This document shows positions 1 through 64,000 of a DNA stretch of 64,000 bases, in pieces. The notes beneath the pieces are model-generated. The model was not told the DNA's origin. It worked only from the letters and a program-made list of their open reading frames with translations, and searched no databases. How positions within the stretch are numbered: position 1 is the stretch's first letter; each line of letters opens with the position of its first letter. Origin of the DNA: Isosphaeraceae bacterium (GTDB taxonomy: Bacteria; Planctomycetota; Planctomycetia; Isosphaerales; Isosphaeraceae); NCBI GenBank assembly GCA_025356475.1, contig JANXSX010000043.1:1-64000 (forward strand), in the 5' to 3' direction. A program made the translations under genes and the position numbers.

Positions 1-142
1 ATTCCTTCAAGGAGTTCCATCAAAGTGACGCGGGCTTCCATGCCTGATTCCTGATATCAAAGGTGTCGTATACAAAGTAGTCCTCCGAGGAAACTTAACC
101 GAAAGTGACGGGAGTGGATAGGTCAAAAGGAAACCGCCCTGA

Positions 143-360
143 ACTGGTGAGCCACATGGAACAATCCGTTTCAAAAGAGCTTTCAGTTCGGTGACCTGGC
201 GTAGTCTCAGTAATGAGAATTGGAACGGTTTCACAGTCGGAATCCAAGGAACTGCGGCCGAGGTATTCTCGCCCGAGCCCTCCACCTTCGCCACGGCTGG
301 CCTTGGCCTCATCCTTGGTCTCGGGGCCTTCACGCGACGTCGTTTCCGAATGACTCCTTA
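143..360 (+). pseudogene. PEP-CTERM protein remnant (C-terminal end only)
   Basis: An open frame ends at the stop at 358-360 and encodes a typical PEP-CTERM tail: a PEPST motif, a hydrophobic helix rich in Gly/Leu, and an Arg-rich end (TRRRFR). Upstream, this frame is closed by stops at 140-142 and 119-121, and the other two plus-strand frames are also interrupted within the first 110 bases. There is no plausible start or signal peptide. A gene whose body was lost or shifted, leaving only the sorting signal, fits best. The usual role of such tails is recognition by exosortase and anchoring at the cell envelope. Confidence 0.6.
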
Positions 361-401
361 AGAACATTGGAAGCGAACGCTTGGCTGATGAGCCTATTTT
401 T

Positions 402-438
402 CAGCTCGTACTTCCCCGGGAGTCGAGCTGTTTTTGTT
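402..438 (+). terminator. Rho-independent terminator behind the PEP-CTERM remnant
   Basis: CAGCTCG at 402-408 pairs with CGAGCTG at 424-430, and a T-rich run (TTTTTGTT) follows immediately. It lies about 40 bases after the stop of the PEP-CTERM remnant and points the same way, so it is probably that gene's terminator. Confidence 0.6.
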
Positions 439-490
439 ACTCTTGACTGGTGGATTGAAAACCTCTCCACATACAGAAGTTGACTCGTGT

Positions 491-2509
491 CTATTTTGTC
501 ATACATACCAGTCGTTCGAGTTCCGCTTCGTCGATTACCAAGATGCCTAACTTCCTCGCCTTATCTAATTTGCTACCTGCCGCTTCCCCGGCCAGCACAT
601 AGGTGGTTGATTTCGACACCGAACCGGTGATCTTCCCTCCATATTGCTTGATCAGCGACTCCGCTTCCGCACGCGACCGTTTGGGAAGCGTTCCGGTCAG
701 CACGAAAGTCTTGCCGGAAAACGGCAGGTCGGCTGAGCTTCGGTCGACGACTGCTAAAGGTTGTGGGCTCACGCCAACCGCCAAGAGTTCATCAATGGCT
801 GCGAGATTCTCGGGTTCGTGCATGTAGTCATAAACGCTGGCAGCCACGATCTTGCCGATCTCAGGGAGCGTGTTCAAGTCTTCTAGACTCGCCGATCGAA
901 TCGCGTCGATCGACTGGAACTTCTCAGCCAAGATCTCCGAGACTCGGATGCCGACATGACGAATCGTTAATCCTGTTAAGAATCTGTCGAGAGTCCGTGC
1001 TTTGGTGGCACCGATTGCATCGACCAGATTCTGAGCCGATTTTTTGCCCATGCGTTCGAGATTGGCCAAGGTTTCGACATCCAGGCGGTAGAGATCGGCC
1101 AGGTTCTTCACTAAACCCAGGTCTACCAGTTGGGCGACCAGCTTTTCTCCAAGCCCTTCGACGTCCATCGCATCGCGATGGGCGAACCACTTGAGCCATT
1201 CTTTGAATTGTCCTGGACAACGCGCCGCCGGGTTTGAACAGCGGAAGTTGACCTCGCCGGGGACTCGCTCCAAAGGCGATCCACAGCTCGGACAAACTTC
1301 GGGAAACCTGAATACCTCTTCAATTCCGGTCCGCTCCTCGACCTTGACCGCAACGAGTTGCGGGATGATCTCGCCCGCTTTTTCAATCACGACGGTGTCG
1401 CCGATCCGCACGTCTTTGCGGGCAATTTCCTCCGCGTTGTGGAGGCTGGCCGCCTTTACAGTCGTACCCGCAAGCGTGACGGGCAAGAGGTCGGCGACGG
1501 GGGTAACCTTGCCAGTCTTGCCTACGAATATGCTGATCCCAAGTACCTTCGTAACTGCTTGTTCTGCAGCATACTTATATGCGACCACCCAACGTGGGCT
1601 CTTGGTCCGAGTCCCGAGCCGGGCACGTTGACCAAGGTCGTCAACCTTGATCACGAGTCCATCCGTTCCAAAGTCGAGGGTCGCGCGTTTCGTCGCCCAG
1701 ACTCCTGCATGATTGATTACATCTTCAATCGATTCAAAAATGGCGTTGAACGGACTGATGGGGATCGATCTCTGTTTCAGGTCCGCGAGGATCTCGACAT
1801 AGGACCGGGCGGAAATCCCCCTGGTTTCGCCGATCCCGTGAGCAACGAAGAGCAGGTTGCGCTGGGCGCAAAGTTTAGGATCGAGCAGCTTTAGCGTTCC
1901 TGCCGTGACATTACGAGGGTTCGCATAAGGGGCTTCCTCGTTCGCCGCACGCAATTCGTTGAGTCGGATGAGTTCGCACGCGGTCATATAGACCTCTCCG
2001 CGCACCTCCAGGAGGTCGGGCTGGTTCCCCTGCCCTGTGAGTCGAAGCGGGATCCCTTTGACTGTTCGCAAATTCTTGGTGATATCATCCCCACGCTCGC
2101 CATCGCCCCGGGTCGCCCCCTGGACAAATAACCCGGATTCGTAACGAAGTGAGACCGCCACACCATCTACCTTGAGTTCGACTGCGTACCGGACAGGCTC
2201 ACCCGCATTCAGTCCTTTGCGGACCCGAACATCCCAGTCGCGGATCTCGCCATAATTGTAGGTATTATCGATCGAAAGCATGGGAACGGAATGCGATACC
2301 GTTGCGAATTCCGCGAGCGGAGCGCCGCCCACTCTCTGCGTCGGACTATCAGGCGTGACTAGGTCGGGATGCTCTGTCTCGATCACTTCGAGTTCTTTCA
2401 AGAGTCGGTCATACTCTTGATCACTGATGACCGGAGCTGCGTCCTCATAGTACAGCCGATTATGACGCTCTAATTCCGTCCGGAGCGTCTCGACCCTTGT
2501 CTTATCCAT
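491..2509 (-). CDS. ligA: NAD-dependent DNA ligase LigA
   Basis: Seals nicks between 3'-OH and 5'-phosphate ends in DNA replication and repair, using NAD+ as adenylate donor. The protein has 672 residues, the usual length. The adenylation motif KVDG carries the nucleophile Lys113. The N-terminal Ia region (RHNRLYY, SDQEYD) that binds the NMN moiety is present. A four-cysteine zinc finger (CPSC...CSNPAARC) follows the OB fold, then helix-hairpin-helix repeats, and a BRCT domain (about 590-665, starting SGKTFVLTGTL). The ATG at 2509 places the Ia domain correctly. It is the last gene of a minus-strand run that begins with cysteine synthase, but the 163-base gap to the upstream gene suggests it can have its own promoter. 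Confidence 0.97.
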   Translation of the reverse strand: MDKTRVETLRTELERHNRLYYEDAAPVISDQEYDRLLKELEVIETEHPDLVTPDSPTQRVGGAPLAEFATVSHSVPMLSIDNTYNYGEIRDWDVRVRKGLNAGEPVRYAVELKVDGVAVSLRYESGLFVQGATRGDGERGDDITKNLRTVKGIPLRLTGQGNQPDLLEVRGEVYMTACELIRLNELRAANEEAPYANPRNVTAGTLKLLDPKLCAQRNLLFVAHGIGETRGISARSYVEILADLKQRSIPISPFNAIFESIEDVINHAGVWATKRATLDFGTDGLVIKVDDLGQRARLGTRTKSPRWVVAYKYAAEQAVTKVLGISIFVGKTGKVTPVADLLPVTLAGTTVKAASLHNAEEIARKDVRIGDTVVIEKAGEIIPQLVAVKVEERTGIEEVFRFPEVCPSCGSPLERVPGEVNFRCSNPAARCPGQFKEWLKWFAHRDAMDVEGLGEKLVAQLVDLGLVKNLADLYRLDVETLANLERMGKKSAQNLVDAIGATKARTLDRFLTGLTIRHVGIRVSEILAEKFQSIDAIRSASLEDLNTLPEIGKIVAASVYDYMHEPENLAAIDELLAVGVSPQPLAVVDRSSADLPFSGKTFVLTGTLPKRSRAEAESLIKQYGGKITGSVSKSTTYVLAGEAAGSKLDKARKLGILVIDEAELERLVCMTK

Positions 2510-2672
2510 GCGTCAAGCTCAATGAGTCTGGGTATTTATGAGTTGAACTTTTGAATGTGCAGGTTTTCCGAGTACGATTGTAGCGTAAATTTAGTTTCGC
2601 GGAAGTCACCAATCGCTGGCCTTGAGCTCACCAATGGACGGCTCCAATCAACGTCGGCTGCTTCTATGGAAC

Positions 2673-2954
2673 TTATTCTTTTGTGAATTTATGATCAAAC
2701 CCCATCGCCAGCAATCCTGCAACCAACATTACTCCGAACTCGACCGCCAGAGCCATGGGCCCATGATTTTCAAGCCAGAGAGTCATCGATCGCGACACAG
2801 GGCTCGGGCCGGCCCCCGGCTTATCGAGTGCCTGCTGCTGAACGTAAGGGCCGACCAGATAAGCAAGCACTGTCATAAGAAAGAGAGTGCTAACAACAAG
2901 CAGTACTACGTAGAATGGGTTCGGGAAAACAATCTTGCGAGGGTTGGGGGGCAT
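2673..2954 (-). CDS. Small two-helix membrane protein
   Basis: 93 residues with two predicted transmembrane segments (about residues 14-36, starting YVVLLVVSTLFLM, and 66-84, AVEFGVMLVAGLLAMGF) separated by a Pro/Ser-containing loop. I do not recognise a family. The ATG at 2954 is preferred over the TTG just before it; AAAGG lies a suitable distance upstream. It sits 96 bases downstream of ndk on the same strand. Small two-helix proteins next to housekeeping genes are common in planctomycetes, and no function can be assigned. Confidence 0.7.
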   Translation of the reverse strand: MPPNPRKIVFPNPFYVVLLVVSTLFLMTVLAYLVGPYVQQQALDKPGAGPSPVSRSMTLWLENHGPMALAVEFGVMLVAGLLAMGFDHKFTKE

Positions 2955-3050
2955 CAACGGGCCTTTGAGCGTTCAATCGTTCGGGAGACGCGTCGGCATA
3001 ACGGCAACCCATGCCTCCCCGGTGAGGGGAGACCATGGGTTATGGATGGG

Positions 3051-3515
3051 TCACGCCCCAGCAAAGACCCACTCGCTGCCTGCGATCTCGTAGTTAGCCA
3101 CTTCTTCGGGCTTGAACCAGAGGGCAATTTCGCGAGTGGCGGATTCAGGACTATCGCTGCCGTGGACGAGATTGTTTTGTTTGCTACTCGAGAAATCGCC
3201 TCGGATCGTCCCGGGAGCGGCGGCGGTCCCGTTTGTCGCGCCGAGGAGGGTGCGAAGAACTGTGATCGCTTCGTTTCCTTCCAAAACGCCGACAACGACC
3301 GGGCCACCAGTGATGAAGTCGATCAAGCCACCGAAAAATGGCTTGCCGTGGTGTTCCGCATAGTGCTTCTCGCCCAACGCACGATCGACTTGGATGAGCT
3401 TGAGCGCGGCGATGCGGAGCCCTTTGGCCTCGATACGTGCGAGAATCGAACCGACCAGCCTGCGCTGGACACAATCGGGCTTGAGAATGATCAGGGTGCG
3501 CTGCATGGTCGGCAT
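3051..3515 (-). CDS. ndk: Nucleoside diphosphate kinase
   Basis: Transfers the gamma phosphate of ATP to nucleoside diphosphates through a phosphohistidine. The start TLIILKPD is the family's N-terminal strand, and NLVHGSDS contains the catalytic His118 with the family's HGSDS signature. A C-terminal WVF follows. Length is 154 residues against about 140-150 for the family, with a slightly longer loop (TNGTAAAPGT). Two in-frame ATGs (3515 and 3506) are possible starts. It lies 51 bases downstream of the JAMM protease gene on the same strand, so cotranscription is likely. Confidence 0.96.
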   Translation of the reverse strand: MPTMQRTLIILKPDCVQRRLVGSILARIEAKGLRIAALKLIQVDRALGEKHYAEHHGKPFFGGLIDFITGGPVVVGVLEGNEAITVLRTLLGATNGTAAAPGTIRGDFSSSKQNNLVHGSDSPESATREIALWFKPEEVANYEIAGSEWVFAGA

Positions 3516-3566
3516 GGTCTCGGAGAGGAAGGCATTGAGTCAAGGAAGCTCATTCGCGACATGAGT

Positions 3567-4016
3567 TTAGTCTTCCAAGTCGGCATCTTCAACGCCAAGA
3601 CCTGGGAGTAGTCGCCAGGGAAGCTCCTCGAAGGAGTCGGAGGTCAGCCGCCAGAGTCGAGCCTCGGGAGGTTCCCCTACTAGCGAGACGATCATCTTGG
3701 GGGTCGGGTCGTCGTGGTTGAGCTTCATGTCAACCTTGCTTGGAATCGGGGCCGACCTGGGATGCGAGTGGTAGATCACCAGCCACTCCGCCCCGGACGC
3801 CCGGAGGGCTTTATCCGTAGCGATCAGGTCGAGCGGGTCCGCCGTATAGAGGACCTGGCTCTTCTCGATATTCGTAAGCGGGTGGATCGACGAGACAAAC
3901 GGGGGAACCCCGCCCAAGATCCCACACGCTTCGAGAGGGGCGTCGCGGCGACAGTGCTCGACCATCGCAGCGAAGATCTCGGCTGGAATTGCCAGGCTTT
4001 CCTCGGTCCGGCTCAT
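3567..4016 (-). CDS. M67/JAMM-family metallopeptidase (Mec/CysO-peptidase-like)
   Basis: 149 residues, one compact JAB1/MPN domain. The metalloprotease motif is complete: Glu29 in PLEACG, HSHP with His83 and His85, then Ser93 and Asp96 (SKVD), giving H-x-H-x7-S-x2-D for one zinc. Bacterial members include Mec of mycobacteria, which releases cysteine from the C-terminus of the sulfur carrier CysO. Here the gene starts just after the stop of a cysteine synthase (stop at 4021-4023, ATG at 4016), so translational coupling is likely and a related role in cysteine formation is plausible. No ThiS/CysO-like carrier is visible in the window. A TTG at 4019 is an alternative start. Confidence 0.9.
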   Translation of the reverse strand: MSRTEESLAIPAEIFAAMVEHCRRDAPLEACGILGGVPPFVSSIHPLTNIEKSQVLYTADPLDLIATDKALRASGAEWLVIYHSHPRSAPIPSKVDMKLNHDDPTPKMIVSLVGEPPEARLWRLTSDSFEELPWRLLPGLGVEDADLED

Positions 4017-4020
4017 CAAC

Positions 4021-4986
4021 TCACTCGGGATAAAGTGGGGTCGAGAGATAACGTTCGCCGAGGTCGGGCAGAACGACGACGATCAATTTGCCCGCGTTCT
4101 CAGGACGCCGCGCGACCTCAATGGCACCACTGGCCGCTGCGCCACAGGAGATGCCGACGAGCATCCCTTCTTTCTTGGCGAGCTGCCGAGCCATCTCGAA
4201 CGCATCTTCGTCTTTAACCATCACGACTTCATCAATGATCTCGGTGTTGAGAACATCGGGGATGAAGCCCGCGCCGATCCCTTGGATCTTGTGCGGACCT
4301 GGTTTGATTGGCTCGTGACGGCGAAGCTGCGAGAGGACCGGCGAATTTGTGGGTTCAATGGCGATCACCTTGAGGTTCGGGTTATGAACCTTGAGGGCCT
4401 CGCCGCAACCCGTGATTGTACCGCCGGTTCCGACGCCACAGACCAGAATATCAACCTTGCCGTCGGTATCGCGCCAAATCTCCTGGGCGGTGGTCGTCCG
4501 GTGAATCTCCGGGTTGGCCGGGTTCTTGAACTGCTGGGGCATGAAGGCGTGCGGCGTATTCTTAACGAGTTCCTCAGCGCGTCGCACAGCCCCCGGCATC
4601 CCCTCGGTTGCAGGAGTCAGAACGATCTCAGCTCCGAAAGCCTTGAGCAACCGACGCCGTTCCATGCTCATGCTCTCGGGCATGGTCACGACGAGTCGAT
4701 AACCCCGCGATGCGCAGGTAAATGCGAGTGCGATCCCAGTATTTCCACTGGTCGGCTCGATGATTACGGTCTGCTCGTTGATCAGCCCGCGAGCCTCGGC
4801 GTCATTAATCATCGCCACGCCAATACGGTCCTTGACCGACCAGAGCGGGTTGAAATTCTCCAACTTTGCCACCACTTCCGCGACACATCCGACCGTCACC
4901 CGCCTCAGACGGATCAGAGGGGTGTTGCCGATCGTCTGCGTGATATCGTCGTAAATCCGTCCGCGAGTCCGCTCGGCTGTGGACAT
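4021..4986 (-). CDS. cysK: Cysteine synthase (O-acetylserine sulfhydrylase family)
   Basis: PLP enzyme that forms cysteine from an activated serine and sulfide (or a sulfur carrier). 321 residues from the ATG at 4986, which has GGGAGGGG just upstream; a longer frame reaches 5043 but its extra 19 residues are not family-like. The PLP lysine is Lys52 in SVKDR, the substrate loop is EPTSGNTG, and the phosphate-binding loop is [20 protein letters not shown] is typical of the CysK branch rather than the CysM branch. It is the first gene of a minus-strand run and is directly followed by a JAMM protease. The start is divergent from the histidine kinase at 5166. Confidence 0.95.
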
Positions 4987-5165
4987 ACTTCCACCCCTCC
5001 CTGAACACCCCAAGACCGAGATTTCGGCAATCTTCGGTCGCAAGGTGATCTTAGTGATGATTGTCTCGAAGCTTTATGTTAAGGCAAGTTCGAAAGCTGA
5101 GCAAGTCAAGCTCGACAATCGCGCCATTTTGCGAGCGACGCATGGTTTTGTTAGGATTTGGAGTC

Positions 5166-6485
5166 ATGAGATTCGTCTCTGAACTGGCACTCGAGGTCGC
5201 GATGGGCCCAATCGAGACATCGACCGTTCCGGCTCCTCGACTACTCGTGGTCGAGGACAGCCCGACCGACCAGGTCATTTATCGCAGGACGTTGAGGGAT
5301 TTTCAGGTTGAGTTCGCCAGCTCTGGCGAGTCCGCCCTGACCCGCCTCGCCTCCGAACCTTTCGACCTGATGATTCTCGACTATCATCTTCCTCGAATGA
5401 ACGGGGAAGAGGTTCTCAGCGAAGTTCGCGATAAGCTCGGGCTCGACCTGCCGATCATCATCGTAACTGGACTCGGGAGTGCGAGCGTAGCGGTCGGCCT
5501 GCTCAAACAAGGGGCTTTCGACTACCTCACCAAAGACGAACTCCACACTCCACGAGTCGCGGCGGCTGTCCATTCCAGCTTGGAGCGGCACCGGCTCGAT
5601 CGGGCGAGGATTGCGGCGGAAGCTGAACTCCGGCGCAGGAAGGACGAGCTTGAAACAGCCCTGAGGCAACTCCAAGAGGCTCAGGCGCAACTCGTGCAAA
5701 GCGAGAAGATGGCCAGTCTTGGCCAACTGGTTGCCGGCGTAGCCCACGAAATTAATAATCCGCTTGCCTACGTCTCGAATAACCTTGCTGTGCTGGACCG
5801 TGACGTCCGCTCGTTGGCGGAGTTGATGACCCAGTATCGCAATCATCTAGGTGACCACCTCCCCGCCGAGATAGTCGAGTTGGAAGAGCGGATCGACATC
5901 AATTACACGATGGAGAACCTTGAGCGGCTCCTGAGCAGTTCCAAACAAGGGTTGAAACGGGTCCGCGAGATCGTTGCCGGCCTCCGCGACTTTTCCAGGC
6001 TCGACGAGGCCGAACGCAAGCAGATCGATCCTAACGAGGCGATCCTCGTCACAGTTGAAATGGTCCGTTACCACGTTAAGCAGAAGGGGATTACGCTCAA
6101 GCTCGAATTGGGTGAGCTGCCACACTCGTGGTGTTATCCGGGCAAACTGAATCAGGTTTTCCTGAACCTTCTGATGAATGCGATTCAGGCTGTCAACCAG
6201 GACGGAACCATCACGATCCGGACGTCATTGAATCAGATCCAAAAGGAACTCCAATTCGAGATCACAGACGATGGCCCTGGAATCCCTGAGTCGATCCGTG
6301 GCAAGATTTATGACCCCTTCTTCACCACGAAACCTCAAGGAGTCGGCACCGGACTGGGGCTTTGGATCTCATACAACATTATTGTGAATGAACACGAGGG
6401 TCGGATCGAGGTCGATTCCGCGCTCGGGGTCGGGACCACGTTTCGTGTGATCATTCCTATCAAAGATCAAGAAGCCGACATGTGA
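5166..6485 (+). CDS. Hybrid response regulator / sensor histidine kinase
   Basis: Cytoplasmic two-component protein, 439 residues with no membrane segments. The N-terminal receiver domain (about 25-140) has phosphoacceptor Asp72 in MILDYHLPRM, acidic VEDS and Lys123. A coiled coil (about 140-180) leads to a HisKA domain with His194 in VAHEINNPL, then an HATPase_c domain with the N box (NLLMNAIQAV), G1 box (DDGPGIP) and G2 region (GTGLGL). The layout (REC first, kinase last) suggests that it relays from another phosphodonor. The ATG at 5166 has AGGA nine bases upstream; ATG 5202 with GAGG upstream is an equally good start and would still precede the receiver domain. No partner regulator is adjacent. 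Confidence 0.93.
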   Translation: MRFVSELALEVAMGPIETSTVPAPRLLVVEDSPTDQVIYRRTLRDFQVEFASSGESALTRLASEPFDLMILDYHLPRMNGEEVLSEVRDKLGLDLPIIIVTGLGSASVAVGLLKQGAFDYLTKDELHTPRVAAAVHSSLERHRLDRARIAAEAELRRRKDELETALRQLQEAQAQLVQSEKMASLGQLVAGVAHEINNPLAYVSNNLAVLDRDVRSLAELMTQYRNHLGDHLPAEIVELEERIDINYTMENLERLLSSSKQGLKRVREIVAGLRDFSRLDEAERKQIDPNEAILVTVEMVRYHVKQKGITLKLELGELPHSWCYPGKLNQVFLNLLMNAIQAVNQDGTITIRTSLNQIQKELQFEITDDGPGIPESIRGKIYDPFFTTKPQGVGTGLGLWISYNIIVNEHEGRIEVDSALGVGTTFRVIIPIKDQEADM

Positions 6486-6493
6486 GGAAACGC

Positions 6494-7033
6494 TTATTTT
6501 AGCTTCCGAGACGAAGGGAAGCCTTCAACGCCAAAGGTGATTGGATCGGACTTGGCGATTTGTCTTCCAGCAGGGGTTCTTATTTGTTCAGTCCAGTAGG
6601 GCACGGAGACCGTCAGAGCATTATCGTGAGGAAGAGTTAGATCAAATGCGAGATTGACGATAAGCACATAATGAATAGCGCCGCCTGGTTCAATAGTTCT
6701 GGAACCATGACCCGGCAAATTATGCAAAAATGTAATATAATTAGCCTTGGGAACTTTAGCTTGCGACGTAGGATGTACATACTGAAGTTTCAATATTACG
6801 TTATTATATGCACTTGTGGATTGCACGTCGGTGTAAATCGGCGCGATTGTACTGTTAGTAATGACAACCTCAACTTCTATGGGCTCCAGAAGTCTGTAAT
6901 TCTCGCTCTTGATTACTGCCGTGACCGAAGTCCCTCTTGGGCGTTCCTGTATGTTACCGACCTGTGGCGGAACGACAATTTGGCCCACGCAAAACGTAAG
7001 CAAAGCGATCTTGACAAGATATCGCTTGACCAT
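6494..7033 (-). CDS. Exported protein with a beta-sandwich-like domain, unknown function
   Basis: 179 residues with a Lys/Arg-containing N-terminus and a hydrophobic stretch (about 7-20) that looks like a signal peptide. The body alternates short polar and hydrophobic strands (PIEVEVVITN, GGAIHYVLIVNL, ALTVSVPYW), resembling Ig-like or BsuPI-type inhibitor folds, but I cannot name a family. Base composition is lower in G+C than its neighbours. It ends 8 bases from the stop of the histidine kinase (convergent). On the same strand, 21 bases upstream, an orphan coding-like frame ends (7055-7246), so the two may once have formed an operon. Confidence 0.6.
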   Translation of the reverse strand: MVKRYLVKIALLTFCVGQIVVPPQVGNIQERPRGTSVTAVIKSENYRLLEPIEVEVVITNSTIAPIYTDVQSTSAYNNVILKLQYVHPTSQAKVPKANYITFLHNLPGHGSRTIEPGGAIHYVLIVNLAFDLTLPHDNALTVSVPYWTEQIRTPAGRQIAKSDPITFGVEGFPSSRKLK

Positions 7034-7054
7034 AATGAATTATCTCAAGAGATG

Positions 7055-7246
7055 TTAAGGTGTAAACAGCCATTTCCTGTTGTCCAAAGCATAATCATCC
7101 CAATGAGGAAACCACTCAGTAATACTGCCAGTGTGTGTTCCAACCGACGCAGGACTAGGAACCAGCACTTCATCATCCCACTTGGTCAAATTGGTATAGT
7201 CGGTCGCGTTACCGGTTGATGGACCGACATCGTTGACTGTGCCTCC
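7055..7246 (-). pseudogene. Coding-like fragment without a start (C-terminal remnant?)
   Basis: On the minus strand a 63-codon frame is open from 7246 to the TAA at 7055-7057. Its translation is protein-like and aromatic-rich (for example TEWFPHWDDYALDNRKW) but has no ATG near its beginning and follows an in-frame stop at 7247-7249. A second minus frame just upstream (GGIAFEE) would continue into it with a frameshift. It could be the tail of a decayed larger gene whose neighbour is the exported protein at 6494-7033. I do not recognise the family. The rest of 7250-7452 holds nothing I can identify. Confidence 0.35.
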
Positions 7247-7452
7247 TCAAATGCGATACCGCCCATCTTATAGACTTGAGATTAAGGTTACCGCTATGCC
7301 GTCAGCGTGACAAGAACCGGTTGGACCAGTCAGTGGGAGCCCGATCAGTGTTCATGATAAGCGACAACTGGATTCACGCGTTTCTAACGGGACATCCCTG
7401 TGAGAAGGTCTACACACGGTCTCACATAGAAATGATAGGTCCCGATCTCCCT

Positions 7453-7992
7453 CTACAGGAGCGTCTTACCAAGCAAGATCAATGCGAGCCACGCGAAGGG
7501 CCAGGCGATGAGTAGGCCCAGGCCGGCTCGATGGGTCCAGGTGGGCTCTCCTATCGGGATACCGGTGACCGTTGGACCCAGGAGTCGGATGACAAGAGCC
7601 GCGAGGATCGGGAATAGCCCGAGGATGGCGGAGTCACGCAAGCGGTGGGTGGGGGTACGGATCGGCACCACGAGCATGGTCAGCGCGATCCAATAGAAGC
7701 CGATGACCAGCCACGCGAGTTCGGCCCAGGTCCGGTTGGTGGGGAGGGCGTCGGGGTCCTTCGATTTCTCTTTACGAGAGGTCAGGAGGACGATTGGCCC
7801 GCTCATCGCCATGCCTAACCAGGCATAAAGGATGAAGATCGCCAGGCCGACTCCGAAACCGACGTCGTCGGTGCTGGGCCAGAAGGCTCGAACGAGAAGT
7901 GAGGCTAGGGCGTATCCCACGATGATCGCTGTGATATCGATGAGACGAAAGCTCGATTTCGTCGTCACGGGCTTCTGATTGGAAACATCCAT
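7453..7992 (-). CDS. Membrane protein, paralogue of the upstream gene
   Basis: 179 residues with about five hydrophobic segments (IDITAIIVGYALASLLV, GVGLAIFILYAWLGMAM, WLVIGFYWIALTMLVV, ILGLFPILAALVIRLL, LGLLIAWPFAWLALILL). It lies 12 bases downstream of the gene at 8005-8538, which has the same length and the same order of helices and loops, so the pair looks like an old tandem duplication and is probably cotranscribed. AGAGGAA lies upstream of the ATG at 7992. No conserved catalytic motif is visible, and no function can be assigned. Confidence 0.75.
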   Translation of the reverse strand: MDVSNQKPVTTKSSFRLIDITAIIVGYALASLLVRAFWPSTDDVGFGVGLAIFILYAWLGMAMSGPIVLLTSRKEKSKDPDALPTNRTWAELAWLVIGFYWIALTMLVVPIRTPTHRLRDSAILGLFPILAALVIRLLGPTVTGIPIGEPTWTHRAGLGLLIAWPFAWLALILLGKTLL

Positions 7993-8004
7993 CGCGTCGT
8001 TCCT

Positions 8005-8538
8005 CTAGCCGGAGACAACCAGGCCGGCGGCACATTGGAGGGGCCAGACGACGCCGAGAATCAGCCCGAGGCGGTTGGTCCACGGTGGACCGGAGGCCTC
8101 GGTCGCTTGTCCGGGAGGGACGACAATCCACTTGTTCCAGACAATCGATCCCGCGACCAAGCACCCGAGTCCAACACTCGCCCAAAGGATCGGCGGGTAC
8201 CAATCGTCCATTCTTGGGACATTTGTTGGGGGGTAGATCGACCGAACCAGGGCAGTCGCGATCCAGGGGAGACCCAGGATTGTCCAGAGTCGGTCACCCG
8301 TGCGAGGGAAACCAGGGACTGGCCGGCTGTATCGGTGGACGAGGTAAATGAACGGACCCGCTGAGGTGAGAGAAATCCAGATGAGCGCGGTCCCGAGCAT
8401 CATCCACCCACCTGAGGCGGACGCAATGTCCAGAAACGGACGGACGTGGATACTCCCCACGGCCGCCCCCGCCGTGAGGGCGATGGCGTCCAGGATCGTC
8501 AGCCCGACCGTCCCACTGAGGGGCTCTGGACCGGCCAT
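8005..8538 (-). CDS. Membrane protein, first of a tandem paralogous pair
   Basis: 177 residues from the ATG at 8538, chosen because GGAGA lies six bases upstream; the frame stays open to 8670, but the added 44 residues look non-coding. It has about five hydrophobic helices. Shared features with the downstream paralogue are an initial D-x-x-A-L/I helix, an SAGP/MSGP turn before a basic loop, and a WxxLGLP/WLVIGF helix. The start is divergent from der (8743), leaving about 200 bases for promoters. Function unknown. Confidence 0.72.
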   Translation of the reverse strand: MAGPEPLSGTVGLTILDAIALTAGAAVGSIHVRPFLDIASASGGWMMLGTALIWISLTSAGPFIYLVHRYSRPVPGFPRTGDRLWTILGLPWIATALVRSIYPPTNVPRMDDWYPPILWASVGLGCLVAGSIVWNKWIVVPPGQATEASGPPWTNRLGLILGVVWPLQCAAGLVVSG

Positions 8539-8742
8539 TGCAGTCTCCCAGGCGTGAAGAAGCCGGCCACAAAGCTTGCGCGAAGTCAATCGACGTTGTG
8601 AGTCTTCCTCGGCCAACCCTATAATAGCGAGAACGCGCGTGGCTTTGCACCGAGCTGATGGTCCGGACACCTGACGCCTTTGGCCACTCGCCTCTTTCTG
8701 CCGGTCGTGTGTCCGGGCCGATCGTTGCGGAGTTGTTCATTC

Positions 8743-10260
8743 ATGGCTTTACCTAAAGTTGCAATTGTAGGCAGGCCGAACGTCGGCAAGTCGTCGATCT
8801 TGAACTGGCTGGCCGGGCGGCGGATTTCGATCGTTGATGATACGGCGGGGGTGACTCGCGACCGCGTTGGGGCCCTCGTCCAGCTTGGCGAGGACGAAAC
8901 GGACGCCCGTTTCTTCGAGTTGATCGATACTGGAGGGATCGGCATCGTCGATCGCGACGACCTCACTGCGCACGTTGAGCACCAGATTGAGACTGCGATC
9001 TCCGAAGCCTCACTGGTTCTCTTCGTCGTGGATGTACGTGATGGGCGGATGCCCTTGGACGAGGAAGTCGCCGCTCGGCTTCGCTCGACCAACTTGCCGG
9101 TAATCCTGGTCATCAACAAGGCGGACACGATCGAGTTTGAGACCCAGGCGGATGACTTCCACCGTCTGGGGCGTGGCAAGCCGGTCTTCGTTTCTTCGTC
9201 TCAGAATCGCAACAAGAATATCCTCTTGAGGATGATTGAGGAGCGACTTCCCGAGATCGACGACTTCAAGCCTGCCGATGCCGTCATGAAAATCGCGGCT
9301 GTCGGACGCCCCAATACGGGAAAGTCGACGTTTATCAATACCTTGGCTCAGTCGGAACGGATGATCGTTTCGGAGATCCCCGGAACAACCCGCGACTCGG
9401 TCGATGTTCGTTTCGAACTCGACGGCCTGCCGTTCGTCGCGATCGATACGGCGGGAGTCCGGCGGAAAGCGAAGATTCGCGATAGCCTCGACTTCTACTC
9501 CATCCACCGCGCGGAGCGGTCGATCCGGCGAGCCGACGTCGTTCTGCTGTTTCTCGATCCAACGCAGGGGATCAGCAAGCTCGACAAGCAGTTGACCGAC
9601 TATGTCGCCAAACAGTACAAGCCCTGTATCTTCGTCGTCAACAAGTGGGACCTGATCGCGTTCGACACCACCTCGAACGTCTCAAGCGGCGAGGCGATGG
9701 GCAAGTACGCGCAGGTGGTTCAGCATGCGTTTCGTTCCATGTCTTACATGCCTCTTGCGTTCATCACGGCTAAGACGGGCAGGAATGTGAAAGCGCTCTT
9801 GAACCTTTCGCAGTCGATGTACCGACAAGCGAGCGGTCGAGTCGGCACTGGCGCACTCAACCGAGTGGTTCGCGAGGCGGTGGATGCACATCCCCCGGCC
9901 TTCCGTGAAGGAAAGAATCCCCGCGTCTATTACGCGACTCAGGTCAGTTCCTCACCGCCGACGATCGTGCTGTTCGTCAACAAGCCGAGCTTGTTTGACC
10001 CGACGTATCAGCGCTACTTGCTGAACACGTTTCGCGAGAAGCTCCCGTTCCACGATATCCCGCTCAAGATGTACCTCCGTGCTCGGAGCCAGACTGATCC
10101 CGACACCGGTAGCAAGCCCGAAGATCCGACCGCAGACCTCGGAGCAAGAGCGGGCGATGTCCTCAATGACCCCAGTTGGGATGAGGGGGCTGCGCCCGAC
10201 CTCCGCCAGCTCAACAGAGAAGTGAACGAGCTTCTCGCCGAAGTCGATCTCGGAGAGTGA
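8743..10260 (+). CDS. der: Ribosome-assembly GTPase Der (EngA)
   Basis: Essential GTPase with two tandem G domains, needed for maturation of the 50S subunit. 505 residues from ATG 8743 (GGAG 11 bases upstream); the open frame begins at 8680 but the family start MALPKVAIVGRPN is at 8743. First G domain: P-loop GRPNVGKS (10-17), DTAG, NKAD. Second: GRPNTGKS, DTAGVRRKAK, NKWD. A KH-like C-terminal domain follows (SSSPPTIVLFVN, KPSLFDPTYQRYLLNTFRE), then an acidic tail longer than in E. coli. It stands alone as a plus-strand gene. Confidence 0.97.
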   Translation: MALPKVAIVGRPNVGKSSILNWLAGRRISIVDDTAGVTRDRVGALVQLGEDETDARFFELIDTGGIGIVDRDDLTAHVEHQIETAISEASLVLFVVDVRDGRMPLDEEVAARLRSTNLPVILVINKADTIEFETQADDFHRLGRGKPVFVSSSQNRNKNILLRMIEERLPEIDDFKPADAVMKIAAVGRPNTGKSTFINTLAQSERMIVSEIPGTTRDSVDVRFELDGLPFVAIDTAGVRRKAKIRDSLDFYSIHRAERSIRRADVVLLFLDPTQGISKLDKQLTDYVAKQYKPCIFVVNKWDLIAFDTTSNVSSGEAMGKYAQVVQHAFRSMSYMPLAFITAKTGRNVKALLNLSQSMYRQASGRVGTGALNRVVREAVDAHPPAFREGKNPRVYYATQVSSSPPTIVLFVNKPSLFDPTYQRYLLNTFREKLPFHDIPLKMYLRARSQTDPDTGSKPEDPTADLGARAGDVLNDPSWDEGAAPDLRQLNREVNELLAEVDLGE

Positions 10261-10398
10261 CCGACCGCTGGTAACGGGTCAACGCTCAACCTAAGATCAT
10301 GGGTTCTCAAACGAAGCCCCGTCCATCAGGTTTGTCGAAAGACGAGCTCGTGTGCGGGGCCTCCTGTCGGACTCTCCCGGATTTTGGAGGATAGACTC

Positions 10399-11283
10399 GT
10401 GGATCGCCGCTCCTTTCTCTCAAGCATCGCCGCACTTCCCCTGGCGCTTTCGACTCCGGCTCGGGCGATCGATCCGATCGGGCGGACCCGTCCCAGTCAC
10501 CTGAAGCTGAGCTTGGCGGCTTACTCCTTCCGGCAGTGGCTCGACCTCAAGGTCAAGAAACTCGACCTCTTCGACTTCGTAAACCTGGCGGCAGATTACG
10601 CGATCGATGCCGTTGAACTGACCTCGTACTATTTCCCCGCCGACGTCACCAGCGATTATCTGCACAAGCTAAAACAGCATGCATTTAACCTGGGACTCGA
10701 TATCTCCGGCACTTCGGTCGGCAACAACTTTTGCCTCCCCAAGGGGCCCAAGCTCGACGAACAGTTCGCGCTCGTCCGGACCTGGGTCGATCGGGCAGCG
10801 GAACTTGACGCACCCACGATCCGCATCTTCGCCGGTACGATCCCCAAAGATGGCAACGAGGAAGAGGCTGTTGCCCAGACGATTGAAGGGATCAATGCAT
10901 GCCTTCCTTACGCTGCGTCGAAGGGGGTGACCCTTGCCCTTGAGAATCACGGAGGAATCACGGCCACTCCGCAACAGATCCTTCGCCTTGTCAAAGGGGT
11001 GAATCACCCCAGCTTTGGCGTGAACCTCGACACGGGCAACTTCCACGGTGAGGACGTTTATGCCGATCTCGCTGAGCTTGCCCCCTATGCGGTCAACGTG
11101 CAAGTGAAGACGGAGATCACACCTAAGGGGGGCAAGAAGATCGATGCCGATCTCGCCCGAGTCGTCAAAATTCTCCGTGACGCCAAATATTCAGGCTATG
11201 TTGTGCTAGAATATGAAGCCGTTGAAGATGCCATGGTTGCCGTCCCCCGGCATCTCAAGACCTTGCGCAACCTGATCGGCTAG
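10399..11283 (+). CDS. Exported sugar phosphate isomerase/epimerase-like TIM-barrel protein
   Basis: 294 residues from a GTG start with GGAGGA seven bases upstream. The N-terminus DRRSFLSS followed by a hydrophobic stretch and ARA is a Tat-type signal, so the protein is probably exported folded. The body is an AP-endonuclease-2/xylose isomerase-like barrel: LKLSLAAYSF at strand 1, IRIFAGT, LALENHGG with the metal-binding Glu and His, NLDTGNFHG, VQVKTEI and a final VLEYE with Glu. Such proteins are abundant in planctomycetes and act on sugars or inositols; the substrate cannot be read from the sequence. Two copies of a hairpin repeat follow it. Confidence 0.88.
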   Translation: MDRRSFLSSIAALPLALSTPARAIDPIGRTRPSHLKLSLAAYSFRQWLDLKVKKLDLFDFVNLAADYAIDAVELTSYYFPADVTSDYLHKLKQHAFNLGLDISGTSVGNNFCLPKGPKLDEQFALVRTWVDRAAELDAPTIRIFAGTIPKDGNEEEAVAQTIEGINACLPYAASKGVTLALENHGGITATPQQILRLVKGVNHPSFGVNLDTGNFHGEDVYADLAELAPYAVNVQVKTEITPKGGKKIDADLARVVKILRDAKYSGYVVLEYEAVEDAMVAVPRHLKTLRNLIG

Positions 11284-11294
11284 GCGAAGGATGA

Positions 11295-11405
11295 GTGCGG
11301 AACCTCAAATATTCCGCACTCCTTCAGGTCGCCGAGGCGGTCAAATCGGTGTCGATGCTCCCCATCCGGTGCGGAAGCTCAAATATTCCGCACTCCTTCA
11401 GGTCG
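11295..11405 (+). repeat. 37-bp direct repeat, each copy containing a hairpin
   Basis: Copy 1 is at 11295-11331 and copy 2 at 11369-11405; they differ at one position. Each contains GTGCGGAA and TTCCGCAC around a 9-base loop (stem of 8-9 bp) followed by TCCTTC. The copies are 74 bases apart and lie between the stop of the TIM-barrel gene and the start of the membrane protein gene at 11431. They may act as a doubled transcription terminator or as a processing site. Confidence 0.8.
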
Positions 11406-11430
11406 ATCAATCTCAGGGAAAGCCACATTC

Positions 11431-12204
11431 ATGAGATCGCAATTCAAACTCAATGAGTATGAGTTCTGGGACCGCATACCCCTACCGATCTTTTTCACCG
11501 TGATTGGATTTGCAATCGCTTGCGCCCTGATTGGATTGATCTTTCACCCATTCATGATTTTAGCTAAGTGCGTCTATGCAATTTTTGCGATTGGTCTTAT
11601 CCTTTATGGTCTTGTTGGCTGTTCGATGGCTCCATTTCAAGAGAGCTTTGGACACGGCCTGGCATATATCTTTCTAGCACCCATCTACCCTATCTATTAT
11701 ACATGCACACGACCTGACGCTGGTCGAGGAGCATTCATCAACATGATTCTTGGGTTCGGTCTCTTATGGTTGTCTGCAAACATGTTTCCGCTCTTCGAGG
11801 ATCCGAAGCAGAAGCCGCAAGTGAATGAGGCCGGACCGAAGAAAACGACCGAGGAGAAGCTCCAGGAAATTGGTCCCAAGGAGAACGGCCCCGTTCCTCC
11901 AGGGGTCCCCAATCTCATCGCGACCCTGGTCGAGGTTACCAAGGTGTTGACCACGATCACGGATGCCCAGACCGCAAAAAAGGCAGCGCCTGTGGTAACT
12001 CGCCTCTGGGGAAAGCTTCGGTCGGACTACGAGAGTACAGGCGAGCGGACCTCCTTTTCCAACACAAACCACCGTTCAAATAGTATCTCGGAGTACATCA
12101 AGTTCGGGCCGGAATACCGCCGGGTCTCTCGGAAATACACTGATGAACTCAAGCGAGTGAGCAAGATTCCCGGTGTTCGAGACATCATCAAGATTAGTGA
12201 CTGA
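11431..12204 (+). CDS. Membrane protein with soluble C-terminal region
   Basis: 257 residues. Three to four hydrophobic helices fill the first half (LPIFFTVIGFAIACALIGLI, ILAKCVYAIFAIGLILYGLV, GHGLAYIFLAPIYPIYY, INMILGFGLLWLSANMF); the second half (from about residue 130) is charged and soluble, with a Lys/Glu/Pro linker. I do not recognise a family. The ATG at 11431 follows the hairpin repeats by 26 bases. Its stop is three bases from the stop of the convergent 912-residue protein. Confidence 0.75.
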   Translation: MRSQFKLNEYEFWDRIPLPIFFTVIGFAIACALIGLIFHPFMILAKCVYAIFAIGLILYGLVGCSMAPFQESFGHGLAYIFLAPIYPIYYTCTRPDAGRGAFINMILGFGLLWLSANMFPLFEDPKQKPQVNEAGPKKTTEEKLQEIGPKENGPVPPGVPNLIATLVEVTKVLTTITDAQTAKKAAPVVTRLWGKLRSDYESTGERTSFSNTNHRSNSISEYIKFGPEYRRVSRKYTDELKRVSKIPGVRDIIKISD

Positions 12205-12207
12205 TGA

Positions 12208-14946
12208 CTAAAGAAGTTTCACATATGGGCGAGCGATTGACATAATCACCTCTGCTGCGTTCCGACTCGCATCGCTGGGGGCGAGTAGGACCGCCTGGCG
12301 GGCGGCGTCGACGGTATCTGCGGCGTTACCGGCGTCGAGTTCCAAGGCTGCCAGGCCATAGAGGGCGTCGAAGTTTTGAGGTTCGATTATGAGAGCGTCT
12401 CGATATGACCGGCGTGCTGCAACAACTTCCCCTTCGATCGCTTGGCAGGCTGCGACCTTTGCTAGTAAGGCCCCCTTGCTAGGAGGTTCGGGAGCCGACT
12501 CCCAGATCGATTTGGCTTTGGCGACATCGCCAAGATGGAGCCAAAGGGTTGCCATCTGGTCAGAAACCGACCAGGGGCGCGACTCCGGGCGAAATGCTTT
12601 TTCGAGCATCCGAGCGGCCGATTCAACTCGCCCGCGATCGAGCAACTCGCCCACGATCCGGTCAAGCTCGCCACTATTCTCCCAGGTTGAAGGTACGGGG
12701 GGGCCTAGTTCCGACACAACTTTCGCTCGTTCATTCGCGAATCTGGCCTGGATTGTTGCTTGGGTAATATTGCCATAATTCGACTTGAGCAGACGATCAA
12801 TCACCGGCAGGGTTGATTCCGCCATCCCGCGACTTTGATAGGACTGGATCGTGCGGAACATCAGACTGAAGTCGTCAGGACTGGATTCAAGCGCACGCCT
12901 CAACCGGAAGATGGAGGTGACCGTGTCGAGGTCGAGAGCCGGGTTGAAAATCGACCTGTAGCGTTTCACAGGCTGGGGAGCTAGGAGCCAGGGCTCGCGA
13001 AGCCACGCGAGAAGGCCCATTGTCTTACTTGATTCGGGAAGAGTCGGCGCAAGTTGCTCTGCTCGCCGCGCATGATCAAGTGCGAGGAGGACCAACGGTC
13101 GAGCGACATCATTGTGCCCTTGAGTCACGAGCGCTGTTGCAATGAAACGCAAGGCACGGGCGGAGGCAAGAAGGGCGGGAACTCCGCTTGGCTGGTCAGC
13201 CGGGTCGGGCTCAAAGTGACGGCGACCGAAGTCGATTGGAGTGACACCCGCCTTTGCGAGTGCAGAGTCATGTAGGAAGACTGCTGCGATAGGATCAAAA
13301 TATACGCATTTCCAATGCAAGCTGGAAAGTAACGTTGCCGAGACATCGGTAGGACCTTGATTGATGTTGTCGACCAGAATCGCCGGTCGTCCCATCTTGT
13401 CCAGTTCCGCCTCCCAGCCTGTCTCCTTACGCATCACCTTTTGTTGCAAGGCGTTAAAATCCGCATAAACCTTGGGACCAATCACTTCGAGCCGAGCGTC
13501 CGCGTAGATCTTCTTTTCTGGTCCATGATAGAACGCATACAGCGGCGTATGTCCATTATGAAACCCGACAACCCGGTCCGGCATGCCAGCTCTCCCGGCA
13601 AACTTCACGGCATCATGAGGGAACCAGAGCGGTTCCTCTCCCACGCCCACCGTCCGGCCCTCGCCCATCCATTGGTACCAAACCCCGGTCGAAACCAGGC
13701 CGAGGAATAGGATCAAGATCAGACCAGTAAAGATTTGTGGAATTGTGTCGTTCGGACGCTGGGCTGGGTTGAGTTGTGACCGCCGGCGGCGAAAACCGGC
13801 GGCGAACTCGCCGAGATTCCAGGCGGTGATCGTTCCGACGATCGCTGCAAACTGGTGGCTGTTCCGACTCGCCTTCAGACTGAGCAGCGAGAAGGCGATG
13901 AACAGCGAGAGTCGCATCGGACTCAAACGCCAGAGCGGACCTTCGGTTCTGGCGGCTTTCCGTTTCTTCTTGCCACGGAGTGGTCCACACAACAACCTGG
14001 TCAGGATCAGCCAGGTGATGGGGACGACGAATGAGAGAGCACCCAAAGCCATCGTGAACATGTGAATCTGGAGAGGGGGTAGACTCCAACCGGTCGCTTT
14101 GATCAGCGATGGGATCGACTGCAATTCGGCGATATTCTCGAACACCGGGTTCGACATCGTTCCCGCGAGTTCGAGCGGAAAGAGCGTCCCGGTCAAGCCG
14201 TAGGGGTTGACCAAGCAGGCAAGTCCCGTAAGCCCAATGGCGGGGGAAACCGTCTTCCACCACGCTTTTCCAGATTTGGTGAACGAGCCAGGGCGGACCA
14301 GAGCGTCAAGTAACGCAGCCGCAACTGTGACCGGCCCGAGCACGAAAAGCCCATGACTGTTCACCCAAAAGAGCTGAATCAGCGGCAAGAGATAAGCAAG
14401 TCTAGGACGGGTCTCCCAGCGGAAGAGGACCGCTAGCTCAGCCGCCAGAAAGAGTAACGTCATGGTTTCTGGACGTATATACATTCGTCCGCTCAGGACC
14501 AGCAATGCAGGAATCCAGGCCAAGATCATCGACCACAGCGGCCAGTCGGGTTTTTTGGCGGTGATCAAAAGCAAAAGAGCGAGCGTCGTGATCGAGCACT
14601 TGACAAGGTTCAACAAGGGAACTCCCCCCTGCTCGTAGACCAGACTGGCAAGGATCTGGAAACCCCAGTGGAGGTCGATCCACTTATGGTCTGCAGCCGT
14701 CCAGGTATAGAGGTCGGTCGTTGGAACTGCCCCTGTCGCCCGGATGATCTGGCCGGTTCGCAGGTGCCACCAGAGGTCCGTATCCTTGTTGGGAAAGATT
14801 CCCAAGAGAAAAACCAAGCTAAGGAACAGACACAAAAGCCCAAGATTCCCCTTCCACGAAGGTTTTAGGGCCACCTTTGAGGGCTTAGGGGTCGTCCGTA
14901 CTTCAGCAGGCTTCGTCGGGACGAGTTCACTGGTCATCTTAGGCAT
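12208..14946 (-). CDS. Large polytopic membrane protein with C-terminal TPR region
   Basis: 912 residues. The N-terminal two-thirds resembles planctomycete relatives of membrane glycosyltransferases: a first helix (LGLLCLFLSLVFLLGIF) followed by a periplasmic Asp-containing loop (NKDTDLWWHLRTGQ), then about ten more helices. A soluble part with ALFHDS-like sequence follows, and from about residue 600 to the end there are helical TPR-like repeats (ALYGLAALELDAGNAADTVDAA). The WWH loop and conserved acidic residues suggest a GT-C fold, but the sugar substrate cannot be inferred. Start at ATG 14946; a second ATG three codons on is possible. Alternative: a structural envelope protein. Confidence 0.8.
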   Translation of the reverse strand: MPKMTSELVPTKPAEVRTTPKPSKVALKPSWKGNLGLLCLFLSLVFLLGIFPNKDTDLWWHLRTGQIIRATGAVPTTDLYTWTAADHKWIDLHWGFQILASLVYEQGGVPLLNLVKCSITTLALLLLITAKKPDWPLWSMILAWIPALLVLSGRMYIRPETMTLLFLAAELAVLFRWETRPRLAYLLPLIQLFWVNSHGLFVLGPVTVAAALLDALVRPGSFTKSGKAWWKTVSPAIGLTGLACLVNPYGLTGTLFPLELAGTMSNPVFENIAELQSIPSLIKATGWSLPPLQIHMFTMALGALSFVVPITWLILTRLLCGPLRGKKKRKAARTEGPLWRLSPMRLSLFIAFSLLSLKASRNSHQFAAIVGTITAWNLGEFAAGFRRRRSQLNPAQRPNDTIPQIFTGLILILFLGLVSTGVWYQWMGEGRTVGVGEEPLWFPHDAVKFAGRAGMPDRVVGFHNGHTPLYAFYHGPEKKIYADARLEVIGPKVYADFNALQQKVMRKETGWEAELDKMGRPAILVDNINQGPTDVSATLLSSLHWKCVYFDPIAAVFLHDSALAKAGVTPIDFGRRHFEPDPADQPSGVPALLASARALRFIATALVTQGHNDVARPLVLLALDHARRAEQLAPTLPESSKTMGLLAWLREPWLLAPQPVKRYRSIFNPALDLDTVTSIFRLRRALESSPDDFSLMFRTIQSYQSRGMAESTLPVIDRLLKSNYGNITQATIQARFANERAKVVSELGPPVPSTWENSGELDRIVGELLDRGRVESAARMLEKAFRPESRPWSVSDQMATLWLHLGDVAKAKSIWESAPEPPSKGALLAKVAACQAIEGEVVAARRSYRDALIIEPQNFDALYGLAALELDAGNAADTVDAARQAVLLAPSDASRNAAEVIMSIARPYVKLL

Positions 14947-15027
14947 CTCATTGATCGCGAAACAGGGCTATTCCACTTCTGACCGCGCGTCTCAACATGG
15001 GAGCTACACATGCTCTTCGATCTTCGC

Positions 15028-15609
15028 TTAGGTATCCTTCAAACGCACAAGTTGAATGTAATCAAAAAGTTCTTTAAAGGATGGGCATTTGGAGTTGAGT
15101 TTTTCAATATTGAGGTGTTCGGCAACTTGTGCGTTAAAGACTTTCGGGGCATAGAGTGGTCTCGAACCCTGCCCCCTTCCGGACTCCTTGACTAGCCACT
15201 CTTTGGGATTTGGGATTCGCTCGGGCGTTTGTTGAGGCGGAATCGACAGGGAAGGAATCGCGGTTCGAATCGCGTCTTCGTCGGCGATGAGCCAAGCCTC
15301 CAACTCCTGGATTGGAACGATTATGCGGTGTTGGTACTGCTTGAGAACAATCTTTTGATTTATGGCTTCAAGTACCTTTCTCTGAATAAAATCAGATTCC
15401 TTGCCGTCAGAATCGTGACAAATGATGAAATGTGTCGCGCCCTGTTCGGCGAAGTTTTCAATGTGTCTTCCGGCCTTGTTGCATAAGCTGCCGCAGCCAC
15501 GAAAGCCCTTTCTAAGCACGCGAACGTTATTACCGCCGATGATCCTCCTGATGATCGCCGCCAAGGCCTCAGCGTCGGAGTGATCCTCGGCGAGTACAGC
15601 AAAGATCAT
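15028..15609 (-). CDS. DUF4276-type TOPRIM protein, partner of an AAA ATPase
   Basis: 193 residues. Residues 1-75 look like a TOPRIM fold: a hydrophobic strand ending in Glu8 (VLAEDHSDAEAL) and a second strand with Asp66 and Asp68 (ICHDSDGKESD), the metal-binding pattern of RloB/DUF4276 proteins. PIQELEAWLIAD is also typical of DUF4276. The ATG (15609) overlaps the stop of the upstream ATPase by four bases, so the two are translationally coupled. Paired ATPase/TOPRIM genes of this kind include OLD-like nucleases, PARIS and RloAB-type systems. Role in phage defence is inference. The family could also act on tRNA or DNA. Confidence 0.8.
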   Translation of the reverse strand: MIFAVLAEDHSDAEALAAIIRRIIGGNNVRVLRKGFRGCGSLCNKAGRHIENFAEQGATHFIICHDSDGKESDFIQRKVLEAINQKIVLKQYQHRIIVPIQELEAWLIADEDAIRTAIPSLSIPPQQTPERIPNPKEWLVKESGRGQGSRPLYAPKVFNAQVAEHLNIEKLNSKCPSFKELFDYIQLVRLKDT

Positions 15610-16832
15610 GATAGATCGTCGATGGGTTCGAGGAATTCGGAAAGTGACCCGTCGTTTGATAAGAATTTCTTCGCCCGAGAAATCTCGATCGACGAAAGCT
15701 TCCTCGCCTCGGTCTTTCCCCCCGGCGCGGTGACAAGAAGGACCTCTTCTGGAGCTAGGATGTCGAGAACTTCCGGAGAGTGAGTGGTGAAGATCATCTG
15801 AGTCTTAGAGCTGTAGGTTCGAAGGATGTCGATCAGCTTTCGAAGCAGTCCCGGATGAATCGAGTCTTCCGGATGCTCCCAGAGCATCACGGATCTTTTG
15901 TCAAAAAGAAGAGATGTGATAATCTCAATAACTCGCCGCGTGCCGACAGAGAGATCAGGGAACGCGAACGACCTCCCGGCCCCACCCATGGTATCTGAGG
16001 GGGTGAAGTTTGGGTAATAGAGTTGCGTGGGGCCAGAAGCGTCCAGATCATCCAAGATAGAATGCAAAGGGTTTAGCTTAACAAACGAAACATCGAACTT
16101 ATCGATCAACCCTATCCCGCCGGGTCCAATAATGGACATAAATTCTTCCGCCAGGCTTGGGTCCTCCTTGAACATGTAGATGAGTCGTAGCGCAACAGAC
16201 TCGGTGCATTGCCCGTCGGTCTTATATGTGAACAGCCAATCTCTGTATTTCTGCTCAGTTACGGTCTCCTCCGAGTCCGAGCTGTTTTCCATGGAGTAAT
16301 AACGAACTCCAGAAAAATAATCAGCCACTCGGCGGAGGTGGGTAAGCGACGTACTGTTTTCTGGGAGCAGTGAAATCAATGCCGATATCGCGGGAGTTCG
16401 CCTCTGGATTCGGATCGGTTCCTCACGATCGGCGATCTTGATCTCTACCCCTTCCCGCCGCATGATTTCGTCCCGATTGCCATCGTCGTTAATGATATAT
16501 AGCGACTCAGTTATTATATGGGTTGTTTCAATTACGTATGGTAAGCCGAAATGTCTATGTCCAGGAATTTGAAGAACGTAGTAATAATGAGAATTACTGA
16601 TCGTGAAATTTAGATCAATCGAATATGTATCGACCTTCTGACCTCTGTTGCCTGCTGGTGAGATCGTAAAGGAGCTGGCACCGGCGGCCGAGGCGGTGGC
16701 CCACTGAATGGCCTTGAAAATATTGGACTTCCCCGCGCCGTTTCTTCCTGAGAGGGCGCAAATGGTCCGGTCCAATTCAACATTAGTATCGTAACATGAA
16801 CGAAAATTTTGGATATGTATGCGATGCAACAT
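15606..16832 (-). CDS. AAA15/21-type ATPase (OLD/RecF-like)
   Basis: 408 residues. Starts with the family's first strand and NFRSCYDTNVEL, then Walker A GRNGAGKS (29-36). The middle is a long insertion. The C-terminal half has FPDLSVGTRR (signature-like), a Walker B region SVMLWEHPEDSIHPG, where the usual Asp-Glu pair is replaced by Glu-His, and the D-loop/switch strand MIFTTHSPEVLD. Similar E-x-P-E-D-x-I-H-P variants are known to me in this ATPase branch, so activity is not excluded. It is coupled to the TOPRIM gene by an ATGA-type overlap. Base composition is lower in G+C than the flanks, consistent with acquisition. Likely regulatory or sensing subunit of a two-gene defence cassette. Confidence 0.85.
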   Translation of the reverse strand: MLHRIHIQNFRSCYDTNVELDRTICALSGRNGAGKSNIFKAIQWATASAAGASSFTISPAGNRGQKVDTYSIDLNFTISNSHYYYVLQIPGHRHFGLPYVIETTHIITESLYIINDDGNRDEIMRREGVEIKIADREEPIRIQRRTPAISALISLLPENSTSLTHLRRVADYFSGVRYYSMENSSDSEETVTEQKYRDWLFTYKTDGQCTESVALRLIYMFKEDPSLAEEFMSIIGPGGIGLIDKFDVSFVKLNPLHSILDDLDASGPTQLYYPNFTPSDTMGGAGRSFAFPDLSVGTRRVIEIITSLLFDKRSVMLWEHPEDSIHPGLLRKLIDILRTYSSKTQMIFTTHSPEVLDILAPEEVLLVTAPGGKTEARKLSSIEISRAKKFLSNDGSLSEFLEPIDDLS

Positions 16833-17202
16833 TGGCTTGTCAGGGTTTGAGCTTGGACTCGTTCGAGATCCGGGATTTGGTGCGAACGTACTGATTGTAA
16901 CCGCTCGCGGCTTTAGGATCTATTGTGCCACGCCGTACAGCCGGTTTCCAACAATCGTCTGCCCTAGATCGGTGAGCAATTCGTGTGACTCTCTTCCATA
17001 GGTTCGACTAAACTCTGTGTGATAGAGTCCCGTGATGCGCTTGCTGGAACTCCCGATGCAATCGCGTCAACGCCGAACCACCTGGCTGCCCGATCTCTCG
17101 GTGGAACATTCCCGCGATCAGGACACCCGATTGCAACGATCAGGTGAGGGTGATAGTTTAAACCTTGTTCAAATTGATCCTACACCCCACTGAGATGAAA
17201 CA
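16833..17202. other. Spacer without a recognisable gene
   Basis: 370 bases between the start of the minus-strand ATPase gene and the plus-strand peroxiredoxin gene. Frames on both strands are short and not protein-like. It should hold promoters for both divergent genes, but I could not identify convincing elements. Confidence 0.5.
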
Positions 17203-17736
17203 ATGAGCAGGAACTGGACTCGGGTTGCTTTGGCGATGGGACTGGGCGTGAGCTTGGTCGTGGGCACTGTGGTCGCGGCAGAACTGAAGGTTGGGGATGC
17301 CGCCCCTGACTTCACGCTCAAGGCTTCGGACGGCAAGACCTACAAATTGGCGGATTTCAAGGGAAAGAAGCCGGTGGTGATCGCCTGGTTCCCCAAGGCG
17401 TTCACTGGGGGTTGTACCAAAGAGTGTAAGTCCTTCCGTGAGACCAGCGACGCTTTGAAAGGGACCGGGGCTGCGTATTTCACAGCGAGTGTGGATGATG
17501 CCGACACGAATGGGAAGTTCGCCAAGTCGCTCGACCTCGATTACCCGATCTTGAGCGACCCGGAGAAGACGACTGCTGCGGCGTTCGGCGTTTCGGACGG
17601 GACGACTCTTGCCAAGCGTTGGACCTTCTACATCGACAAGAATGGCAAGATCGTTGAAATCGATAAGATGATCAACAATCCCCAGGCTGGGACCGATGTG
17701 GTCGCCAAGATCAAGAGCCTTGGACTGGCCAAGTAA
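17203..17736 (+). CDS. Exported peroxiredoxin (AhpC/TSA family)
   Basis: Thiol peroxidase of the thioredoxin superfamily. 177 residues with a signal peptide (about 1-26, ending VVAA). The domain starts [10 protein letters not shown] and carries [10 protein letters not shown]: peroxidatic Cys71, and Cys75 in the position of the BCP/PrxQ resolving cysteine. The helix continues SFRE. The C-terminus ([15 protein letters not shown]) is typical. The protein would detoxify peroxides in the periplasm or the planctomycete paryphoplasm. The gene is monocistronic and convergent with the next gene, 11 bases away. Confidence 0.93.
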
Positions 17737-17747
17737 AATGGGCGAAG

Positions 17748-18278
17748 TTAGGCCCGCTGGCGGTCCACCCAGCGGGTCTTGAGGACGCCCAGGATCCGCC
17801 AGAAGAGGCGGCTATGCATGCGACCATAAACCCGCCCGCATTCGTTGACGCCGAAGGTGTCCGGCTCGGTATATTCCAGGTGGTGTGCAACCTCGTGGAG
17901 GAACGTGTCGAACAGCTCCTCCAGGGGCCGTCGTCCGAGCTCGGTGTCGTGGGTGTAGATCCGAATCAAGCTTCTCGTTTTGTAGTAACCACCGAGGACC
18001 CGGTTGGTCGGTCGTGTGTTCATATCGAGGTCGAAGCTTGAACGATATTCAAGAATCTGGCCGAGCCGCAGCTTGAATAAGGGTCCCAAGGCAGAGACGG
18101 GGGGCTCGAACCGTAGCGGTGCTCGAGGCGGTGGAGGAGGCGGGTCGGGGACATGCTCGACTTCGATTGATGCGCCAATGGCCTCAGCCCGTTCGATGAT
18201 CCAATCGACATCGAATCGACGGTCGTCAATGCGTTGGCGGCAACCGTTGGGATGGACCATCCAGAGAACATCGGGCAT
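17748..18278 (-). CDS. HExxH zinc-protease-like protein (SprT-like)
   Basis: 176 residues, no signal peptide. It contains LHEVAHHLEY with His128, Glu129 and His132, and a third likely ligand in the following GRMHSRLFW segment, a spacing seen in SprT/WSS1-like minigluzincins (HExxH then a later His-Ser). A run of eight prolines (about 46-53) separates an N-terminal region from the protease-like domain. If active it would be a small cytoplasmic metalloprotease; SprT relatives act on DNA-protein crosslinks, but that is only family-level inference. The start is 7 bases from the stop of the giant protein gene upstream, so the two may be cotranscribed. Confidence 0.75.
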   Translation of the reverse strand: MPDVLWMVHPNGCRQRIDDRRFDVDWIIERAEAIGASIEVEHVPDPPPPPPRAPLRFEPPVSALGPLFKLRLGQILEYRSSFDLDMNTRPTNRVLGGYYKTRSLIRIYTHDTELGRRPLEELFDTFLHEVAHHLEYTEPDTFGVNECGRVYGRMHSRLFWRILGVLKTRWVDRQRA

Positions 18279-18285
18279 AAGGCGA

Positions 18286-21200
18286 TCAGGTCGGCAGGGG
18301 GAGAGAGATCGGCCAGGTGAGCGTCACCACCGTGCGACGCGCAACGACCAACCTTGGGATCTTGGAGTTTGAGACTCTATCAGATCCAAGTTGGTTCGGC
18401 CATTGTCGAGTTCGCGCCGACTCCTGGCGTGGTTGAGCTATTGAGGTCGTATTCATGGGAGCTGCAACGCTCGTGGGGATGCTCGTCTGGACGAAGCTGG
18501 CGGTTCTTGGGCCGATGGACTGAGGTGAACTCGCTTTTAGTTTGCCGCTTGCTCTCAGGTTGATCGCCGGTCCTGGAATCGGTAAGTCAAAGAGGTTGGG
18601 GCCACCAAACGAGACCACCAAGCTCCCTCCACCGGAGTATTGGATCAACCATTGTCCGGTCGACGGTCGGAAAATCGCGAGGTCGGCTTTGCCATCGCCG
18701 TCGTAGTCGCCCGGGACTGGGATGTCGAACAAGTTGGGTGCCCCAAACGAGACGAAGCGATTCCCTCCCGCACTATTTTGGATCAACCACTGACCGGTCG
18801 AGGGTCGGAAGATCGCGAGGTCGGTCTTGCCATCTCCGTCATAGTCGGCAGGAACTGGGATATCGAAGAGGTTGGGCGTGCCGAACGAGACGATCCGGCT
18901 CCCCCCCCCGCTGTACTGAATCAACCACTGACCTATGGAAGGTCGAAAGAGTGCGAGATCAGCTTTGCCATCGCCGTCGTAATCGGCGGGGATCGGCAGA
19001 TCGAACAGGTTCGGCGCACCGAACGAAACGAATCGATTGCCTCCACCACTATTCTGGATTAGCCACTGACCAGTCGAGGGGCGAAAGATGGCGAGATCCG
19101 CTTTACCATCGCCGTCGTAATCGCCGGCTACAGGAAGATCGAATAAGTTGGGAGCGCCGAACGAAACAATACGCGAGCCACCTCCCGAGTTCTGGATGAG
19201 CCACTGACCGGTCGAGGGTCGGAAGAGACTCAGGTCGGTCTTGCCATCACCGTCGAAATCATCAGGGACCGCAATGATTTTGATGCTAGCCACCGGACTC
19301 ATTGCACTGACGTTGCCAGCAACATCAGTGACACGTGTTCGCACATTGACCGTGGTCACGCCAGAATTATTAGGCCATTGCAGGGTATAGGCTGAGGAGC
19401 CCGCCCCCAGAGTCGTCGAAGCGAGGAGCGTGCCTCCTGCGTCGAGAAGATCGACTGTTTGACCTGCAAGTGCATTGCCGATCAGCCGAGGTTTGCGAAC
19501 GACCGTGATTGAATCTCCCTTGATGCCCGTATCGTCGGCAGGGAGCAAAACGGGTGCAAGAGGGGTGGCTGGGATCGCTGTGAGGATCGTCAACGCCAGC
19601 GATGGACCAGTCAGACTCGTGTTGCCGGCAACATCAACGAGTCGGAATGCGATGGTGTAGGTTGCATCCGTGAGGGTCGCCGATGAGGAGACCTGGAAGG
19701 GGCTTCCCGAAAGAACGTTGGCCGTTCCGATAATAATGGACTTGGACGTGTCGATCAGTTGAATCGTCCCCGGAACCGTCGCTGTGCCGACCAGCCTGGG
19801 ACTCGTGACGTTGGTCAGATTGTCACCCAGCACCCCAGAATCGTCCGTAGCCAGAAGCGTCGGAGTCCCAGGAGTGGCTGGGGCCGTGCTCAGGATGACC
19901 AGGGTCAGACTCGGGCTGAGAGCACCGACATTTCCTGCGATATCGACCAGGCGAACTGCGAGGTTGTAAGACCCGTCAGTAAATGCAATTGCAGGCACAA
20001 CTTGATATATTGCGTTCGCAGTGCCGGTTGTGCTCCCGAGGACGATCCCGGTTCGTGCGTCAACGAGCTGAATTATCCCAGCCGTTAGGCTCACTCCCGT
20101 GAGGTGGGGAGTCGTTATCTTTGTGATATTGTCGCCTACGAATCCCGAATCATCGGCGAGCAGAAGCTGAGGGACACCCAGGGTTGGCGGGCTGACCGTC
20201 AAAATTCGTAGACTCAAGACAGGACTGTTGGGACCAAGGTTATCGGCGATATCGAGGATCTGAACCGCAAGCGAATACGTGCCATCCCCAAAGCTCACGC
20301 TCGGGGCGATCTGATACGTTGAATTGACGGTGACCGCTGACGTTCCCAGGATGGAACCTGTCGCTGTATCAATCAGTTGTAAGGTGCCTGTGGACGGCGC
20401 TGTACCGAAAAGTCGGGGGGCGACGACTCGTGTGACGTTATCACCCTGAGTTCCAGAGTCATCTGCGGCGAGCAGTACTGGGAGAGCAGGCGCAGGAGGG
20501 AGAGCGGTGAGGATCGTCAGCTTGAGAATCGGACCGCTCGCACCGATGTTGGCGGCGATATCGACGACCCGGACGACGAGCGAATAGATACCGTCTGCCA
20601 GGGCTGAGGTCGGAGTGACTTGAAACGCGGTGTTGGGGATGGCTACTGTCGAGCCGATAACCAGCCCGGTGCGGCTATCGACAAGCTGGAGGGTCCCGCT
20701 AGCAGTCGACGTACCAGTCAGTCTTGGAACATGAACCTTAGTGATATTATCACCCTTGATCCCGGAATCGTCCGCTGCTGAGAGGATTGGCGGGCCAGGG
20801 GCTCCGGGCGGATTCGTCAAAATGGTGAGGGTTAATATTGGGCTGGCGACCCCGATGTTGCCCGCAAGATCGACCACTCGGACAGTCAAGGAATACAAGC
20901 CTGAGAATAGACCCGTTGCAGGCGATACTTGATAGGACTGGCCAGCAATTGCAGTACCCGAGCCGACGACCAGATTCGTCGCTGTATTGAGCAGTTGAAC
21001 CGTTCCGGAGCTTGTCGCCATTCCGGTCAGTCGAGGAGTCGTGACGTTTGTGATCCCGTCTCCCGGCACGCCAGAGTCATCGGCAGCCAAGAGAGCGGGT
21101 CGAGCCAGGGCGAGAGGTGCGGTGGCCAGGATTGTCAAACTGAAAGTTGCGCTCACAGCACCCACGTTCCCGGCAACATCCAGAATTCGAACCACCAAGG

Positions 21201-24200
21201 AGTAAGTTCCATCGGCCAGGTTTGAGCCTGGTGCCACTTGATAGGCGGAATTGCCGGTGACTGCCGTTGAACCGATCACGAGGTTCGTGGTCATGTTGAG
21301 AAGTTGGATCGTCCCCGTCGAGGTTGCGATTCCGGTGAGTCGAGGAGCTGAAACGTTGGTGATATTGTCTCCCACAGTCCCTGAGTCGTCGGCAACCACC
21401 AGGGTTGGTAACGCGGGAGCGACTGGTGGTATGAACAGGATTGTCAACGTTATTGAAGGGGAGAGTCCACTCACATTTCCCGCAACATCGATCAGCCGAA
21501 TCGCCAGAATGTTGGGACCGACCGGGAGCAGACCTGTCGGCGTAATCGAGTAGCTTCCCGACGTTACCAGTAGCGAGCCTAGGACGGACAACGTGGATGT
21601 GTCGATCAGTTGGGCGATCAGGCCGTTGGATGCCGTGCCGGTCAGACGAGGCCGCCGAACGCTCGTGATCAGGTCACCAAGCGTCCCAGTATCATCGGCT
21701 GGCGATAACAAGGGCGGAGTGCTCGGGGATATCGGCGGTGTTCCCGAGATTACGAGCGGGACGTTTGAACTGGGTGGGCTGATGTTTCCGGCCCTATCAA
21801 CTGCCCGGGCCGCGAGTAGATAGGTGCCGTCCACGAACGCGACGGTCGGCTGGACGGTGTAAATTCCGGCGTTATCGGCGATTGTCGATCCGATGACACT
21901 ATTCCCGGCGGCGTTCAGAAGCTGGACCGTGAGACCAGGCCCGGTGGTCCCGGTGAGCCGAGGGCGGCGGACGTTCGTGATTCCATCCCCACTTGTGCCT
22001 GAATCATCGGCGGGGAGGATGGTCGGTGAGGAGGGAGCGCTTGGGGCCCCTGTCTGGATCGTCAGGAGCAGGGCCTGGCTGAGCGCACTCACGTTGCCGG
22101 CGACGTCGAAACCTTGGACTGTCAAGGTATAATTGCCATCCGACAAGGGGTTAGTCGGCTGAAGCGAATAATTGCCTGTCCCATCTGCGACTGTCGATCC
22201 GATCGGAGTACTCGCTGAGAGGAGTTGCACCGAAAGCCCTGCGGTTGCCGTGCCGAAGAACCTGGGACGTCGGACAGAGGTGATATTGTCACCAAGTGTT
22301 CCCGAGTCATCCGCAGGTAATAAGGTCGGACGCGATGGAGTTGCGGGGGTCGCGGTGAGAATCGATAGGTTAAGGATGGCGCTATTGGCTCCTACATTGG
22401 CTGCGACGTCAACGATCCGAACCGCCAGTGCATACGTGCCATCCGTAAGCGCGACCGCAGGGGCCACCTGGTAATTTGCGTTCGCCACGACCACGGTCGA
22501 GCCGAGAACGATATTCGTAGCTGTGTTAATGAGTTGGAGGATTCCGCTTGTTTTTGCGGTGCCAACGATTCTGGGAGCGGTCACGTTGGTCAGGTTGTCC
22601 CCAAGTACGCCAGAGTCGTCGGCAGCGAGTAGAGTCGGCGGAGCAGGCGCGGCAGGGGGTATCGAAAGGATCGTGAGCAGAAGCGATGGGGAAAGGCCAC
22701 TGAAATTGCCAGCGACGTCGATCAGTTTGACCGCGAGCGTGTGCAAGCCTTCTCCGAACGGAGTGGAGGGCTGAATCGTGAAGATTCCTGACATCGCCTG
22801 CGCCGTTCCGAGTAGAATAGAGCTTGGAACGTCGAGGAATTGGACGGTGAGGCCGCTGTTTGCGTTTCCGCTCAGGTGAGGTTGCCGGACATTGGTGATC
22901 AGGTCGCCGATCGTTCCCGAGTCATCGGCTAGGACAAGACTTGGAGCCGATGTCGGGGTCGCTGGTGGGGCAGTCAGGATTACGATTGTTGAACTATTAC
23001 TGAGTGGGCTCTGGTTGCCCGCAGTGTTGATAGAACGGGCCGCAAGCGAATACGAACCATCGGCGAGTGCTAGGGTCGGTTGTACTGTGTACTTGCCAGT
23101 GTTGTCGGCGAAGGTCGAGCCGATCACTAGACTGGTGGCTGTAACGACCAACTGAACCGTCTGATTTGCCGGGGCTGTCCCGGAAAATCGCGGGCGCTGT
23201 ACGTTCGTGATACCGTCTCCAAGCGTTCCAGAATCATCGGTCGCCACGAGCAGGGGCGTGCTCGGTGCACCTGGCACTACGCTCAAGATGGTTAGGGTCA
23301 AAATGTTACTGCTAGGCCCGATATTCCCAGCCTGATCGACAGCTCGGGCTGTCAGGGTATAGACACCGTCGACCAAGGAAGCGGTCGGCTGGACGACATA
23401 ATTCCCTGAGGTATCGGTGGTCACTGATCCAAGGACCGAACCTACCGAGAGGAGCTGAAGGGTACTGTTGGGCTCCGCAGTCCCCACGAGTCGAGGACGA
23501 GCGACTGATGTGATGTTATCACCGAGTGTTCCTGTGTCATCGGCAGGGAGTAATTTCGGGGTGCTTGGAGCCGCTGGTGGTGCCCGATCAATGATCACCT
23601 GAATGGGACTTGAGAGCGCCCCAAAATCTCCCGAACTCGTCACTTGTCGCCAGGTGTAGGAATTCGTGCCGTCTGCGAGTGGGCCTGGATCGCTGATCGT
23701 CCCCGAGCCGATGCGATTCGCAACGAGGGTGCCGCTCCGATAGAGCAACATTGTATTTCCAGAGGCGACCGACCCCGCAGTAAAGGTGACCGAACTTGTG
23801 TTCACCTGGTTCGCAAGTGGGCCGGTTCCGCCAACCAGGATGATCGTTCCAGGCATGGGGCCAGATGTGAAGCCAAACGACGCGGCAAAGGAGAGGACTT
23901 CGTAGCTGTTGCCACTTGGAACCACGATTCCCGACGCACTCGGTGCGAAGTTACCAGCCACCCCGAGCTGTCCAGAGCCATTGATCGAGAGTCCAAAGCT
24001 TGCATCAGAGCTTGACCCGCCAAGCTGACGAGCGGATAGGGGCTGGCCACTCGAATCAAGTGTGACCAAGAAAACGTCGGTTGCAGTGGGCACCTTGCTC
24101 GACAACTTGATGGCGAAGGGCCCCGGCGCTACAGTCATCGTCCCAGTGAAAAGGCCCGAGGCAACAACCAAGCCTGTGGGCGTGACAACCAGTCCGTTCC

Positions 24201-25350
24201 CCTGGCCCACATAGTTCGCCAACTCGCTAAGGCCTTGAGCCCAAATCGTTTGGCCTGTGGAATCCAGTTTTGCGATGAATGCATCGTAAGAGCCGGTCGC
24301 AGTGAGATTAAAGGGAGTGGATTGCGTACCGAAGTTCACGAGGCCGGTGTAGGAACCCGTAAGATAGACATTGCCCGAGGTGTCGGTGGCCACAGCTCCG
24401 GCTTGATCAAAATCGATACCACCGATCCCGCGAGCCCAGGTGACTGTCCCATCACTCCCCGCATATTTGGCGACCAGGATATCCCTACCACCTACCGCGT
24501 TGAGTGTGAATTGGCCTGCACTTCCCAGGACAACAGTTCCAGCAAAATAGCCAGCAACGACGAGATTGCCAGATGGGTCAAAGCTCACTCCGAGCCCGCC
24601 TGCCTGGCTCGGAGATATCCCGGTGGACTGATTCGCCCAAAGCAGAGTCCCGCTTGAGTCGTATTTTGCAACGAAGCCAAGCGTATTTCCCGTCGTGCTG
24701 AGTACGCTCGTGCCGAGGGTCATCGGGAACGCAAACTGACCAGTCACCCCGATGTTGCCCGACGGGTCCAGTGCCACCGCATCGACTTCGTCCGTTGCAC
24801 TCGCCGAGCCAGTCCCAGCGCGACCCCAGACGAGTTTCAGTGATGGGTCGAGCTTGAGCAAGAACGGGTCCGTCAGCCCAACCGTGGTGTAGTCGGTCGC
24901 TGGGTTGTTGGGAGCTTGCGGGTCGAGGTTAACGTTCCCTCCGAACGATCCACCCACAATCAGGTTGCCGGAGGCGTCGATCGCGACAGATCTCGGTTGG
25001 AAGGAAGACCCGCTGGTTTTGCCGTTCCAGGCTGCTGCTGCGAGGAAGGCACCCGAGGGGGAATACTTGGCAACAAACCCATCCTTAAAGCCAGTCGTCA
25101 ACGACATGAAAGTCGGCGCACCGGCTGAAGTGAGCACCAGCCTACCGCGCCAGGTACCCACACAATACACATTGCCACCGGCATCGATTGCCGAATCGTT
25201 AACCTTGATATCGTAGGGAGTTAGCGACGCCGGCGAGCCGGCAGTCCCGAGTGCAATTCCCATGGTGAGGTCGTATGCGGGGGCGACCCGTCCTTCGAGG
25301 GTATCGAAGCTCGGGAGACGTCGATTCTTCTCTTTCCGCGACCTTGCCAT
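18286..25350 (-). CDS. Giant secreted surface protein: SBBP propeller, 14 Ig-like repeats, 5 FG-GAP-like repeats
   Basis: 2354 residues. The N-terminus is basic, followed by FDTLEGRVAPA, the planctomycete motif found at the start of very large exported proteins. Residues about 40-500 hold SBBP-type blades (DASGNLIVGGSF, DTSGNVYLTGSY). About 500-590 is one Ig-like unit. About 590-2015 contains 14 tandem domains of roughly 100 residues, each opening with a Pro-rich linker and ADDSGTxGDxIT. Residues about 2029-2260 are five near-identical 46-residue FG-GAP-like repeats (DYDGDGKADLAIFRPSTGQW), each with a DxDxDG calcium loop. A basic, low-complexity tail ends the protein. GGAGGGGG precedes the ATG. 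It is probably an adhesin or cell-surface filament; no catalytic domain is visible. Confidence 0.93.
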   Translation of the reverse strand: MARSRKEKNRRLPSFDTLEGRVAPAYDLTMGIALGTAGSPASLTPYDIKVNDSAIDAGGNVYCVGTWRGRLVLTSAGAPTFMSLTTGFKDGFVAKYSPSGAFLAAAAWNGKTSGSSFQPRSVAIDASGNLIVGGSFGGNVNLDPQAPNNPATDYTTVGLTDPFLLKLDPSLKLVWGRAGTGSASATDEVDAVALDPSGNIGVTGQFAFPMTLGTSVLSTTGNTLGFVAKYDSSGTLLWANQSTGISPSQAGGLGVSFDPSGNLVVAGYFAGTVVLGSAGQFTLNAVGGRDILVAKYAGSDGTVTWARGIGGIDFDQAGAVATDTSGNVYLTGSYTGLVNFGTQSTPFNLTATGSYDAFIAKLDSTGQTIWAQGLSELANYVGQGNGLVVTPTGLVVASGLFTGTMTVAPGPFAIKLSSKVPTATDVFLVTLDSSGQPLSARQLGGSSSDASFGLSINGSGQLGVAGNFAPSASGIVVPSGNSYEVLSFAASFGFTSGPMPGTIILVGGTGPLANQVNTSSVTFTAGSVASGNTMLLYRSGTLVANRIGSGTISDPGPLADGTNSYTWRQVTSSGDFGALSSPIQVIIDRAPPAAPSTPKLLPADDTGTLGDNITSVARPRLVGTAEPNSTLQLLSVGSVLGSVTTDTSGNYVVQPTASLVDGVYTLTARAVDQAGNIGPSSNILTLTILSVVPGAPSTPLLVATDDSGTLGDGITNVQRPRFSGTAPANQTVQLVVTATSLVIGSTFADNTGKYTVQPTLALADGSYSLAARSINTAGNQSPLSNSSTIVILTAPPATPTSAPSLVLADDSGTIGDLITNVRQPHLSGNANSGLTVQFLDVPSSILLGTAQAMSGIFTIQPSTPFGEGLHTLAVKLIDVAGNFSGLSPSLLLTILSIPPAAPAPPTLLAADDSGVLGDNLTNVTAPRIVGTAKTSGILQLINTATNIVLGSTVVVANANYQVAPAVALTDGTYALAVRIVDVAANVGANSAILNLSILTATPATPSRPTLLPADDSGTLGDNITSVRRPRFFGTATAGLSVQLLSASTPIGSTVADGTGNYSLQPTNPLSDGNYTLTVQGFDVAGNVSALSQALLLTIQTGAPSAPSSPTILPADDSGTSGDGITNVRRPRLTGTTGPGLTVQLLNAAGNSVIGSTIADNAGIYTVQPTVAFVDGTYLLAARAVDRAGNISPPSSNVPLVISGTPPISPSTPPLLSPADDTGTLGDLITSVRRPRLTGTASNGLIAQLIDTSTLSVLGSLLVTSGSYSITPTGLLPVGPNILAIRLIDVAGNVSGLSPSITLTILFIPPVAPALPTLVVADDSGTVGDNITNVSAPRLTGIATSTGTIQLLNMTTNLVIGSTAVTGNSAYQVAPGSNLADGTYSLVVRILDVAGNVGAVSATFSLTILATAPLALARPALLAADDSGVPGDGITNVTTPRLTGMATSSGTVQLLNTATNLVVGSGTAIAGQSYQVSPATGLFSGLYSLTVRVVDLAGNIGVASPILTLTILTNPPGAPGPPILSAADDSGIKGDNITKVHVPRLTGTSTASGTLQLVDSRTGLVIGSTVAIPNTAFQVTPTSALADGIYSLVVRVVDIAANIGASGPILKLTILTALPPAPALPVLLAADDSGTQGDNVTRVVAPRLFGTAPSTGTLQLIDTATGSILGTSAVTVNSTYQIAPSVSFGDGTYSLAVQILDIADNLGPNSPVLSLRILTVSPPTLGVPQLLLADDSGFVGDNITKITTPHLTGVSLTAGIIQLVDARTGIVLGSTTGTANAIYQVVPAIAFTDGSYNLAVRLVDIAGNVGALSPSLTLVILSTAPATPGTPTLLATDDSGVLGDNLTNVTSPRLVGTATVPGTIQLIDTSKSIIIGTANVLSGSPFQVSSSATLTDATYTIAFRLVDVAGNTSLTGPSLALTILTAIPATPLAPVLLPADDTGIKGDSITVVRKPRLIGNALAGQTVDLLDAGGTLLASTTLGAGSSAYTLQWPNNSGVTTVNVRTRVTDVAGNVSAMSPVASIKIIAVPDDFDGDGKTDLSLFRPSTGQWLIQNSGGGSRIVSFGAPNLFDLPVAGDYDGDGKADLAIFRPSTGQWLIQNSGGGNRFVSFGAPNLFDLPIPADYDGDGKADLALFRPSIGQWLIQYSGGGSRIVSFGTPNLFDIPVPADYDGDGKTDLAIFRPSTGQWLIQNSAGGNRFVSFGAPNLFDIPVPGDYDGDGKADLAIFRPSTGQWLIQYSGGGSLVVSFGGPNLFDLPIPGPAINLRASGKLKASSPQSIGPRTASFVQTSIPTSVAAPMNTTSIAQPRQESARTRQWPNQLGSDRVSNSKIPRLVVARRTVVTLTWPISLPLPT
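18575..19265 (-). repeat. Five tandem 138-bp repeats encoding FG-GAP-like units
   Basis: Inside the giant gene five consecutive copies encode a 46-residue unit beginning D-x-D-G-D-G-K and containing RPSTGQWLIQ and SFGAPNLFD. The copies are highly similar at DNA level, so the array is recent or kept homogeneous by recombination. Confidence 0.85.
19290..23590 (-). repeat. Fourteen tandem Ig-like domain repeats (about 300 bp each)
   Basis: I count 14 occurrences of the motif ADD(S/T)G-x-x-GD-x-(I/V/L)(T) in the giant protein, spaced about 100 residues apart, each followed by PR/PHL-x-G, a GSxxY/F strand and DxAGN. Copies are diverged in sequence, so the array is older than the FG-GAP-like repeats. 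Boundaries are approximate. Confidence 0.85.
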
Positions 25351-25549
25351 GGATCCCCCTCCGAGGATCTCCTCCTCCGCTCTGGTAAAGCCAACAACGA
25401 CAACTTAGAACACGTTTGGGAGGTTGGTGAGGGAGGAAGACCGTTGCAACCGAGTCCATCTCGCGCTATGTTTAACAATGTCGAGCGCTGGGCTTGCTCC
25501 GCAAGCTTGGGTTGAACGCCGGCTCCTTCCCCCGTGAGGCCTCACCACG

Positions 25550-28282
25550 ATGCGCTGCTCGCTCCGCTTTTCACGACCCGTGCTCACACTCTCCATCGCC
25601 TCGGCGGTCGCGGGAATCGCCCTGGCGCAGCAGGCTGCCCAGAACGCCGGCACGCTTGATGGCCATACCGACCCGGTCTACGCGATTGCATATAGCGCTG
25701 ACGGGAAGACTGTCGTCACCGGCGGGTTCGACAACACCGTCCGTCTCTGGGACGTGGCGACCCGCAAAGAGATCAAGAAATTCGACGGCCACTCGAATCT
25801 GGTCCTCGCCGTTGGTTTCTCCCCCGACGGCAAGAAAGTCGCCTCAGGTGGCCTCGACAAGACGGCCAAAGTCTGGGAGATCCCCGTCCCGGGACCATTG
25901 AGGGAGCTAGGTGGCCACCCGGCCGGTGTCCACGCCCTGGCGGTGAAGCCCGACGGGACACAGGCGCTGGCGGCGTCAGGGAAAATCGTAAAGCTTTGGG
26001 ACGTTGCGGCGGGAACGGCGATCCGCGACCTGGCTGGACACGTGGGCGACGTCGAGTCGGTGGCCTGGCGGGCTGACGGTGCTCAAGTTGTGTCCGGTGA
26101 CAAAGCCAGGACGATCAAGCTCTGGAATCCCGCCGATGGTGCGGTCCAAGGACAGATCGAGACTCCTGCGGACACCATTCTCGGCCTCTCGTACGTCGGC
26201 GACCAACAGGTGGTCTCGGCAGGGTCAGATGGCCTCGCCAGGCTCTGGCAACTCCCAGTTACCGAGCCCAAAGTCATCGACGCCAAAGGCGAGATCAAGA
26301 CCTTCGCCATCAGCGGCGACGGAACCAAGATGGCGACCGCTGGTGGCGATAAGATCGTCAGGGTCTGGAATACCGCAGATGGTGCCTTGATTAAGGAGAT
26401 CCCGACCGGCGAGCAGGCCGTCATCGCTGTCTCACTACGTAACGACGGTGCCCAGGTCGCATACGCCCTCGCCGATAAGTCGGTCGTTATCAATACGGTT
26501 GCCGATGGGGTCGAGGTGAAGGCGATCAAAGAACTTCCCTCGCCAGTAACATCACTGACTTTCCGCCAGGATGGAGCCCAGGTCGCGACAGGTTCGGAAG
26601 ATAACATCATTCGCGTCTACAACGTCGCGGACGGTAAGGAGATCAAAGCACTGCCGGGACATGGCGGGCGAATCAACGCTCTTGCATTCTTGCCGACCGA
26701 TGGTAATCAGCTCATTTCCGGCTCGGCGGACAAGCTGGCCAAGCTCTGGAATGTGGGCGAAGGCAAAAGCATCCGCGACTTCCTCGGCCACGGTGAAGCC
26801 GTTCTGTGCCTGAATCTGAGCCGTGATGGTAAAACGTTGGTCACGGGATCGGCAGATAAGACCGTCAAGGTGTTCTTGGTGGCTGACGGAAAGAACACAG
26901 CAACGATCAACGCACATAATGCACCGGTCAATTCGGTCTACTTGTCGAACGACGGGCTGCGGATCGCTACCGGCTCTGCGGATAACATCGTCAAGTTCTG
27001 GGAAGCGGCAACGGGTCGTGAGCTCCAAGGCTCGGGCGTTCATGCGGCACCGCTCTTGGGAGTTGCGATCACGGCGGACAACAAGAGCGTAATCTCCGCC
27101 GGAGCAGACAATAAAGTCCGGATCTGGACGCCTGCGGCGCTCCGGATCTTCGCGGGACATACAGGACCGATCAATGCGATTGTTGTCAGCCCCAAGAATG
27201 ATCAGATTTTCACAGCATCTGCGGATAAGACAGCTAAAGCATTCAATGTTGCAGATGGCAAGGATCTTCGGACATTTAGCGGACACACTGATGCGTTACG
27301 TTCTATCGCGCTGACCAAAGATGGAGCCAAGCTCCTGACCGGCTCTGCCGACAAGACGGTTCGGACCTGGAACGCAGCCGATGCCAAGCCGATCGCAACC
27401 TACCCCGCACAGTCGGGTGCCGTCCTGTCAATCGCCGCGAGTCCCGACGGCAAGTTGTTGGTGATCGGGCTAGCCGATAACAACGTCAAGGTTTTCGACC
27501 TAACTGCGGTCGACCCGACCAAGGCCGAACGCTCGGTGATTAGTGGACATGGTGGCCCGATCCTTGGCGTGGCGATCTTGGCGGATAATGCGACGGTTCT
27601 GACCGGTTCGGAAGACAAGTCGATCAAAGTCTGGACTGCTCCGACCGCCGGCCCGTTCAAGAACTTCGCCGGTCATGCCGGCCAGGTCTACTGTCTGGCG
27701 TGGCAGCCCGATGGCAAAGGAATCGTCACCGGGGCCGCCGACAAGACGGTCCGCTTCTGGGACCTCGAAAAGGGAGCCCAATCGCGAGCGATCGAGAAGG
27801 CGCATGAGAATGTTGTCTATGCGTTGGCTTTCAGTCCCAAGGGCGACGTGCTCGTGACCGCTGGCGATGACAAGCTCGTGAAGTACTGGAATGCAGCCGA
27901 TGGCAAAGAACTTCGCAAGTCGGAGGGGCACGGAGGGGCAATCTACACGGTCGCCTTCCGCCCTGATGGTGAGCTACTCGCCTCGGGTTCGATCGATAAG
28001 ACAATCCGGCTCTGGAATGTGGCTGATGGGAAAGAAAAGGCCAAACTCGACGGCCACCCGGACGACGTTTATGCCATCGCATTCAGTCCCGATGGCAAGA
28101 AGCTGGCGTCGATCGGCTACGGTGGCAACTTCTTTCTCTGGGATGTAGATACCGCCAAAGTGATCTTCCAGCAGAAAGTCGCGCCCAATACGATGACCTA
28201 TGGGCTGGCCTTCAGCCCTGACGGCAAGCAAGTTGCGATCGCCGCCTCGGATAATAAGGCGTATTTTCTCAACTTGCCGTGA
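25550..28282 (+). CDS. Secreted WD40-repeat protein with 21 blades
   Basis: 910 residues with a signal peptide (about 1-27, ending ALAQ). The rest is WD40 repeats; I count 21 units of about 41 residues, each with GH near its start and a W/Y-x-x at its end (for example LDGHTDPVYAIAYS, VRLWDV). Twenty-one equals three seven-bladed propellers. There is no additional domain. Such proteins act as interaction scaffolds; the location here would be periplasmic or surface. The start is about 200 bases from the divergent giant surface protein gene, and the two may share a regulatory region. Confidence 0.93.
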   Translation: MRCSLRFSRPVLTLSIASAVAGIALAQQAAQNAGTLDGHTDPVYAIAYSADGKTVVTGGFDNTVRLWDVATRKEIKKFDGHSNLVLAVGFSPDGKKVASGGLDKTAKVWEIPVPGPLRELGGHPAGVHALAVKPDGTQALAASGKIVKLWDVAAGTAIRDLAGHVGDVESVAWRADGAQVVSGDKARTIKLWNPADGAVQGQIETPADTILGLSYVGDQQVVSAGSDGLARLWQLPVTEPKVIDAKGEIKTFAISGDGTKMATAGGDKIVRVWNTADGALIKEIPTGEQAVIAVSLRNDGAQVAYALADKSVVINTVADGVEVKAIKELPSPVTSLTFRQDGAQVATGSEDNIIRVYNVADGKEIKALPGHGGRINALAFLPTDGNQLISGSADKLAKLWNVGEGKSIRDFLGHGEAVLCLNLSRDGKTLVTGSADKTVKVFLVADGKNTATINAHNAPVNSVYLSNDGLRIATGSADNIVKFWEAATGRELQGSGVHAAPLLGVAITADNKSVISAGADNKVRIWTPAALRIFAGHTGPINAIVVSPKNDQIFTASADKTAKAFNVADGKDLRTFSGHTDALRSIALTKDGAKLLTGSADKTVRTWNAADAKPIATYPAQSGAVLSIAASPDGKLLVIGLADNNVKVFDLTAVDPTKAERSVISGHGGPILGVAILADNATVLTGSEDKSIKVWTAPTAGPFKNFAGHAGQVYCLAWQPDGKGIVTGAADKTVRFWDLEKGAQSRAIEKAHENVVYALAFSPKGDVLVTAGDDKLVKYWNAADGKELRKSEGHGGAIYTVAFRPDGELLASGSIDKTIRLWNVADGKEKAKLDGHPDDVYAIAFSPDGKKLASIGYGGNFFLWDVDTAKVIFQQKVAPNTMTYGLAFSPDGKQVAIAASDNKAYFLNLP

Positions 28283-28395
28283 TCGATTTTCGCTCGGTTG
28301 CTTGACGATCCGATCGTGGTGGGCGATGCTAGATCGTCTCCCACCGCGATCCTTGTCTCGTGGGCTCCTTTATCCTGGACGATCTGCACGGACTT

Positions 28396-29109
28396 ATGGC
28401 TGACTATACTTACATTGGTGATGAGTTAAATATCTTTTCTGCCGCGAAGCACTGGAAATCCTATCTCAGGAGTCAGATTAAGCCCTACATGGGTCGGAAT
28501 GTTCTCGAAATCGGTGCTGGGCTTGGTGGCACAACTAAGTTCTTGTGTCAGGGCCAATTTCAAAGCTGGATTTGTCTGGAGCCCGATCCTACGCTCGCCA
28601 ATCAGCTCAGCGAGCAGATCCAGGCCGGTCAGTTACCGAGCTGTTGCCAGGTCCAGGTTGGCACCCTCGACGGTCGAGAGCCTTTAGGGAAGTACGACAC
28701 ATTACTCTATATCGACGTGCTGGAACATATCGAGCATGACGCGGCCGAGCTGGTCGCGGCAGCAGGGCAGGTTGCCCCTGGCGGTTACCTCGTGGTCCTC
28801 TCTCCTGCCCACCAGTGGCTCTTTTCGGAATTCGACCGTTCCATCGGTCATTACCGGCGCTACACTCGGGCAGGGTTGAAATCGATCAGCCCCCCTGGTC
28901 TGAATCTTGTTCGCAACTCCTACCTCGACTCGGTCGGCCTCATCGCCTCCCTGGCAAATCGATTCTTCCTTAAGGTCGGCATGCCGACCTCGCGACAAGT
29001 CGCGATCTGGGATGGTCTGATGGTCCCTGCCTCGACTTTCCTGGATCAACTGTTGTTCCAGAGAGTCGGCAAGTCCGTCTTGGCGGTCTGGCAGCGGCCG
29101 GTCTTGTAA
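28396..29109 (+). CDS. Class I SAM-dependent methyltransferase
   Basis: 237 residues from the ATG at 28396 (an upstream GTG at 28360 is also in frame but adds atypical sequence). Motif I is VLEIGAGLGGTTKFL, the acidic residue after strand 2 is in CLEPDP, and LLYIDVLEHIEHD is the motif typical of Methyltransf_11/23 proteins that modify small molecules or lipids. A C-terminal hydrophobic region (about 185-230) may bind a membrane-linked substrate. Relatives occur in polysaccharide and lipid clusters; substrate unknown. It is 113 bases after the WD40 gene. Confidence 0.88.
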   Translation: MADYTYIGDELNIFSAAKHWKSYLRSQIKPYMGRNVLEIGAGLGGTTKFLCQGQFQSWICLEPDPTLANQLSEQIQAGQLPSCCQVQVGTLDGREPLGKYDTLLYIDVLEHIEHDAAELVAAAGQVAPGGYLVVLSPAHQWLFSEFDRSIGHYRRYTRAGLKSISPPGLNLVRNSYLDSVGLIASLANRFFLKVGMPTSRQVAIWDGLMVPASTFLDQLLFQRVGKSVLAVWQRPVL

Positions 29110-29525
29110 GTAGATCCAGAGAAGCGGGCGAAAACGCGACTCAGGACCTTTTGTAGAGTTGGTCGCTCCTCTTGTGGAGAGAGGACCAACCCTTGCATTG
29201 GAAACTCACTTCCTATGTTTGCCTAGGAATACCGTCTTGGACGCTCTGCGTCCTCGTTTTGAGGCGAGCCGCGAGGATGAAAGACGTCTGCAGAGCGTCC
29301 TACAACGCATTCCCACGTGAAACGTAGGAACGAGTTCTAAAGTCGATCGACCTCGAAAAACCAGGAAACTTATTCCGGACCTGTTCCGAAGCTCGTGTCG
29401 GTATGGTGAATGGCCTCGGTGTCCGAGGCGACGCTGGGAAAAAAAGCTAGCACTCTGCCGATCTTAGATCCCAGACGAGAAGCCTCGATTTGGACGCTAC
29501 CCTGACCAAAAACAAATAAGAGGAT
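29110..29525. other. Gene-free spacer holding a palindromic repeat element
   Basis: 416 bases between the methyltransferase and the zinc-ribbon protein, with no protein-like frame. Its central third is the imperfect palindrome listed separately (29196-29335). Confidence 0.6.
29196..29335. repeat. Imperfect 140-bp palindrome, probable dispersed non-coding repeat
   Basis: GGACGCTCTGC (29239-29249) is the exact inverse of GCAGAGCGTCC (29290-29300). Outside these arms, the flanking AT-richer segments are also imperfect inverses (ATTCC...AAAC(A/G)TAGGAA on both sides). I recall similar CAGAGCGTCC-containing intergenic palindromes in other planctomycete genomes. No second copy was noticed in this window. 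Confidence 0.6.
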
Positions 29526-29957
29526 TTAATCTTCCATGATAGATTCATGTTTTCGTTTCTGCTCGTAAGCAGCCAACCACTCATGGGCCCGATCGAGATC
29601 CTCGACCTGGACGTAGACCTTCGGTCGAGCGGCAGACATCGTCAACGCATGCATATCGATCTCGTCATATGTCGCGGGGATACGCAACTCGCCGAGCTGA
29701 TCTACCAAGAATTTGGCTTCGATACCATTTTGAGCTTCGTAAGCGACACAAAGCTCGGGAATTGACGATCCTGCGATCTCTTCCAGGGAATCATCGAGTA
29801 CGACTGCCGGATGATCGCGGAATTCGTCCGCGATCGGCCCGGAATCGTCAGCACTGACGAAACTCGGGTCAGGCACTCCGTCCTTGCTGGTGCCGCACTG
29901 CCAGCAGACCTCGAACGAGGGATCGACTTTGGCATGGCATTTCGGGCAGTCCCACAT
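29526..29957 (-). CDS. Zinc-ribbon protein with DUF2007-like C-terminal domain
   Basis: 143 residues from the ATG at 29957, chosen because AAGGA lies nine bases upstream; the frame is open to 30002. A rubredoxin-like zinc ribbon starts the protein (WDCPKCHAKVD...CWQCG, two CxxC pairs at about 3-24). After an acidic linker, residues about 70-130 look like DUF2007 (AYEAQNGIEAKFLVDQL, PKVYVQVEDLDRAHEWL), the putative signal-transducing domain also fused to zinc ribbons elsewhere. Role unknown. It is 53 bases downstream of hemQ on the same strand. Confidence 0.82.
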   Translation of the reverse strand: MWDCPKCHAKVDPSFEVCWQCGTSKDGVPDPSFVSADDSGPIADEFRDHPAVVLDDSLEEIAGSSIPELCVAYEAQNGIEAKFLVDQLGELRIPATYDEIDMHALTMSAARPKVYVQVEDLDRAHEWLAAYEQKRKHESIMED

Positions 29958-30010
29958 CGTGGAAGTCCTTGCGAAAAGAGGAGGGGGGGAACGGGGGCAC
30001 ACCCGTCAGA

Positions 30011-30904
30011 TCAAGAAATCTGCAAAGTTTCGAGCAGTTGGGCGGCGTTCATGAGGTAACCGAAGTAGAAGTCGCCGAACAATGCATATTTGGCCGAACT
30101 CTCGTCGAACCGCATTGTGTAAACAATATCTTTGAGATAGGAAGGGTTCCGCCCCCAGAGGGTCACCCCCCACTCCCAGTCGTCGAGGCCGGTCGATGAG
30201 GTGATCACCTGCGACACTTTACCTGCGAACTTCATGCCGCTCTTACCATGCTGACTCATCAGTTCTGCGCGTTCATGGTGAGGAAGGGTGTACCAGTTTT
30301 GGGCACCGTCACGCATCTTACTCATGGGGTAAAAGCAGAGGCATGGCCACTCGGGGAACTCGGGAAAGAGGCGTTGCTTATTCATGGGGCCGAGGCGATC
30401 TGAGTAGGCCGTCAGCTTTGTCTTGTACGCAGGACTCTCCGGATCGACTCCTTCCCGTTCGCGAAGGATTCGTCCGTACTCCTCGACGTCAGGGACATAT
30501 TCGGAAATCTCGGTAATTGAGTAAAACGAATATGTGGGTGTCAGGGCCGGCCCCAGACTTGAACATTGGAGGGCGATCTGGACCCCGTGGACGGCCTTGA
30601 GGTCGGGGCCTGCCATGACGATCCCAAAATCGGCCTTGTGGCCCGGTACCGCGAAGCACTGAACCTGGGCAGGAGCGCCCTCACGCGTCTTGTCGAGTGC
30701 GTCTTTGAACTGTTTGACCCCTTTGCGGCGGTCAGTCCGGAACATCCCATTGAGGATCGTGCGATTCACCCGGTAGTAGACATGGAGGAAGTGCCAGCCT
30801 GCTTCAGGAACGAGGGTCGCAGGAAATCGATCCGCTGACGCGGGCCGGTGCCCATGCTGCATTGGCTGGGTGGGGGCAGGAGATGTCTCGGGACCTTGCG
30901 ACAT
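30011..30904 (-). CDS. hemQ: Coproheme decarboxylase HemQ (chlorite dismutase-like fold)
   Basis: Last enzyme of the coproporphyrin-dependent haem pathway: converts coproheme to haem b by two oxidative decarboxylations. 297 residues from ATG 30904 (GGAG upstream); a longer start at 30952 is possible, and the first 40 residues are unstructured. The core shows family landmarks: WHFLHVYYRVNR, YSFYSITEISEY, YPMSKMRDG, the NWYTLPHHERAELMSQHG segment containing the axial His, and DDWEWGVTLW. Actinobacterial and planctomycete HemQ share this pattern. Other haem genes are not in the window. Confidence 0.92.
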   Translation of the reverse strand: MSQGPETSPAPTQPMQHGHRPASADRFPATLVPEAGWHFLHVYYRVNRTILNGMFRTDRRKGVKQFKDALDKTREGAPAQVQCFAVPGHKADFGIVMAGPDLKAVHGVQIALQCSSLGPALTPTYSFYSITEISEYVPDVEEYGRILREREGVDPESPAYKTKLTAYSDRLGPMNKQRLFPEFPEWPCLCFYPMSKMRDGAQNWYTLPHHERAELMSQHGKSGMKFAGKVSQVITSSTGLDDWEWGVTLWGRNPSYLKDIVYTMRFDESSAKYALFGDFYFGYLMNAAQLLETLQIS

Positions 30905-31176
30905 CGGCGAAACGCTCCGGAAGAGGACGGGCTCGGTTGCTGCGGACCTCATCATTGTAAGTGGTTGGCAGTGCGTGGGACAGTGGGGCCAGATACCGAC
31001 CTGCTCAGACCTCTACTCAAAATCCGCAGACGCTCTGCGCGGTTTCGCTCCGAGATTGCAACTTATAGCAAATTCCAAAGAAAGCCTGATGGTCTGATCC
31101 GACTCTGCCGATCCTATCAGTTAGACGGAGGTTCGTCACGAAGAAGTGGCGGTCGTCCTGGGGAAGGATCCCAAAA

Positions 31177-32031
31177 ATGCGTAGTGCATATTCGACGCGC
31201 TGTTGCGTCACCTCAAGCGGTCGTGCGCTCCTGAGTGGAGCACTTTTCGTCACCATGGCCTCTCTTGGCTATGGTCAGTCGATTGCTTCTTCCAATAACC
31301 GGACGAGTCCGAGGGCGCTGCCACCTTTACCTGCCGAGTCTTCGGTGGTCCCGCGTGCCGATGCTGGTGACGACCAGTATGGGATTGTTGGCTCACGGAT
31401 GACATTAAATGGCAATCGCAGCGGGCCTCAAGGGCGGATCGGCTTCCGATGGTTGCAAGTCGAAGGTCCGCCAGTCAGTGACTCGTCCGTTGACGGATAT
31501 CTTCATGAGTTCGTGCCGGTGGTGCCTGGGAAATACCGGTTTGCCCTGGTGGTTGCGGCAGATAAATACATCTCGCCTCCCGACATCATTTCGATCGTCG
31601 TGGTAGCAAGCCCTCCCTCGTCACTCTCGGCACCGCCATCGACGCTGATGGCACCAAGTGTTGAGGCCCTCGCAACTCAGGTTCTCGCCTCAGTCGAAGG
31701 GGGAAGTGTGTTAGGGAACTCGCTCGCTGAGACCTTCGAATCGGTCGCAGGGCGTTTGGACCTTTACCGGTCATACCAAGATCTGTTCGTCGAGCTCTCT
31801 CGACGACTCGAATCCATCCTGCCAACCGACCCTAGCCGTCGCTCGGCATGGATTGAACGAGTGATGACCCCCTTATCCCGGTCGATGGTCGAGACACTCA
31901 GGCTCGAGAATCTCGACTTGGCTCGACCCGACCATCAGACCGCAACACTCACCCTTGGACAACGGATCCGGCTCGCTCAGCAGTTCCGGGCCATTGGTCG
32001 AGGTTTCCGGGCGATGCCGCCCGTCCGCTAG
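31177..32031 (+). CDS. Secreted protein with PKD-like domain, unknown function
   Basis: 284 residues. The first 35 residues contain a signal peptide (GALFVTMASLGYGQS). ADAGDDQYGIVGSRMTLNG, followed by an Arg/Trp strand and GKYRFALVV, is the beginning and end of a PKD/K319-like beta sandwich (about 60-140). The C-terminal half is helical and rich in Arg and Leu, without a motif I recognise. GAAGGA precedes the ATG by eight bases. The next gene starts 34 bases downstream; the two likely form an operon. Confidence 0.8.
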   Translation: MRSAYSTRCCVTSSGRALLSGALFVTMASLGYGQSIASSNNRTSPRALPPLPAESSVVPRADAGDDQYGIVGSRMTLNGNRSGPQGRIGFRWLQVEGPPVSDSSVDGYLHEFVPVVPGKYRFALVVAADKYISPPDIISIVVVASPPSSLSAPPSTLMAPSVEALATQVLASVEGGSVLGNSLAETFESVAGRLDLYRSYQDLFVELSRRLESILPTDPSRRSAWIERVMTPLSRSMVETLRLENLDLARPDHQTATLTLGQRIRLAQQFRAIGRGFRAMPPVR

Positions 32032-32065
32032 TCCCAGATCAACCCTCGATGTGGAGGATTTCGAT

Positions 32066-33187
32066 ATGAGATTGCACGTGCTCAGTTCCCGTCTCCTGCC
32101 CTCGTTGATGATCGTGCTTACCTTGACCGGTCGCGTAGTGACGGCTCAAGACCCGGCGGTCACTAAGCCTCTATCGATGGCGGAGGCCCTTCAAGTCCTT
32201 AGCCAGGAGGGCCGCCCTTGCCTCCTGGTCATGACCTCCGCAGCAAACGCTCGATCCAAGGTTGCTCTGGCGGAACTCGCCGGCGCTCTGAGCGCCGAAA
32301 ACATTACGGTGGCGGATTGGCCGGTCGATGCCGACCCCCGATTCGAGTCCAAGACTCTTCCTCGACTCGCCCTTTATCGAAGGGGGTCGAGTGGCCCCGA
32401 ACTCGCCGGTCAGAAAAATACTCAGGTTGAGCCGACCTCAACACTCATCTGGCTTCGAACACTCGGTATCCTCGCCCAGACGACCAAAGTCGATCCCGAC
32501 CTGGCTCGAACCCAGTATGCCACTCCACAAGCTCCGCCCGTTGCAGCTCCCATGGCTCCCTTCGCTGTTGCGCCTCCTCCAACGGCATTGATGGCACTTC
32601 CGCAGTCGGTCTCGATGGTTAATGTTCCGCCCGCCGCTCCGTTCGCGATTTCGGTACCTTCGGCTCCGATCGTGGTGACCCCGTCGGCTCCCTCAGTCTA
32701 TGTGACGCCGGCCCCCGCTCCGAATGTCTATGTGACCACTGCGCCTCCGAGTGCTCCCAACGTCTACTTGACCCAGGCCGCTCCTCAGCCAGCTCAGCTC
32801 TTTGTGGCAACACCCTCGGCAATCGCTCATGCACCGACAGCGAATGTCGCCTACGCCCCGGTTGCTTATTCTGCAGCTCCTCAAGCGATGCCGCAAACGT
32901 CACAGGTCATGATCCTTCATTCGCCAGGACTCATCGAGAATCTGATCGGCACCGTGGGTGAGCATATGGCGAAGCGAAAATGGCCACGTGTGCAAGTCAG
33001 TTCCAGCCCCGCGACGACAGCAGTCGCCCAGAGCGTTGCTTATCATGCTGGGCCCCAATCCATCCAGATGAGTCCTCAACCTGCTCTTGTGAACCCGCCG
33101 ATCGTGCCTGCACCACCTATGGCTTCTCCACAGGGAACGCAAGTCCCCGAGGCACGACACGGCTGGTTCCATAAACGTCAACCATAA
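32066..33187 (+). CDS. Secreted Pro/Ala-rich protein with thioredoxin-like N-terminal domain
   Basis: 373 residues from ATG 32066 with GGAGG upstream; the longer open frame is not used. A signal peptide (about 1-27) is followed by a domain of about 110 residues that reads like a thioredoxin fold lacking the CxxC (RPCLLVMTSAANARSKVALAELAG, PRLALYRRG). The remainder is a long low-complexity region with repeated (A/P)SAPNVYVT-type units, then a basic segment. Likely an envelope or surface protein of planctomycete-specific type. A strong terminator follows at 33302. Confidence 0.78.
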   Translation: MRLHVLSSRLLPSLMIVLTLTGRVVTAQDPAVTKPLSMAEALQVLSQEGRPCLLVMTSAANARSKVALAELAGALSAENITVADWPVDADPRFESKTLPRLALYRRGSSGPELAGQKNTQVEPTSTLIWLRTLGILAQTTKVDPDLARTQYATPQAPPVAAPMAPFAVAPPPTALMALPQSVSMVNVPPAAPFAISVPSAPIVVTPSAPSVYVTPAPAPNVYVTTAPPSAPNVYLTQAAPQPAQLFVATPSAIAHAPTANVAYAPVAYSAAPQAMPQTSQVMILHSPGLIENLIGTVGEHMAKRKWPRVQVSSSPATTAVAQSVAYHAGPQSIQMSPQPALVNPPIVPAPPMASPQGTQVPEARHGWFHKRQP

Positions 33188-33301
33188 CAACATGTGGTTT
33201 TTCTCCAGGGATGACCGATTCGTTCTGACCAAATTCGGTTTGCCCTGAGATCCAGACACAACGTAAAGGAGGAAATGTTCGGCATCGCCATCCTCACATC
33301 G

Positions 33302-33342
33302 CCCCTCATCCGTTCCCTGCCGGATGAGGGGTCGTTTTCTTT
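33302..33342 (+). terminator. Rho-independent terminator
   Basis: CCCCTCATCCG (33302-33312) pairs exactly with CGGATGAGGGG (33321-33331) around an eight-base loop, followed by TCGTTTTCTTT. It ends the plus-strand pair 31177-33187. Confidence 0.9.
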
Positions 33343-33478
33343 GAAAGCGCAGAACACATGAGTCGAAGAGGTCACTTAATTGAAGTGGCTCAAAACAAGA
33401 CCGCCCCCCCGATTCTCCTCATTTCCTGTTAGAAACAAATGAAGAACGGGAGGGCGACGCCTAGCCTAGATTCTCAAC

Positions 33479-34321
33479 TTATCGAGAAAGCGGACTGATA
33501 CGATCGACCTTGCGATGAAGCGATTGAACCTGACTCTGGAGACCCAGTAAGGAATCGGAAATCTCCTGAATCGGGGCAGTTTGCGTGGTCCCAGCCGGAG
33601 GAGGCCCGGGGGGAACGGTCGAGGGGATCGGAGTCAGGGAAAGCGTCCCTGAGATCTGTCCACTGACCGTTTGGTCACCGATCTTGCCTTGAAACAAGCC
33701 GGTAACACTCGGCGGTCCCGTGCCAGGAATCGCTGGGCTGGACGGGACCAACACTGGAGTGGTCGAGGTCGTCGAGGGCTGGTTGTGCCCAAAGACGAAT
33801 TCATCAATCAGGTCGGTGAGATCGACAATGATATCCGTAGGAACGACACCTCCAAGGGCCCACTTCGCGACGAAGTCGATCCCCATCTTGAGCAAGGCCC
33901 CCCGATGGAGTGTCCCTCCTGCCCGGGATTGGTTCAGGTAAGTGATCAAGCCTCCGAGCTTCGTAATGTCCTGGCCGAGCCTCGCCCGGAGGGTCATGAA
34001 TTTCGCAGCAAGACTGATCGACTGAGCTTGGGCCAAGGCCTGCGGCTCGACTGCGAAGGAAGTCGCTTGATAGGTAGGTACTCCTTGAGCCTGAGCATGC
34101 CCCGTCGCCACCAAGAGCTGCGGCGAGCCGGGGACACCGACCCCCAATGGGATCGGCTGGGCCGCCATTGGAACCATGACGAACTGGGCCGGGGTCTGGG
34201 TTGTGGTCACCTTCGTGTCTCGACCGAATAGAACCCCCGCATCGACCTGAGTCGTCGTCATCAACATCCATCCGAAGAGAACCAACGGAATCATCCCAGC
34301 CCGTCCAAATTCATGTCGCAT
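33479..34321 (-). CDS. Secreted planctomycete protein, unknown function
   Basis: 280 residues. A signal peptide (about 8-28, ending QVDAG) is preceded by a short basic N-terminus; GAGGG lies eight bases before the ATG. The middle is helical (SISLAAKFMTLRARLGQDI), followed by a Thr/Pro/Ser-rich linker and a C-terminal coiled-coil-like segment (LLGLQSQVQSLHRKVDRI). I recognise no family. The start is divergent from the protease at 34651. Confidence 0.75.
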   Translation of the reverse strand: MRHEFGRAGMIPLVLFGWMLMTTTQVDAGVLFGRDTKVTTTQTPAQFVMVPMAAQPIPLGVGVPGSPQLLVATGHAQAQGVPTYQATSFAVEPQALAQAQSISLAAKFMTLRARLGQDITKLGGLITYLNQSRAGGTLHRGALLKMGIDFVAKWALGGVVPTDIIVDLTDLIDEFVFGHNQPSTTSTTPVLVPSSPAIPGTGPPSVTGLFQGKIGDQTVSGQISGTLSLTPIPSTVPPGPPPAGTTQTAPIQEISDSLLGLQSQVQSLHRKVDRISPLSR

Positions 34322-34650
34322 CGGTATTTCCCTCGTTGTTCATCGAACATCATCGGTCATCGCCGCAGAAGTCAAAGCGACCGTGCGGCCCATCCAATTC
34401 CGTAATCACATCCTGTTGCACCAACATCCTACACGATGGATTCAAGCCAGGCGGTGAGTTTTATGTCTGGATGGCAAAATATTTTGCAATTATCTCGACA
34501 ATTCACGATCTTTATCGCTCCAAGTAGCTTTGCGAATGCGGATTTCGGGACAATCATGATTACGCAAATTGCATTTGCGGAATTTCAAGGTAAGTTTTGA
34601 GGTGTGACACGACTTTACCGACTGCGGGATCAAGACGGGGAGAGTTGACA
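34322..34650. promoter_or_regulatory. Divergent AT-richer intergenic region
   Basis: 329 bases between the starts of the secreted protein (minus) and the serine protease (plus). No gene is visible. It must contain both promoters; its A+T content is higher than that of the neighbouring genes. I could not assign specific elements. Confidence 0.4.
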
Positions 34651-35781
34651 ATGGCTAGCTCCAACAGTAGGCCCAAAATGATTCATGAGCTCGACCAACC
34701 CGAGGCCAGAGCTTCCTCGTTACCCATTGTGTTCGCCAAGAAGGTCAAGGCCGACGACGGCATCGGCACGATGCGTTTTGAGGCGAGTTTCTTCGCAGCG
34801 CAAAAGACGCTTCAGTCAACGATCCTCGGGGCGGTCGGCAAGCTGCGTGCTCGGGTGTTAGAGGTCTCCAGCCAGGACGAGACCGAGACGTCGGAGGTCC
34901 TTGGGATCGGGCTCGGGGAGAAGGAGACGGACGGGCAATACACCGGGCAGAAGGCGATCAAGGTCTTCGTGACCCGCAAACTCTCGATGTCAAAACTCGC
35001 CAGTGATCGATCGATTCCCGCCATGCATGATGGGCTTCCCACCGATGTGGTGCCTGTCGGGCGAATCCGTCCGTATGGCTACCAGTCCATGGAAGCCAGA
35101 CCGGTGCGATGTGGGGGGTCGATCGGCAACGACTTTGTCGGGGCCGGGACAATCGGTTGCCTGGTCTTGCTGGAGAATGGCAAGCTTGCCGTACTGTCGA
35201 ACAACCACGTCCTCGCTGGTGTGAATCGCGGAAAACTGGGCGGTACGGTGATCTATCAGCCGGGTCAGGTTGATGGCGGGTCGTGGCCGACCGGGAACAT
35301 TGCGATGCTCGAAGATTACGTAAGGGTGAAGTTCGACCAGCCGAATGTGGTTGACTGCGCCGTGGCTTGGACGAGCTTCACGAAGGTCAGCCCTGCCCAC
35401 CATCAATTCCAACTCAACCCGAACCCGGTCGAGCCTGCAGTCCAGATGAGTGTTCGTAAGGAAGGCAGGACCACCGGTCATACCCTCGGTGATATCGTCG
35501 CGGTCAATGTCACCGTGAATGTTCCCTATGACACCGATGGCGACGGCATTGAAGATCACCAGGCACAGTTTGAGAAGCAGTTCGTCGTCAAGGGGCGTGA
35601 TACTCCCTTCTTCAGTGATCATGGAGACTCAGGCTCATTGATTGTCACCGCAGGCACGTATCAGCCCGTGGGACTTCTCTTCTCGGGAGGAGGGGGAATG
35701 ACGTTTGCCAACCCGATCGGTGAAGTGATGAAAGCGTTAAGAATCAAAGCGTTTCTGACGCCGGCGACATCGGTCGCCTGA
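34651..35781 (+). CDS. Trypsin-like serine protease domain protein without signal peptide
   Basis: 376 residues from ATG 34651 (GGGGAG eight bases upstream). No signal peptide or membrane segment, so it should be cytoplasmic or exported by another route. The chymotrypsin triad is complete: His186 in SNNHVLAG, Asp235 in NVVDCAVAW, and Ser327 in GDSGSL. An insertion between the Asp and the Ser contains DTDGDGIED, a calcium-binding-type loop. Residues 1-150 precede the protease fold and include GIGLGEKETDGQYTGQKAIKVFV-like sequence shared with NAL1-type and related bacterial proteases. Substrate unknown. Confidence 0.85.
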   Translation: MASSNSRPKMIHELDQPEARASSLPIVFAKKVKADDGIGTMRFEASFFAAQKTLQSTILGAVGKLRARVLEVSSQDETETSEVLGIGLGEKETDGQYTGQKAIKVFVTRKLSMSKLASDRSIPAMHDGLPTDVVPVGRIRPYGYQSMEARPVRCGGSIGNDFVGAGTIGCLVLLENGKLAVLSNNHVLAGVNRGKLGGTVIYQPGQVDGGSWPTGNIAMLEDYVRVKFDQPNVVDCAVAWTSFTKVSPAHHQFQLNPNPVEPAVQMSVRKEGRTTGHTLGDIVAVNVTVNVPYDTDGDGIEDHQAQFEKQFVVKGRDTPFFSDHGDSGSLIVTAGTYQPVGLLFSGGGGMTFANPIGEVMKALRIKAFLTPATSVA

Positions 35782-36320
35782 GAACTCGAAATCCGACCCG
35801 CAAGTTAGGGCGGCGGTTTGTGATCTTCAACCTGTCGCCCTAACTTCCGAGATGCACGTTTATGGGTCGGGGTTGACAAGTGTGAAGACAGATCGAAGTT
35901 CTGGCTGTATCGAGCGTCCGCAGTCGAATGGTGTGCGGGAGGGACCAAAACGCCAGGCGTTAAACGGTTAAGTTGTTGGAGAAGAATCCGCACGCGTCGG
36001 GGCTATAGTAGAACACCTCTTCGAACTATTCATTGCATACATCAGCGGCTGGGATGTCGCTTTGCCACCTTGCATGAAAGCGATTTGAGTGAATACATCA
36101 ACTTAATCGCACCAAACAGGCAAGCTCGGACAACTGTAGAATTCGGATTCCCCTTTCCTCTTTGAGTTCTTCACTTACACTACCCGAATCTGTCAGAGGC
36201 AAACTTTTGTCGAAGAGGGCAGTCGTGTAGAATCAATTTGGATCTGAGTTTGACCCTAAGCTGGCAGTGAGACTCGTGGCCAATCAGGAAACCGAGTTCT
36301 TTCACGGTTCGAGGTGGTTG
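35782..36320. other. Gene-free spacer with an 11-bp hairpin
   Basis: 539 bases between the protease and the ArsR-type regulator gene. No protein-like frame is present. AAGTTAGGGCG (35802-35812) pairs with CGCCCTAACTT (35836-35846) around a 23-base loop, shortly after the protease stop; there is no T-run, so terminator activity is uncertain. The rest is unassigned. Confidence 0.5.
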
Positions 36321-37058
36321 ATGGTCACGACAATCCGAACGTCTTCAAAAACGACAGGAGGGAAAGATCGCAAGTCTCGGCAGGAAGGTGGAGGTGCTTT
36401 GAACTCCGCTATACCAAACGACGCAAAGTGGTTTCTACAAACGCGTCGCGCGTCGATCCTTCTGAAGCAAATCAGTGATCCCACCCGCCTTCAAATCCTC
36501 CTAGTTCTCGCGCAACGTGAAGAACACGTAGGCGCTCTTTGTATGCGCGCGGGTTGGAGCCGACCTGCCGTCAGCCCTCACCTCGCCCTGCTCCGTCTGG
36601 CTGGCATCATCGCTCCTCAACGAAGAGGCACTCATAACTATTACAGCCTGACGGAAGTAGGTCATACCCTTAGCAGGGCGATTCGACGCCTGTTGAAGGA
36701 ATCCACGGCAAACAAAACAGCAAATCCTAAACACACGCTCTCGGAAACGAATTCTGCGGGAAGTGCAATGCGCTCAATTCACCAACAGATCGTCGCCGCA
36801 CAAGGCGTGGAAAACGTTCAAACGACGCTTTCCGATAGCCCGGTTCAGGAGTTCTCGAATGATATGAGCCATCGGCGCGCCGAATTGATTGCTAAGAAGA
36901 ACCGGGGACATCTGAACGCTGCGGAATCAACCGAGTTGGCCAACCTCCAGGGGATCTCGCTGGCCGCGATGCAACGAGAGTTTCCCGATCCGACAGTGTT
37001 TGATGATCGACTCAAAGCGATTCGCAAGAGGCTCAAAGTGAAAGGAATCGAGAACTGA
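36321..37058 (+). CDS. ArsR-type winged-helix regulator with C-terminal extension
   Basis: 245 residues from ATG 36321 (GAGGTGG just upstream); a GTG at 36267 is also in frame. Residues about 45-125 form a winged helix of the ArsR kind: SDPTRLQILLVL, HVGALCMRAGWSRPAVSPHLALLRLAGIIAPQRRGTHNYYSLT is the recognition region (quoted in two parts: RAGWSRPAVSPHLALLR and GTHNYYSL). The extension of about 110 residues is charged and helical, without a metal motif I recognise. Its stop overlaps the ATG of the HNH nuclease gene by one base, so it probably controls or partners that gene. Lower G+C than the neighbours suggests acquisition. Confidence 0.78.
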   Translation: MVTTIRTSSKTTGGKDRKSRQEGGGALNSAIPNDAKWFLQTRRASILLKQISDPTRLQILLVLAQREEHVGALCMRAGWSRPAVSPHLALLRLAGIIAPQRRGTHNYYSLTEVGHTLSRAIRRLLKESTANKTANPKHTLSETNSAGSAMRSIHQQIVAAQGVENVQTTLSDSPVQEFSNDMSHRRAELIAKKNRGHLNAAESTELANLQGISLAAMQREFPDPTVFDDRLKAIRKRLKVKGIEN

Positions 37059-37682
37059 TGCAGTCGTTCTCACCTTTTTCCTATCCCAATTCTGTACATA
37101 AACGCAAATATTCACCTACAGGGTACAGCAATTATCAACGATTCAAACCATGGTTGCGCGACGAATTTACCTTTCGTTGCGTGTACTGCCTCGAAAGAGA
37201 GCGTTGGTATCCAAGTCACGCCGCCGCATTTTCTGTTGACCATGTGATTCCCCAGGTTATTGATCCTGAGAGGATTTGTGAGTACGAGAATATGGTTTAT
37301 GCTTGCCTTCGGTGCAACTCCACGAAGCGGGATACAATACTATCAGACCCGACCCAGGTCTGCTTCGGCGATTGTTTGTCCGTAAAACCCGATGGGACGA
37401 TCATTGGACTGAATGCGAATAGTAAAAGACCTAATCGATAATCTACATCTCAACGAATCGCCAATCATCGACACGCGAAGACAAAGATTACTTATAGTAA
37501 AGCTCAAGCATAACTATCCAGACGATGCCGAGATCCACGAGTTATTCCTCGACGTGTTCGGCTACCCCGACGACTTGCCTAACCTGGCAAAATTGCGGCT
37601 GAAGGGTCAGCAAATTCATGCAAAGCAAGCGATCTCACACCACGAGTTGCGACGAAAGAAGATACTCGGAGAGGTTTACTGA
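37058..37682 (+). pseudogene. HNH endonuclease, split by a frameshift
   Basis: Frame 1 (37058-37441) encodes 127 residues with an HNH core: FRCVYC and CLRC zinc cysteine pairs, FSVDHVIPQ with the catalytic Asp-His, and NMVYACLRCNSTK. It ends abruptly after DGTIIGLNANSKR. A second frame (37413-37682, 89 residues) resumes with DLIDNLHLNES and RRQRLLIVKL, which is how HNH proteins of this kind normally continue. The junction is at an AAAA run (37424-37427); removing one base fuses both frames into about 207 residues. It may be a genuine mutation, a sequencing error or a +1 programmed shift. HNH enzymes nick or cut DNA; this one follows an ArsR-type regulator. Confidence 0.7.
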
Positions 37683-38056
37683 GGAGCCGACCCATCCGGC
37701 GGAAGCATTAAGCTAGAATCCAGAGGGCTCGGACCACTTGTTGTCCAGGTTGCGAACGAGGTGGGGAGAAGATGGCTACTCAACTTTTCGTTGCGTGCAT
37801 GAATGTTTAGTGCTCGCTTTGCTGGGTTGCTTAGTAGACAATAAAATCGTCGCATCCCTTCATTACGCTCAATTGGCAATGTCGGACAATTGTGGATATT
37901 TAGAATGGCTTCTTCAATCCTGACCCCTTTGTTTCTTGCTTTCATCCATGGATGAGACATCTGGCGGTAGGCAAAGGATTATTTGGCTACTCCCTCTGCA
38001 GACCGGTAAAATCCGATAAATGTTTCTTATCAAACTCGGCTACTTGGTGGTGTGCC
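37683..38056. other. Spacer without a recognisable gene
   Basis: 374 bases between the split HNH gene and the ankyrin gene. A minus-strand frame of 94 codons crosses it but its composition is not protein-like. No repeats or strong hairpins were noticed. Confidence 0.45.
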
Positions 38057-38896
38057 ATGGACAACAAATTTCTTCCTGCCCAAGCCGCGATCATTTCGGA
38101 CAACGCAGAGGAACTGGAAAGACTCATTCGGGCAGATCCATCGCTGGCTACAGAACGGTCAAAGTCGACCTGCGATCACCCGACGCTACTTTGCTGCCTT
38201 GTCCTGGAGATGCCTTCGCGAAGATCCCTAGGTTCTCTGATCCGACTCTTTTCCCAGTTTGGAGCTGAGTTAAACGGGCCTCTGGTTGCCGCCGCAAGTA
38301 TCAATAACCTCCTGGGCGTGGAGACGCTTCTCGACCTCGGAGCACTGATCGCGGGCGAGGGAGTCTGGTCGCCCCTGGAAGAGGCCCTCTACTGGGGCCA
38401 CCCCTCAATCGTTGAATTGTTGATGGAGCGAGGTGCCCCCATCGACAATCTGCGCAAGTGTGCCGCACTTGGTGATCTCCAAGGCATCATGCGGTGTTTC
38501 GATGACGATGGCCGATTGAATCTACAAGCTGGCGAGCTGGCCTGGCCGTTTGGCGAAACTATTCCGGAAGCCCTCCTCCATGATCGTCGCCACATTATTA
38601 ACAACGCATTCGTTTTTGCGGCGGCCTGGGGACAGCAGGAGACTGCCGGCGAGTTGCTAACACATGGTGCGGAGGTTAATGCCATCTCCGCAGGGTTCGA
38701 CTTCGCAGGGACCGCTCTTCACTACGCGGCATTGAACAATCGCCGAGAAATGGTCGATTGGCTACTCGAGCGAGGGGCCGATCCCGCGATCCGCGACACC
38801 AAGGTCCAGAACACACCCGACGGCTGGGCAGCCTACGCACATCACTCGCAGCTTGCTGATTATCTTAAGAGCGTCCGCGAGCGCCGCGTTGAATGA
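38057..38896 (+). CDS. Ankyrin-repeat protein
   Basis: 279 residues from ATG 38057; the upstream part of the frame is not protein-like. Ankyrin units are visible at about 9-40 (AAIISDNAEELERLIRADPSL), 110-135 (WSPLEEALYWGHPSIVELLM, ERGAPID), 185-215 (FAAAWGQQETAGELLTHGAEVN) and 225-255 (TALHYAALNNRREMVDWLLE, RGADPAI). No signal peptide. Ankyrin proteins mediate protein-protein contacts; nothing shows its partner. It sits in the accessory-looking stretch next to the HNH gene. Confidence 0.88.
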   Translation: MDNKFLPAQAAIISDNAEELERLIRADPSLATERSKSTCDHPTLLCCLVLEMPSRRSLGSLIRLFSQFGAELNGPLVAAASINNLLGVETLLDLGALIAGEGVWSPLEEALYWGHPSIVELLMERGAPIDNLRKCAALGDLQGIMRCFDDDGRLNLQAGELAWPFGETIPEALLHDRRHIINNAFVFAAAWGQQETAGELLTHGAEVNAISAGFDFAGTALHYAALNNRREMVDWLLERGADPAIRDTKVQNTPDGWAAYAHHSQLADYLKSVRERRVE

Positions 38897-39251
38897 TCTG
38901 AGGCAGGCAAATGATTTGCCGCAAATTTGTCCCGACAACCGTCAAATGTCTCCTCAGTTGCGAATTCAACAGCGAATCAAGCCATTTTTAGGTTTTTACC
39001 GCATGCCGGGAGGACGAAGGCCTTGAATGTGATTTGCTTTCGGACAGCCATATCGCTGGAGTGTAATTATGTAAACAATTGACTTCGTTCCGCAAAATCT
39101 CGCAGGTTCCCAGCATGCTCCTTTTGGCGAAAAACCTGAGAAATGAAGTGCTTTCGCTCGAAAAACCCACGGATGATAACAAGTGACGCCATAACTCATT
39201 GCCTTCATTGGACTTTGAACCGGACAGTCCTGATTCAACAACCTAAACAAT
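38897..39251. other. Spacer without a recognisable gene
   Basis: 355 bases between the ankyrin gene and a pseudogene. Short frames on both strands are not convincing. Nothing further identified. Confidence 0.45.
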
Positions 39252-39608
39252 GCGCATCACGTGGGGTGTTGCGTCATCGTCGCGTATCAGCCGAAGGCAG
39301 GCCTGGACCTTCGGCTCTCGGATGTCGTCGCGAAACATCTTCTCATTCTGTCGACCGAGCGACTCGTCACCCAGAGGTCGCCATAAGTGATGCAAGGCAC
39401 CGTTATTGAAGTATTTCAATGGCTCTCGGCGGCGTCGATTGAGAAGGCTCACTCCAACCCTGCGGTTCAAGCACTTTGGGCTGAATTCGGCACCGTTTGT
39501 AACTACGTACCGCTCGCGACTTTGACCGAATCCCAGCGGATGTTCCCCGAGTTTGAATCGGTCTCTCTCTGTGACCTTAACAATGATTCAGACCGCCCAG
39601 GCAAATGA
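39252..39608 (+). pseudogene. Small dimeric alpha/beta-barrel-like protein gene with an in-frame stop
   Basis: One plus-strand frame runs from 39252 to 39608 with a single TAA at 39384-39386. Both halves look coding: the first has VIVAYQPKAGLDLRLSDVV and LILSTERLVTQRSP, the second GTVIEVFQWLSAASIEKA and NPAVQALWAEFGTV, ending MFPEFESV. Together they resemble antibiotic-biosynthesis-monooxygenase/YciI-type small proteins (about 110 residues), where a Tyr codon (TAC/TAT) probably became TAA. The start is also unclear: the ATG at 39250 is out of frame; GTG 39261 is in frame. The end overlaps the stop of the convergent glycosyltransferase gene. Family assignment is from memory and moderately sure. 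Confidence 0.5.
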
Positions 39609-41339
39609 AGCCTGATCCGTGTTCGGGATCGCCTCAAGGACCCGCTCTAAGGCCAATACGCACAGAACAACTGAAGCCGAACGCGCGACCTTTTCCCGAG
39701 CCAATCGGGACAACTCAAGGTATGTGAGCGGCGAGTCTTCCACCATCCGGGCACTCTCGACAAACTTCTCCTTGAGTCCCGACCAGACGATTCGACCGAT
39801 ACTGGTCTCAAACTTCCGCTCGGGATCGTGCGACCAGTGAGTCGGCTCGGGGTGTGACTCAACAATGAAGGCGTTCTGAGCGTCGAGAAGTTCTCCTAAA
39901 TCGCTATGATCGGGCCCAACGACAAGCCGACCGCCAGCCAAAGCTCGCCTGAGGAACAACGGTTCCGACTCGGCGAGGGTTGCAGTCACGACATAGGTTG
40001 AGGCCTGCAAGAGGTGACGCTGGAGCGAATCACTAAGAGGTTCGCAGATCACCGCGACCCGACACTTGGGCTGGAGACCGAGGCTGGCGGCGTAGCTGGT
40101 GATCTGGCTGGTCAGCTCGTATCCCCGAGATTCGGGGGTTGTGAACAGGAGGACTAGCGTCACGTCGGGCCGGTCGTTGAATGCGAGAAAGAACGACGAG
40201 AGTAGGTCCTTGACATTTGACCTGGGATCGCTGGGATCCACGACTGCTGTATAGACCAACCCCCCCAATGTTAGGTCAGCCCGAGGGATCTCGGGGACAA
40301 CGGGCGGGGGGCTCGGTCGTCTGAGGATTCGTTTGAAGTTGTCCTTAATGGCCCCGACTTTAGAGAGCGCATGGTCACTTAGGTAGGGTCGAACTGTGAG
40401 GTCATAGCCTAACTTGCCGTAATGGCGGGCTAGACCGAGAATCGAGGCTTCTCGCCTGCTCATTTTGGTCAGGGTGGGCGTCCGACCAATCAAGCGAAGC
40501 GCATTCTTTCGGATCTTCATGTTTCGGATCCGTGCATCGTCCCCGTAGTAAGGTGAGATGGCATGGAAAGCGTGCCGGAACTGGTTCCAGGCCTTCCTTT
40601 TCAGGTTCGGGCGAGCGACGACACCGGGCTCGGGTTTGACCCAGGTCGAGCGTCGTTTCACTTCATCGTTTGGCTCAGGAGTTGCTCCAAGGATAACGTG
40701 CCGACACGCGATCGTCCACTTGTGAGTCTTGTCCCATTCGGGGAGGGTGAAGTCCTCAACTCGGGCGGGAGTCGGCACATGGGACACTGGACAACCAAGC
40801 CCGGTTTCCTGGAATTTCCGTGTTTGACCCGCACTCGGCGCGATCAAGCAGGCAGCTCGCTTGGTGAGCTGAGCCCAATTCTGACGGACGTCAAACACGA
40901 ACGAGCGGCAAGGAACGTCGGGGGAATCCCAGATCGGGACCAGGATCGTTGGGACGGCGGGCGTGAGATATGTTGACTGGGGGAGCCCAAACGCAAGATG
41001 AACCGGGGTCAGACCTTGTGACCTGGCCAACGAGGATGCGTAGATCAATCGACTCTCCGGACGATCGACTTCCTGCCATGTCCCGAGCTGTTCAAGGGCA
41101 GGTGCCAGCGCTTCGAGCCGGTCTCTGGACCGTTGATCCGTCACGCCGCTAATCAGGAATGCCCAGCGTGCTGACTCCATCGGTCGCTCTCCTCGCCGAT
41201 CTCGCAGGGAGCGGACCATCCATGGCCCGGCCCAGCGGGTCGATTCGTCGCGAAGCTTAACCACCAGCCGATTTCCGTCAACCGCAACATCGAGTACGAT
41301 TCTTACCCTATAGTCAAATTGATTCCTGAGAGCAATCAT
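39588..41339 (-). CDS. Glycosyltransferase family 1-like protein
   Basis: 583 residues from the ATG at 41339. The C-terminal half reads like a GT-B donor-binding domain: LGGLVYTAVVDPSDPRSNV, VTLVLLFTTP, LLQASTYVVTATLAESEPLFLR-type sequence where the Glu-x7-Glu motif normally lies, followed by GGRLVVGPDHSD. The N-terminal half has GLPQSTYL and VPIWDSPDVP, typical of planctomycete sugar transferases. No signal peptide. Donor and acceptor are unknown. Its proposed ATG shares the CATG with the ATG of the divergent lyase gene; a more internal start is possible because no ribosome-binding site is visible. Confidence 0.78.
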   Translation of the reverse strand: MIALRNQFDYRVRIVLDVAVDGNRLVVKLRDESTRWAGPWMVRSLRDRRGERPMESARWAFLISGVTDQRSRDRLEALAPALEQLGTWQEVDRPESRLIYASSLARSQGLTPVHLAFGLPQSTYLTPAVPTILVPIWDSPDVPCRSFVFDVRQNWAQLTKRAACLIAPSAGQTRKFQETGLGCPVSHVPTPARVEDFTLPEWDKTHKWTIACRHVILGATPEPNDEVKRRSTWVKPEPGVVARPNLKRKAWNQFRHAFHAISPYYGDDARIRNMKIRKNALRLIGRTPTLTKMSRREASILGLARHYGKLGYDLTVRPYLSDHALSKVGAIKDNFKRILRRPSPPPVVPEIPRADLTLGGLVYTAVVDPSDPRSNVKDLLSSFFLAFNDRPDVTLVLLFTTPESRGYELTSQITSYAASLGLQPKCRVAVICEPLSDSLQRHLLQASTYVVTATLAESEPLFLRRALAGGRLVVGPDHSDLGELLDAQNAFIVESHPEPTHWSHDPERKFETSIGRIVWSGLKEKFVESARMVEDSPLTYLELSRLAREKVARSASVVLCVLALERVLEAIPNTDQASFAWAV

Positions 41340-42219
41340 GTCTACACCCGGCACCAAGCTTCGCGCATCCTGGGCGAACGGTCCCGTCATGATCCCTGGG
41401 GCTTTCAACGCCCTGACCGCCAAACTTGCCGAAAAGCTTGGCTTTTCCGCTGTCTATCTTTCGGGAGGAGCCCTCTCTGCGGGGTGGGCCGGCCTGCCCG
41501 ATATTGGGCTGCTCAGCGTCAGCGAGTTCGCCGAACAAGCGGCCATGATCGCCCGCGCTACCCAGCTTCCACTCCTCTGCGACGCCGACACCGGATTCGG
41601 CGAAGTCGTCAACGTCGAGCGGACCGTTCAGCTCTATGAGCAAGCGGGGGCTGCCGGCCTTCACCTGGAGGATCAGGTCCTCCCTAAGCGATGTGGTCAC
41701 CTGACTGGCAAGGGCCTGATCTCGCCCAAAGCGATGGCCGAAAAGGTCCGCGCAGCGGTGGACTCGCGACGGGATCCAGGCTTCGTTATCATTGCCCGGA
41801 CTGATGCTCGGTCGGTCGAAGGGTTCGACGCTGCCGTCCTCAGAGCCCACCTTTACCTGGAGGCGGGGGCCGACATGATCTTCGGCGAGGCAATGGAATC
41901 GGCGGACGAGTTCGCCCAGTTCGCGCGCGAAGTCCCAGCCCCCCTGCTCGCCAATATGACGGAGTTCGGTCGCGGGCCCCTTCTCGACTTTCAAGAACTT
42001 GCGGATATGGGATATAAGGCGGTGCTCTACCCCCTGACTCCATTTCGAGCCGCCATGAAGGCTGCGGAAGAAACCTTGATCACCCTCAAAGAGTTGGGGT
42101 CACAGAGGTCGAAGTTGGATCAAATGCAAACTCGAGCTGATCTGTATGAGTTGCTCGGATATGCGAACTGGGAAGCGCGGGATAAAGCCTATTTCGTCCC
42201 GGCACCGGATACGGAATAA
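41338..42219 (+). CDS. prpB: Isocitrate lyase/PEP mutase family protein, methylisocitrate lyase-like
   Basis: 293 residues forming a TIM barrel. Catalytic features: SGGALSAGWAGLPD, DADTGFG with metal-binding Asp residues, LEDQ, and KRCGHL, the family signature with the catalytic Cys. IIARTDAR and LEAGADMIF follow. This pattern matches 2-methylisocitrate lyase (succinate plus pyruvate from methylisocitrate in propionate breakdown); oxaloacetate-hydrolase-type relatives are alternatives. No prpC or prpD lies nearby, so the pathway role is not confirmed. GAGAG precedes the ATG. Confidence 0.88.
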   Translation: MSTPGTKLRASWANGPVMIPGAFNALTAKLAEKLGFSAVYLSGGALSAGWAGLPDIGLLSVSEFAEQAAMIARATQLPLLCDADTGFGEVVNVERTVQLYEQAGAAGLHLEDQVLPKRCGHLTGKGLISPKAMAEKVRAAVDSRRDPGFVIIARTDARSVEGFDAAVLRAHLYLEAGADMIFGEAMESADEFAQFAREVPAPLLANMTEFGRGPLLDFQELADMGYKAVLYPLTPFRAAMKAAEETLITLKELGSQRSKLDQMQTRADLYELLGYANWEARDKAYFVPAPDTE

Positions 42220-42927
42220 GCGGATTCTCGGAAAGCGTTCAAACGTTGGGGTAGGCAACTTCCCATAATCCGGTACGGACCCAAGGTCACGCCGCAAATC
42301 GAGCGGATTGACCCCTCCCCACATTTTGGTAGACTCTGTGAATCGTTAAGCCCACTGGGTTTATCGATATCCGACCGGATGTATCACCGGTCGGCTCGAA
42401 GTCGAACAACTTGAGACTATTCGGTCGTGCCAGCGGGATTGCAATCTCACTTTTCCTACGGGTGCAAGTGGGCGAGCCAATCCGCTTCTCACCGCTCGAG
42501 CTGCCAGATCCTACTCGCGAAGTACTGCACCTGTGTCAAGCTGTTCCTGGCTGATTTGTCGAGTCTTCGCACTCCACACGATGGTACATACCATCGTGTT
42601 CGGTCGCGTTGCGCTCGTCGCTTCTCAGCTAAGTCGGCAGCCCAGCGCGGTCGAGCGGGGGTTTCACCTGCCAATTCCACGCGAGGCCCGAGATCGTCGC
42701 CTGACGATTTTGACGCTCATCGTTCGGAGCGATTTGGCACCCGGTCGGTTCGACCAGGTGCTGGACGCCAACCGTCCTTGGGGACTTGTTGGTGGTTTGA
42801 ACAGCAGGCTAACCTGAGATGCAGTGCGAGTCGGTGACAGAAGCCTAACGGATCACCTCTGTTAGCACGCGAGGTTCGAGGCGGTAATCCCCTCGCACGA
42901 CCGCATTTGAAAGGAATTGGTGCCCCA
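42220..42927. promoter_or_regulatory. 708-bp spacer with two palindromes upstream of RNase Y
   Basis: No convincing protein frame. CCGACCGG (42371-42378) pairs with CCGGTCGG (42387-42394). Further on, ACACGATGGTA (42576-42586) is the exact inverse of TACCATCGTGT (42589-42599) with only two bases between, a 24-base palindrome. The latter could be an operator for a dimeric regulator; the former may mark the end of the lyase transcript. Confidence 0.5.
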
Positions 42928-44481
42928 GTGGAAGGGCCCGCCACCTGGATTCTCCTGCTTGCCGTCGGGCTTGCAGGCGGTTACGTCGTCAGCGTCATCC
43001 TGAACCGATTCCGAGCCAACACGGCACGCGGCACCGCCGAAGTCATTCTTGCCGACGCCAATCGGCAAGCCGAGACAATCCGCAAGGAAGCGGAGATTAA
43101 CGCCAAAGAAGACGCCCTGCTCCGTCGTGAAGAAGCCAAAAAAGATATCGAAGCCTCACGGAATGAAGTCCGCGATCTCGAGAAACGCATCGAAAAGCGT
43201 AACGATATTCTCGATCAGAAGCTCGAACTGATCACTAAAAAAGAACGTGAATTCGAGAGCATTCAGCGATTCCTGGCCGACCAACAAGAAGATGTAACCA
43301 AGAAAAACGCCGAAGTGAAGCTGATCCTCATCGATCAGCGGGAGGTCCTTCATCGCATCAGCGGGATGAGTGCGCAAGAAGCTCGCGACCACGTTCTGAG
43401 ACGGATTGAGGAAGATCTGCGCCACGAGGCTGGTGGCCTGATCCTCAAGCATGACCAGCAGTTGCGCGAGACGTGCCAGACCAAAGCCCGTGAGATCCTC
43501 ATCAGTACGATCCAGCGCTATGCGGCCTCACACACCGCCGAGACCACTACCAGCACGGTCGATCTCCCGTCCGAAGACATGAAAGGACGAATCATCGGCC
43601 GAGAAGGACGCAACATCCGAGCCTTTGAAAAGGCGACAGGTGTTGACGTGATCGTTGATGACACCCCAGGGATTGTGATCGTCACCGGCTTCGATAACAT
43701 CAGGCGCGAGATTGCTAAGCTTTCGCTCCAAAAACTGATCCTTGATGGCCGGATCCATCCGACCCGGATCGAAGAGGTTGTTGCCGAGACCCAGGAAGAA
43801 ATGGAGCGACATATTCGCCAGCTCGGTCGCGAAGCGGCTCAGGAAGCGAATGTCCCCGCGCTCCATGATAAGCTCCTCGACCTGCTCGGTCGGCTCAAGT
43901 TCCGCACGAGCTATTCCCAGAACGTGCTGAGGCACTCGATCGAAGTCGCTTATCTGACAGGGATGATGGCCGAAGAGTTGGGTCTCAACGGAGCGCTCGC
44001 GCGTCGTTGCGGATTGCTCCACGACATCGGCAAAGCAGCCGACCATGAGATGGAGGGTGGACACCCCGCGATCGGTGCCGAACTCACCAAACGCTATGGT
44101 GAGCCCAAGGAGGTCGTCCATGCCGCACTCGGACATCATGATGATATTCGGATTGAGTTTCCCTACACCGTATTGGTTGCCGCTGCCGATGCCGTCAGTG
44201 CCAGCCGACCGGGGGCACGTCGCGAGACCTTGGAGAAATACGTCCGACGCCTTGAGGAGCTTGAAGCCCTCGCCTATGGTTTCCCCGGCGTCGAGCAGGC
44301 ATTTGCCATTCAGGCAGGCCGGGAGATCCGTGTCATCGCGGATAGCGGTAAACTCGGGGATGAAGCGTCGGCCAAGCTCGCCCATGACATTGCAAAAGCC
44401 GTCCAGGAGCAACTAACCTACCCAGGCGAGGTCAAAGTGACCGTTCTCCGCGAGACCCGAAGTGTCGAATTTGCCCGATAG
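42928..44481 (+). CDS. rny: Ribonuclease Y
   Basis: Membrane-anchored endoribonuclease that starts mRNA decay. 517 residues from GTG 42928 (AAGGA 13 bases upstream; a TTG at 42907 is possible). Layout: one N-terminal transmembrane helix ([19 protein letters not shown]), a long charged coiled coil (about 30-200), a KH domain ([17 protein letters not shown]) and an HD domain with LLHDIGKA and GHHDD. The order and length match the family. A hairpin follows the stop. Its frequent neighbour ymdB lies 2 kb further on. Confidence 0.96.
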
Positions 44482-44499
44482 CATCCATCAAACGTCAAA

Positions 44500-44529
44500 G
44501 CACGGCGCTGGTTGAAGCCAGTGCCGTGC
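44500..44529. terminator. Hairpin between convergent genes
   Basis: GCACGGCGCTGG (44500-44511) pairs with CCAGTGCCGTGC (44518-44529), one G-T pair, around a six-base loop. It lies between the stops of rny and the PEP-CTERM gene and probably ends both transcripts, although no clear T-run follows on the plus strand. Confidence 0.55.
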
Positions 44530-44554
44530 CGTATTTACAATCAGATGATTCGAC

Positions 44555-45430
44555 TCAGGCGGCGACCCTTGGTCTCACCCTCGCCAAGCCTGCTAGCATC
44601 ACGATTCCGATTCCCGCCGAGATCATCGAGGAGGGTTCCGGCACAATCTGGAATCCCCAGGTCATCCCAACATCGCTCACGATGACGTAATCCTTGCCAC
44701 CAATCGCCACGTCCCAGGTGGGAATCACGGTGAAGTGCAGATACGAACCGACACCTGCGTAAAAGTTGGGAAAGTCATGAAACGTCGGTGGTACGGAGAA
44801 CGCGCCTACAGCCGCATTTGAGTCATAATATGGGCCGTCGCCAGCCGCCGCGAACGCCTTGTCTCCATTATCGACTTGCCAGAATCCGGTCTGGCCCGCG
44901 ATCGCGAACCCGAAGTTCCCGTATTTCTTATCCTCATGAAGCAACTGCAACCAGTGCCTGGTCACGGTTGCGCCATTCACAACGGGATCGGGCGCGGGAT
45001 TGACAAGTGTGAAGTCCATGGTCTCACCAAACGCGGTACTCGCTCCATTGAGCGAGAGGCTATAAGCTGTAATGTTGAATTGCGAGTTGTTGGGGGCGAC
45101 GGTCGGCAGAACGACCGGATTGACTGCCCCGGCGGGGAGGGCTGCCCCATTGAACGTAAAGACCCAGTTATTTGCGGCTGTAAAGCCTTGGGCATTTAAG
45201 ACTGAAGTCAAAAGCGGAGCCATCGCCACGGTGCTGACCAGCGCTGCTTTGTCGGCGACGGCCATCTCGGGCACAATCGAGGTCAGCGAAGGAGGAGGGT
45301 TCACGACCCCGCCTCCAAGGGTGATGACCACATCCCCACGCGCTGAGGCGGTCAGGATGAGCGCCAATCCTATCGAAAAGAGGCAAGCGAACCGCGCCAT
45401 GCCGCGACATCGACATCTGAGATCGACCAT
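44555..45430 (-). CDS. PEP-CTERM sorted secreted protein
   Basis: 291 residues from ATG 45430, which has GGAG/GGAGA upstream; the frame is open further to 45478. Signal peptide at about 11-32 (FACLFSIGLALILTASARG). The body has no family I know and reads as beta-rich. The C-terminus is VPEPSSMISAGIGIVMLAG followed by an Arg-containing tail, the PEP-CTERM signal for exosortase processing. It lies between rny and ymdB. Confidence 0.85.
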   Translation of the reverse strand: MVDLRCRCRGMARFACLFSIGLALILTASARGDVVITLGGGVVNPPPSLTSIVPEMAVADKAALVSTVAMAPLLTSVLNAQGFTAANNWVFTFNGAALPAGAVNPVVLPTVAPNNSQFNITAYSLSLNGASTAFGETMDFTLVNPAPDPVVNGATVTRHWLQLLHEDKKYGNFGFAIAGQTGFWQVDNGDKAFAAAGDGPYYDSNAAVGAFSVPPTFHDFPNFYAGVGSYLHFTVIPTWDVAIGGKDYVIVSDVGMTWGFQIVPEPSSMISAGIGIVMLAGLARVRPRVAA

Positions 45431-45927
45431 GTTCCGTCTCCACTCCTGTTGCACTCGACACCAATGCATGCGTGACACTCCACGCGGACACGGATGTCTC
45501 GATTCGTGTTCAATAGCAACCTAGCGAGGTGCGAAGCAGTTTGCAATCAATAAGTTTCCAATCTCCTGAAGTTGAACGGGAGAACCACTCACTAGGATCC
45601 AGAAAACTTGGCAACTTAGTGGATACTCACAAAATCAAGCGTTACATGTGGGATATCATCAATTTTGTGATTATTCTGATATCAGAAGTGTTCATCCTAC
45701 AAATTGCGGGGCTTGGGTGATTCTTCTGGAGTGTTGAACTCCCAGTTGCCTCAATGATCTGGGGCAACTTTCAAGTGTTGCCCCAGACGAGTCAGGTTTA
45801 CCACCTCCAAGATGCGCCAACGCGCCGTGTCGATAAAAAACAACGTTGAGTCGTCCGGACGTTCAAGGGGTTTGGCTCCGTGCTGAGTTCGCTTCTAGGT
45901 GCAAGGCTTGAATGCCCCGAGGAAAGG
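45431..45927. other. Spacer with competing hairpins
   Basis: 497 bases, no gene. GGGGCAAC (45761-45768) pairs with GTTGCCCC (45777-45784); the same left arm region (GGCAACT, 45763-45769) can instead pair with AGTTGCC (45744-45750). Part of this region should hold the promoter of the PEP-CTERM gene downstream on the minus strand. Confidence 0.5.
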
Positions 45928-46214
45928 CTAGCCGATACTACCTGCGATCTGGCGAAGCTCGTCTGCGAGAAACTTGGCATCGACTGCGGTATTCCCACCA
46001 CATGCGATGACCTCCCAGAATCGGTTGCCAACGACTTGTAGGTAGCAAACCGCAGCAACATTGCCCCCTTTTCTCCGGAAACTTCGGAATCGGTGACTTG
46101 GACACTCGCGTAGCCAGCTCGCATCATTCCATCCGCGATCAGGTTCTTGTACTCCACCACGTTCGAGTTCGGGTTGAGGTCGCGGAGATCCTTTGTCCAC
46201 CAGAGTGCAGCCAT
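45928..46214 (-). pseudogene. Small protein gene broken by a one-base frameshift
   Basis: From ATG 46214 one frame encodes MAALWWTKDLRDLNPNS and further protein-like sequence up to SEVSGEK; after a run of five G (46064-46068 on the plus strand as C) a second minus frame continues with AAVCYLQVVGNRFWEVIACG and ends QIAGSIG at the TAG 45928-45930. One extra G joins them into about 95 residues. GAGG lies ten bases before the ATG. I do not recognise the family. A sequencing error in the homopolymer is as likely as real inactivation. Confidence 0.6.
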
Positions 46215-46503
46215 CAATGTTAGTCCTCAATAATAAGTTCAAGAATACGCAAACACGAATGGGTCGCATTCCTCCGACTCTCTGCTCTGATTTTTCACGG
46301 GTGGATCGCTCCGATTCAACGACTCAGCGAGCTGGAATCGGTCCGTGCATGCGTAAAATACTCGACAACACGGTTAATCCAAGCCGCCGAATCCGCAGCG
46401 ACCAACAGGTGAAGACACAAAACCAGCGAGTGATCAGGACAGATGATCGACTGGACCCTACAATTGTGTTCTTCAGTAGTAGGATCTCTCTCGTAGCCTT
46501 GGT

Positions 46504-47328
46504 ATGAGTGTCCAAATGCCGCTAAAAATTCTGTTCATCGGTGATGTCGTTGGTGCACCAGGGCGTAAGATCGTCGGCCAGGTCGTTCCCCGATTGATCC
46601 ATAGGCGCGGGATTGGGCTGGTCGTCTGCAACGCCGAGAACTCGGCGGGCGGTTCGGGGATCACCGTCGATTGCCACGAGGAGCTGGTCGAGGCTGGCGT
46701 CGATGTCTTCACCCTTGGCGATCATGCCTTTCGGAAGGATGAGGTCTACCGACTACTCGATAGGTCGGACACCCTACTCCGCCCCGCCAACTTTCCCCCG
46801 AGCGCACCAGGCGCGAACTTTTGTGTCGTCCAGGCACGCGATAACACACCTGTCGGGGTGTTCACCGTTCTTGGTCGCACGTTCATGAGACCGGTCGATT
46901 GCCCGTTCCTTGCCGCCGATCGCGTTCTGAGTCAGATCGGAGACTCAGCCAAAGTCATTCTGGTCGATTTCCATGCCGAAGCCACCAGTGATAAGCAACT
47001 GTTTGGTCGGTACCTCGACGGAAGGGTCTCTGCCGTTCTCGGAACCCATACTCACGTGCCGACCGCTGACGAGCAGATTTTGCCGCGTGGAACGGCCTAC
47101 CAGACCGACGTCGGGATGAGCGGACCCTATGACTCGATTCTAGGAAGGCGCGTCGATCGAGTTCTTGCGGCGACTTTGACCTTTGTTCACAACCACTTTG
47201 ATGTCGCGACCGGCGACCCGCGTCTGTGTGGTGCCATCATTGAGGTAGATCAAGCCACAGGCCGTGCCCTCAACATCGAACGTCTCTGCATTCGTCAAGA
47301 CGATGTTCAACGAATGCTCACCGAGTAG
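46504..47328 (+). CDS. ymdB: YmdB-family metallophosphoesterase
   Basis: 274 residues, metal-dependent phosphodiesterase of the TIGR00282 type; Bacillus YmdB hydrolyses 2',3'-cyclic nucleotides and affects biofilm and sporulation. Motifs: LFIGDVVGAPGR (first metal-binding Asp), NAENSAGG, GDHAF where many members have GNH, VDFHAEATSDK, and GTHTHVPTADE. A second ATG at 46516 is an equally good start. In many bacteria the gene follows rny directly, supporting a shared role in RNA turnover. Confidence 0.94.
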   Translation: MSVQMPLKILFIGDVVGAPGRKIVGQVVPRLIHRRGIGLVVCNAENSAGGSGITVDCHEELVEAGVDVFTLGDHAFRKDEVYRLLDRSDTLLRPANFPPSAPGANFCVVQARDNTPVGVFTVLGRTFMRPVDCPFLAADRVLSQIGDSAKVILVDFHAEATSDKQLFGRYLDGRVSAVLGTHTHVPTADEQILPRGTAYQTDVGMSGPYDSILGRRVDRVLAATLTFVHNHFDVATGDPRLCGAIIEVDQATGRALNIERLCIRQDDVQRMLTE

Positions 47329-47860
47329 AACTTGGATCAAACCGGCCACAAACACATTGATGCACGCATTGGGACAAGCGAACATGGATCAGCCCTCTCG
47401 GAGTAATTAAGACGTCGATGATGTCTCCATTCGCAATGTTGCGGCTTGTTGCATCCGTGCAACATTAGTCAGAGTTCAAAGCGAGGCTTTGAGATGGGAG
47501 ATTGCGCTACAAGAATTGGCCATAATCGTGCGGTCCCCGACCTGACAGATACTTAGAGAGTGACCTCGGACGATAGGAAATCCCGAATCTTTTGTGTTTT
47601 TCGGGCTGTTTAGCTTTTGTACTCACACGTCTTTCTATCATAGTAAATGCTTATTACACAAAGCTGACAATGTCAAATTAGCAAGTGTACCTGAGTAGTA
47701 TCGCTTTGGAATGATGACAAAAGTAGGATGAGTGAGAGGACTTATGCAACTGGTTCTTGCGATGTGCTTCGATTGCTGTCATGATAAATAAATCGACGAA
47801 CAGTGACCGTCCCTCGAATCTGGCACCCACGCTCGCTGCCTAGGTAGGAAAACGCTCAAT
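47329..47860. other. AT-rich spacer upstream of a PEP-CTERM gene
   Basis: 532 bases without a protein-like frame, richer in A+T than the flanks. TGTTGCA (47447-47453) pairs with TGCAACA (47458-47464), and CCCGAA/TTCGGG with T-runs occurs near 47582-47609, which may end the ymdB transcript. Confidence 0.45.
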
Positions 47861-48703
47861 ATGCAGAATTCACGGCTTCGGACGAGTCTTTCACTCCTCC
47901 TCTTCACGATATTCTTTGGAGTTACGCCCAGCGCAAATGCCGGGATCTCCTTATCTGGGGGGTCGATCATTCAGGTTGCGTCGGGTTCGACCGATGGCGG
48001 AGTGACGTACAACGGTTACGACAACTCTACCAGCACTTCCCAACTGTTGAACACGCTGACCGTCGGACCCACCGTTGACTCAGCCTCATCCAACGGTGCC
48101 GATATTTCGCACACGAACGGCGGAACAGTCACGGCTGCGCCGGACCTTTCGAACGTGACGAGCCTCAGTGGACTGCTTAGTGCAGCCGGTACTGTCACTC
48201 TGACGGGGACCCCCGCATCAGCTTCAGATTATGGATATACGTCGTATTCTGCGTACCTCCACCTCGACTCAGCCTCAGACCTTTCCGTCTCCTTGAACCT
48301 AAACGTCTCAGCAACCCCAACAGATGTGAACGCTTTTTACGAATCACGTTCCGAGTTTTCATTCTACAGTACGTCTGATCTCGTAAACCCCTTATATCAG
48401 TATTTCTTATCACTGACCAATAGCGATCACCCTACATCAACTAAGACCGCCACCACATCCACTCTGTTGAACCTGGGATCTGGCGACTATTACGTTACGA
48501 CAACGGCCACGACCACTGCCTTCCTTAACACGCCCAGTGATCCAGCGACGATTCTCACCATTGCTCAGACCTCGAGTATGGATTTTAATCTCCAGTTCGT
48601 ACCGCCGACGACTCCTGCGGTTCCCGAGCCCTCCACGTTCGTCGCGGCTGCGATTGGAGCAGTCGTGGCTTCGATGAGCCTGCGGCGGCGTCCCCGGGCT
48701 TAA
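47861..48703 (+). CDS. PEP-CTERM sorted secreted protein, Ser/Thr-rich
   Basis: 280 residues. Signal peptide about 8-28 (LSLLLFTIFFGVTPSANA). The body is rich in Ser and Thr (SDLSVSLNLNVSATPTDVN), suggestive of a beta-structured, possibly glycosylated surface protein. The C-terminus is VPEPSTFVAAAIGAVVAS followed by LRRRPRA, a full PEP-CTERM signal. No enzyme motif. Confidence 0.87.
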   Translation: MQNSRLRTSLSLLLFTIFFGVTPSANAGISLSGGSIIQVASGSTDGGVTYNGYDNSTSTSQLLNTLTVGPTVDSASSNGADISHTNGGTVTAAPDLSNVTSLSGLLSAAGTVTLTGTPASASDYGYTSYSAYLHLDSASDLSVSLNLNVSATPTDVNAFYESRSEFSFYSTSDLVNPLYQYFLSLTNSDHPTSTKTATTSTLLNLGSGDYYVTTTATTTAFLNTPSDPATILTIAQTSSMDFNLQFVPPTTPAVPEPSTFVAAAIGAVVASMSLRRRPRA

Positions 48704-48794
48704 TGTGCAGGCGGGCAGGACATAGAGGTGACGCAATTGGGTGGATCGCCTACGATGTGGGGTCATCTGTCACCCATTGTAGGATAGGTCACCT

Positions 48795-50207
48795 ATGTCT
48801 GAGCGACGATTAAGCCTGCTTCAGGCTGTCAGTGTCAACATGGCGATGATGGTTGGTGTGGGCCCGTTCATTACAATCCCCCTATTCGTTGCGACGATGG
48901 GTGGGCCTCAATCGATGATCGGTTGGGTTCTCGGGGCGGTCGTGGCGATCTGCGACGGACTCGTCTGGAGCGAGTTGGCGTCGGCGTTCCCTGGGTCGGG
49001 GGGAACCTACCACTTCTTTGACGCGATCTACGGTCAGAAGTGGCTCGGGCGGTTGCTCAAATTTTTGTTCGTCTGGCAGTTTCTCTTCAGCGGCCCGCTG
49101 GAGATCGCAACCGGAGCGCTCGGTCTGGGCGCTTATGCGAGCTATCTGTTTCCCGTTCTCGAGACCTCGGCTTGGAGTCTGGGAACGTGGGTTGTCACTT
49201 ACAGTCAGCTCGGCTCGATTCTCGCGGTACTCGGGATTGTGATGCTCGCCTACCGGCGTATTGAGGCTGCGGGCCGGCTGATGGTGATTTTCTGGGCTGG
49301 AATGCTTGCGACCGTCGGCGTGGTCCTCGTAGCGTCATGGTCGAATTTCGACGCTAGGATTGCCTTCGACTTCCCGCCCGGGGCCTGGACGCTCGACTCA
49401 AAATTTGCGGTCGGACTGGGTGCAGCGCTCGGGATCGCAATGTATGACTACCTAGGCTACTACCAGGTGTGTTACCTCGGCGACGAGGTCGAGAACCCAT
49501 CGAAGACAATTCCTCGGTCGATCTTAATCTCGGTCGTCGCCGTATCAGCCCTCTACATGTTCATGAATCTTGGGATCATGGGTGCGATCCCTTGGCGTAT
49601 GGTGATCGCCAGTAAGTCGATCGCCAGCGACTTACTTCTTCATGTTTCCGGGACGAAGTCCGCTGCAGTGATCACGGTGATGATCCTCTGGACCGGCACG
49701 GCAGCGACATTTTCGGCGATACTCGGGTACAGCCGGATTCCGTATGCCGCCGCAAAGTCGGGGCACTTCTTCCGAGGTCTGGCGGCCACTCACCCCAAGG
49801 GCGACTTTCCGCACCGCTCCCTCATTCTGATCGGGCTCGTGGCGGCATTCGCATGTCTGGCGGAAATCGAGACCGTGATCGCCGCTCTCTTAACCTCGCG
49901 AATTCTCATCCAATTTGTCGGTCAGATTATCACAGTTTGGTACATCAGATCACAACCTCACCTGGCCCAAGCGCTTCGGTTTCGGATGTGGTTCTACCCC
50001 CTACCAGCCCTGGTCGCCTTGATCGGCTGGCTTTGGGTGTTTTGTGCTTCGCCATCGTTAGCCCGCCAGTACGGAATTCTCTCCGCACTCGCTGGCATTG
50101 TCGTTTTTGTGCTTTGGGACCGCTGGACGACAAACAGACTCAAGTCTGACTCGACCGAGATCGCTGGCGTTTCAGGCCCCACCTCAGACCAACGACACCG
50201 AGCGTGA
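48795..50207 (+). CDS. APC-family amino acid permease
   Basis: 470 residues with about 12 transmembrane helices. The beginning (SLLQAVSVNMAMMVGVGPFI) corresponds to the APC helix 1 with the unwound, substrate-binding Gly-rich segment, and SELASAFPGSGGTYHF is the conserved helix 2-3 region. GDEVENPSKTIPRSIL is the classical APC cytoplasmic loop. Probably imports an amino acid or amine by proton symport; substrate unknown. Its last 68 bases overlap the end of the convergent PEP-CTERM gene. Confidence 0.92.
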   Translation: MSERRLSLLQAVSVNMAMMVGVGPFITIPLFVATMGGPQSMIGWVLGAVVAICDGLVWSELASAFPGSGGTYHFFDAIYGQKWLGRLLKFLFVWQFLFSGPLEIATGALGLGAYASYLFPVLETSAWSLGTWVVTYSQLGSILAVLGIVMLAYRRIEAAGRLMVIFWAGMLATVGVVLVASWSNFDARIAFDFPPGAWTLDSKFAVGLGAALGIAMYDYLGYYQVCYLGDEVENPSKTIPRSILISVVAVSALYMFMNLGIMGAIPWRMVIASKSIASDLLLHVSGTKSAAVITVMILWTGTAATFSAILGYSRIPYAAAKSGHFFRGLAATHPKGDFPHRSLILIGLVAAFACLAEIETVIAALLTSRILIQFVGQIITVWYIRSQPHLAQALRFRMWFYPLPALVALIGWLWVFCASPSLARQYGILSALAGIVVFVLWDRWTTNRLKSDSTEIAGVSGPTSDQRHRA

Positions 50208-51609
50208 GTAAGAAGAGACTCGAAGGCTCGGGGACGGCTGCCGCCGACACAATCACTTCAGTGACGCGAGTCGACCAGACATTGGTTCCCGAGGCAACTT
50301 CTTGAATCGTCCAGAAATGGGTGGGGTCGATGGGATCGATCGTGGTTGTGCTGTAGTCTCCCCACCGGTTGCGACCGGCTCCATCCAGAACCTCATAGGT
50401 CGAAGTCCCTGCGTTAAGAAGTTGGACATTGCCAAACGTCGTCCCGCCCGGACCGAGGTGTCCACTAACCGCAAATGAGCTGGCGAAGGTATTCGAATCG
50501 GAACCTGAGAACCCGATCACGATATCACCCGAGGGATTCACTGCGATCGACCCAAAACTATAGGCCTTGGTCGGGCTCGTGATGAGCCCCGACTCCAAGA
50601 GCGAATTCGTCGATGCATCAATCCGGAACCACCGAAGCGCGGAGAGCCCGTTGCTGTCCACGCTCTGTACGCTCCAGAGGTTCGTACCCTGTTGGACGAC
50701 CGAGGACGAAATTCGATTATCCCCTGTATTGATCGCGAGGGCACCTCCCGGTTGAGTGGCGGCAGATGGGTTGTTCATGCCTGGAATTGCGATCAATGGA
50801 TTCGAGCCACTTTGGAGCGTCGAGGTCGAGAGCGTGGCGGTCGACCCAGCGAAGTGGATCTCAGAGCGTTTGAGGTGGCTAGAATCATAGGCTGAGAGCA
50901 ATGCTTGGGGGTCTGACGCATTAATATTGAGGTTCACCACGGGTTGCGGGCTCGACCCGACCGCTCCAACTCCCACCCCGTCAAACAAGGTCCGGTTCGC
51001 GACCGTTGGCGTTGCCGAAATAAGATCGGTCTTAGGGATAGCGACCAGATTCACGCCAACCGCCGCCCCGGTGATCGTGCTGAGCATATTGGCGCCCAGG
51101 TAGACCCCTTGAGAGTTGACACCTAGCGTTGTGAAGTCGCCATATCGATTGCCGATCCCACTCGCGGGGATGCTGAACGCTTTCCAGCCTGCGGTTGGGT
51201 CCGACGAGTTTGAGACAGCGACCAGAAAATTGTTAGGTTTGAGAGCATTGTCGAGCGAAGCCGCAAACCACCGGCCTGACTCTTTGTCGAAGACGATCCG
51301 GGGGTCGTAGGCCCGTTTATCGGCGGGAGTGGCACCGGCGTTGATCCAAAAGTTATTCAAGGTGGATCGCTGAACAGCGACTCCATCGGACTTCCGATAA
51401 ACAGCGTACGCGCCATTGATCAGCTCAACAAAATAATCCGCCCCGACAGCTCCGTCGGCGTTGGGAGGAAAGAACCCACTATTCACCCCGAAGGTGCTGG
51501 CTGTGAAATTCTGTCCGATGGTGAAATCTGCTCGGCTCGACGTAACCCCTGTCGACAAAAGCACTAGGACGAGAGCAAGCTGGCCAATTCGATCCTGACA
51601 TGTAGTCAT
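50140..51609 (-). CDS. PEP-CTERM sorted secreted protein, propeller-like body
   Basis: 489 residues. Signal peptide about 8-28. The body starts NFTASTFGVNSGFFPPNADG and VGADYFVELINGAYAVY, then DPRIVFDKESGRWFA and similar strands, as in secreted beta-propeller proteins with Asp-rich turns. The end is VPEPSSLFLLTLGVVGL with an Arg/Lys-rich tail, a PEP-CTERM signal. The reading frame ends inside the C-terminal codons of the permease (overlap 50140-50207). Confidence 0.87.
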   Translation of the reverse strand: MTTCQDRIGQLALVLVLLSTGVTSSRADFTIGQNFTASTFGVNSGFFPPNADGAVGADYFVELINGAYAVYRKSDGVAVQRSTLNNFWINAGATPADKRAYDPRIVFDKESGRWFAASLDNALKPNNFLVAVSNSSDPTAGWKAFSIPASGIGNRYGDFTTLGVNSQGVYLGANMLSTITGAAVGVNLVAIPKTDLISATPTVANRTLFDGVGVGAVGSSPQPVVNLNINASDPQALLSAYDSSHLKRSEIHFAGSTATLSTSTLQSGSNPLIAIPGMNNPSAATQPGGALAINTGDNRISSSVVQQGTNLWSVQSVDSNGLSALRWFRIDASTNSLLESGLITSPTKAYSFGSIAVNPSGDIVIGFSGSDSNTFASSFAVSGHLGPGGTTFGNVQLLNAGTSTYEVLDGAGRNRWGDYSTTTIDPIDPTHFWTIQEVASGTNVWSTRVTEVIVSAAAVPEPSSLFLLTLGVVGLRWGLKRQRSRSSQT

Positions 51610-51748
51610 ACAAACGACCTGAATTTGAGTGCGTGGTAAACCATGCGAGGATGCTTTGCGAGCAGCGCTCGAAACAATTCAACTTACGATCCTACGCGGA
51701 CCGACTCGTCTTATCCAGTCTGCGTCTCTTGAACGATGCACTTGTGCA

Positions 51749-53200
51749 TCATGAGCGGATTGTGTCCCACCTCGTGGCGGCGACCGTTCCGAACAGGATC
51801 AAGGGAACCCATGCTGCCAGGTCCGGGCTTGGGAGGACTGCATTTGTCCCGAGGTATTGCATGAAAAAGCTGACCGCATAGAACAAGCCTGACGTGCCGA
51901 GTGACAGTCCCATGTTGATAAACATGTTTCGTGTGGAGCCCCCCAAGACCAAGGGCAGGCTGAGGAACATGAGGCAAAGACTTGAGAATGGTCGAATCAT
52001 CCTCGTATGAAGGAAGACAGAAATATCCGCTCGTTCGGGTTCGCTGGCTGGGTCAGAGAGGGCTTTGATCAATTCCACCGTCGAGGCAAACTGATACCAC
52101 TCACCGGGCTTGCGAGTCACACTTGTAAACGACAATCCGGTCCGGAAAAAGTAAGTCTCGTCACCAAGATCCGCGAGTGGGCCGGTCGCAGGGGGCATTC
52201 CGGTGATCTCGCCGAGCCGGACTAAACCTCGACCGATCGAGAGATCTTTGTCGGTCTTGGTCTGAACACCACGGAGGAGCCAGCCTCCACGCATGGGCGC
52301 AGTGGGATGATCGGTAGCGATGAAATCGGCCTGACGAGCGATGATCGTGCTTGGCTCGCCATCCCCTTCGGTTTCAAGTTGAAATTCCTGGTCGAATGCG
52401 GGCGATTTTGACGGCACAAGTAAGCGATCGACCCCGTGGAGGAAGTAGGATGCTGTCCCTTCAGGGGCGGCTTCGGCCACATACTTGGGGAACCGATCCA
52501 TGGCGACCAACCTGGTCAACACGCGATCATCAACTTCAGCAATCTCGGGCATCAAGCGAGCGCCGCGGAGGAGCCAACCTCCCCGGAGCCGGAATCGCTG
52601 ATCGGTAGGCTCAATCCAACGCGCCTGCTTGGCCTGGACCCAATAGAGCGAGCCATTCAGACTTGTTGGAATGGTGACGTTAAAGTTGGGAACGGTTTGC
52701 GTCTTCCGGTCGGCGAGCATCCCATCGACCAAGATCTCATTCGAGTCGGTTCGGCTGTATGTTTTGATCAAGAGCGAGCCATCGTCGTCGGGGGTCTTTG
52801 AAAGTTCGAGGCTCACTTTGGGGAGGATCAGCTCTTGGTTAGCGACTGCGATCAGGCCAACCAGGGCAGTTGAGATGAGGACAGGTCGGATGATTCGCTT
52901 AGCACCAATACCAGCAGCAAGCATAGCGATCAGTTCATTATTCTTCTGCATCCAGGTCACAGTGAAGATCGCCGCCATCATACTAATCACGCCGCAGAGC
53001 CGGTCATAAAACAAGCTCATGCGGATCAGATAATACCAACCCATATTCTTGAACAATTGGACAGGACCAACGGTCACCTTTGTGAACTCGTCTACGTTGG
53101 AAAATGCATCGATCACGACATAGAGGCCGACGAGCGCGACAAAGCAGATAAAATATGCTTTGATGAACGCCCAGTATCGCTCGCGATCGAGAATTCGCAT
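51749..53200 (-). CDS. LptF/LptG-family permease (second of the pair)
   Basis: 483 residues. Two N-terminal helices (about 10-30 and 55-120 with MSLFYDRLCGVISMMAAIFTVTWM), a large central extracytoplasmic beta-domain (about 130-380), and C-terminal helices (IRPFSSLCLMFLSLPLVLGG, FINMGLSLGTSGLFYAVSFF). This is the YjgP/YjgQ architecture of the LptB2FG complex that extracts lipopolysaccharide-like lipids from the inner membrane. GGAG lies eight bases before ATG 53200. It follows the other permease gene by 66 bases. Which of LptF or LptG it represents cannot be decided. Confidence 0.9.
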   Translation of the reverse strand: MRILDRERYWAFIKAYFICFVALVGLYVVIDAFSNVDEFTKVTVGPVQLFKNMGWYYLIRMSLFYDRLCGVISMMAAIFTVTWMQKNNELIAMLAAGIGAKRIIRPVLISTALVGLIAVANQELILPKVSLELSKTPDDDGSLLIKTYSRTDSNEILVDGMLADRKTQTVPNFNVTIPTSLNGSLYWVQAKQARWIEPTDQRFRLRGGWLLRGARLMPEIAEVDDRVLTRLVAMDRFPKYVAEAAPEGTASYFLHGVDRLLVPSKSPAFDQEFQLETEGDGEPSTIIARQADFIATDHPTAPMRGGWLLRGVQTKTDKDLSIGRGLVRLGEITGMPPATGPLADLGDETYFFRTGLSFTSVTRKPGEWYQFASTVELIKALSDPASEPERADISVFLHTRMIRPFSSLCLMFLSLPLVLGGSTRNMFINMGLSLGTSGLFYAVSFFMQYLGTNAVLPSPDLAAWVPLILFGTVAATRWDTIRS

Positions 53201-53266
53201 CGTCGGCTCCGCCCTGTCTTGAGAAGGAATCGCTGAGAATTCGACCTGGGAACAGCAGGGTAGTCG

Positions 53267-54478
53267 CTAGTGTCGCCAGACGGGTGGCATCGCTACGAAT
53301 CCAGCCAGGAATGCGAGAACCGCATTCCCAATCAGTACGAAGCTAGGGTCGATGATTCCCTCTTTACTCATGTTCATACCTAGGATTGTCAGCGGGTAAT
53401 AAATAATCAAGATTGGAATAAAGCACGTAATGAATGCACTCAAGAAGTCACGACGTGCGAAAATGATTCCGACCGGGGCACCTAATGCAACGAAGAAGAA
53501 GCTTCCGCTTGCCAGTGCAACTCGCATATATTGCTCAGTGACGAACTGGTTGCAGCGCATCTCCCAATAGTCATATTTCAGATACGCATCCTGCACTTCA
53601 CGCCAGTTGACCCGGTAAAATCGGCCCGAGCCTAGGTTCATTGCAGCGGCGACTGCTTGCTTAAGTCGCTCTTCGGACATCAGTTTTTGATTCGCGACGT
53701 ACTCGGCATCAAGCTCCGCCCAAGTCAGTTCCTGAACTTTTTTCTCATTCGACATGCTGCCGTTACCCGGGATCGGGAACTCGAAGCCTTTGTTGCCATC
53801 GAGCAGAATCACATTCGCTTTCGAGCCCCCCTCACGGACGGTGGCATCTTCGAGAGTGACTAAAACCTTGCCCGTATCGAAGTTGAAGTCGAGGGTGGCA
53901 CGCTCGGCATGGACGACCATATCAAATGTATTGGGGCTGCCAGGTTTGCGATGTTTGAACACCGCCTTCTGCATGATTCGCCCTTCGACATCCTTGACCT
54001 TGATCAAGAATGGCCAACCACCCATGTTGACTTCACGCTCCTTCTTGAGCGTCTTGTAGAAATAGTCTTCAAGATTATTAAAAATGATCTTCGTCGTATA
54101 ATAGTTCGATTTGGGGATCACATCCATCGAGACATAAAGCAGCGTCGCCGCAATTACGAGCCCAAGCGTCCAAGCAGGCTTAATGACTGTGATCGCGCTC
54201 AAGCCGGCCGACTTGATCGCAATGATTTCGTTGTCTGACGCAATTCGCCCATAGACCAGGCTTACCGCAAAAAGCAACGAGACCGGCACTGTATAAACAA
54301 GTGTCATTGGAATGATATATGGAATCAACCTTGCGATGTCAAGTGGAGCGAGCCCTTTCCGGGCTGCTTCCTGCATCACCATGAAGAGGACGAAGATCGT
54401 CGTGATCGTCATCAACGCCATCGCGAATGAGCGAATGATTTCACCCACCACGTAGCGTTGTAAGATTCCAAACTTCAC
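53267..54478 (-). CDS. LptF/LptG-family permease (first of the pair)
   Basis: 403 residues. The start is GTG 54478 because AAGGAGG lies five bases before it; the frame extends to 54517. N-terminus KFGILQRYVVGEIIRSF is typical of the family, followed by helices IITIFVLFMVM-like and VYTVPVSLLFAVSLVYGRIASDNE, the central periplasmic domain (about 125-300) and three C-terminal helices (SGSFFFVALGAPVGIIFARR). Partner of the gene at 51749; together with the ATPase LptB, encoded elsewhere, they would form the transporter for outer-membrane lipid export. Confidence 0.9.
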   Translation of the reverse strand: MKFGILQRYVVGEIIRSFAMALMTITTIFVLFMVMQEAARKGLAPLDIARLIPYIIPMTLVYTVPVSLLFAVSLVYGRIASDNEIIAIKSAGLSAITVIKPAWTLGLVIAATLLYVSMDVIPKSNYYTTKIIFNNLEDYFYKTLKKEREVNMGGWPFLIKVKDVEGRIMQKAVFKHRKPGSPNTFDMVVHAERATLDFNFDTGKVLVTLEDATVREGGSKANVILLDGNKGFEFPIPGNGSMSNEKKVQELTWAELDAEYVANQKLMSEERLKQAVAAAMNLGSGRFYRVNWREVQDAYLKYDYWEMRCNQFVTEQYMRVALASGSFFFVALGAPVGIIFARRDFLSAFITCFIPILIIYYPLTILGMNMSKEGIIDPSFVLIGNAVLAFLAGFVAMPPVWRH

Positions 54479-54555
54479 GATCGCCTCCTTAGCATCCATG
54501 CCCAAAGGGCGAGTCAATCCGCAAGATTTTCATCGAGAGGTGGGCTCCGCCCAGC

Positions 54556-57312
54556 TCAAGAAACATGCTCCAAGCAGTGGGATAACGCCTGCCCCAGCCG
54601 CTTGACCCCTTCCACCAAATCGGCTTCGTTCGCCACTCCGAAGCTCAGCCGAGCGTGGTTCGTCGGTACGGGTCCAGTGGCCGCGCTGAAGCAGTAGGCA
54701 CCGGGGACGTAGATCACACCTTCATCCAGGCACGTTTGAAACAACCGCCCATCCCGACCCGTATCGAGCCCCTCGGGGACCGTCAACCAGACGAACAGGC
54801 CTCCGGCTCCACGGGTCCAGCTCAAGTCTGGATCGATCGGTTTGAGATAGATATCAAGCGCGTTGAGGAAGCGATCGCGTTTCTGACGATAGACCCCGAT
54901 GATCCTCTCGAGGTGCCGGTCATAGTGTCCGTCGGCCATGACTTGCTCGAGGATCAACTGATTGAGGTTGGCTGACCCGAAGTCGTGATTTCCCTTGAGA
55001 CAAATCAGTGGTGAGACGAGTGCTGTTGGCAAGATTCCATACCCTGTCTTGATCCCAGGGCTAAAGGTCTTACTGAAGCTGCGGGCCAGAATCACCCCTT
55101 CGCCGTCACGATCATCGTGTCCCCATAACGTCTTGGGCTCAACGCCGTCGAACGAAAGACCGCGATACGCAGCGTCATCGAGAACCAGGATTTGGTGACG
55201 TTTTGACCACTTGCGGGCGACATCGATCAGTGGCATCCGCCGATCTGCGGCCAGGCTGATCCCTGTGGGATTTGAATGTTCAGTGACAGTATAAATCAGC
55301 TTGACTCGATCGAGCTTGCCTTGCGATTCCAAGTCCGCGAGGGTTGCCTCGAGTGCATCGATCTTAATGCCCCCCTCGTCGGTCTCGACCCCAATCGCCA
55401 CTGCGCCACGACAATCGAGGTTGCCGAGAAAGACGAAGTAGGTCGGGGCTTCCACCAAGACGATATCGCCCGGGTTGAGCAAAGACTCGGAGACCATATA
55501 AAGGAGTTGCGCCGAGCCGGTCGTGACGATGGTTCTAGGAAGCAAGTGCGCATATGTGCCGGGGGCAACACCGTCGGTTTTCTCCTGATGGATCAGGAGT
55601 TGCTTACGGAGGCCAACATCGCCGGGAGTCGTCCCATACTGCATCGCCCTTCGCCCTTCGCCAGGGTTGCTGAGGAGTTCTTCGGCGACCTGAGCGGTAA
55701 TTTCGATCGGTAGGGAAGCCTGGTCGACGAACCCGGCCGCGAGTGAAATCAGACCTGGGTTGGCGAGCGCCGTTTGCATTAGCTCGCTGATGGCCGGGGT
55801 GCGTATTCGGTTGGCGGTTTCGCTCAGAAGGGGCTCGGGAGTCATGGTCGGTGCGCCGATGGGTGGAGGAACCGGGATTGGGTCGGCTCTTGGTACTGTA
55901 TCGGAGCGATCCAAGCTGTCAAGGAGAGGTGGGGCCAGCTCTCTTGCTTCGTCGACGGTCGAGTTAGTCATTGAGAGACGAGGCGGCTCGTTCGGGTTCA
56001 CGAGTGTTGGCAACGAATCGTAAAAGGGGTCGTGGACTCCTTTAACATAACCAATCATCGCCTGTGCGGTTGGATCGGCGGCGAAGTGGCGTGGGGCTCG
56101 TGCGGGCAAAACCCGGTTGTAGAGCACCGTGACCGACGACTTGGGTCGATAACCCCGATGGGCTTCGATCTCCCGAAAAATCGCGTCGAGTGGCTGTTCC
56201 TGGACGACGAACCGGTAGATCCCCATCCAAGCCGGCGATCGATCCATGCACCCGTGACAGTGGACAAGAATCGGCCAGGCTGCAGGGTCTCGGGCTAGCT
56301 TCAGTGTTTCATCTAAGAAGATGTCGCTATTGATCGCTCCAGGAGGACTTCCTACATAGCGAATGTTGTTTTCTCGACAAAAGCGAAGCTCGTCGGGCGA
56401 GAGTGGGCTCTTTTGCGAACTCGACTCGTCGAACAGATTGATGATCGTCTTGAACCCATGACGTGCATGGGCAACCTGAAGACCCCGATAGGTCGGCATC
56501 GCACTCATGTAGATCTTGCCTGGTTCCACAGTGTGTAACCGGGCCAAGGGTCGGTGGTACCAAGACAATCCAATACCACTCCCCACGAGTCCAAACCAGC
56601 AGAGTAACCCGACCAACCCAAGCTTGAGTTTCGGGCTGCTTCCGGTTGGTAGGTTGGGTGAGTTCTTGATCAGGAGTAGCCCAAATGCGCTCAAACCCCA
56701 GACGAACGACCAACGCTCCCAGTAGCCGATCGGCTCGATATTGGGGATCTCAACCTGACGCAAGATCACAAAGAATGTTGCGAAAGCGCCAAGAGCCATG
56801 CTTTCGAGTCGTCGATTCTTGAGAAGCGGTTTCCAGAGGATGAAGGCCTTCAGGAACGGCCAAAGCCCATATGCAAATAGGGCTGTGGTTGCGAGCCCGA
56901 TCGCCCAACGCGTTGATTCCGGGGCCGTGGCGGTGACTATCGTCGTGAAGCCGAATCCATGCCAACCATCAAAGGTTGGGCCAGGGGTCGAGGCATGCCA
57001 TAAGGCCCCCAACGATAGGGCCAACGCGGTTTGCCAGAGGGTGCCCGGGGCTCGAAATGTGCCTCGTAAGGCGACAACGATGCAAATTGAGGAGAGATAG
57101 ATCGCAATCCGATCGATCGTATCGCCAGGCTCAGCAAGTCGATAGGCTGGCGGCGGCCTCAGGTTGTAGGTTGGACGGATGACGGCTGGATATTCCGGGT
57201 CGAGATCTTCAGGGAAGTCGAGCCAGTGCCAGACGGCAGGAGTGACCAGGGCCAGTAGAACGAGCCAGGGCCAGGCCCGCGTAAACCAACCGAGCGGTGT
57301 CCGAGATTCCAC
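54556..57312 (-). CDS. Fusion: membrane domain + dual-specificity phosphatase + PLP aminotransferase
   Basis: 918 residues from GTG 57312 (GGAGG seven bases upstream). Residues about 1-250 contain six or seven hydrophobic helices. About 262-412 is a DSP/PTP-like phosphatase domain: HCHGCMDRSP gives Cys352-x5-Arg358, preceded by KTIINLFDE as in phosphatase relatives. A Pro-rich linker (about 413-490) leads to a complete fold-type I aminotransferase (about 495-918) of the MocR/2-aminoadipate type: EHSNPTG, LDDAAYRGL, PLP-Lys748 in SFSKTFSPGIKTGYG and RLSFG. No stop or internal ribosome-binding site is visible between the parts. A single bifunctional protein or a fused pair of genes are both possible. 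Confidence 0.85.
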   Translation of the reverse strand: MESRTPLGWFTRAWPWLVLLALVTPAVWHWLDFPEDLDPEYPAVIRPTYNLRPPPAYRLAEPGDTIDRIAIYLSSICIVVALRGTFRAPGTLWQTALALSLGALWHASTPGPTFDGWHGFGFTTIVTATAPESTRWAIGLATTALFAYGLWPFLKAFILWKPLLKNRRLESMALGAFATFFVILRQVEIPNIEPIGYWERWSFVWGLSAFGLLLIKNSPNLPTGSSPKLKLGLVGLLCWFGLVGSGIGLSWYHRPLARLHTVEPGKIYMSAMPTYRGLQVAHARHGFKTIINLFDESSSQKSPLSPDELRFCRENNIRYVGSPPGAINSDIFLDETLKLARDPAAWPILVHCHGCMDRSPAWMGIYRFVVQEQPLDAIFREIEAHRGYRPKSSVTVLYNRVLPARAPRHFAADPTAQAMIGYVKGVHDPFYDSLPTLVNPNEPPRLSMTNSTVDEARELAPPLLDSLDRSDTVPRADPIPVPPPIGAPTMTPEPLLSETANRIRTPAISELMQTALANPGLISLAAGFVDQASLPIEITAQVAEELLSNPGEGRRAMQYGTTPGDVGLRKQLLIHQEKTDGVAPGTYAHLLPRTIVTTGSAQLLYMVSESLLNPGDIVLVEAPTYFVFLGNLDCRGAVAIGVETDEGGIKIDALEATLADLESQGKLDRVKLIYTVTEHSNPTGISLAADRRMPLIDVARKWSKRHQILVLDDAAYRGLSFDGVEPKTLWGHDDRDGEGVILARSFSKTFSPGIKTGYGILPTALVSPLICLKGNHDFGSANLNQLILEQVMADGHYDRHLERIIGVYRQKRDRFLNALDIYLKPIDPDLSWTRGAGGLFVWLTVPEGLDTGRDGRLFQTCLDEGVIYVPGAYCFSAATGPVPTNHARLSFGVANEADLVEGVKRLGQALSHCLEHVS

Positions 57313-57411
57313 AGCCCGGCCTCCATGCCTTGAGTGGTAACGAGGCATCTTTAACCGGTTCGGGGTTTTGACGCAAGGGCAAGAGAGGGCTGGCAATCAT
57401 GCCAGTCGATC

Positions 57412-58335
57412 TCAGGCAGCCTGACCTTCAGTGGAGTTCCAGAAGAAATAATCGTTGGAATTCATCGGATCGAGGCGGATCCGTCCCTCAATCTCGTCGA
57501 GAACTCTCTGAACCCAGGGGGCGGTCGATTCCCTCCGAGACTCTTCGGGGGGAATGTGAAACGCCTCGCTGAATTCGAGTCGGTAACCACCATCAGGGCT
57601 AACCCCGCAGAAGACGGGAACGATCGCAGCGCCAGTCATCCCGGCGAGCGAAAGCCAAGTGGTCGAGAACGTGTAAGACGCTCCCAGAAAGCGAGCGGTT
57701 GCGGCGTGCGGCCCGCTCCACCGGACATCACCCGCAAGGTGCATGATCAGGCCCGAGCGAATTGCCCGAGCTGCGCGAAGGATCGAGCTGGCAGCGTCGC
57801 AAGCGTCACCGCGCCGGGAGATGAACAGCTTTTTCTGACCGAGCGGTCCATCATCATCAAAATGGCTCATCATAAACTTTGAGACATGACGAGGACGCTC
57901 CATATAGAGCCTGAGTGGATATCGCTCTCGATAGAGCCAATGGGCGGGTAAAAGGTGGGCTCCGAAGTGGTTGCCCAGCAGGATCACTCCATTACCGGCC
58001 TCAATCGCGTTATCCAGATTCTCTCGACCCATCACTTCAAATAACGGCCTAATCGATTGCGTTGGACGCCCATCAAGCAAGAGGTCGCGGGTCCGCCACC
58101 GGACGATATTCCCCGCGAGTCCCTGGCTCACCTCAGGCACATCCCAACAGCAACCGAGCAGGTCCCCACCCCGAGTTACGGCCTCGTCATATGAGGACTT
58201 GATTGTGTTTGCACAGGCGTATTTGGTACGACCGACCCAGTCCAGGAATCGCGAGCCGACACGGGGCGGCATCGTCCGCAGCGCAGGGAGGATGAATCGG
58301 ATGATCCCCTTGCGTAGGTTGAGCGTTCCTGGCAT
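57412..58335 (-). CDS. LpxL/HtrB-like lipid acyltransferase
   Basis: 307 residues of the lysophospholipid acyltransferase superfamily that transfers acyl chains from ACP to lipid A or related lipids. VILLGNHFGAHLLP corresponds to the catalytic HxxxxE/D box; His is present but the expected acidic residue is Leu, with a second His nearby. HLAGDVRWSGP matches the later conserved Asp-containing block and FLGASYTF the substrate box. No N-terminal membrane helix of the usual kind is seen beyond FILPALRTM. It follows the ACP gene by 47 bases and is part of a KS-ACP-acyltransferase run. Confidence 0.82.
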   Translation of the reverse strand: MPGTLNLRKGIIRFILPALRTMPPRVGSRFLDWVGRTKYACANTIKSSYDEAVTRGGDLLGCCWDVPEVSQGLAGNIVRWRTRDLLLDGRPTQSIRPLFEVMGRENLDNAIEAGNGVILLGNHFGAHLLPAHWLYRERYPLRLYMERPRHVSKFMMSHFDDDGPLGQKKLFISRRGDACDAASSILRAARAIRSGLIMHLAGDVRWSGPHAATARFLGASYTFSTTWLSLAGMTGAAIVPVFCGVSPDGGYRLEFSEAFHIPPEESRRESTAPWVQRVLDEIEGRIRLDPMNSNDYFFWNSTEGQAA

Positions 58336-58382
58336 GCGACTCGTGCCCCCTGCGAATTCTGCGGAATTGAGACCTGGCCCGT

Positions 58383-58643
58383 TCAGGCCGCTGCGGAACT
58401 ATCGAATCTGGCGGCGACGTACTCCGCCAGGTCGGCGATCGACCTCAATGATGTGACATCATCGTCTTCAATGATGACTCCGTAGTCATCCTGGACCTTG
58501 ACGATGATGCCGACCAAGTCGAGCGAGTCGATCGCCAGATCTTCTACCAATCGGCTGCTCGGAAGCAGGTTGACATGTGCAGGAACACGTCCGAATCGGC
58601 GGACCATCCGTAGGAGTTCATCTAACATTAAAGAGTTACTCAT
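58383..58643 (-). CDS. Acyl carrier protein
   Basis: 86 residues. The 4'-phosphopantetheine attachment site is Ser40 in AIDSLDLVGI, within the usual four-helix pattern and an acidic helix 2. Overlaps the end of the beta-ketoacyl synthase gene by eight bases (ATGAGTAA), so translation is coupled. It is a dedicated carrier rather than the main fatty-acid ACP, judging from its neighbours. Confidence 0.93.
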   Translation of the reverse strand: MSNSLMLDELLRMVRRFGRVPAHVNLLPSSRLVEDLAIDSLDLVGIIVKVQDDYGVIIEDDDVTSLRSIADLAEYVAARFDSSAAA

Positions 58644-59892
58644 CGACCCACCTCTTCATCAGTATCGCGTTGTTGGTCCCGCCAAAGCCGAACGAAGCAC
58701 TCATCACAGTATCGACCCGTGTCGATCGCGCCTGATTCGGAACATAATCAAGGTCCAGTTCAGGATCGGCTACGTAATTGATCGTCGGTGGAATGATCTG
58801 ATCGCGGAGGACACGGAGACAAATCACGGCCTCGATTGCCGATGCTGCCCCCAAACTGTGGCCGATTGCACCCTTGACCGAACTGATCGGCATCCGGGTG
58901 GAATGCGGGCCAAAAATCGTCTTAATGGCCTGAGTCTCGACTCGGTCATTGACGATCGTGCTCGTCCCGTGAGCGTTGTAATAATCGATATCTTCAGGCG
59001 TTAGTCCACATCGCGTCAGGACTTGGCGCAAGCATTTCTCGATTGTTGCACCGTGTGGCATCGCCATGTGAAAACCGTCAGTGTTGATCGAATGACCGAG
59101 ATATTCCGCTTGGACCCGTAATCCCAGCCGTCGTGCGGCTGACTCGGTCGCCAAGATAACAGTACCCGCCCCTTCTGACATCACGAACCCTGCGCGGTCG
59201 GCGCTAAAGGGTCGACTCGCCTGGCTGGGATCGTCTGCCGATCGATCCGTCGATCTCCGGCCGAGTAGAGCCTTCATGGTCGCGAACCCATTGACAATCG
59301 CTGGTGTGAAGGCACTTTCGGTTCCTCCCGCGATAGCCAGGTCGGCTTCTCCCATTCTCAGGAACATCGCAGCAAGTGCGATGGAGTGAACCCCGGTCGC
59401 GCAGGCGTTCGACGGGGCAACGCTTGGACCGTGTAAGTCGAAGAGCTGGGCGACCTGCCCTGCAGCCTGATTAATCACCAAGGCGGGGATCAGGTATGGA
59501 CTCATCGACAGTGACTTGCGTGTCAAGGATCGCTGTTGCTCCGACTCCAGAAGGTCCTGCCCACCGAATGCCGAGCCGATCACGACTGCAACTCGGTCGC
59601 GGTCGAAATCCTTGCCAGCGAGCCCGGCATCGGACCAGGCCTCGCGTGCCGATGCGACTGCAAAGTGGATTGACCGTGCGGACAGTCGTGAAACGGCGGG
59701 GTCTTCGCCGGCAGTTCCAGGGCCGATCCCTTCGACCATCCCGGCGATATCTTGGAGGTAGCGATCGGCACTTAGAGCAGGATGACGACGAATCCCTGAC
59801 TTGCCAGCGAGCAAGCCAGCCCACGTCGAGTCCGTGTCGGATCCGAGACAGGTGATCGCCGAATGTCCCACTACCAAGATCCGTTCGGTCAT
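58636..59892 (-). CDS. Beta-ketoacyl-ACP synthase (FabF-like)
   Basis: Condenses acyl groups with malonyl-ACP. 418 residues, KAS II length. Catalytic triad: Cys164 in SNACATGVHS, His308 in NAHGTST, His345 in KGAIGHSLGAASAIE. The C-terminus has SFGFGGTNNAILMKR. First gene of a minus-strand run KS-ACP-acyltransferase-fusion-LptF/G, so it is probably specialised for an envelope lipid. The promoter should lie in the 200 bases shared with the divergent hydrolase gene. Confidence 0.94.
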   Translation of the reverse strand: MTERILVVGHSAITCLGSDTDSTWAGLLAGKSGIRRHPALSADRYLQDIAGMVEGIGPGTAGEDPAVSRLSARSIHFAVASAREAWSDAGLAGKDFDRDRVAVVIGSAFGGQDLLESEQQRSLTRKSLSMSPYLIPALVINQAAGQVAQLFDLHGPSVAPSNACATGVHSIALAAMFLRMGEADLAIAGGTESAFTPAIVNGFATMKALLGRRSTDRSADDPSQASRPFSADRAGFVMSEGAGTVILATESAARRLGLRVQAEYLGHSINTDGFHMAMPHGATIEKCLRQVLTRCGLTPEDIDYYNAHGTSTIVNDRVETQAIKTIFGPHSTRMPISSVKGAIGHSLGAASAIEAVICLRVLRDQIIPPTINYVADPELDLDYVPNQARSTRVDTVMSASFGFGGTNNAILMKRWVDE

Positions 59893-60094
59893 ACCGACTC
59901 CCTAGGCGACCTCACAACCGACCCTCGAGCACGAGAAGCTATGGCGATTGAGTTATCTTCTAATCTTCTATCGACAGGCCAAACCAGCGACTTGAACGCT
60001 TATATCGATTTCAAGGCTCGTGAGAGTCGATTGACCTCGGTCGATCCCACGACCATGATGTCGTTTGAACTTTCCTCTCCACGCGAGCGATAGC

Positions 60095-60958
60095 ATGAAA
60101 CTGGCCAAATTCTTAGACCAAAAGACCCAGACCTCCCGACTTGGCTGGTTGAACGAAAGTCAAGTCATCCCGCTTCGAACGGAATTCGCACGAATCGCGG
60201 ACATCCTGTTCGCTGAGGATCCCGCTTTCACCCTAGCCTCGGCGGTGGATCTGGCCACGAAGCCTCTACCGATCGAGTCGGTCACCCTCATGGCACCCAT
60301 TGATGACCAAGAGGTCTGGGGGGCGGGGGTCACGTATGAGCGAAGCATGATCGCAAGGGTGGAAGAGTCCGAGTCGGGGGGCTCATTTTACGACCAAGTC
60401 TATGTCGCCGACCGACCTGAACTGTTCTTCAAGGCGACACCAAGCCGAGTAGTCGGGCATGGCCAAGCGATCCGAGTTCGCCAGGATACAAAGTGGTGTG
60501 TTCCCGAGCCCGAGTTGGTGCTGGTGATTTCGCCAGACCTTCGACTGGTTGGCTACACCGTTGGTAATGATGTCAGCGCCAGGGATATTGAAGGCCAGAA
60601 CCCGCTATACCTGCCTCAAGCGAAGGTTTACGACTCCTGTTGTGGCCTCGGTCCCTGGATTACGCTGGCCGACGCGATGCCACCAACCAAGGAGATTGGC
60701 ATCCAGCTTTCGATTCTTCGTGCGGGTGACGAGATCGTCAGCGGTTCCACGTCGATCGCCAAGATGGCTCGAAGCTTTGATGAGTTGATTTCCTGGCTAG
60801 GCCGCGACAATCTTTTCTTAACCGGAGTCTTCCTATTCACTGGGACTGGCGTCGTGCCCCCCGACGAATTCAGCCTACTTCCTGGCGATCAAATCCATAT
60901 CCGAATTGATGGGATCGGCACGCTTAGCAACTCGGTCATCCAGGGGCCTGTCCGCTGA
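60095..60958 (+). CDS. Fumarylacetoacetate hydrolase family protein
   Basis: 287 residues from ATG 60095. FAH-fold enzymes hydrolyse or decarboxylate 2-keto acids using a divalent metal held by Glu/Asp residues. Visible motifs: VWGAGVTYERS, PEPELVLVI with two metal-binding Glu, GNDVSARDIEG and QAKVYDSCCGLGP, GTGVV. This resembles the branch with 2-keto-3-deoxy-arabonate/glucarate dehydratases or acylpyruvases. Substrate unknown. No pathway genes adjoin it. Confidence 0.9.
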   Translation: MKLAKFLDQKTQTSRLGWLNESQVIPLRTEFARIADILFAEDPAFTLASAVDLATKPLPIESVTLMAPIDDQEVWGAGVTYERSMIARVEESESGGSFYDQVYVADRPELFFKATPSRVVGHGQAIRVRQDTKWCVPEPELVLVISPDLRLVGYTVGNDVSARDIEGQNPLYLPQAKVYDSCCGLGPWITLADAMPPTKEIGIQLSILRAGDEIVSGSTSIAKMARSFDELISWLGRDNLFLTGVFLFTGTGVVPPDEFSLLPGDQIHIRIDGIGTLSNSVIQGPVR

Positions 60959-60981
60959 ACCGATGGCCTCTGAATGCGAAC

Positions 60982-61012
60982 GGGCCGCATTCTCCTTTGG
61001 AGAAAGCGGCCT
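60982..61012. terminator. Bidirectional terminator-like hairpin
   Basis: GGGCCGC...CTCC and GGAG...GCGGCCT form a GC-rich hairpin of two helices with a small bulge at 60982-61012, between the convergent FAH and lipoprotein genes. Confidence 0.55.
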
Positions 61013-61040
61013 GAACGCCATTCCATAACTCTTTATCAGA

Positions 61041-61331
61041 TCAAGCCTTGGGGGCTTCGACCTTGGGGGTTTCGGCGGGGGCTTCGACCTTGGGAGCTTC
61101 AACCTTCGGCGCTTCAACCTTGGGATCTTCAGCCTTCGGGGTCTCCGCCGGAGTCGGTAGAGCAGCGCCGCCTGACATCATGCCCCCACCGGCCGGCGCG
61201 ATCGTCACGGGGGACGATGAAACCGGGGTCGATGTGGCAGGAACTGCTGCCGGCTCTTCACCCGAGCAACCAACCAGAGCCGCAAGGGCGAAGCTCGATA
61301 CGCTCGCCAAGAACATCTTCGTTACCTTCAC
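61041..61331 (-). CDS. Small lipoprotein with Pro/Glu/Ala repeats
   Basis: 96 residues. A lipobox LVGC at about residue 19-22 ends the signal peptide (FALAALVGC), so Cys is the probable lipidated residue. The remainder is low-complexity; the tail consists of repeats of P-K-V-E-A with PAETPK. No domain. Likely an envelope spacer protein. ATG 61331 lies a short way upstream of the Lys/Met start. Confidence 0.8.
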   Translation of the reverse strand: MKVTKMFLASVSSFALAALVGCSGEEPAAVPATSTPVSSSPVTIAPAGGGMMSGGAALPTPAETPKAEDPKVEAPKVEAPKVEAPAETPKVEAPKA

Positions 61332-61928
61332 GTTGCATCATCCTTCCAGGTGAGCCTACCCGCACGCCCGATCATGACCTTTGAGGGTGTCCAAGTCGCA
61401 GCCGACTCAAACTGAATCGCCTACTGTGGCGAGTTCATAGACCGGGTCGCTACCGGGCATGTCGCCAGGGATTGTACCAATCATGCGAAGTGGTCGCAAC
61501 TTGCCCCCTCGAATCTCTTTGGGGCCGGTCGGTATCTACTTCGCGGAGATCATCCCCATGGTAGTTAATACGGTCGAAACGATCTGACCGTTGGTGTCAA
61601 TCTTGCGTTTTCTACCGGTTAATTTGTAATTTCCACCATAAGTCTAGCAATCTCGAGAAGTTGCCCCGATTCCGACTAGGTATTTCCAGGATGTATCGAA
61701 TTTTTCTAACCTGATATAACATCTGAAGATACAACATGCTGCTGCTTGCTTGATCCTCGTTTCTGAGCCATCAGGAACTCGGAGGCACCAGAGTTGCTTC
61801 TTCTTGTACAGCATCTACCCTCTGCAAGCGTATACCTGAATTTGCATCATACGTAAGTACACGCTAAGGGCGGTCGGCTTTGCCAGGATGGCAAGCCACT
61901 CGGTAAGTGGACGAACAGGAGGTTCGCG
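61332..61928. other. Spacer without a recognisable gene
   Basis: 597 bases between the divergent lipoprotein and the PEP-CTERM protease genes. AT-richer in its centre. No frame or repeat stood out; it should contain both promoters. Confidence 0.45.
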
Positions 61929-63002
61929 ATGATGACGGGCAAGTCTCTCGCTCTCGGCTTCACCCTGATCCTCCTGGTCTGCCCGATGGTCTCAGCCGAC
62001 TCCATGCGTGGTGTCACGTGGAGCTGGCACCGGTGGACGACTGAGCACAACAATGGTGTGATCAGTAACGCCGCCCCAACGCCTGCACCCGCACCAGCCG
62101 CACTGCCAGTCGCTGCGGCTCCTTCAACGGAGCTTCTCTTGACTGTTGCGGCCCCGTCTTACGCCGCACCGGCACCGGCCCCAACGTTTACGGCTCAGAC
62201 ATACCATTATGTTCCCCCAGCCCCAACTCAGGCACCCGTTCCGGTCGGTTCCGCCGATGCCTTGGTGAACTTGAGCGACGGTGGCTTCGCCAGCAGTGAT
62301 ATCCTCAGTGGAGCCCAGCCCAAGGCATGGTATCTCAGCCCGGTCGTCTCGAATCTTTACGGCGGGGTGCCTAACGATCAGCAGAAGGCGGACTTCTCGA
62401 ACGCAGTCCTCCAACGTGTGAACGACACGTTCCACGCCAGTGGACTCAACCCGATCATCACGAACGACCCAACAGTCTCTGCCAGTCATACCCTCAGCGT
62501 TGCCTCGAACGTCTCGCTTTCAGATAGTCCTGGAACAATCGGCTTAACTGACGTCGGCCACAGTGGGTTCACTTTCATCGATCAGCTTGGCTCGGCAAAG
62601 TCCCTCGATCAGCTTCAGACCGTGATCGCCAAGAACGTCTCCCACGAACTCATGCATGCGTTCGGGATTGGGATTCACCCCGACCAGACCGGCCAATTCA
62701 TCGACTCGGGAACCGTTTCCTTTGACGTCCTCTCGCAGCAGGCTGCAAAGTTTAGCGACCAGGCCGCTGCGGACATCCTCGCCACCCAGTACGGTTCGAT
62801 CCCGTTCGGTAGTACTTCCCTCGGTTCTCAGGTCATGACCCCCGGCCACGGCTCACCCTGCACCTGTGCAAGTTGCTCAGGTGCCCGTCAGATGCTTGCA
62901 GCCCAGACGGTCCCTGAGCCCGCCACGATCCTGGTCTGGTCGATTGCCGCGATGGGAGGGCTGGTTTTAAGCCGGACACGAGGTACCATGAAAGTCGCCT
63001 AA
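61929..63002 (+). CDS. PEP-CTERM-anchored HExxH metalloprotease-like protein
   Basis: 357 residues with AGGAGG six bases before ATG 61929. Signal peptide about 5-23. An Ala/Pro-rich linker (about 48-120) precedes a catalytic-like region: HELMHAFGIGIH gives His-Glu-x-x-His plus a Gly and a later His, close to the metzincin HExxHxxGxxH but with one extra residue before the last His. A CTCASCSG pair of cysteines follows. The C-terminus VPEPATILVWSIAAMGGL plus Arg residues is a PEP-CTERM signal. It would be a surface-tethered protease; activity not shown. Confidence 0.85.
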   Translation: MMTGKSLALGFTLILLVCPMVSADSMRGVTWSWHRWTTEHNNGVISNAAPTPAPAPAALPVAAAPSTELLLTVAAPSYAAPAPAPTFTAQTYHYVPPAPTQAPVPVGSADALVNLSDGGFASSDILSGAQPKAWYLSPVVSNLYGGVPNDQQKADFSNAVLQRVNDTFHASGLNPIITNDPTVSASHTLSVASNVSLSDSPGTIGLTDVGHSGFTFIDQLGSAKSLDQLQTVIAKNVSHELMHAFGIGIHPDQTGQFIDSGTVSFDVLSQQAAKFSDQAAADILATQYGSIPFGSTSLGSQVMTPGHGSPCTCASCSGARQMLAAQTVPEPATILVWSIAAMGGLVLSRTRGTMKVA

Positions 63003-63039
63003 GTTCAGATCAAGTCCTGACTGTCGCGGATTGAACTCG

Positions 63040-63816
63040 ATGTCACCTATAGCACTAATCGCCCTGGCCGCTTTCTTCTTGTATTACCCACGACTTTTGC
63101 TGCCGAAGCAGCCTCAACATGAACTTCATGGACGCTTATTTCTGGCAAATTGGTTGAATACGGGATATTGCTTCTTCTGGCACGGGCTTGATGCAGAGCC
63201 CTCCACTGTACCCGATATCGGGCCGGTCCTCCTGATCGCGAACCATACCTGTGCGATCGACCATACTTTGATCCTGGCAACCTCGAACCGTGCTCTCGGT
63301 TTCCTGATCGCCAAGCAGTATTACGATCATTGGTTCTTCGGGACGCTCTCAAGGATACTGAGGTGCATCCCTGTCAAGCGGGACGGACACGATCTCGGGG
63401 CGACTCGCGATGCCCTCCGCGCGCTCGGGGCGGGCCGAGCGGTGGCAATCTTCCCAGAAGGACGGATCGCTCCCTACTCAGGCCGTGTGATCCAACCCGT
63501 GAAGGCAGGGGCTGGATTCATCGCACTGAAGAGCAAAGCACCGGTCATTCCGGCCTTTATTTATGGATCACCCTGTAGCAACGGGTTCTGGGAGTGTATC
63601 GCGACACCTTCGAAGGTTCGGATCCTGTTTGGACCTCCGATCGACCTCAGTGACCTCATCAAACATGATGGCGGGAGAGACGATGTTGAGGTCGCTGCCC
63701 AGAGGATGATGGATGCCTTGGTTGCCCTTCAGGACCGAGCCCGAGCTAACGACCCAGCGTGGTGGAATGCCCAATCTCAACCCGGCTCAAGTCCTGAGCC
63801 AATATCAACCGCCTGA
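63040..63816 (+). CDS. PlsC-type 1-acylglycerol-3-phosphate acyltransferase-like
   Basis: 258 residues from ATG 63040 (a TTG at 63031 is in frame). LPLAT superfamily: NHTCAIDH is the catalytic HxxxxD box, FPEGRI the substrate-binding box, and VIPAFIYGSP and KVRILFGPPI follow. One N-terminal hydrophobic helix (ALIALAAFFLYYP). It would acylate a lysophosphatidic acid or similar lipid at the inner membrane. Its end overlaps the next gene by 50 bases. Confidence 0.9.
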   Translation: MSPIALIALAAFFLYYPRLLLPKQPQHELHGRLFLANWLNTGYCFFWHGLDAEPSTVPDIGPVLLIANHTCAIDHTLILATSNRALGFLIAKQYYDHWFFGTLSRILRCIPVKRDGHDLGATRDALRALGAGRAVAIFPEGRIAPYSGRVIQPVKAGAGFIALKSKAPVIPAFIYGSPCSNGFWECIATPSKVRILFGPPIDLSDLIKHDGGRDDVEVAAQRMMDALVALQDRARANDPAWWNAQSQPGSSPEPISTA

Positions 63817-64000
63817 TCAACCGAACTCGGCGGTCGTCCCGCTCGGTAACGCAGGTGGAGCAAGTGGCTCGGACCTGTTCCGCTACACTGCCAGAGATGG
63901 TAGCGACCTGGTCCTAAAGGCCTGGCCGATTGAACAATCGACGCTTCGTCGCGTGAAGCAAGTTCATACGTGGATCGACCACGTTTCCGATCTCGAATTT
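63767..64000 (+). CDS. APH-family phosphotransferase, N-terminal part (cut by window end)
   Basis: 78 codons from ATG 63767 run to the window edge without a stop. GNAGGASGSDLFRYTARDGS is the glycine-rich beginning of an aminoglycoside-phosphotransferase/choline-kinase-like fold, and LVLKAWP contains the lysine expected to contact ATP. It starts inside the acyltransferase gene in another frame, so the pair is probably translationally coupled. Substrate unknown because the catalytic part lies outside. Confidence 0.75.
   Translation, partial: MPNLNPAQVLSQYQPPDQPNSAVVPLGNAGGASGSDLFRYTARDGSDLVLKAWPIEQSTLRRVKQVHTWIDHVSDLEF

Follow-up and report, generated by a model that had tools for sequence, protein, structure and literature searches.

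The two enzymes treated here have their closest described relatives in different families. The SIW14/PFA-DSP atypical dual-specificity phosphatases (6byf, 7mol, 1xri) and TpbA have a CX5R loop and a fold in common with the first; the LysN, kynurenine-aminoadipate (KAT II) and archaeal multi-substrate aminotransferases (1x0m, 3aov, 2egy, 4gdy) are similar to the second over its full length (E 1e-55 to 1e-33). In the stretch of Isosphaeraceae DNA analysed here (the window: 64,000 nucleotides, the positions of which are used throughout), homologs of both are encoded in one open reading frame, which a preliminary description took for a single three-part protein of an order not known to it from any described protein. 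A literature search for a phosphatase-aminotransferase fusion, or for Isosphaeraceae translation signals, found nothing relevant. Is this an evolved fusion or a pair of genes that have run together? The stop between the two is absent in the window and present in every relative with adjacent genes, and the promoter and ATG of the aminotransferase gene (AT) are intact inside the run-on. We consider it very probable that two ordinary genes, both members of a conserved lipid operon, have undergone a lineage-specific, accidental run-on, with AT made separately from its own promoter and some fused protein as a by-product.

The open frame and its two enzymes

The minus-strand frame from 57396 to 54556 has zero internal stops and comprises 946 codons from the first TTG or 918 from GTG 57312, with the following parts:

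54556..57396, minus strand: whole run-on open reading frame; possible starts TTG 57396, ATG 57348 and GTG 57312, stop 54558-54556
56536..57312, minus strand: polytopic membrane region of the phosphatase protein, residues 1-259 (hydropathy; AlphaFold2 model)
56044..56535, minus strand: CX5R phosphatase domain, SIW14/PFA-DSP-like fold, residues 260-423 (Pfam PF03162, phmmer, Foldseek)
56239..56259, minus strand: phosphatase signature C352-X5-R358 (C, H, D and R columns conserved in orthologs)
55846..56022, minus strand: so-called Pro-rich linker, residues 431-489
54556..55845, minus strand: AT gene proper, residues 490-918, 429 aa, class I, LysN/KAT-II-like (conserved ATG 55845; PF00155; PDB relatives 1x0m, 3aov, 2egy)
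55069..55071, minus strand: PLP-binding lysine K748 (SFSK), invariant in 43 homologs

Residues are numbered from GTG 57312. On the letters of the window the preliminary description was right: the frame is stop-free, whether read from 57396 or from 57312, it runs from a membrane region through a CX5R phosphatase to a complete aminotransferase, and each enzyme has kept its catalytic site. The assignment of the DNA to Isosphaeraceae was right as well.

The phosphatase loop, HCHGCMDR (residues 351-358), is of the C-X5-R type and is conserved in orthologs. Structure prediction, which had been proposed as a check, gave an AlphaFold2 model of residues 1-440 with a mean pLDDT of 78, in which the N-terminal part forms seven long helices and the phosphatase domain matches SIW14/PFA-DSP structures (Foldseek against 6byf, 2.2e-5, prob 1.00), with the CX5R P-loop set in a PTP fold. 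Sequence similarity to SIW14 and TpbA is weak (phmmer against 6byf, 2.8e-4), and the match to PF03162 (0.002, 18.2 bits) lies under the gathering cutoff of 27. Because this threshold is missed, the modeled domain is described as resembling the SIW14/PFA-DSP family and is not filed as a member. The membrane phosphatase was seen in Isosphaeraceae only in the family and class-level searches, with none outside the family at E 1e-30 among the matches listed.

AT matches PF00155 above the cutoff (4.4e-25, residues 521-905). Its catalytic residues Y559, N681, D713, Y716, K748 and R888, which supply the PLP lysine, the Asn, the Asp/Tyr pair and the carboxylate-binding Arg of class I PLP aminotransferases, are invariant in the 43 homologs. 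By its domain and residues AT is a class I aminotransferase, and by similarity it is LysN/KAT-II-like.

Gene neighborhood

The two genes lie in a cluster (51749-59892, minus strand) whose order, ketoacyl synthase, ACP-like protein, LpxL-like acyltransferase, membrane phosphatase, AT, LptF and LptG, is kept across Isosphaeraceae. The other members in the window are:

58636..59892, minus strand: beta-ketoacyl synthase (order conserved)
58383..58643, minus strand: ACP-sized open reading frame, conserved in relatives, with a putative ACP role judged from size and position
57412..58335, minus strand: LpxL-like acyltransferase (PF03279), upstream neighbor (order conserved)
53267..54517, minus strand: LptF (PF03739), downstream neighbor (order conserved)
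51749..53200, minus strand: LptG (PF03739), downstream neighbor (order conserved)

Because this order is conserved it suggests, without proving it, that the substrate of the membrane phosphatase is a lipid which the cluster makes or exports; the protein may be a lipid phosphatase.

Phosphatase and AT in other Isosphaeraceae

The comparison took in 45 Isosphaeraceae genomes, and the locus was taken from the 18 others in which the phosphatase gene and AT stand side by side; the genus of the window genome is represented by one species. In all 18 of these adjacent pairs the phosphatase frame comes to a stop ahead of, or at, the AT start (in G020 the stop lies just past the AT ATG, in another frame). 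The homologs thus consistently encode the two proteins separately, which the preliminary description had itself named as evidence against its reading, and the notion of an evolved three-part protein is not supported. An evolved fusion should be kept in more than one species; the joined arrangement recurs in none of the 18, and neither the family-wide nor the class-wide searches returned another fused copy. Outside the family, among some 250 class-level genomes, the matches listed cover AT only and none covers the phosphatase. A 1062-aa open frame in G002 was rejected as a fusion since it has a stop at the phosphatase end and another before AT; likewise rejected were tblastn matches in G003, G006 and G041, each a single match that extends over both parts but has 3-5 stops in the linker. 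The two genes are apart, on different contigs or far off in the same replicon, in about 20 further genomes, although draft contig breaks may mask adjacency in some of these. Both genes are on one contig in G023, G049, G052 and G058, at distances from about 75 kb (G052) to several Mb.

How often would such a frame arise by chance? Among 19 adjacent pairs about 1.4 run-on frames are expected and one is observed, the estimate being drawn from the 18 relatives: 4 have linkers without a stop in the AT frame, and in about one third the phosphatase is read in that same frame. The joining of the two frames is no more than chance gives. Open frames of other kinds also occur at these loci: G023 has an unrelated, spurious one upstream of AT that is just as long as in the window (520 codons), and in G009, where the phosphatase is read in another frame, the AT frame crosses its gene without a stop for at least 480 codons. 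In a fairly GC-rich genome a two-domain open frame does not count as evidence for a fusion protein; automatic annotation would enter one at 54556..57396.

The linker as promoter and leader of the aminotransferase gene

In relatives, the region that corresponds to the Pro-rich linker holds a variable phosphatase tail, a stop and the predicted AT promoter and leader, as judged from alignments and a low coding score. Three elements were located in it in the window:

55975..55999, minus strand: second element, GAAC-N16-GTCTC (GAAC-N-GTSTC in 22 of 37 relatives, at varying distance; shuffled background 1.4%)
55917..55922, minus strand: predicted -35 box TTGACA of the AT gene (conserved motif)
55895..55900, minus strand: predicted -10 box TACAGT after a 16-nt spacer (TAGAGT, TACAGT or similar in relatives)

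Of 37 genomes, 34 have the motif TTGACN-N16-TANANT at a distance of 85-111 nt ahead of one and the same AT codon, as against 0.014% in base-composition shuffles of the upstream regions, and the motif combines the features of a sigma-70-type promoter, i.e. TTGACA/TATAAT-like hexamers, a spacer within 16-18 nt and a conserved position. It is also present at 15 AT loci whose upstream 1.5 kb lacks a phosphatase gene, and it therefore belongs to the AT gene. The window copy, TTGACA-N16-TACAGT (55922-55895), falls inside the linker, 95 nt from the reference codon, exactly the distance found in G005, G008, G009, G040, G042 and G056. Its conservation suggests that this promoter is active.

As a coding sequence the linker performs poorly: from the -35 box to the ATG the score is -0.09 bits per codon, versus +0.25 for the phosphatase and +0.35 for AT, which puts it at the 1.5th percentile of coding stretches, i.e. 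like noncoding DNA, although this is modest evidence because the codon model was built from 14 window genes only. The low score and the occurrence of the promoter upstream of unlinked ATs argue against a linker evolving as a peptide. Conservation of the Pro-rich stretch, which had been put forward as a check on the fusion, was found in the form of promoter and leader elements, with no conserved peptide. On this comparative evidence the linker is most simply read as the AT gene's conserved promoter and 5' leader, and it would look odd as protein because promoter elements encode its residues.

Sites of this kind are rare: searching the whole genome (5.9 Mb) for TTGACA-N15-17-TANANT gave 13, compared with 8 in the reversed control, and the exact motif CTTGACA-N-TAGAGTA had no matches genome-wide. 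The second element we take to resemble an ECF-sigma promoter; GAACC-N-CGTGTC was not enriched genome-wide (3 versus 2 in the control). Since the CTTGACA motif gave nothing and the GAACC element is not enriched, no regulon is claimed.

ATG 55845 lies at or near the aligned start position of 31 of the 37 genomes. Of these 31 AT starts in the family, 28 begin ATGA. The preliminary description had noted that no ribosome-binding site precedes the aminotransferase; this is true of the window but lends no weight to a fusion, because a Shine-Dalgarno-like motif within 20 nt of the conserved ATG is found in only two of the 31 genomes. Its absence in the window accordingly says nothing against a separate AT start, the ATs of the 29 other relatives being without one too. 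The separate protein from ATG 55845 has a predicted mass of 46-47 kDa and the N-terminal peptide (M)TPEPLLSETANR.

Origin of the run-on and its likely products

In four relatives of the Singulisphaera acidiphila type (G008, G009, G042 and G056; loci L049, L050, L059 and L061) the phosphatase frame crosses the AT promoter and terminates within the ATGA start-stop overlap, at its TGA. The window phosphatase tail aligns in frame with these four up to the GAACC element (VNP versus ANP). From this element to the -35 box there are 77 nt in the window versus 61 nt in G008, G042 and G056; the two lengths differ by 16 nt, not a multiple of three. A change of this kind in the length of the unconserved spacer between the elements may have carried the tail into the AT frame and past the TGA. 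Most AT would still be a separate 429-aa protein expressed from the gene's own promoter, with transcription predicted to start near 55888 and translation at ATG 55845. On the longer message from upstream, ribosomes would also make a run-on protein (about 100 kDa) whose AT tail is tethered to the membrane. Such a fused product is likely on long transcripts because the frame is open, and a ribosome finishing the phosphatase enters AT; it is probably tolerated, not selected.

Could the fused protein be the point of the arrangement? A genuine functional fusion in the window lineage, in which the membrane phosphatase anchors AT at the membrane and the functional product is the 100-kDa protein, would account for the lack of a stop and for two intact catalytic sites. 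Against this, the joined frame is unique among the 19 adjacent pairs, its linker coincides with a conserved promoter and scores low as coding sequence, and an open frame is expected by chance; we therefore regard this reading as very improbable. Little probability attaches, too, to one gene with two useful products, a membrane-anchored phosphatase-AT from the operon promoter and a soluble AT from the promoter embedded in the linker. A further explanation is that the true stop was removed, or the frame shifted, near 55925-56000 by an indel or substitution introduced in error during sequencing or assembly. The assembly is a draft in 232 contigs, the stop is present in all relatives, and one indel in the spacer would alter the outcome. 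However, the linker contains no repeats and no long homopolymer, and spacer length varies so widely in relatives that a true change is equally plausible; we think an error highly unlikely. An accidental run-on of two ordinary genes, the reading we prefer, may offer a snapshot of how fusions begin: a stop is lost while the downstream promoter stays intact inside the new coding frame.

Comparison with described proteins and loci

Unlike SIW14/PFA-DSP and TpbA, to which its identity is about 22%, the window phosphatase sits on a polytopic membrane domain of seven helices that has no Pfam match. AT has the invariant PLP residues in common with the class I enzymes of the LysN/KAT II type but belongs to a lineage conserved across Planctomycetia, mostly with 42-49% identity outside Isosphaeraceae. 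The locus of Singulisphaera acidiphila DSM 18658 (NC_019892.1, L072) has the same gene order, 57-58% identity and the same promoter distance as the window; it differs in that its phosphatase frame ends, as in G056, at a TGA overlapping the AT ATG, so that it encodes two proteins.
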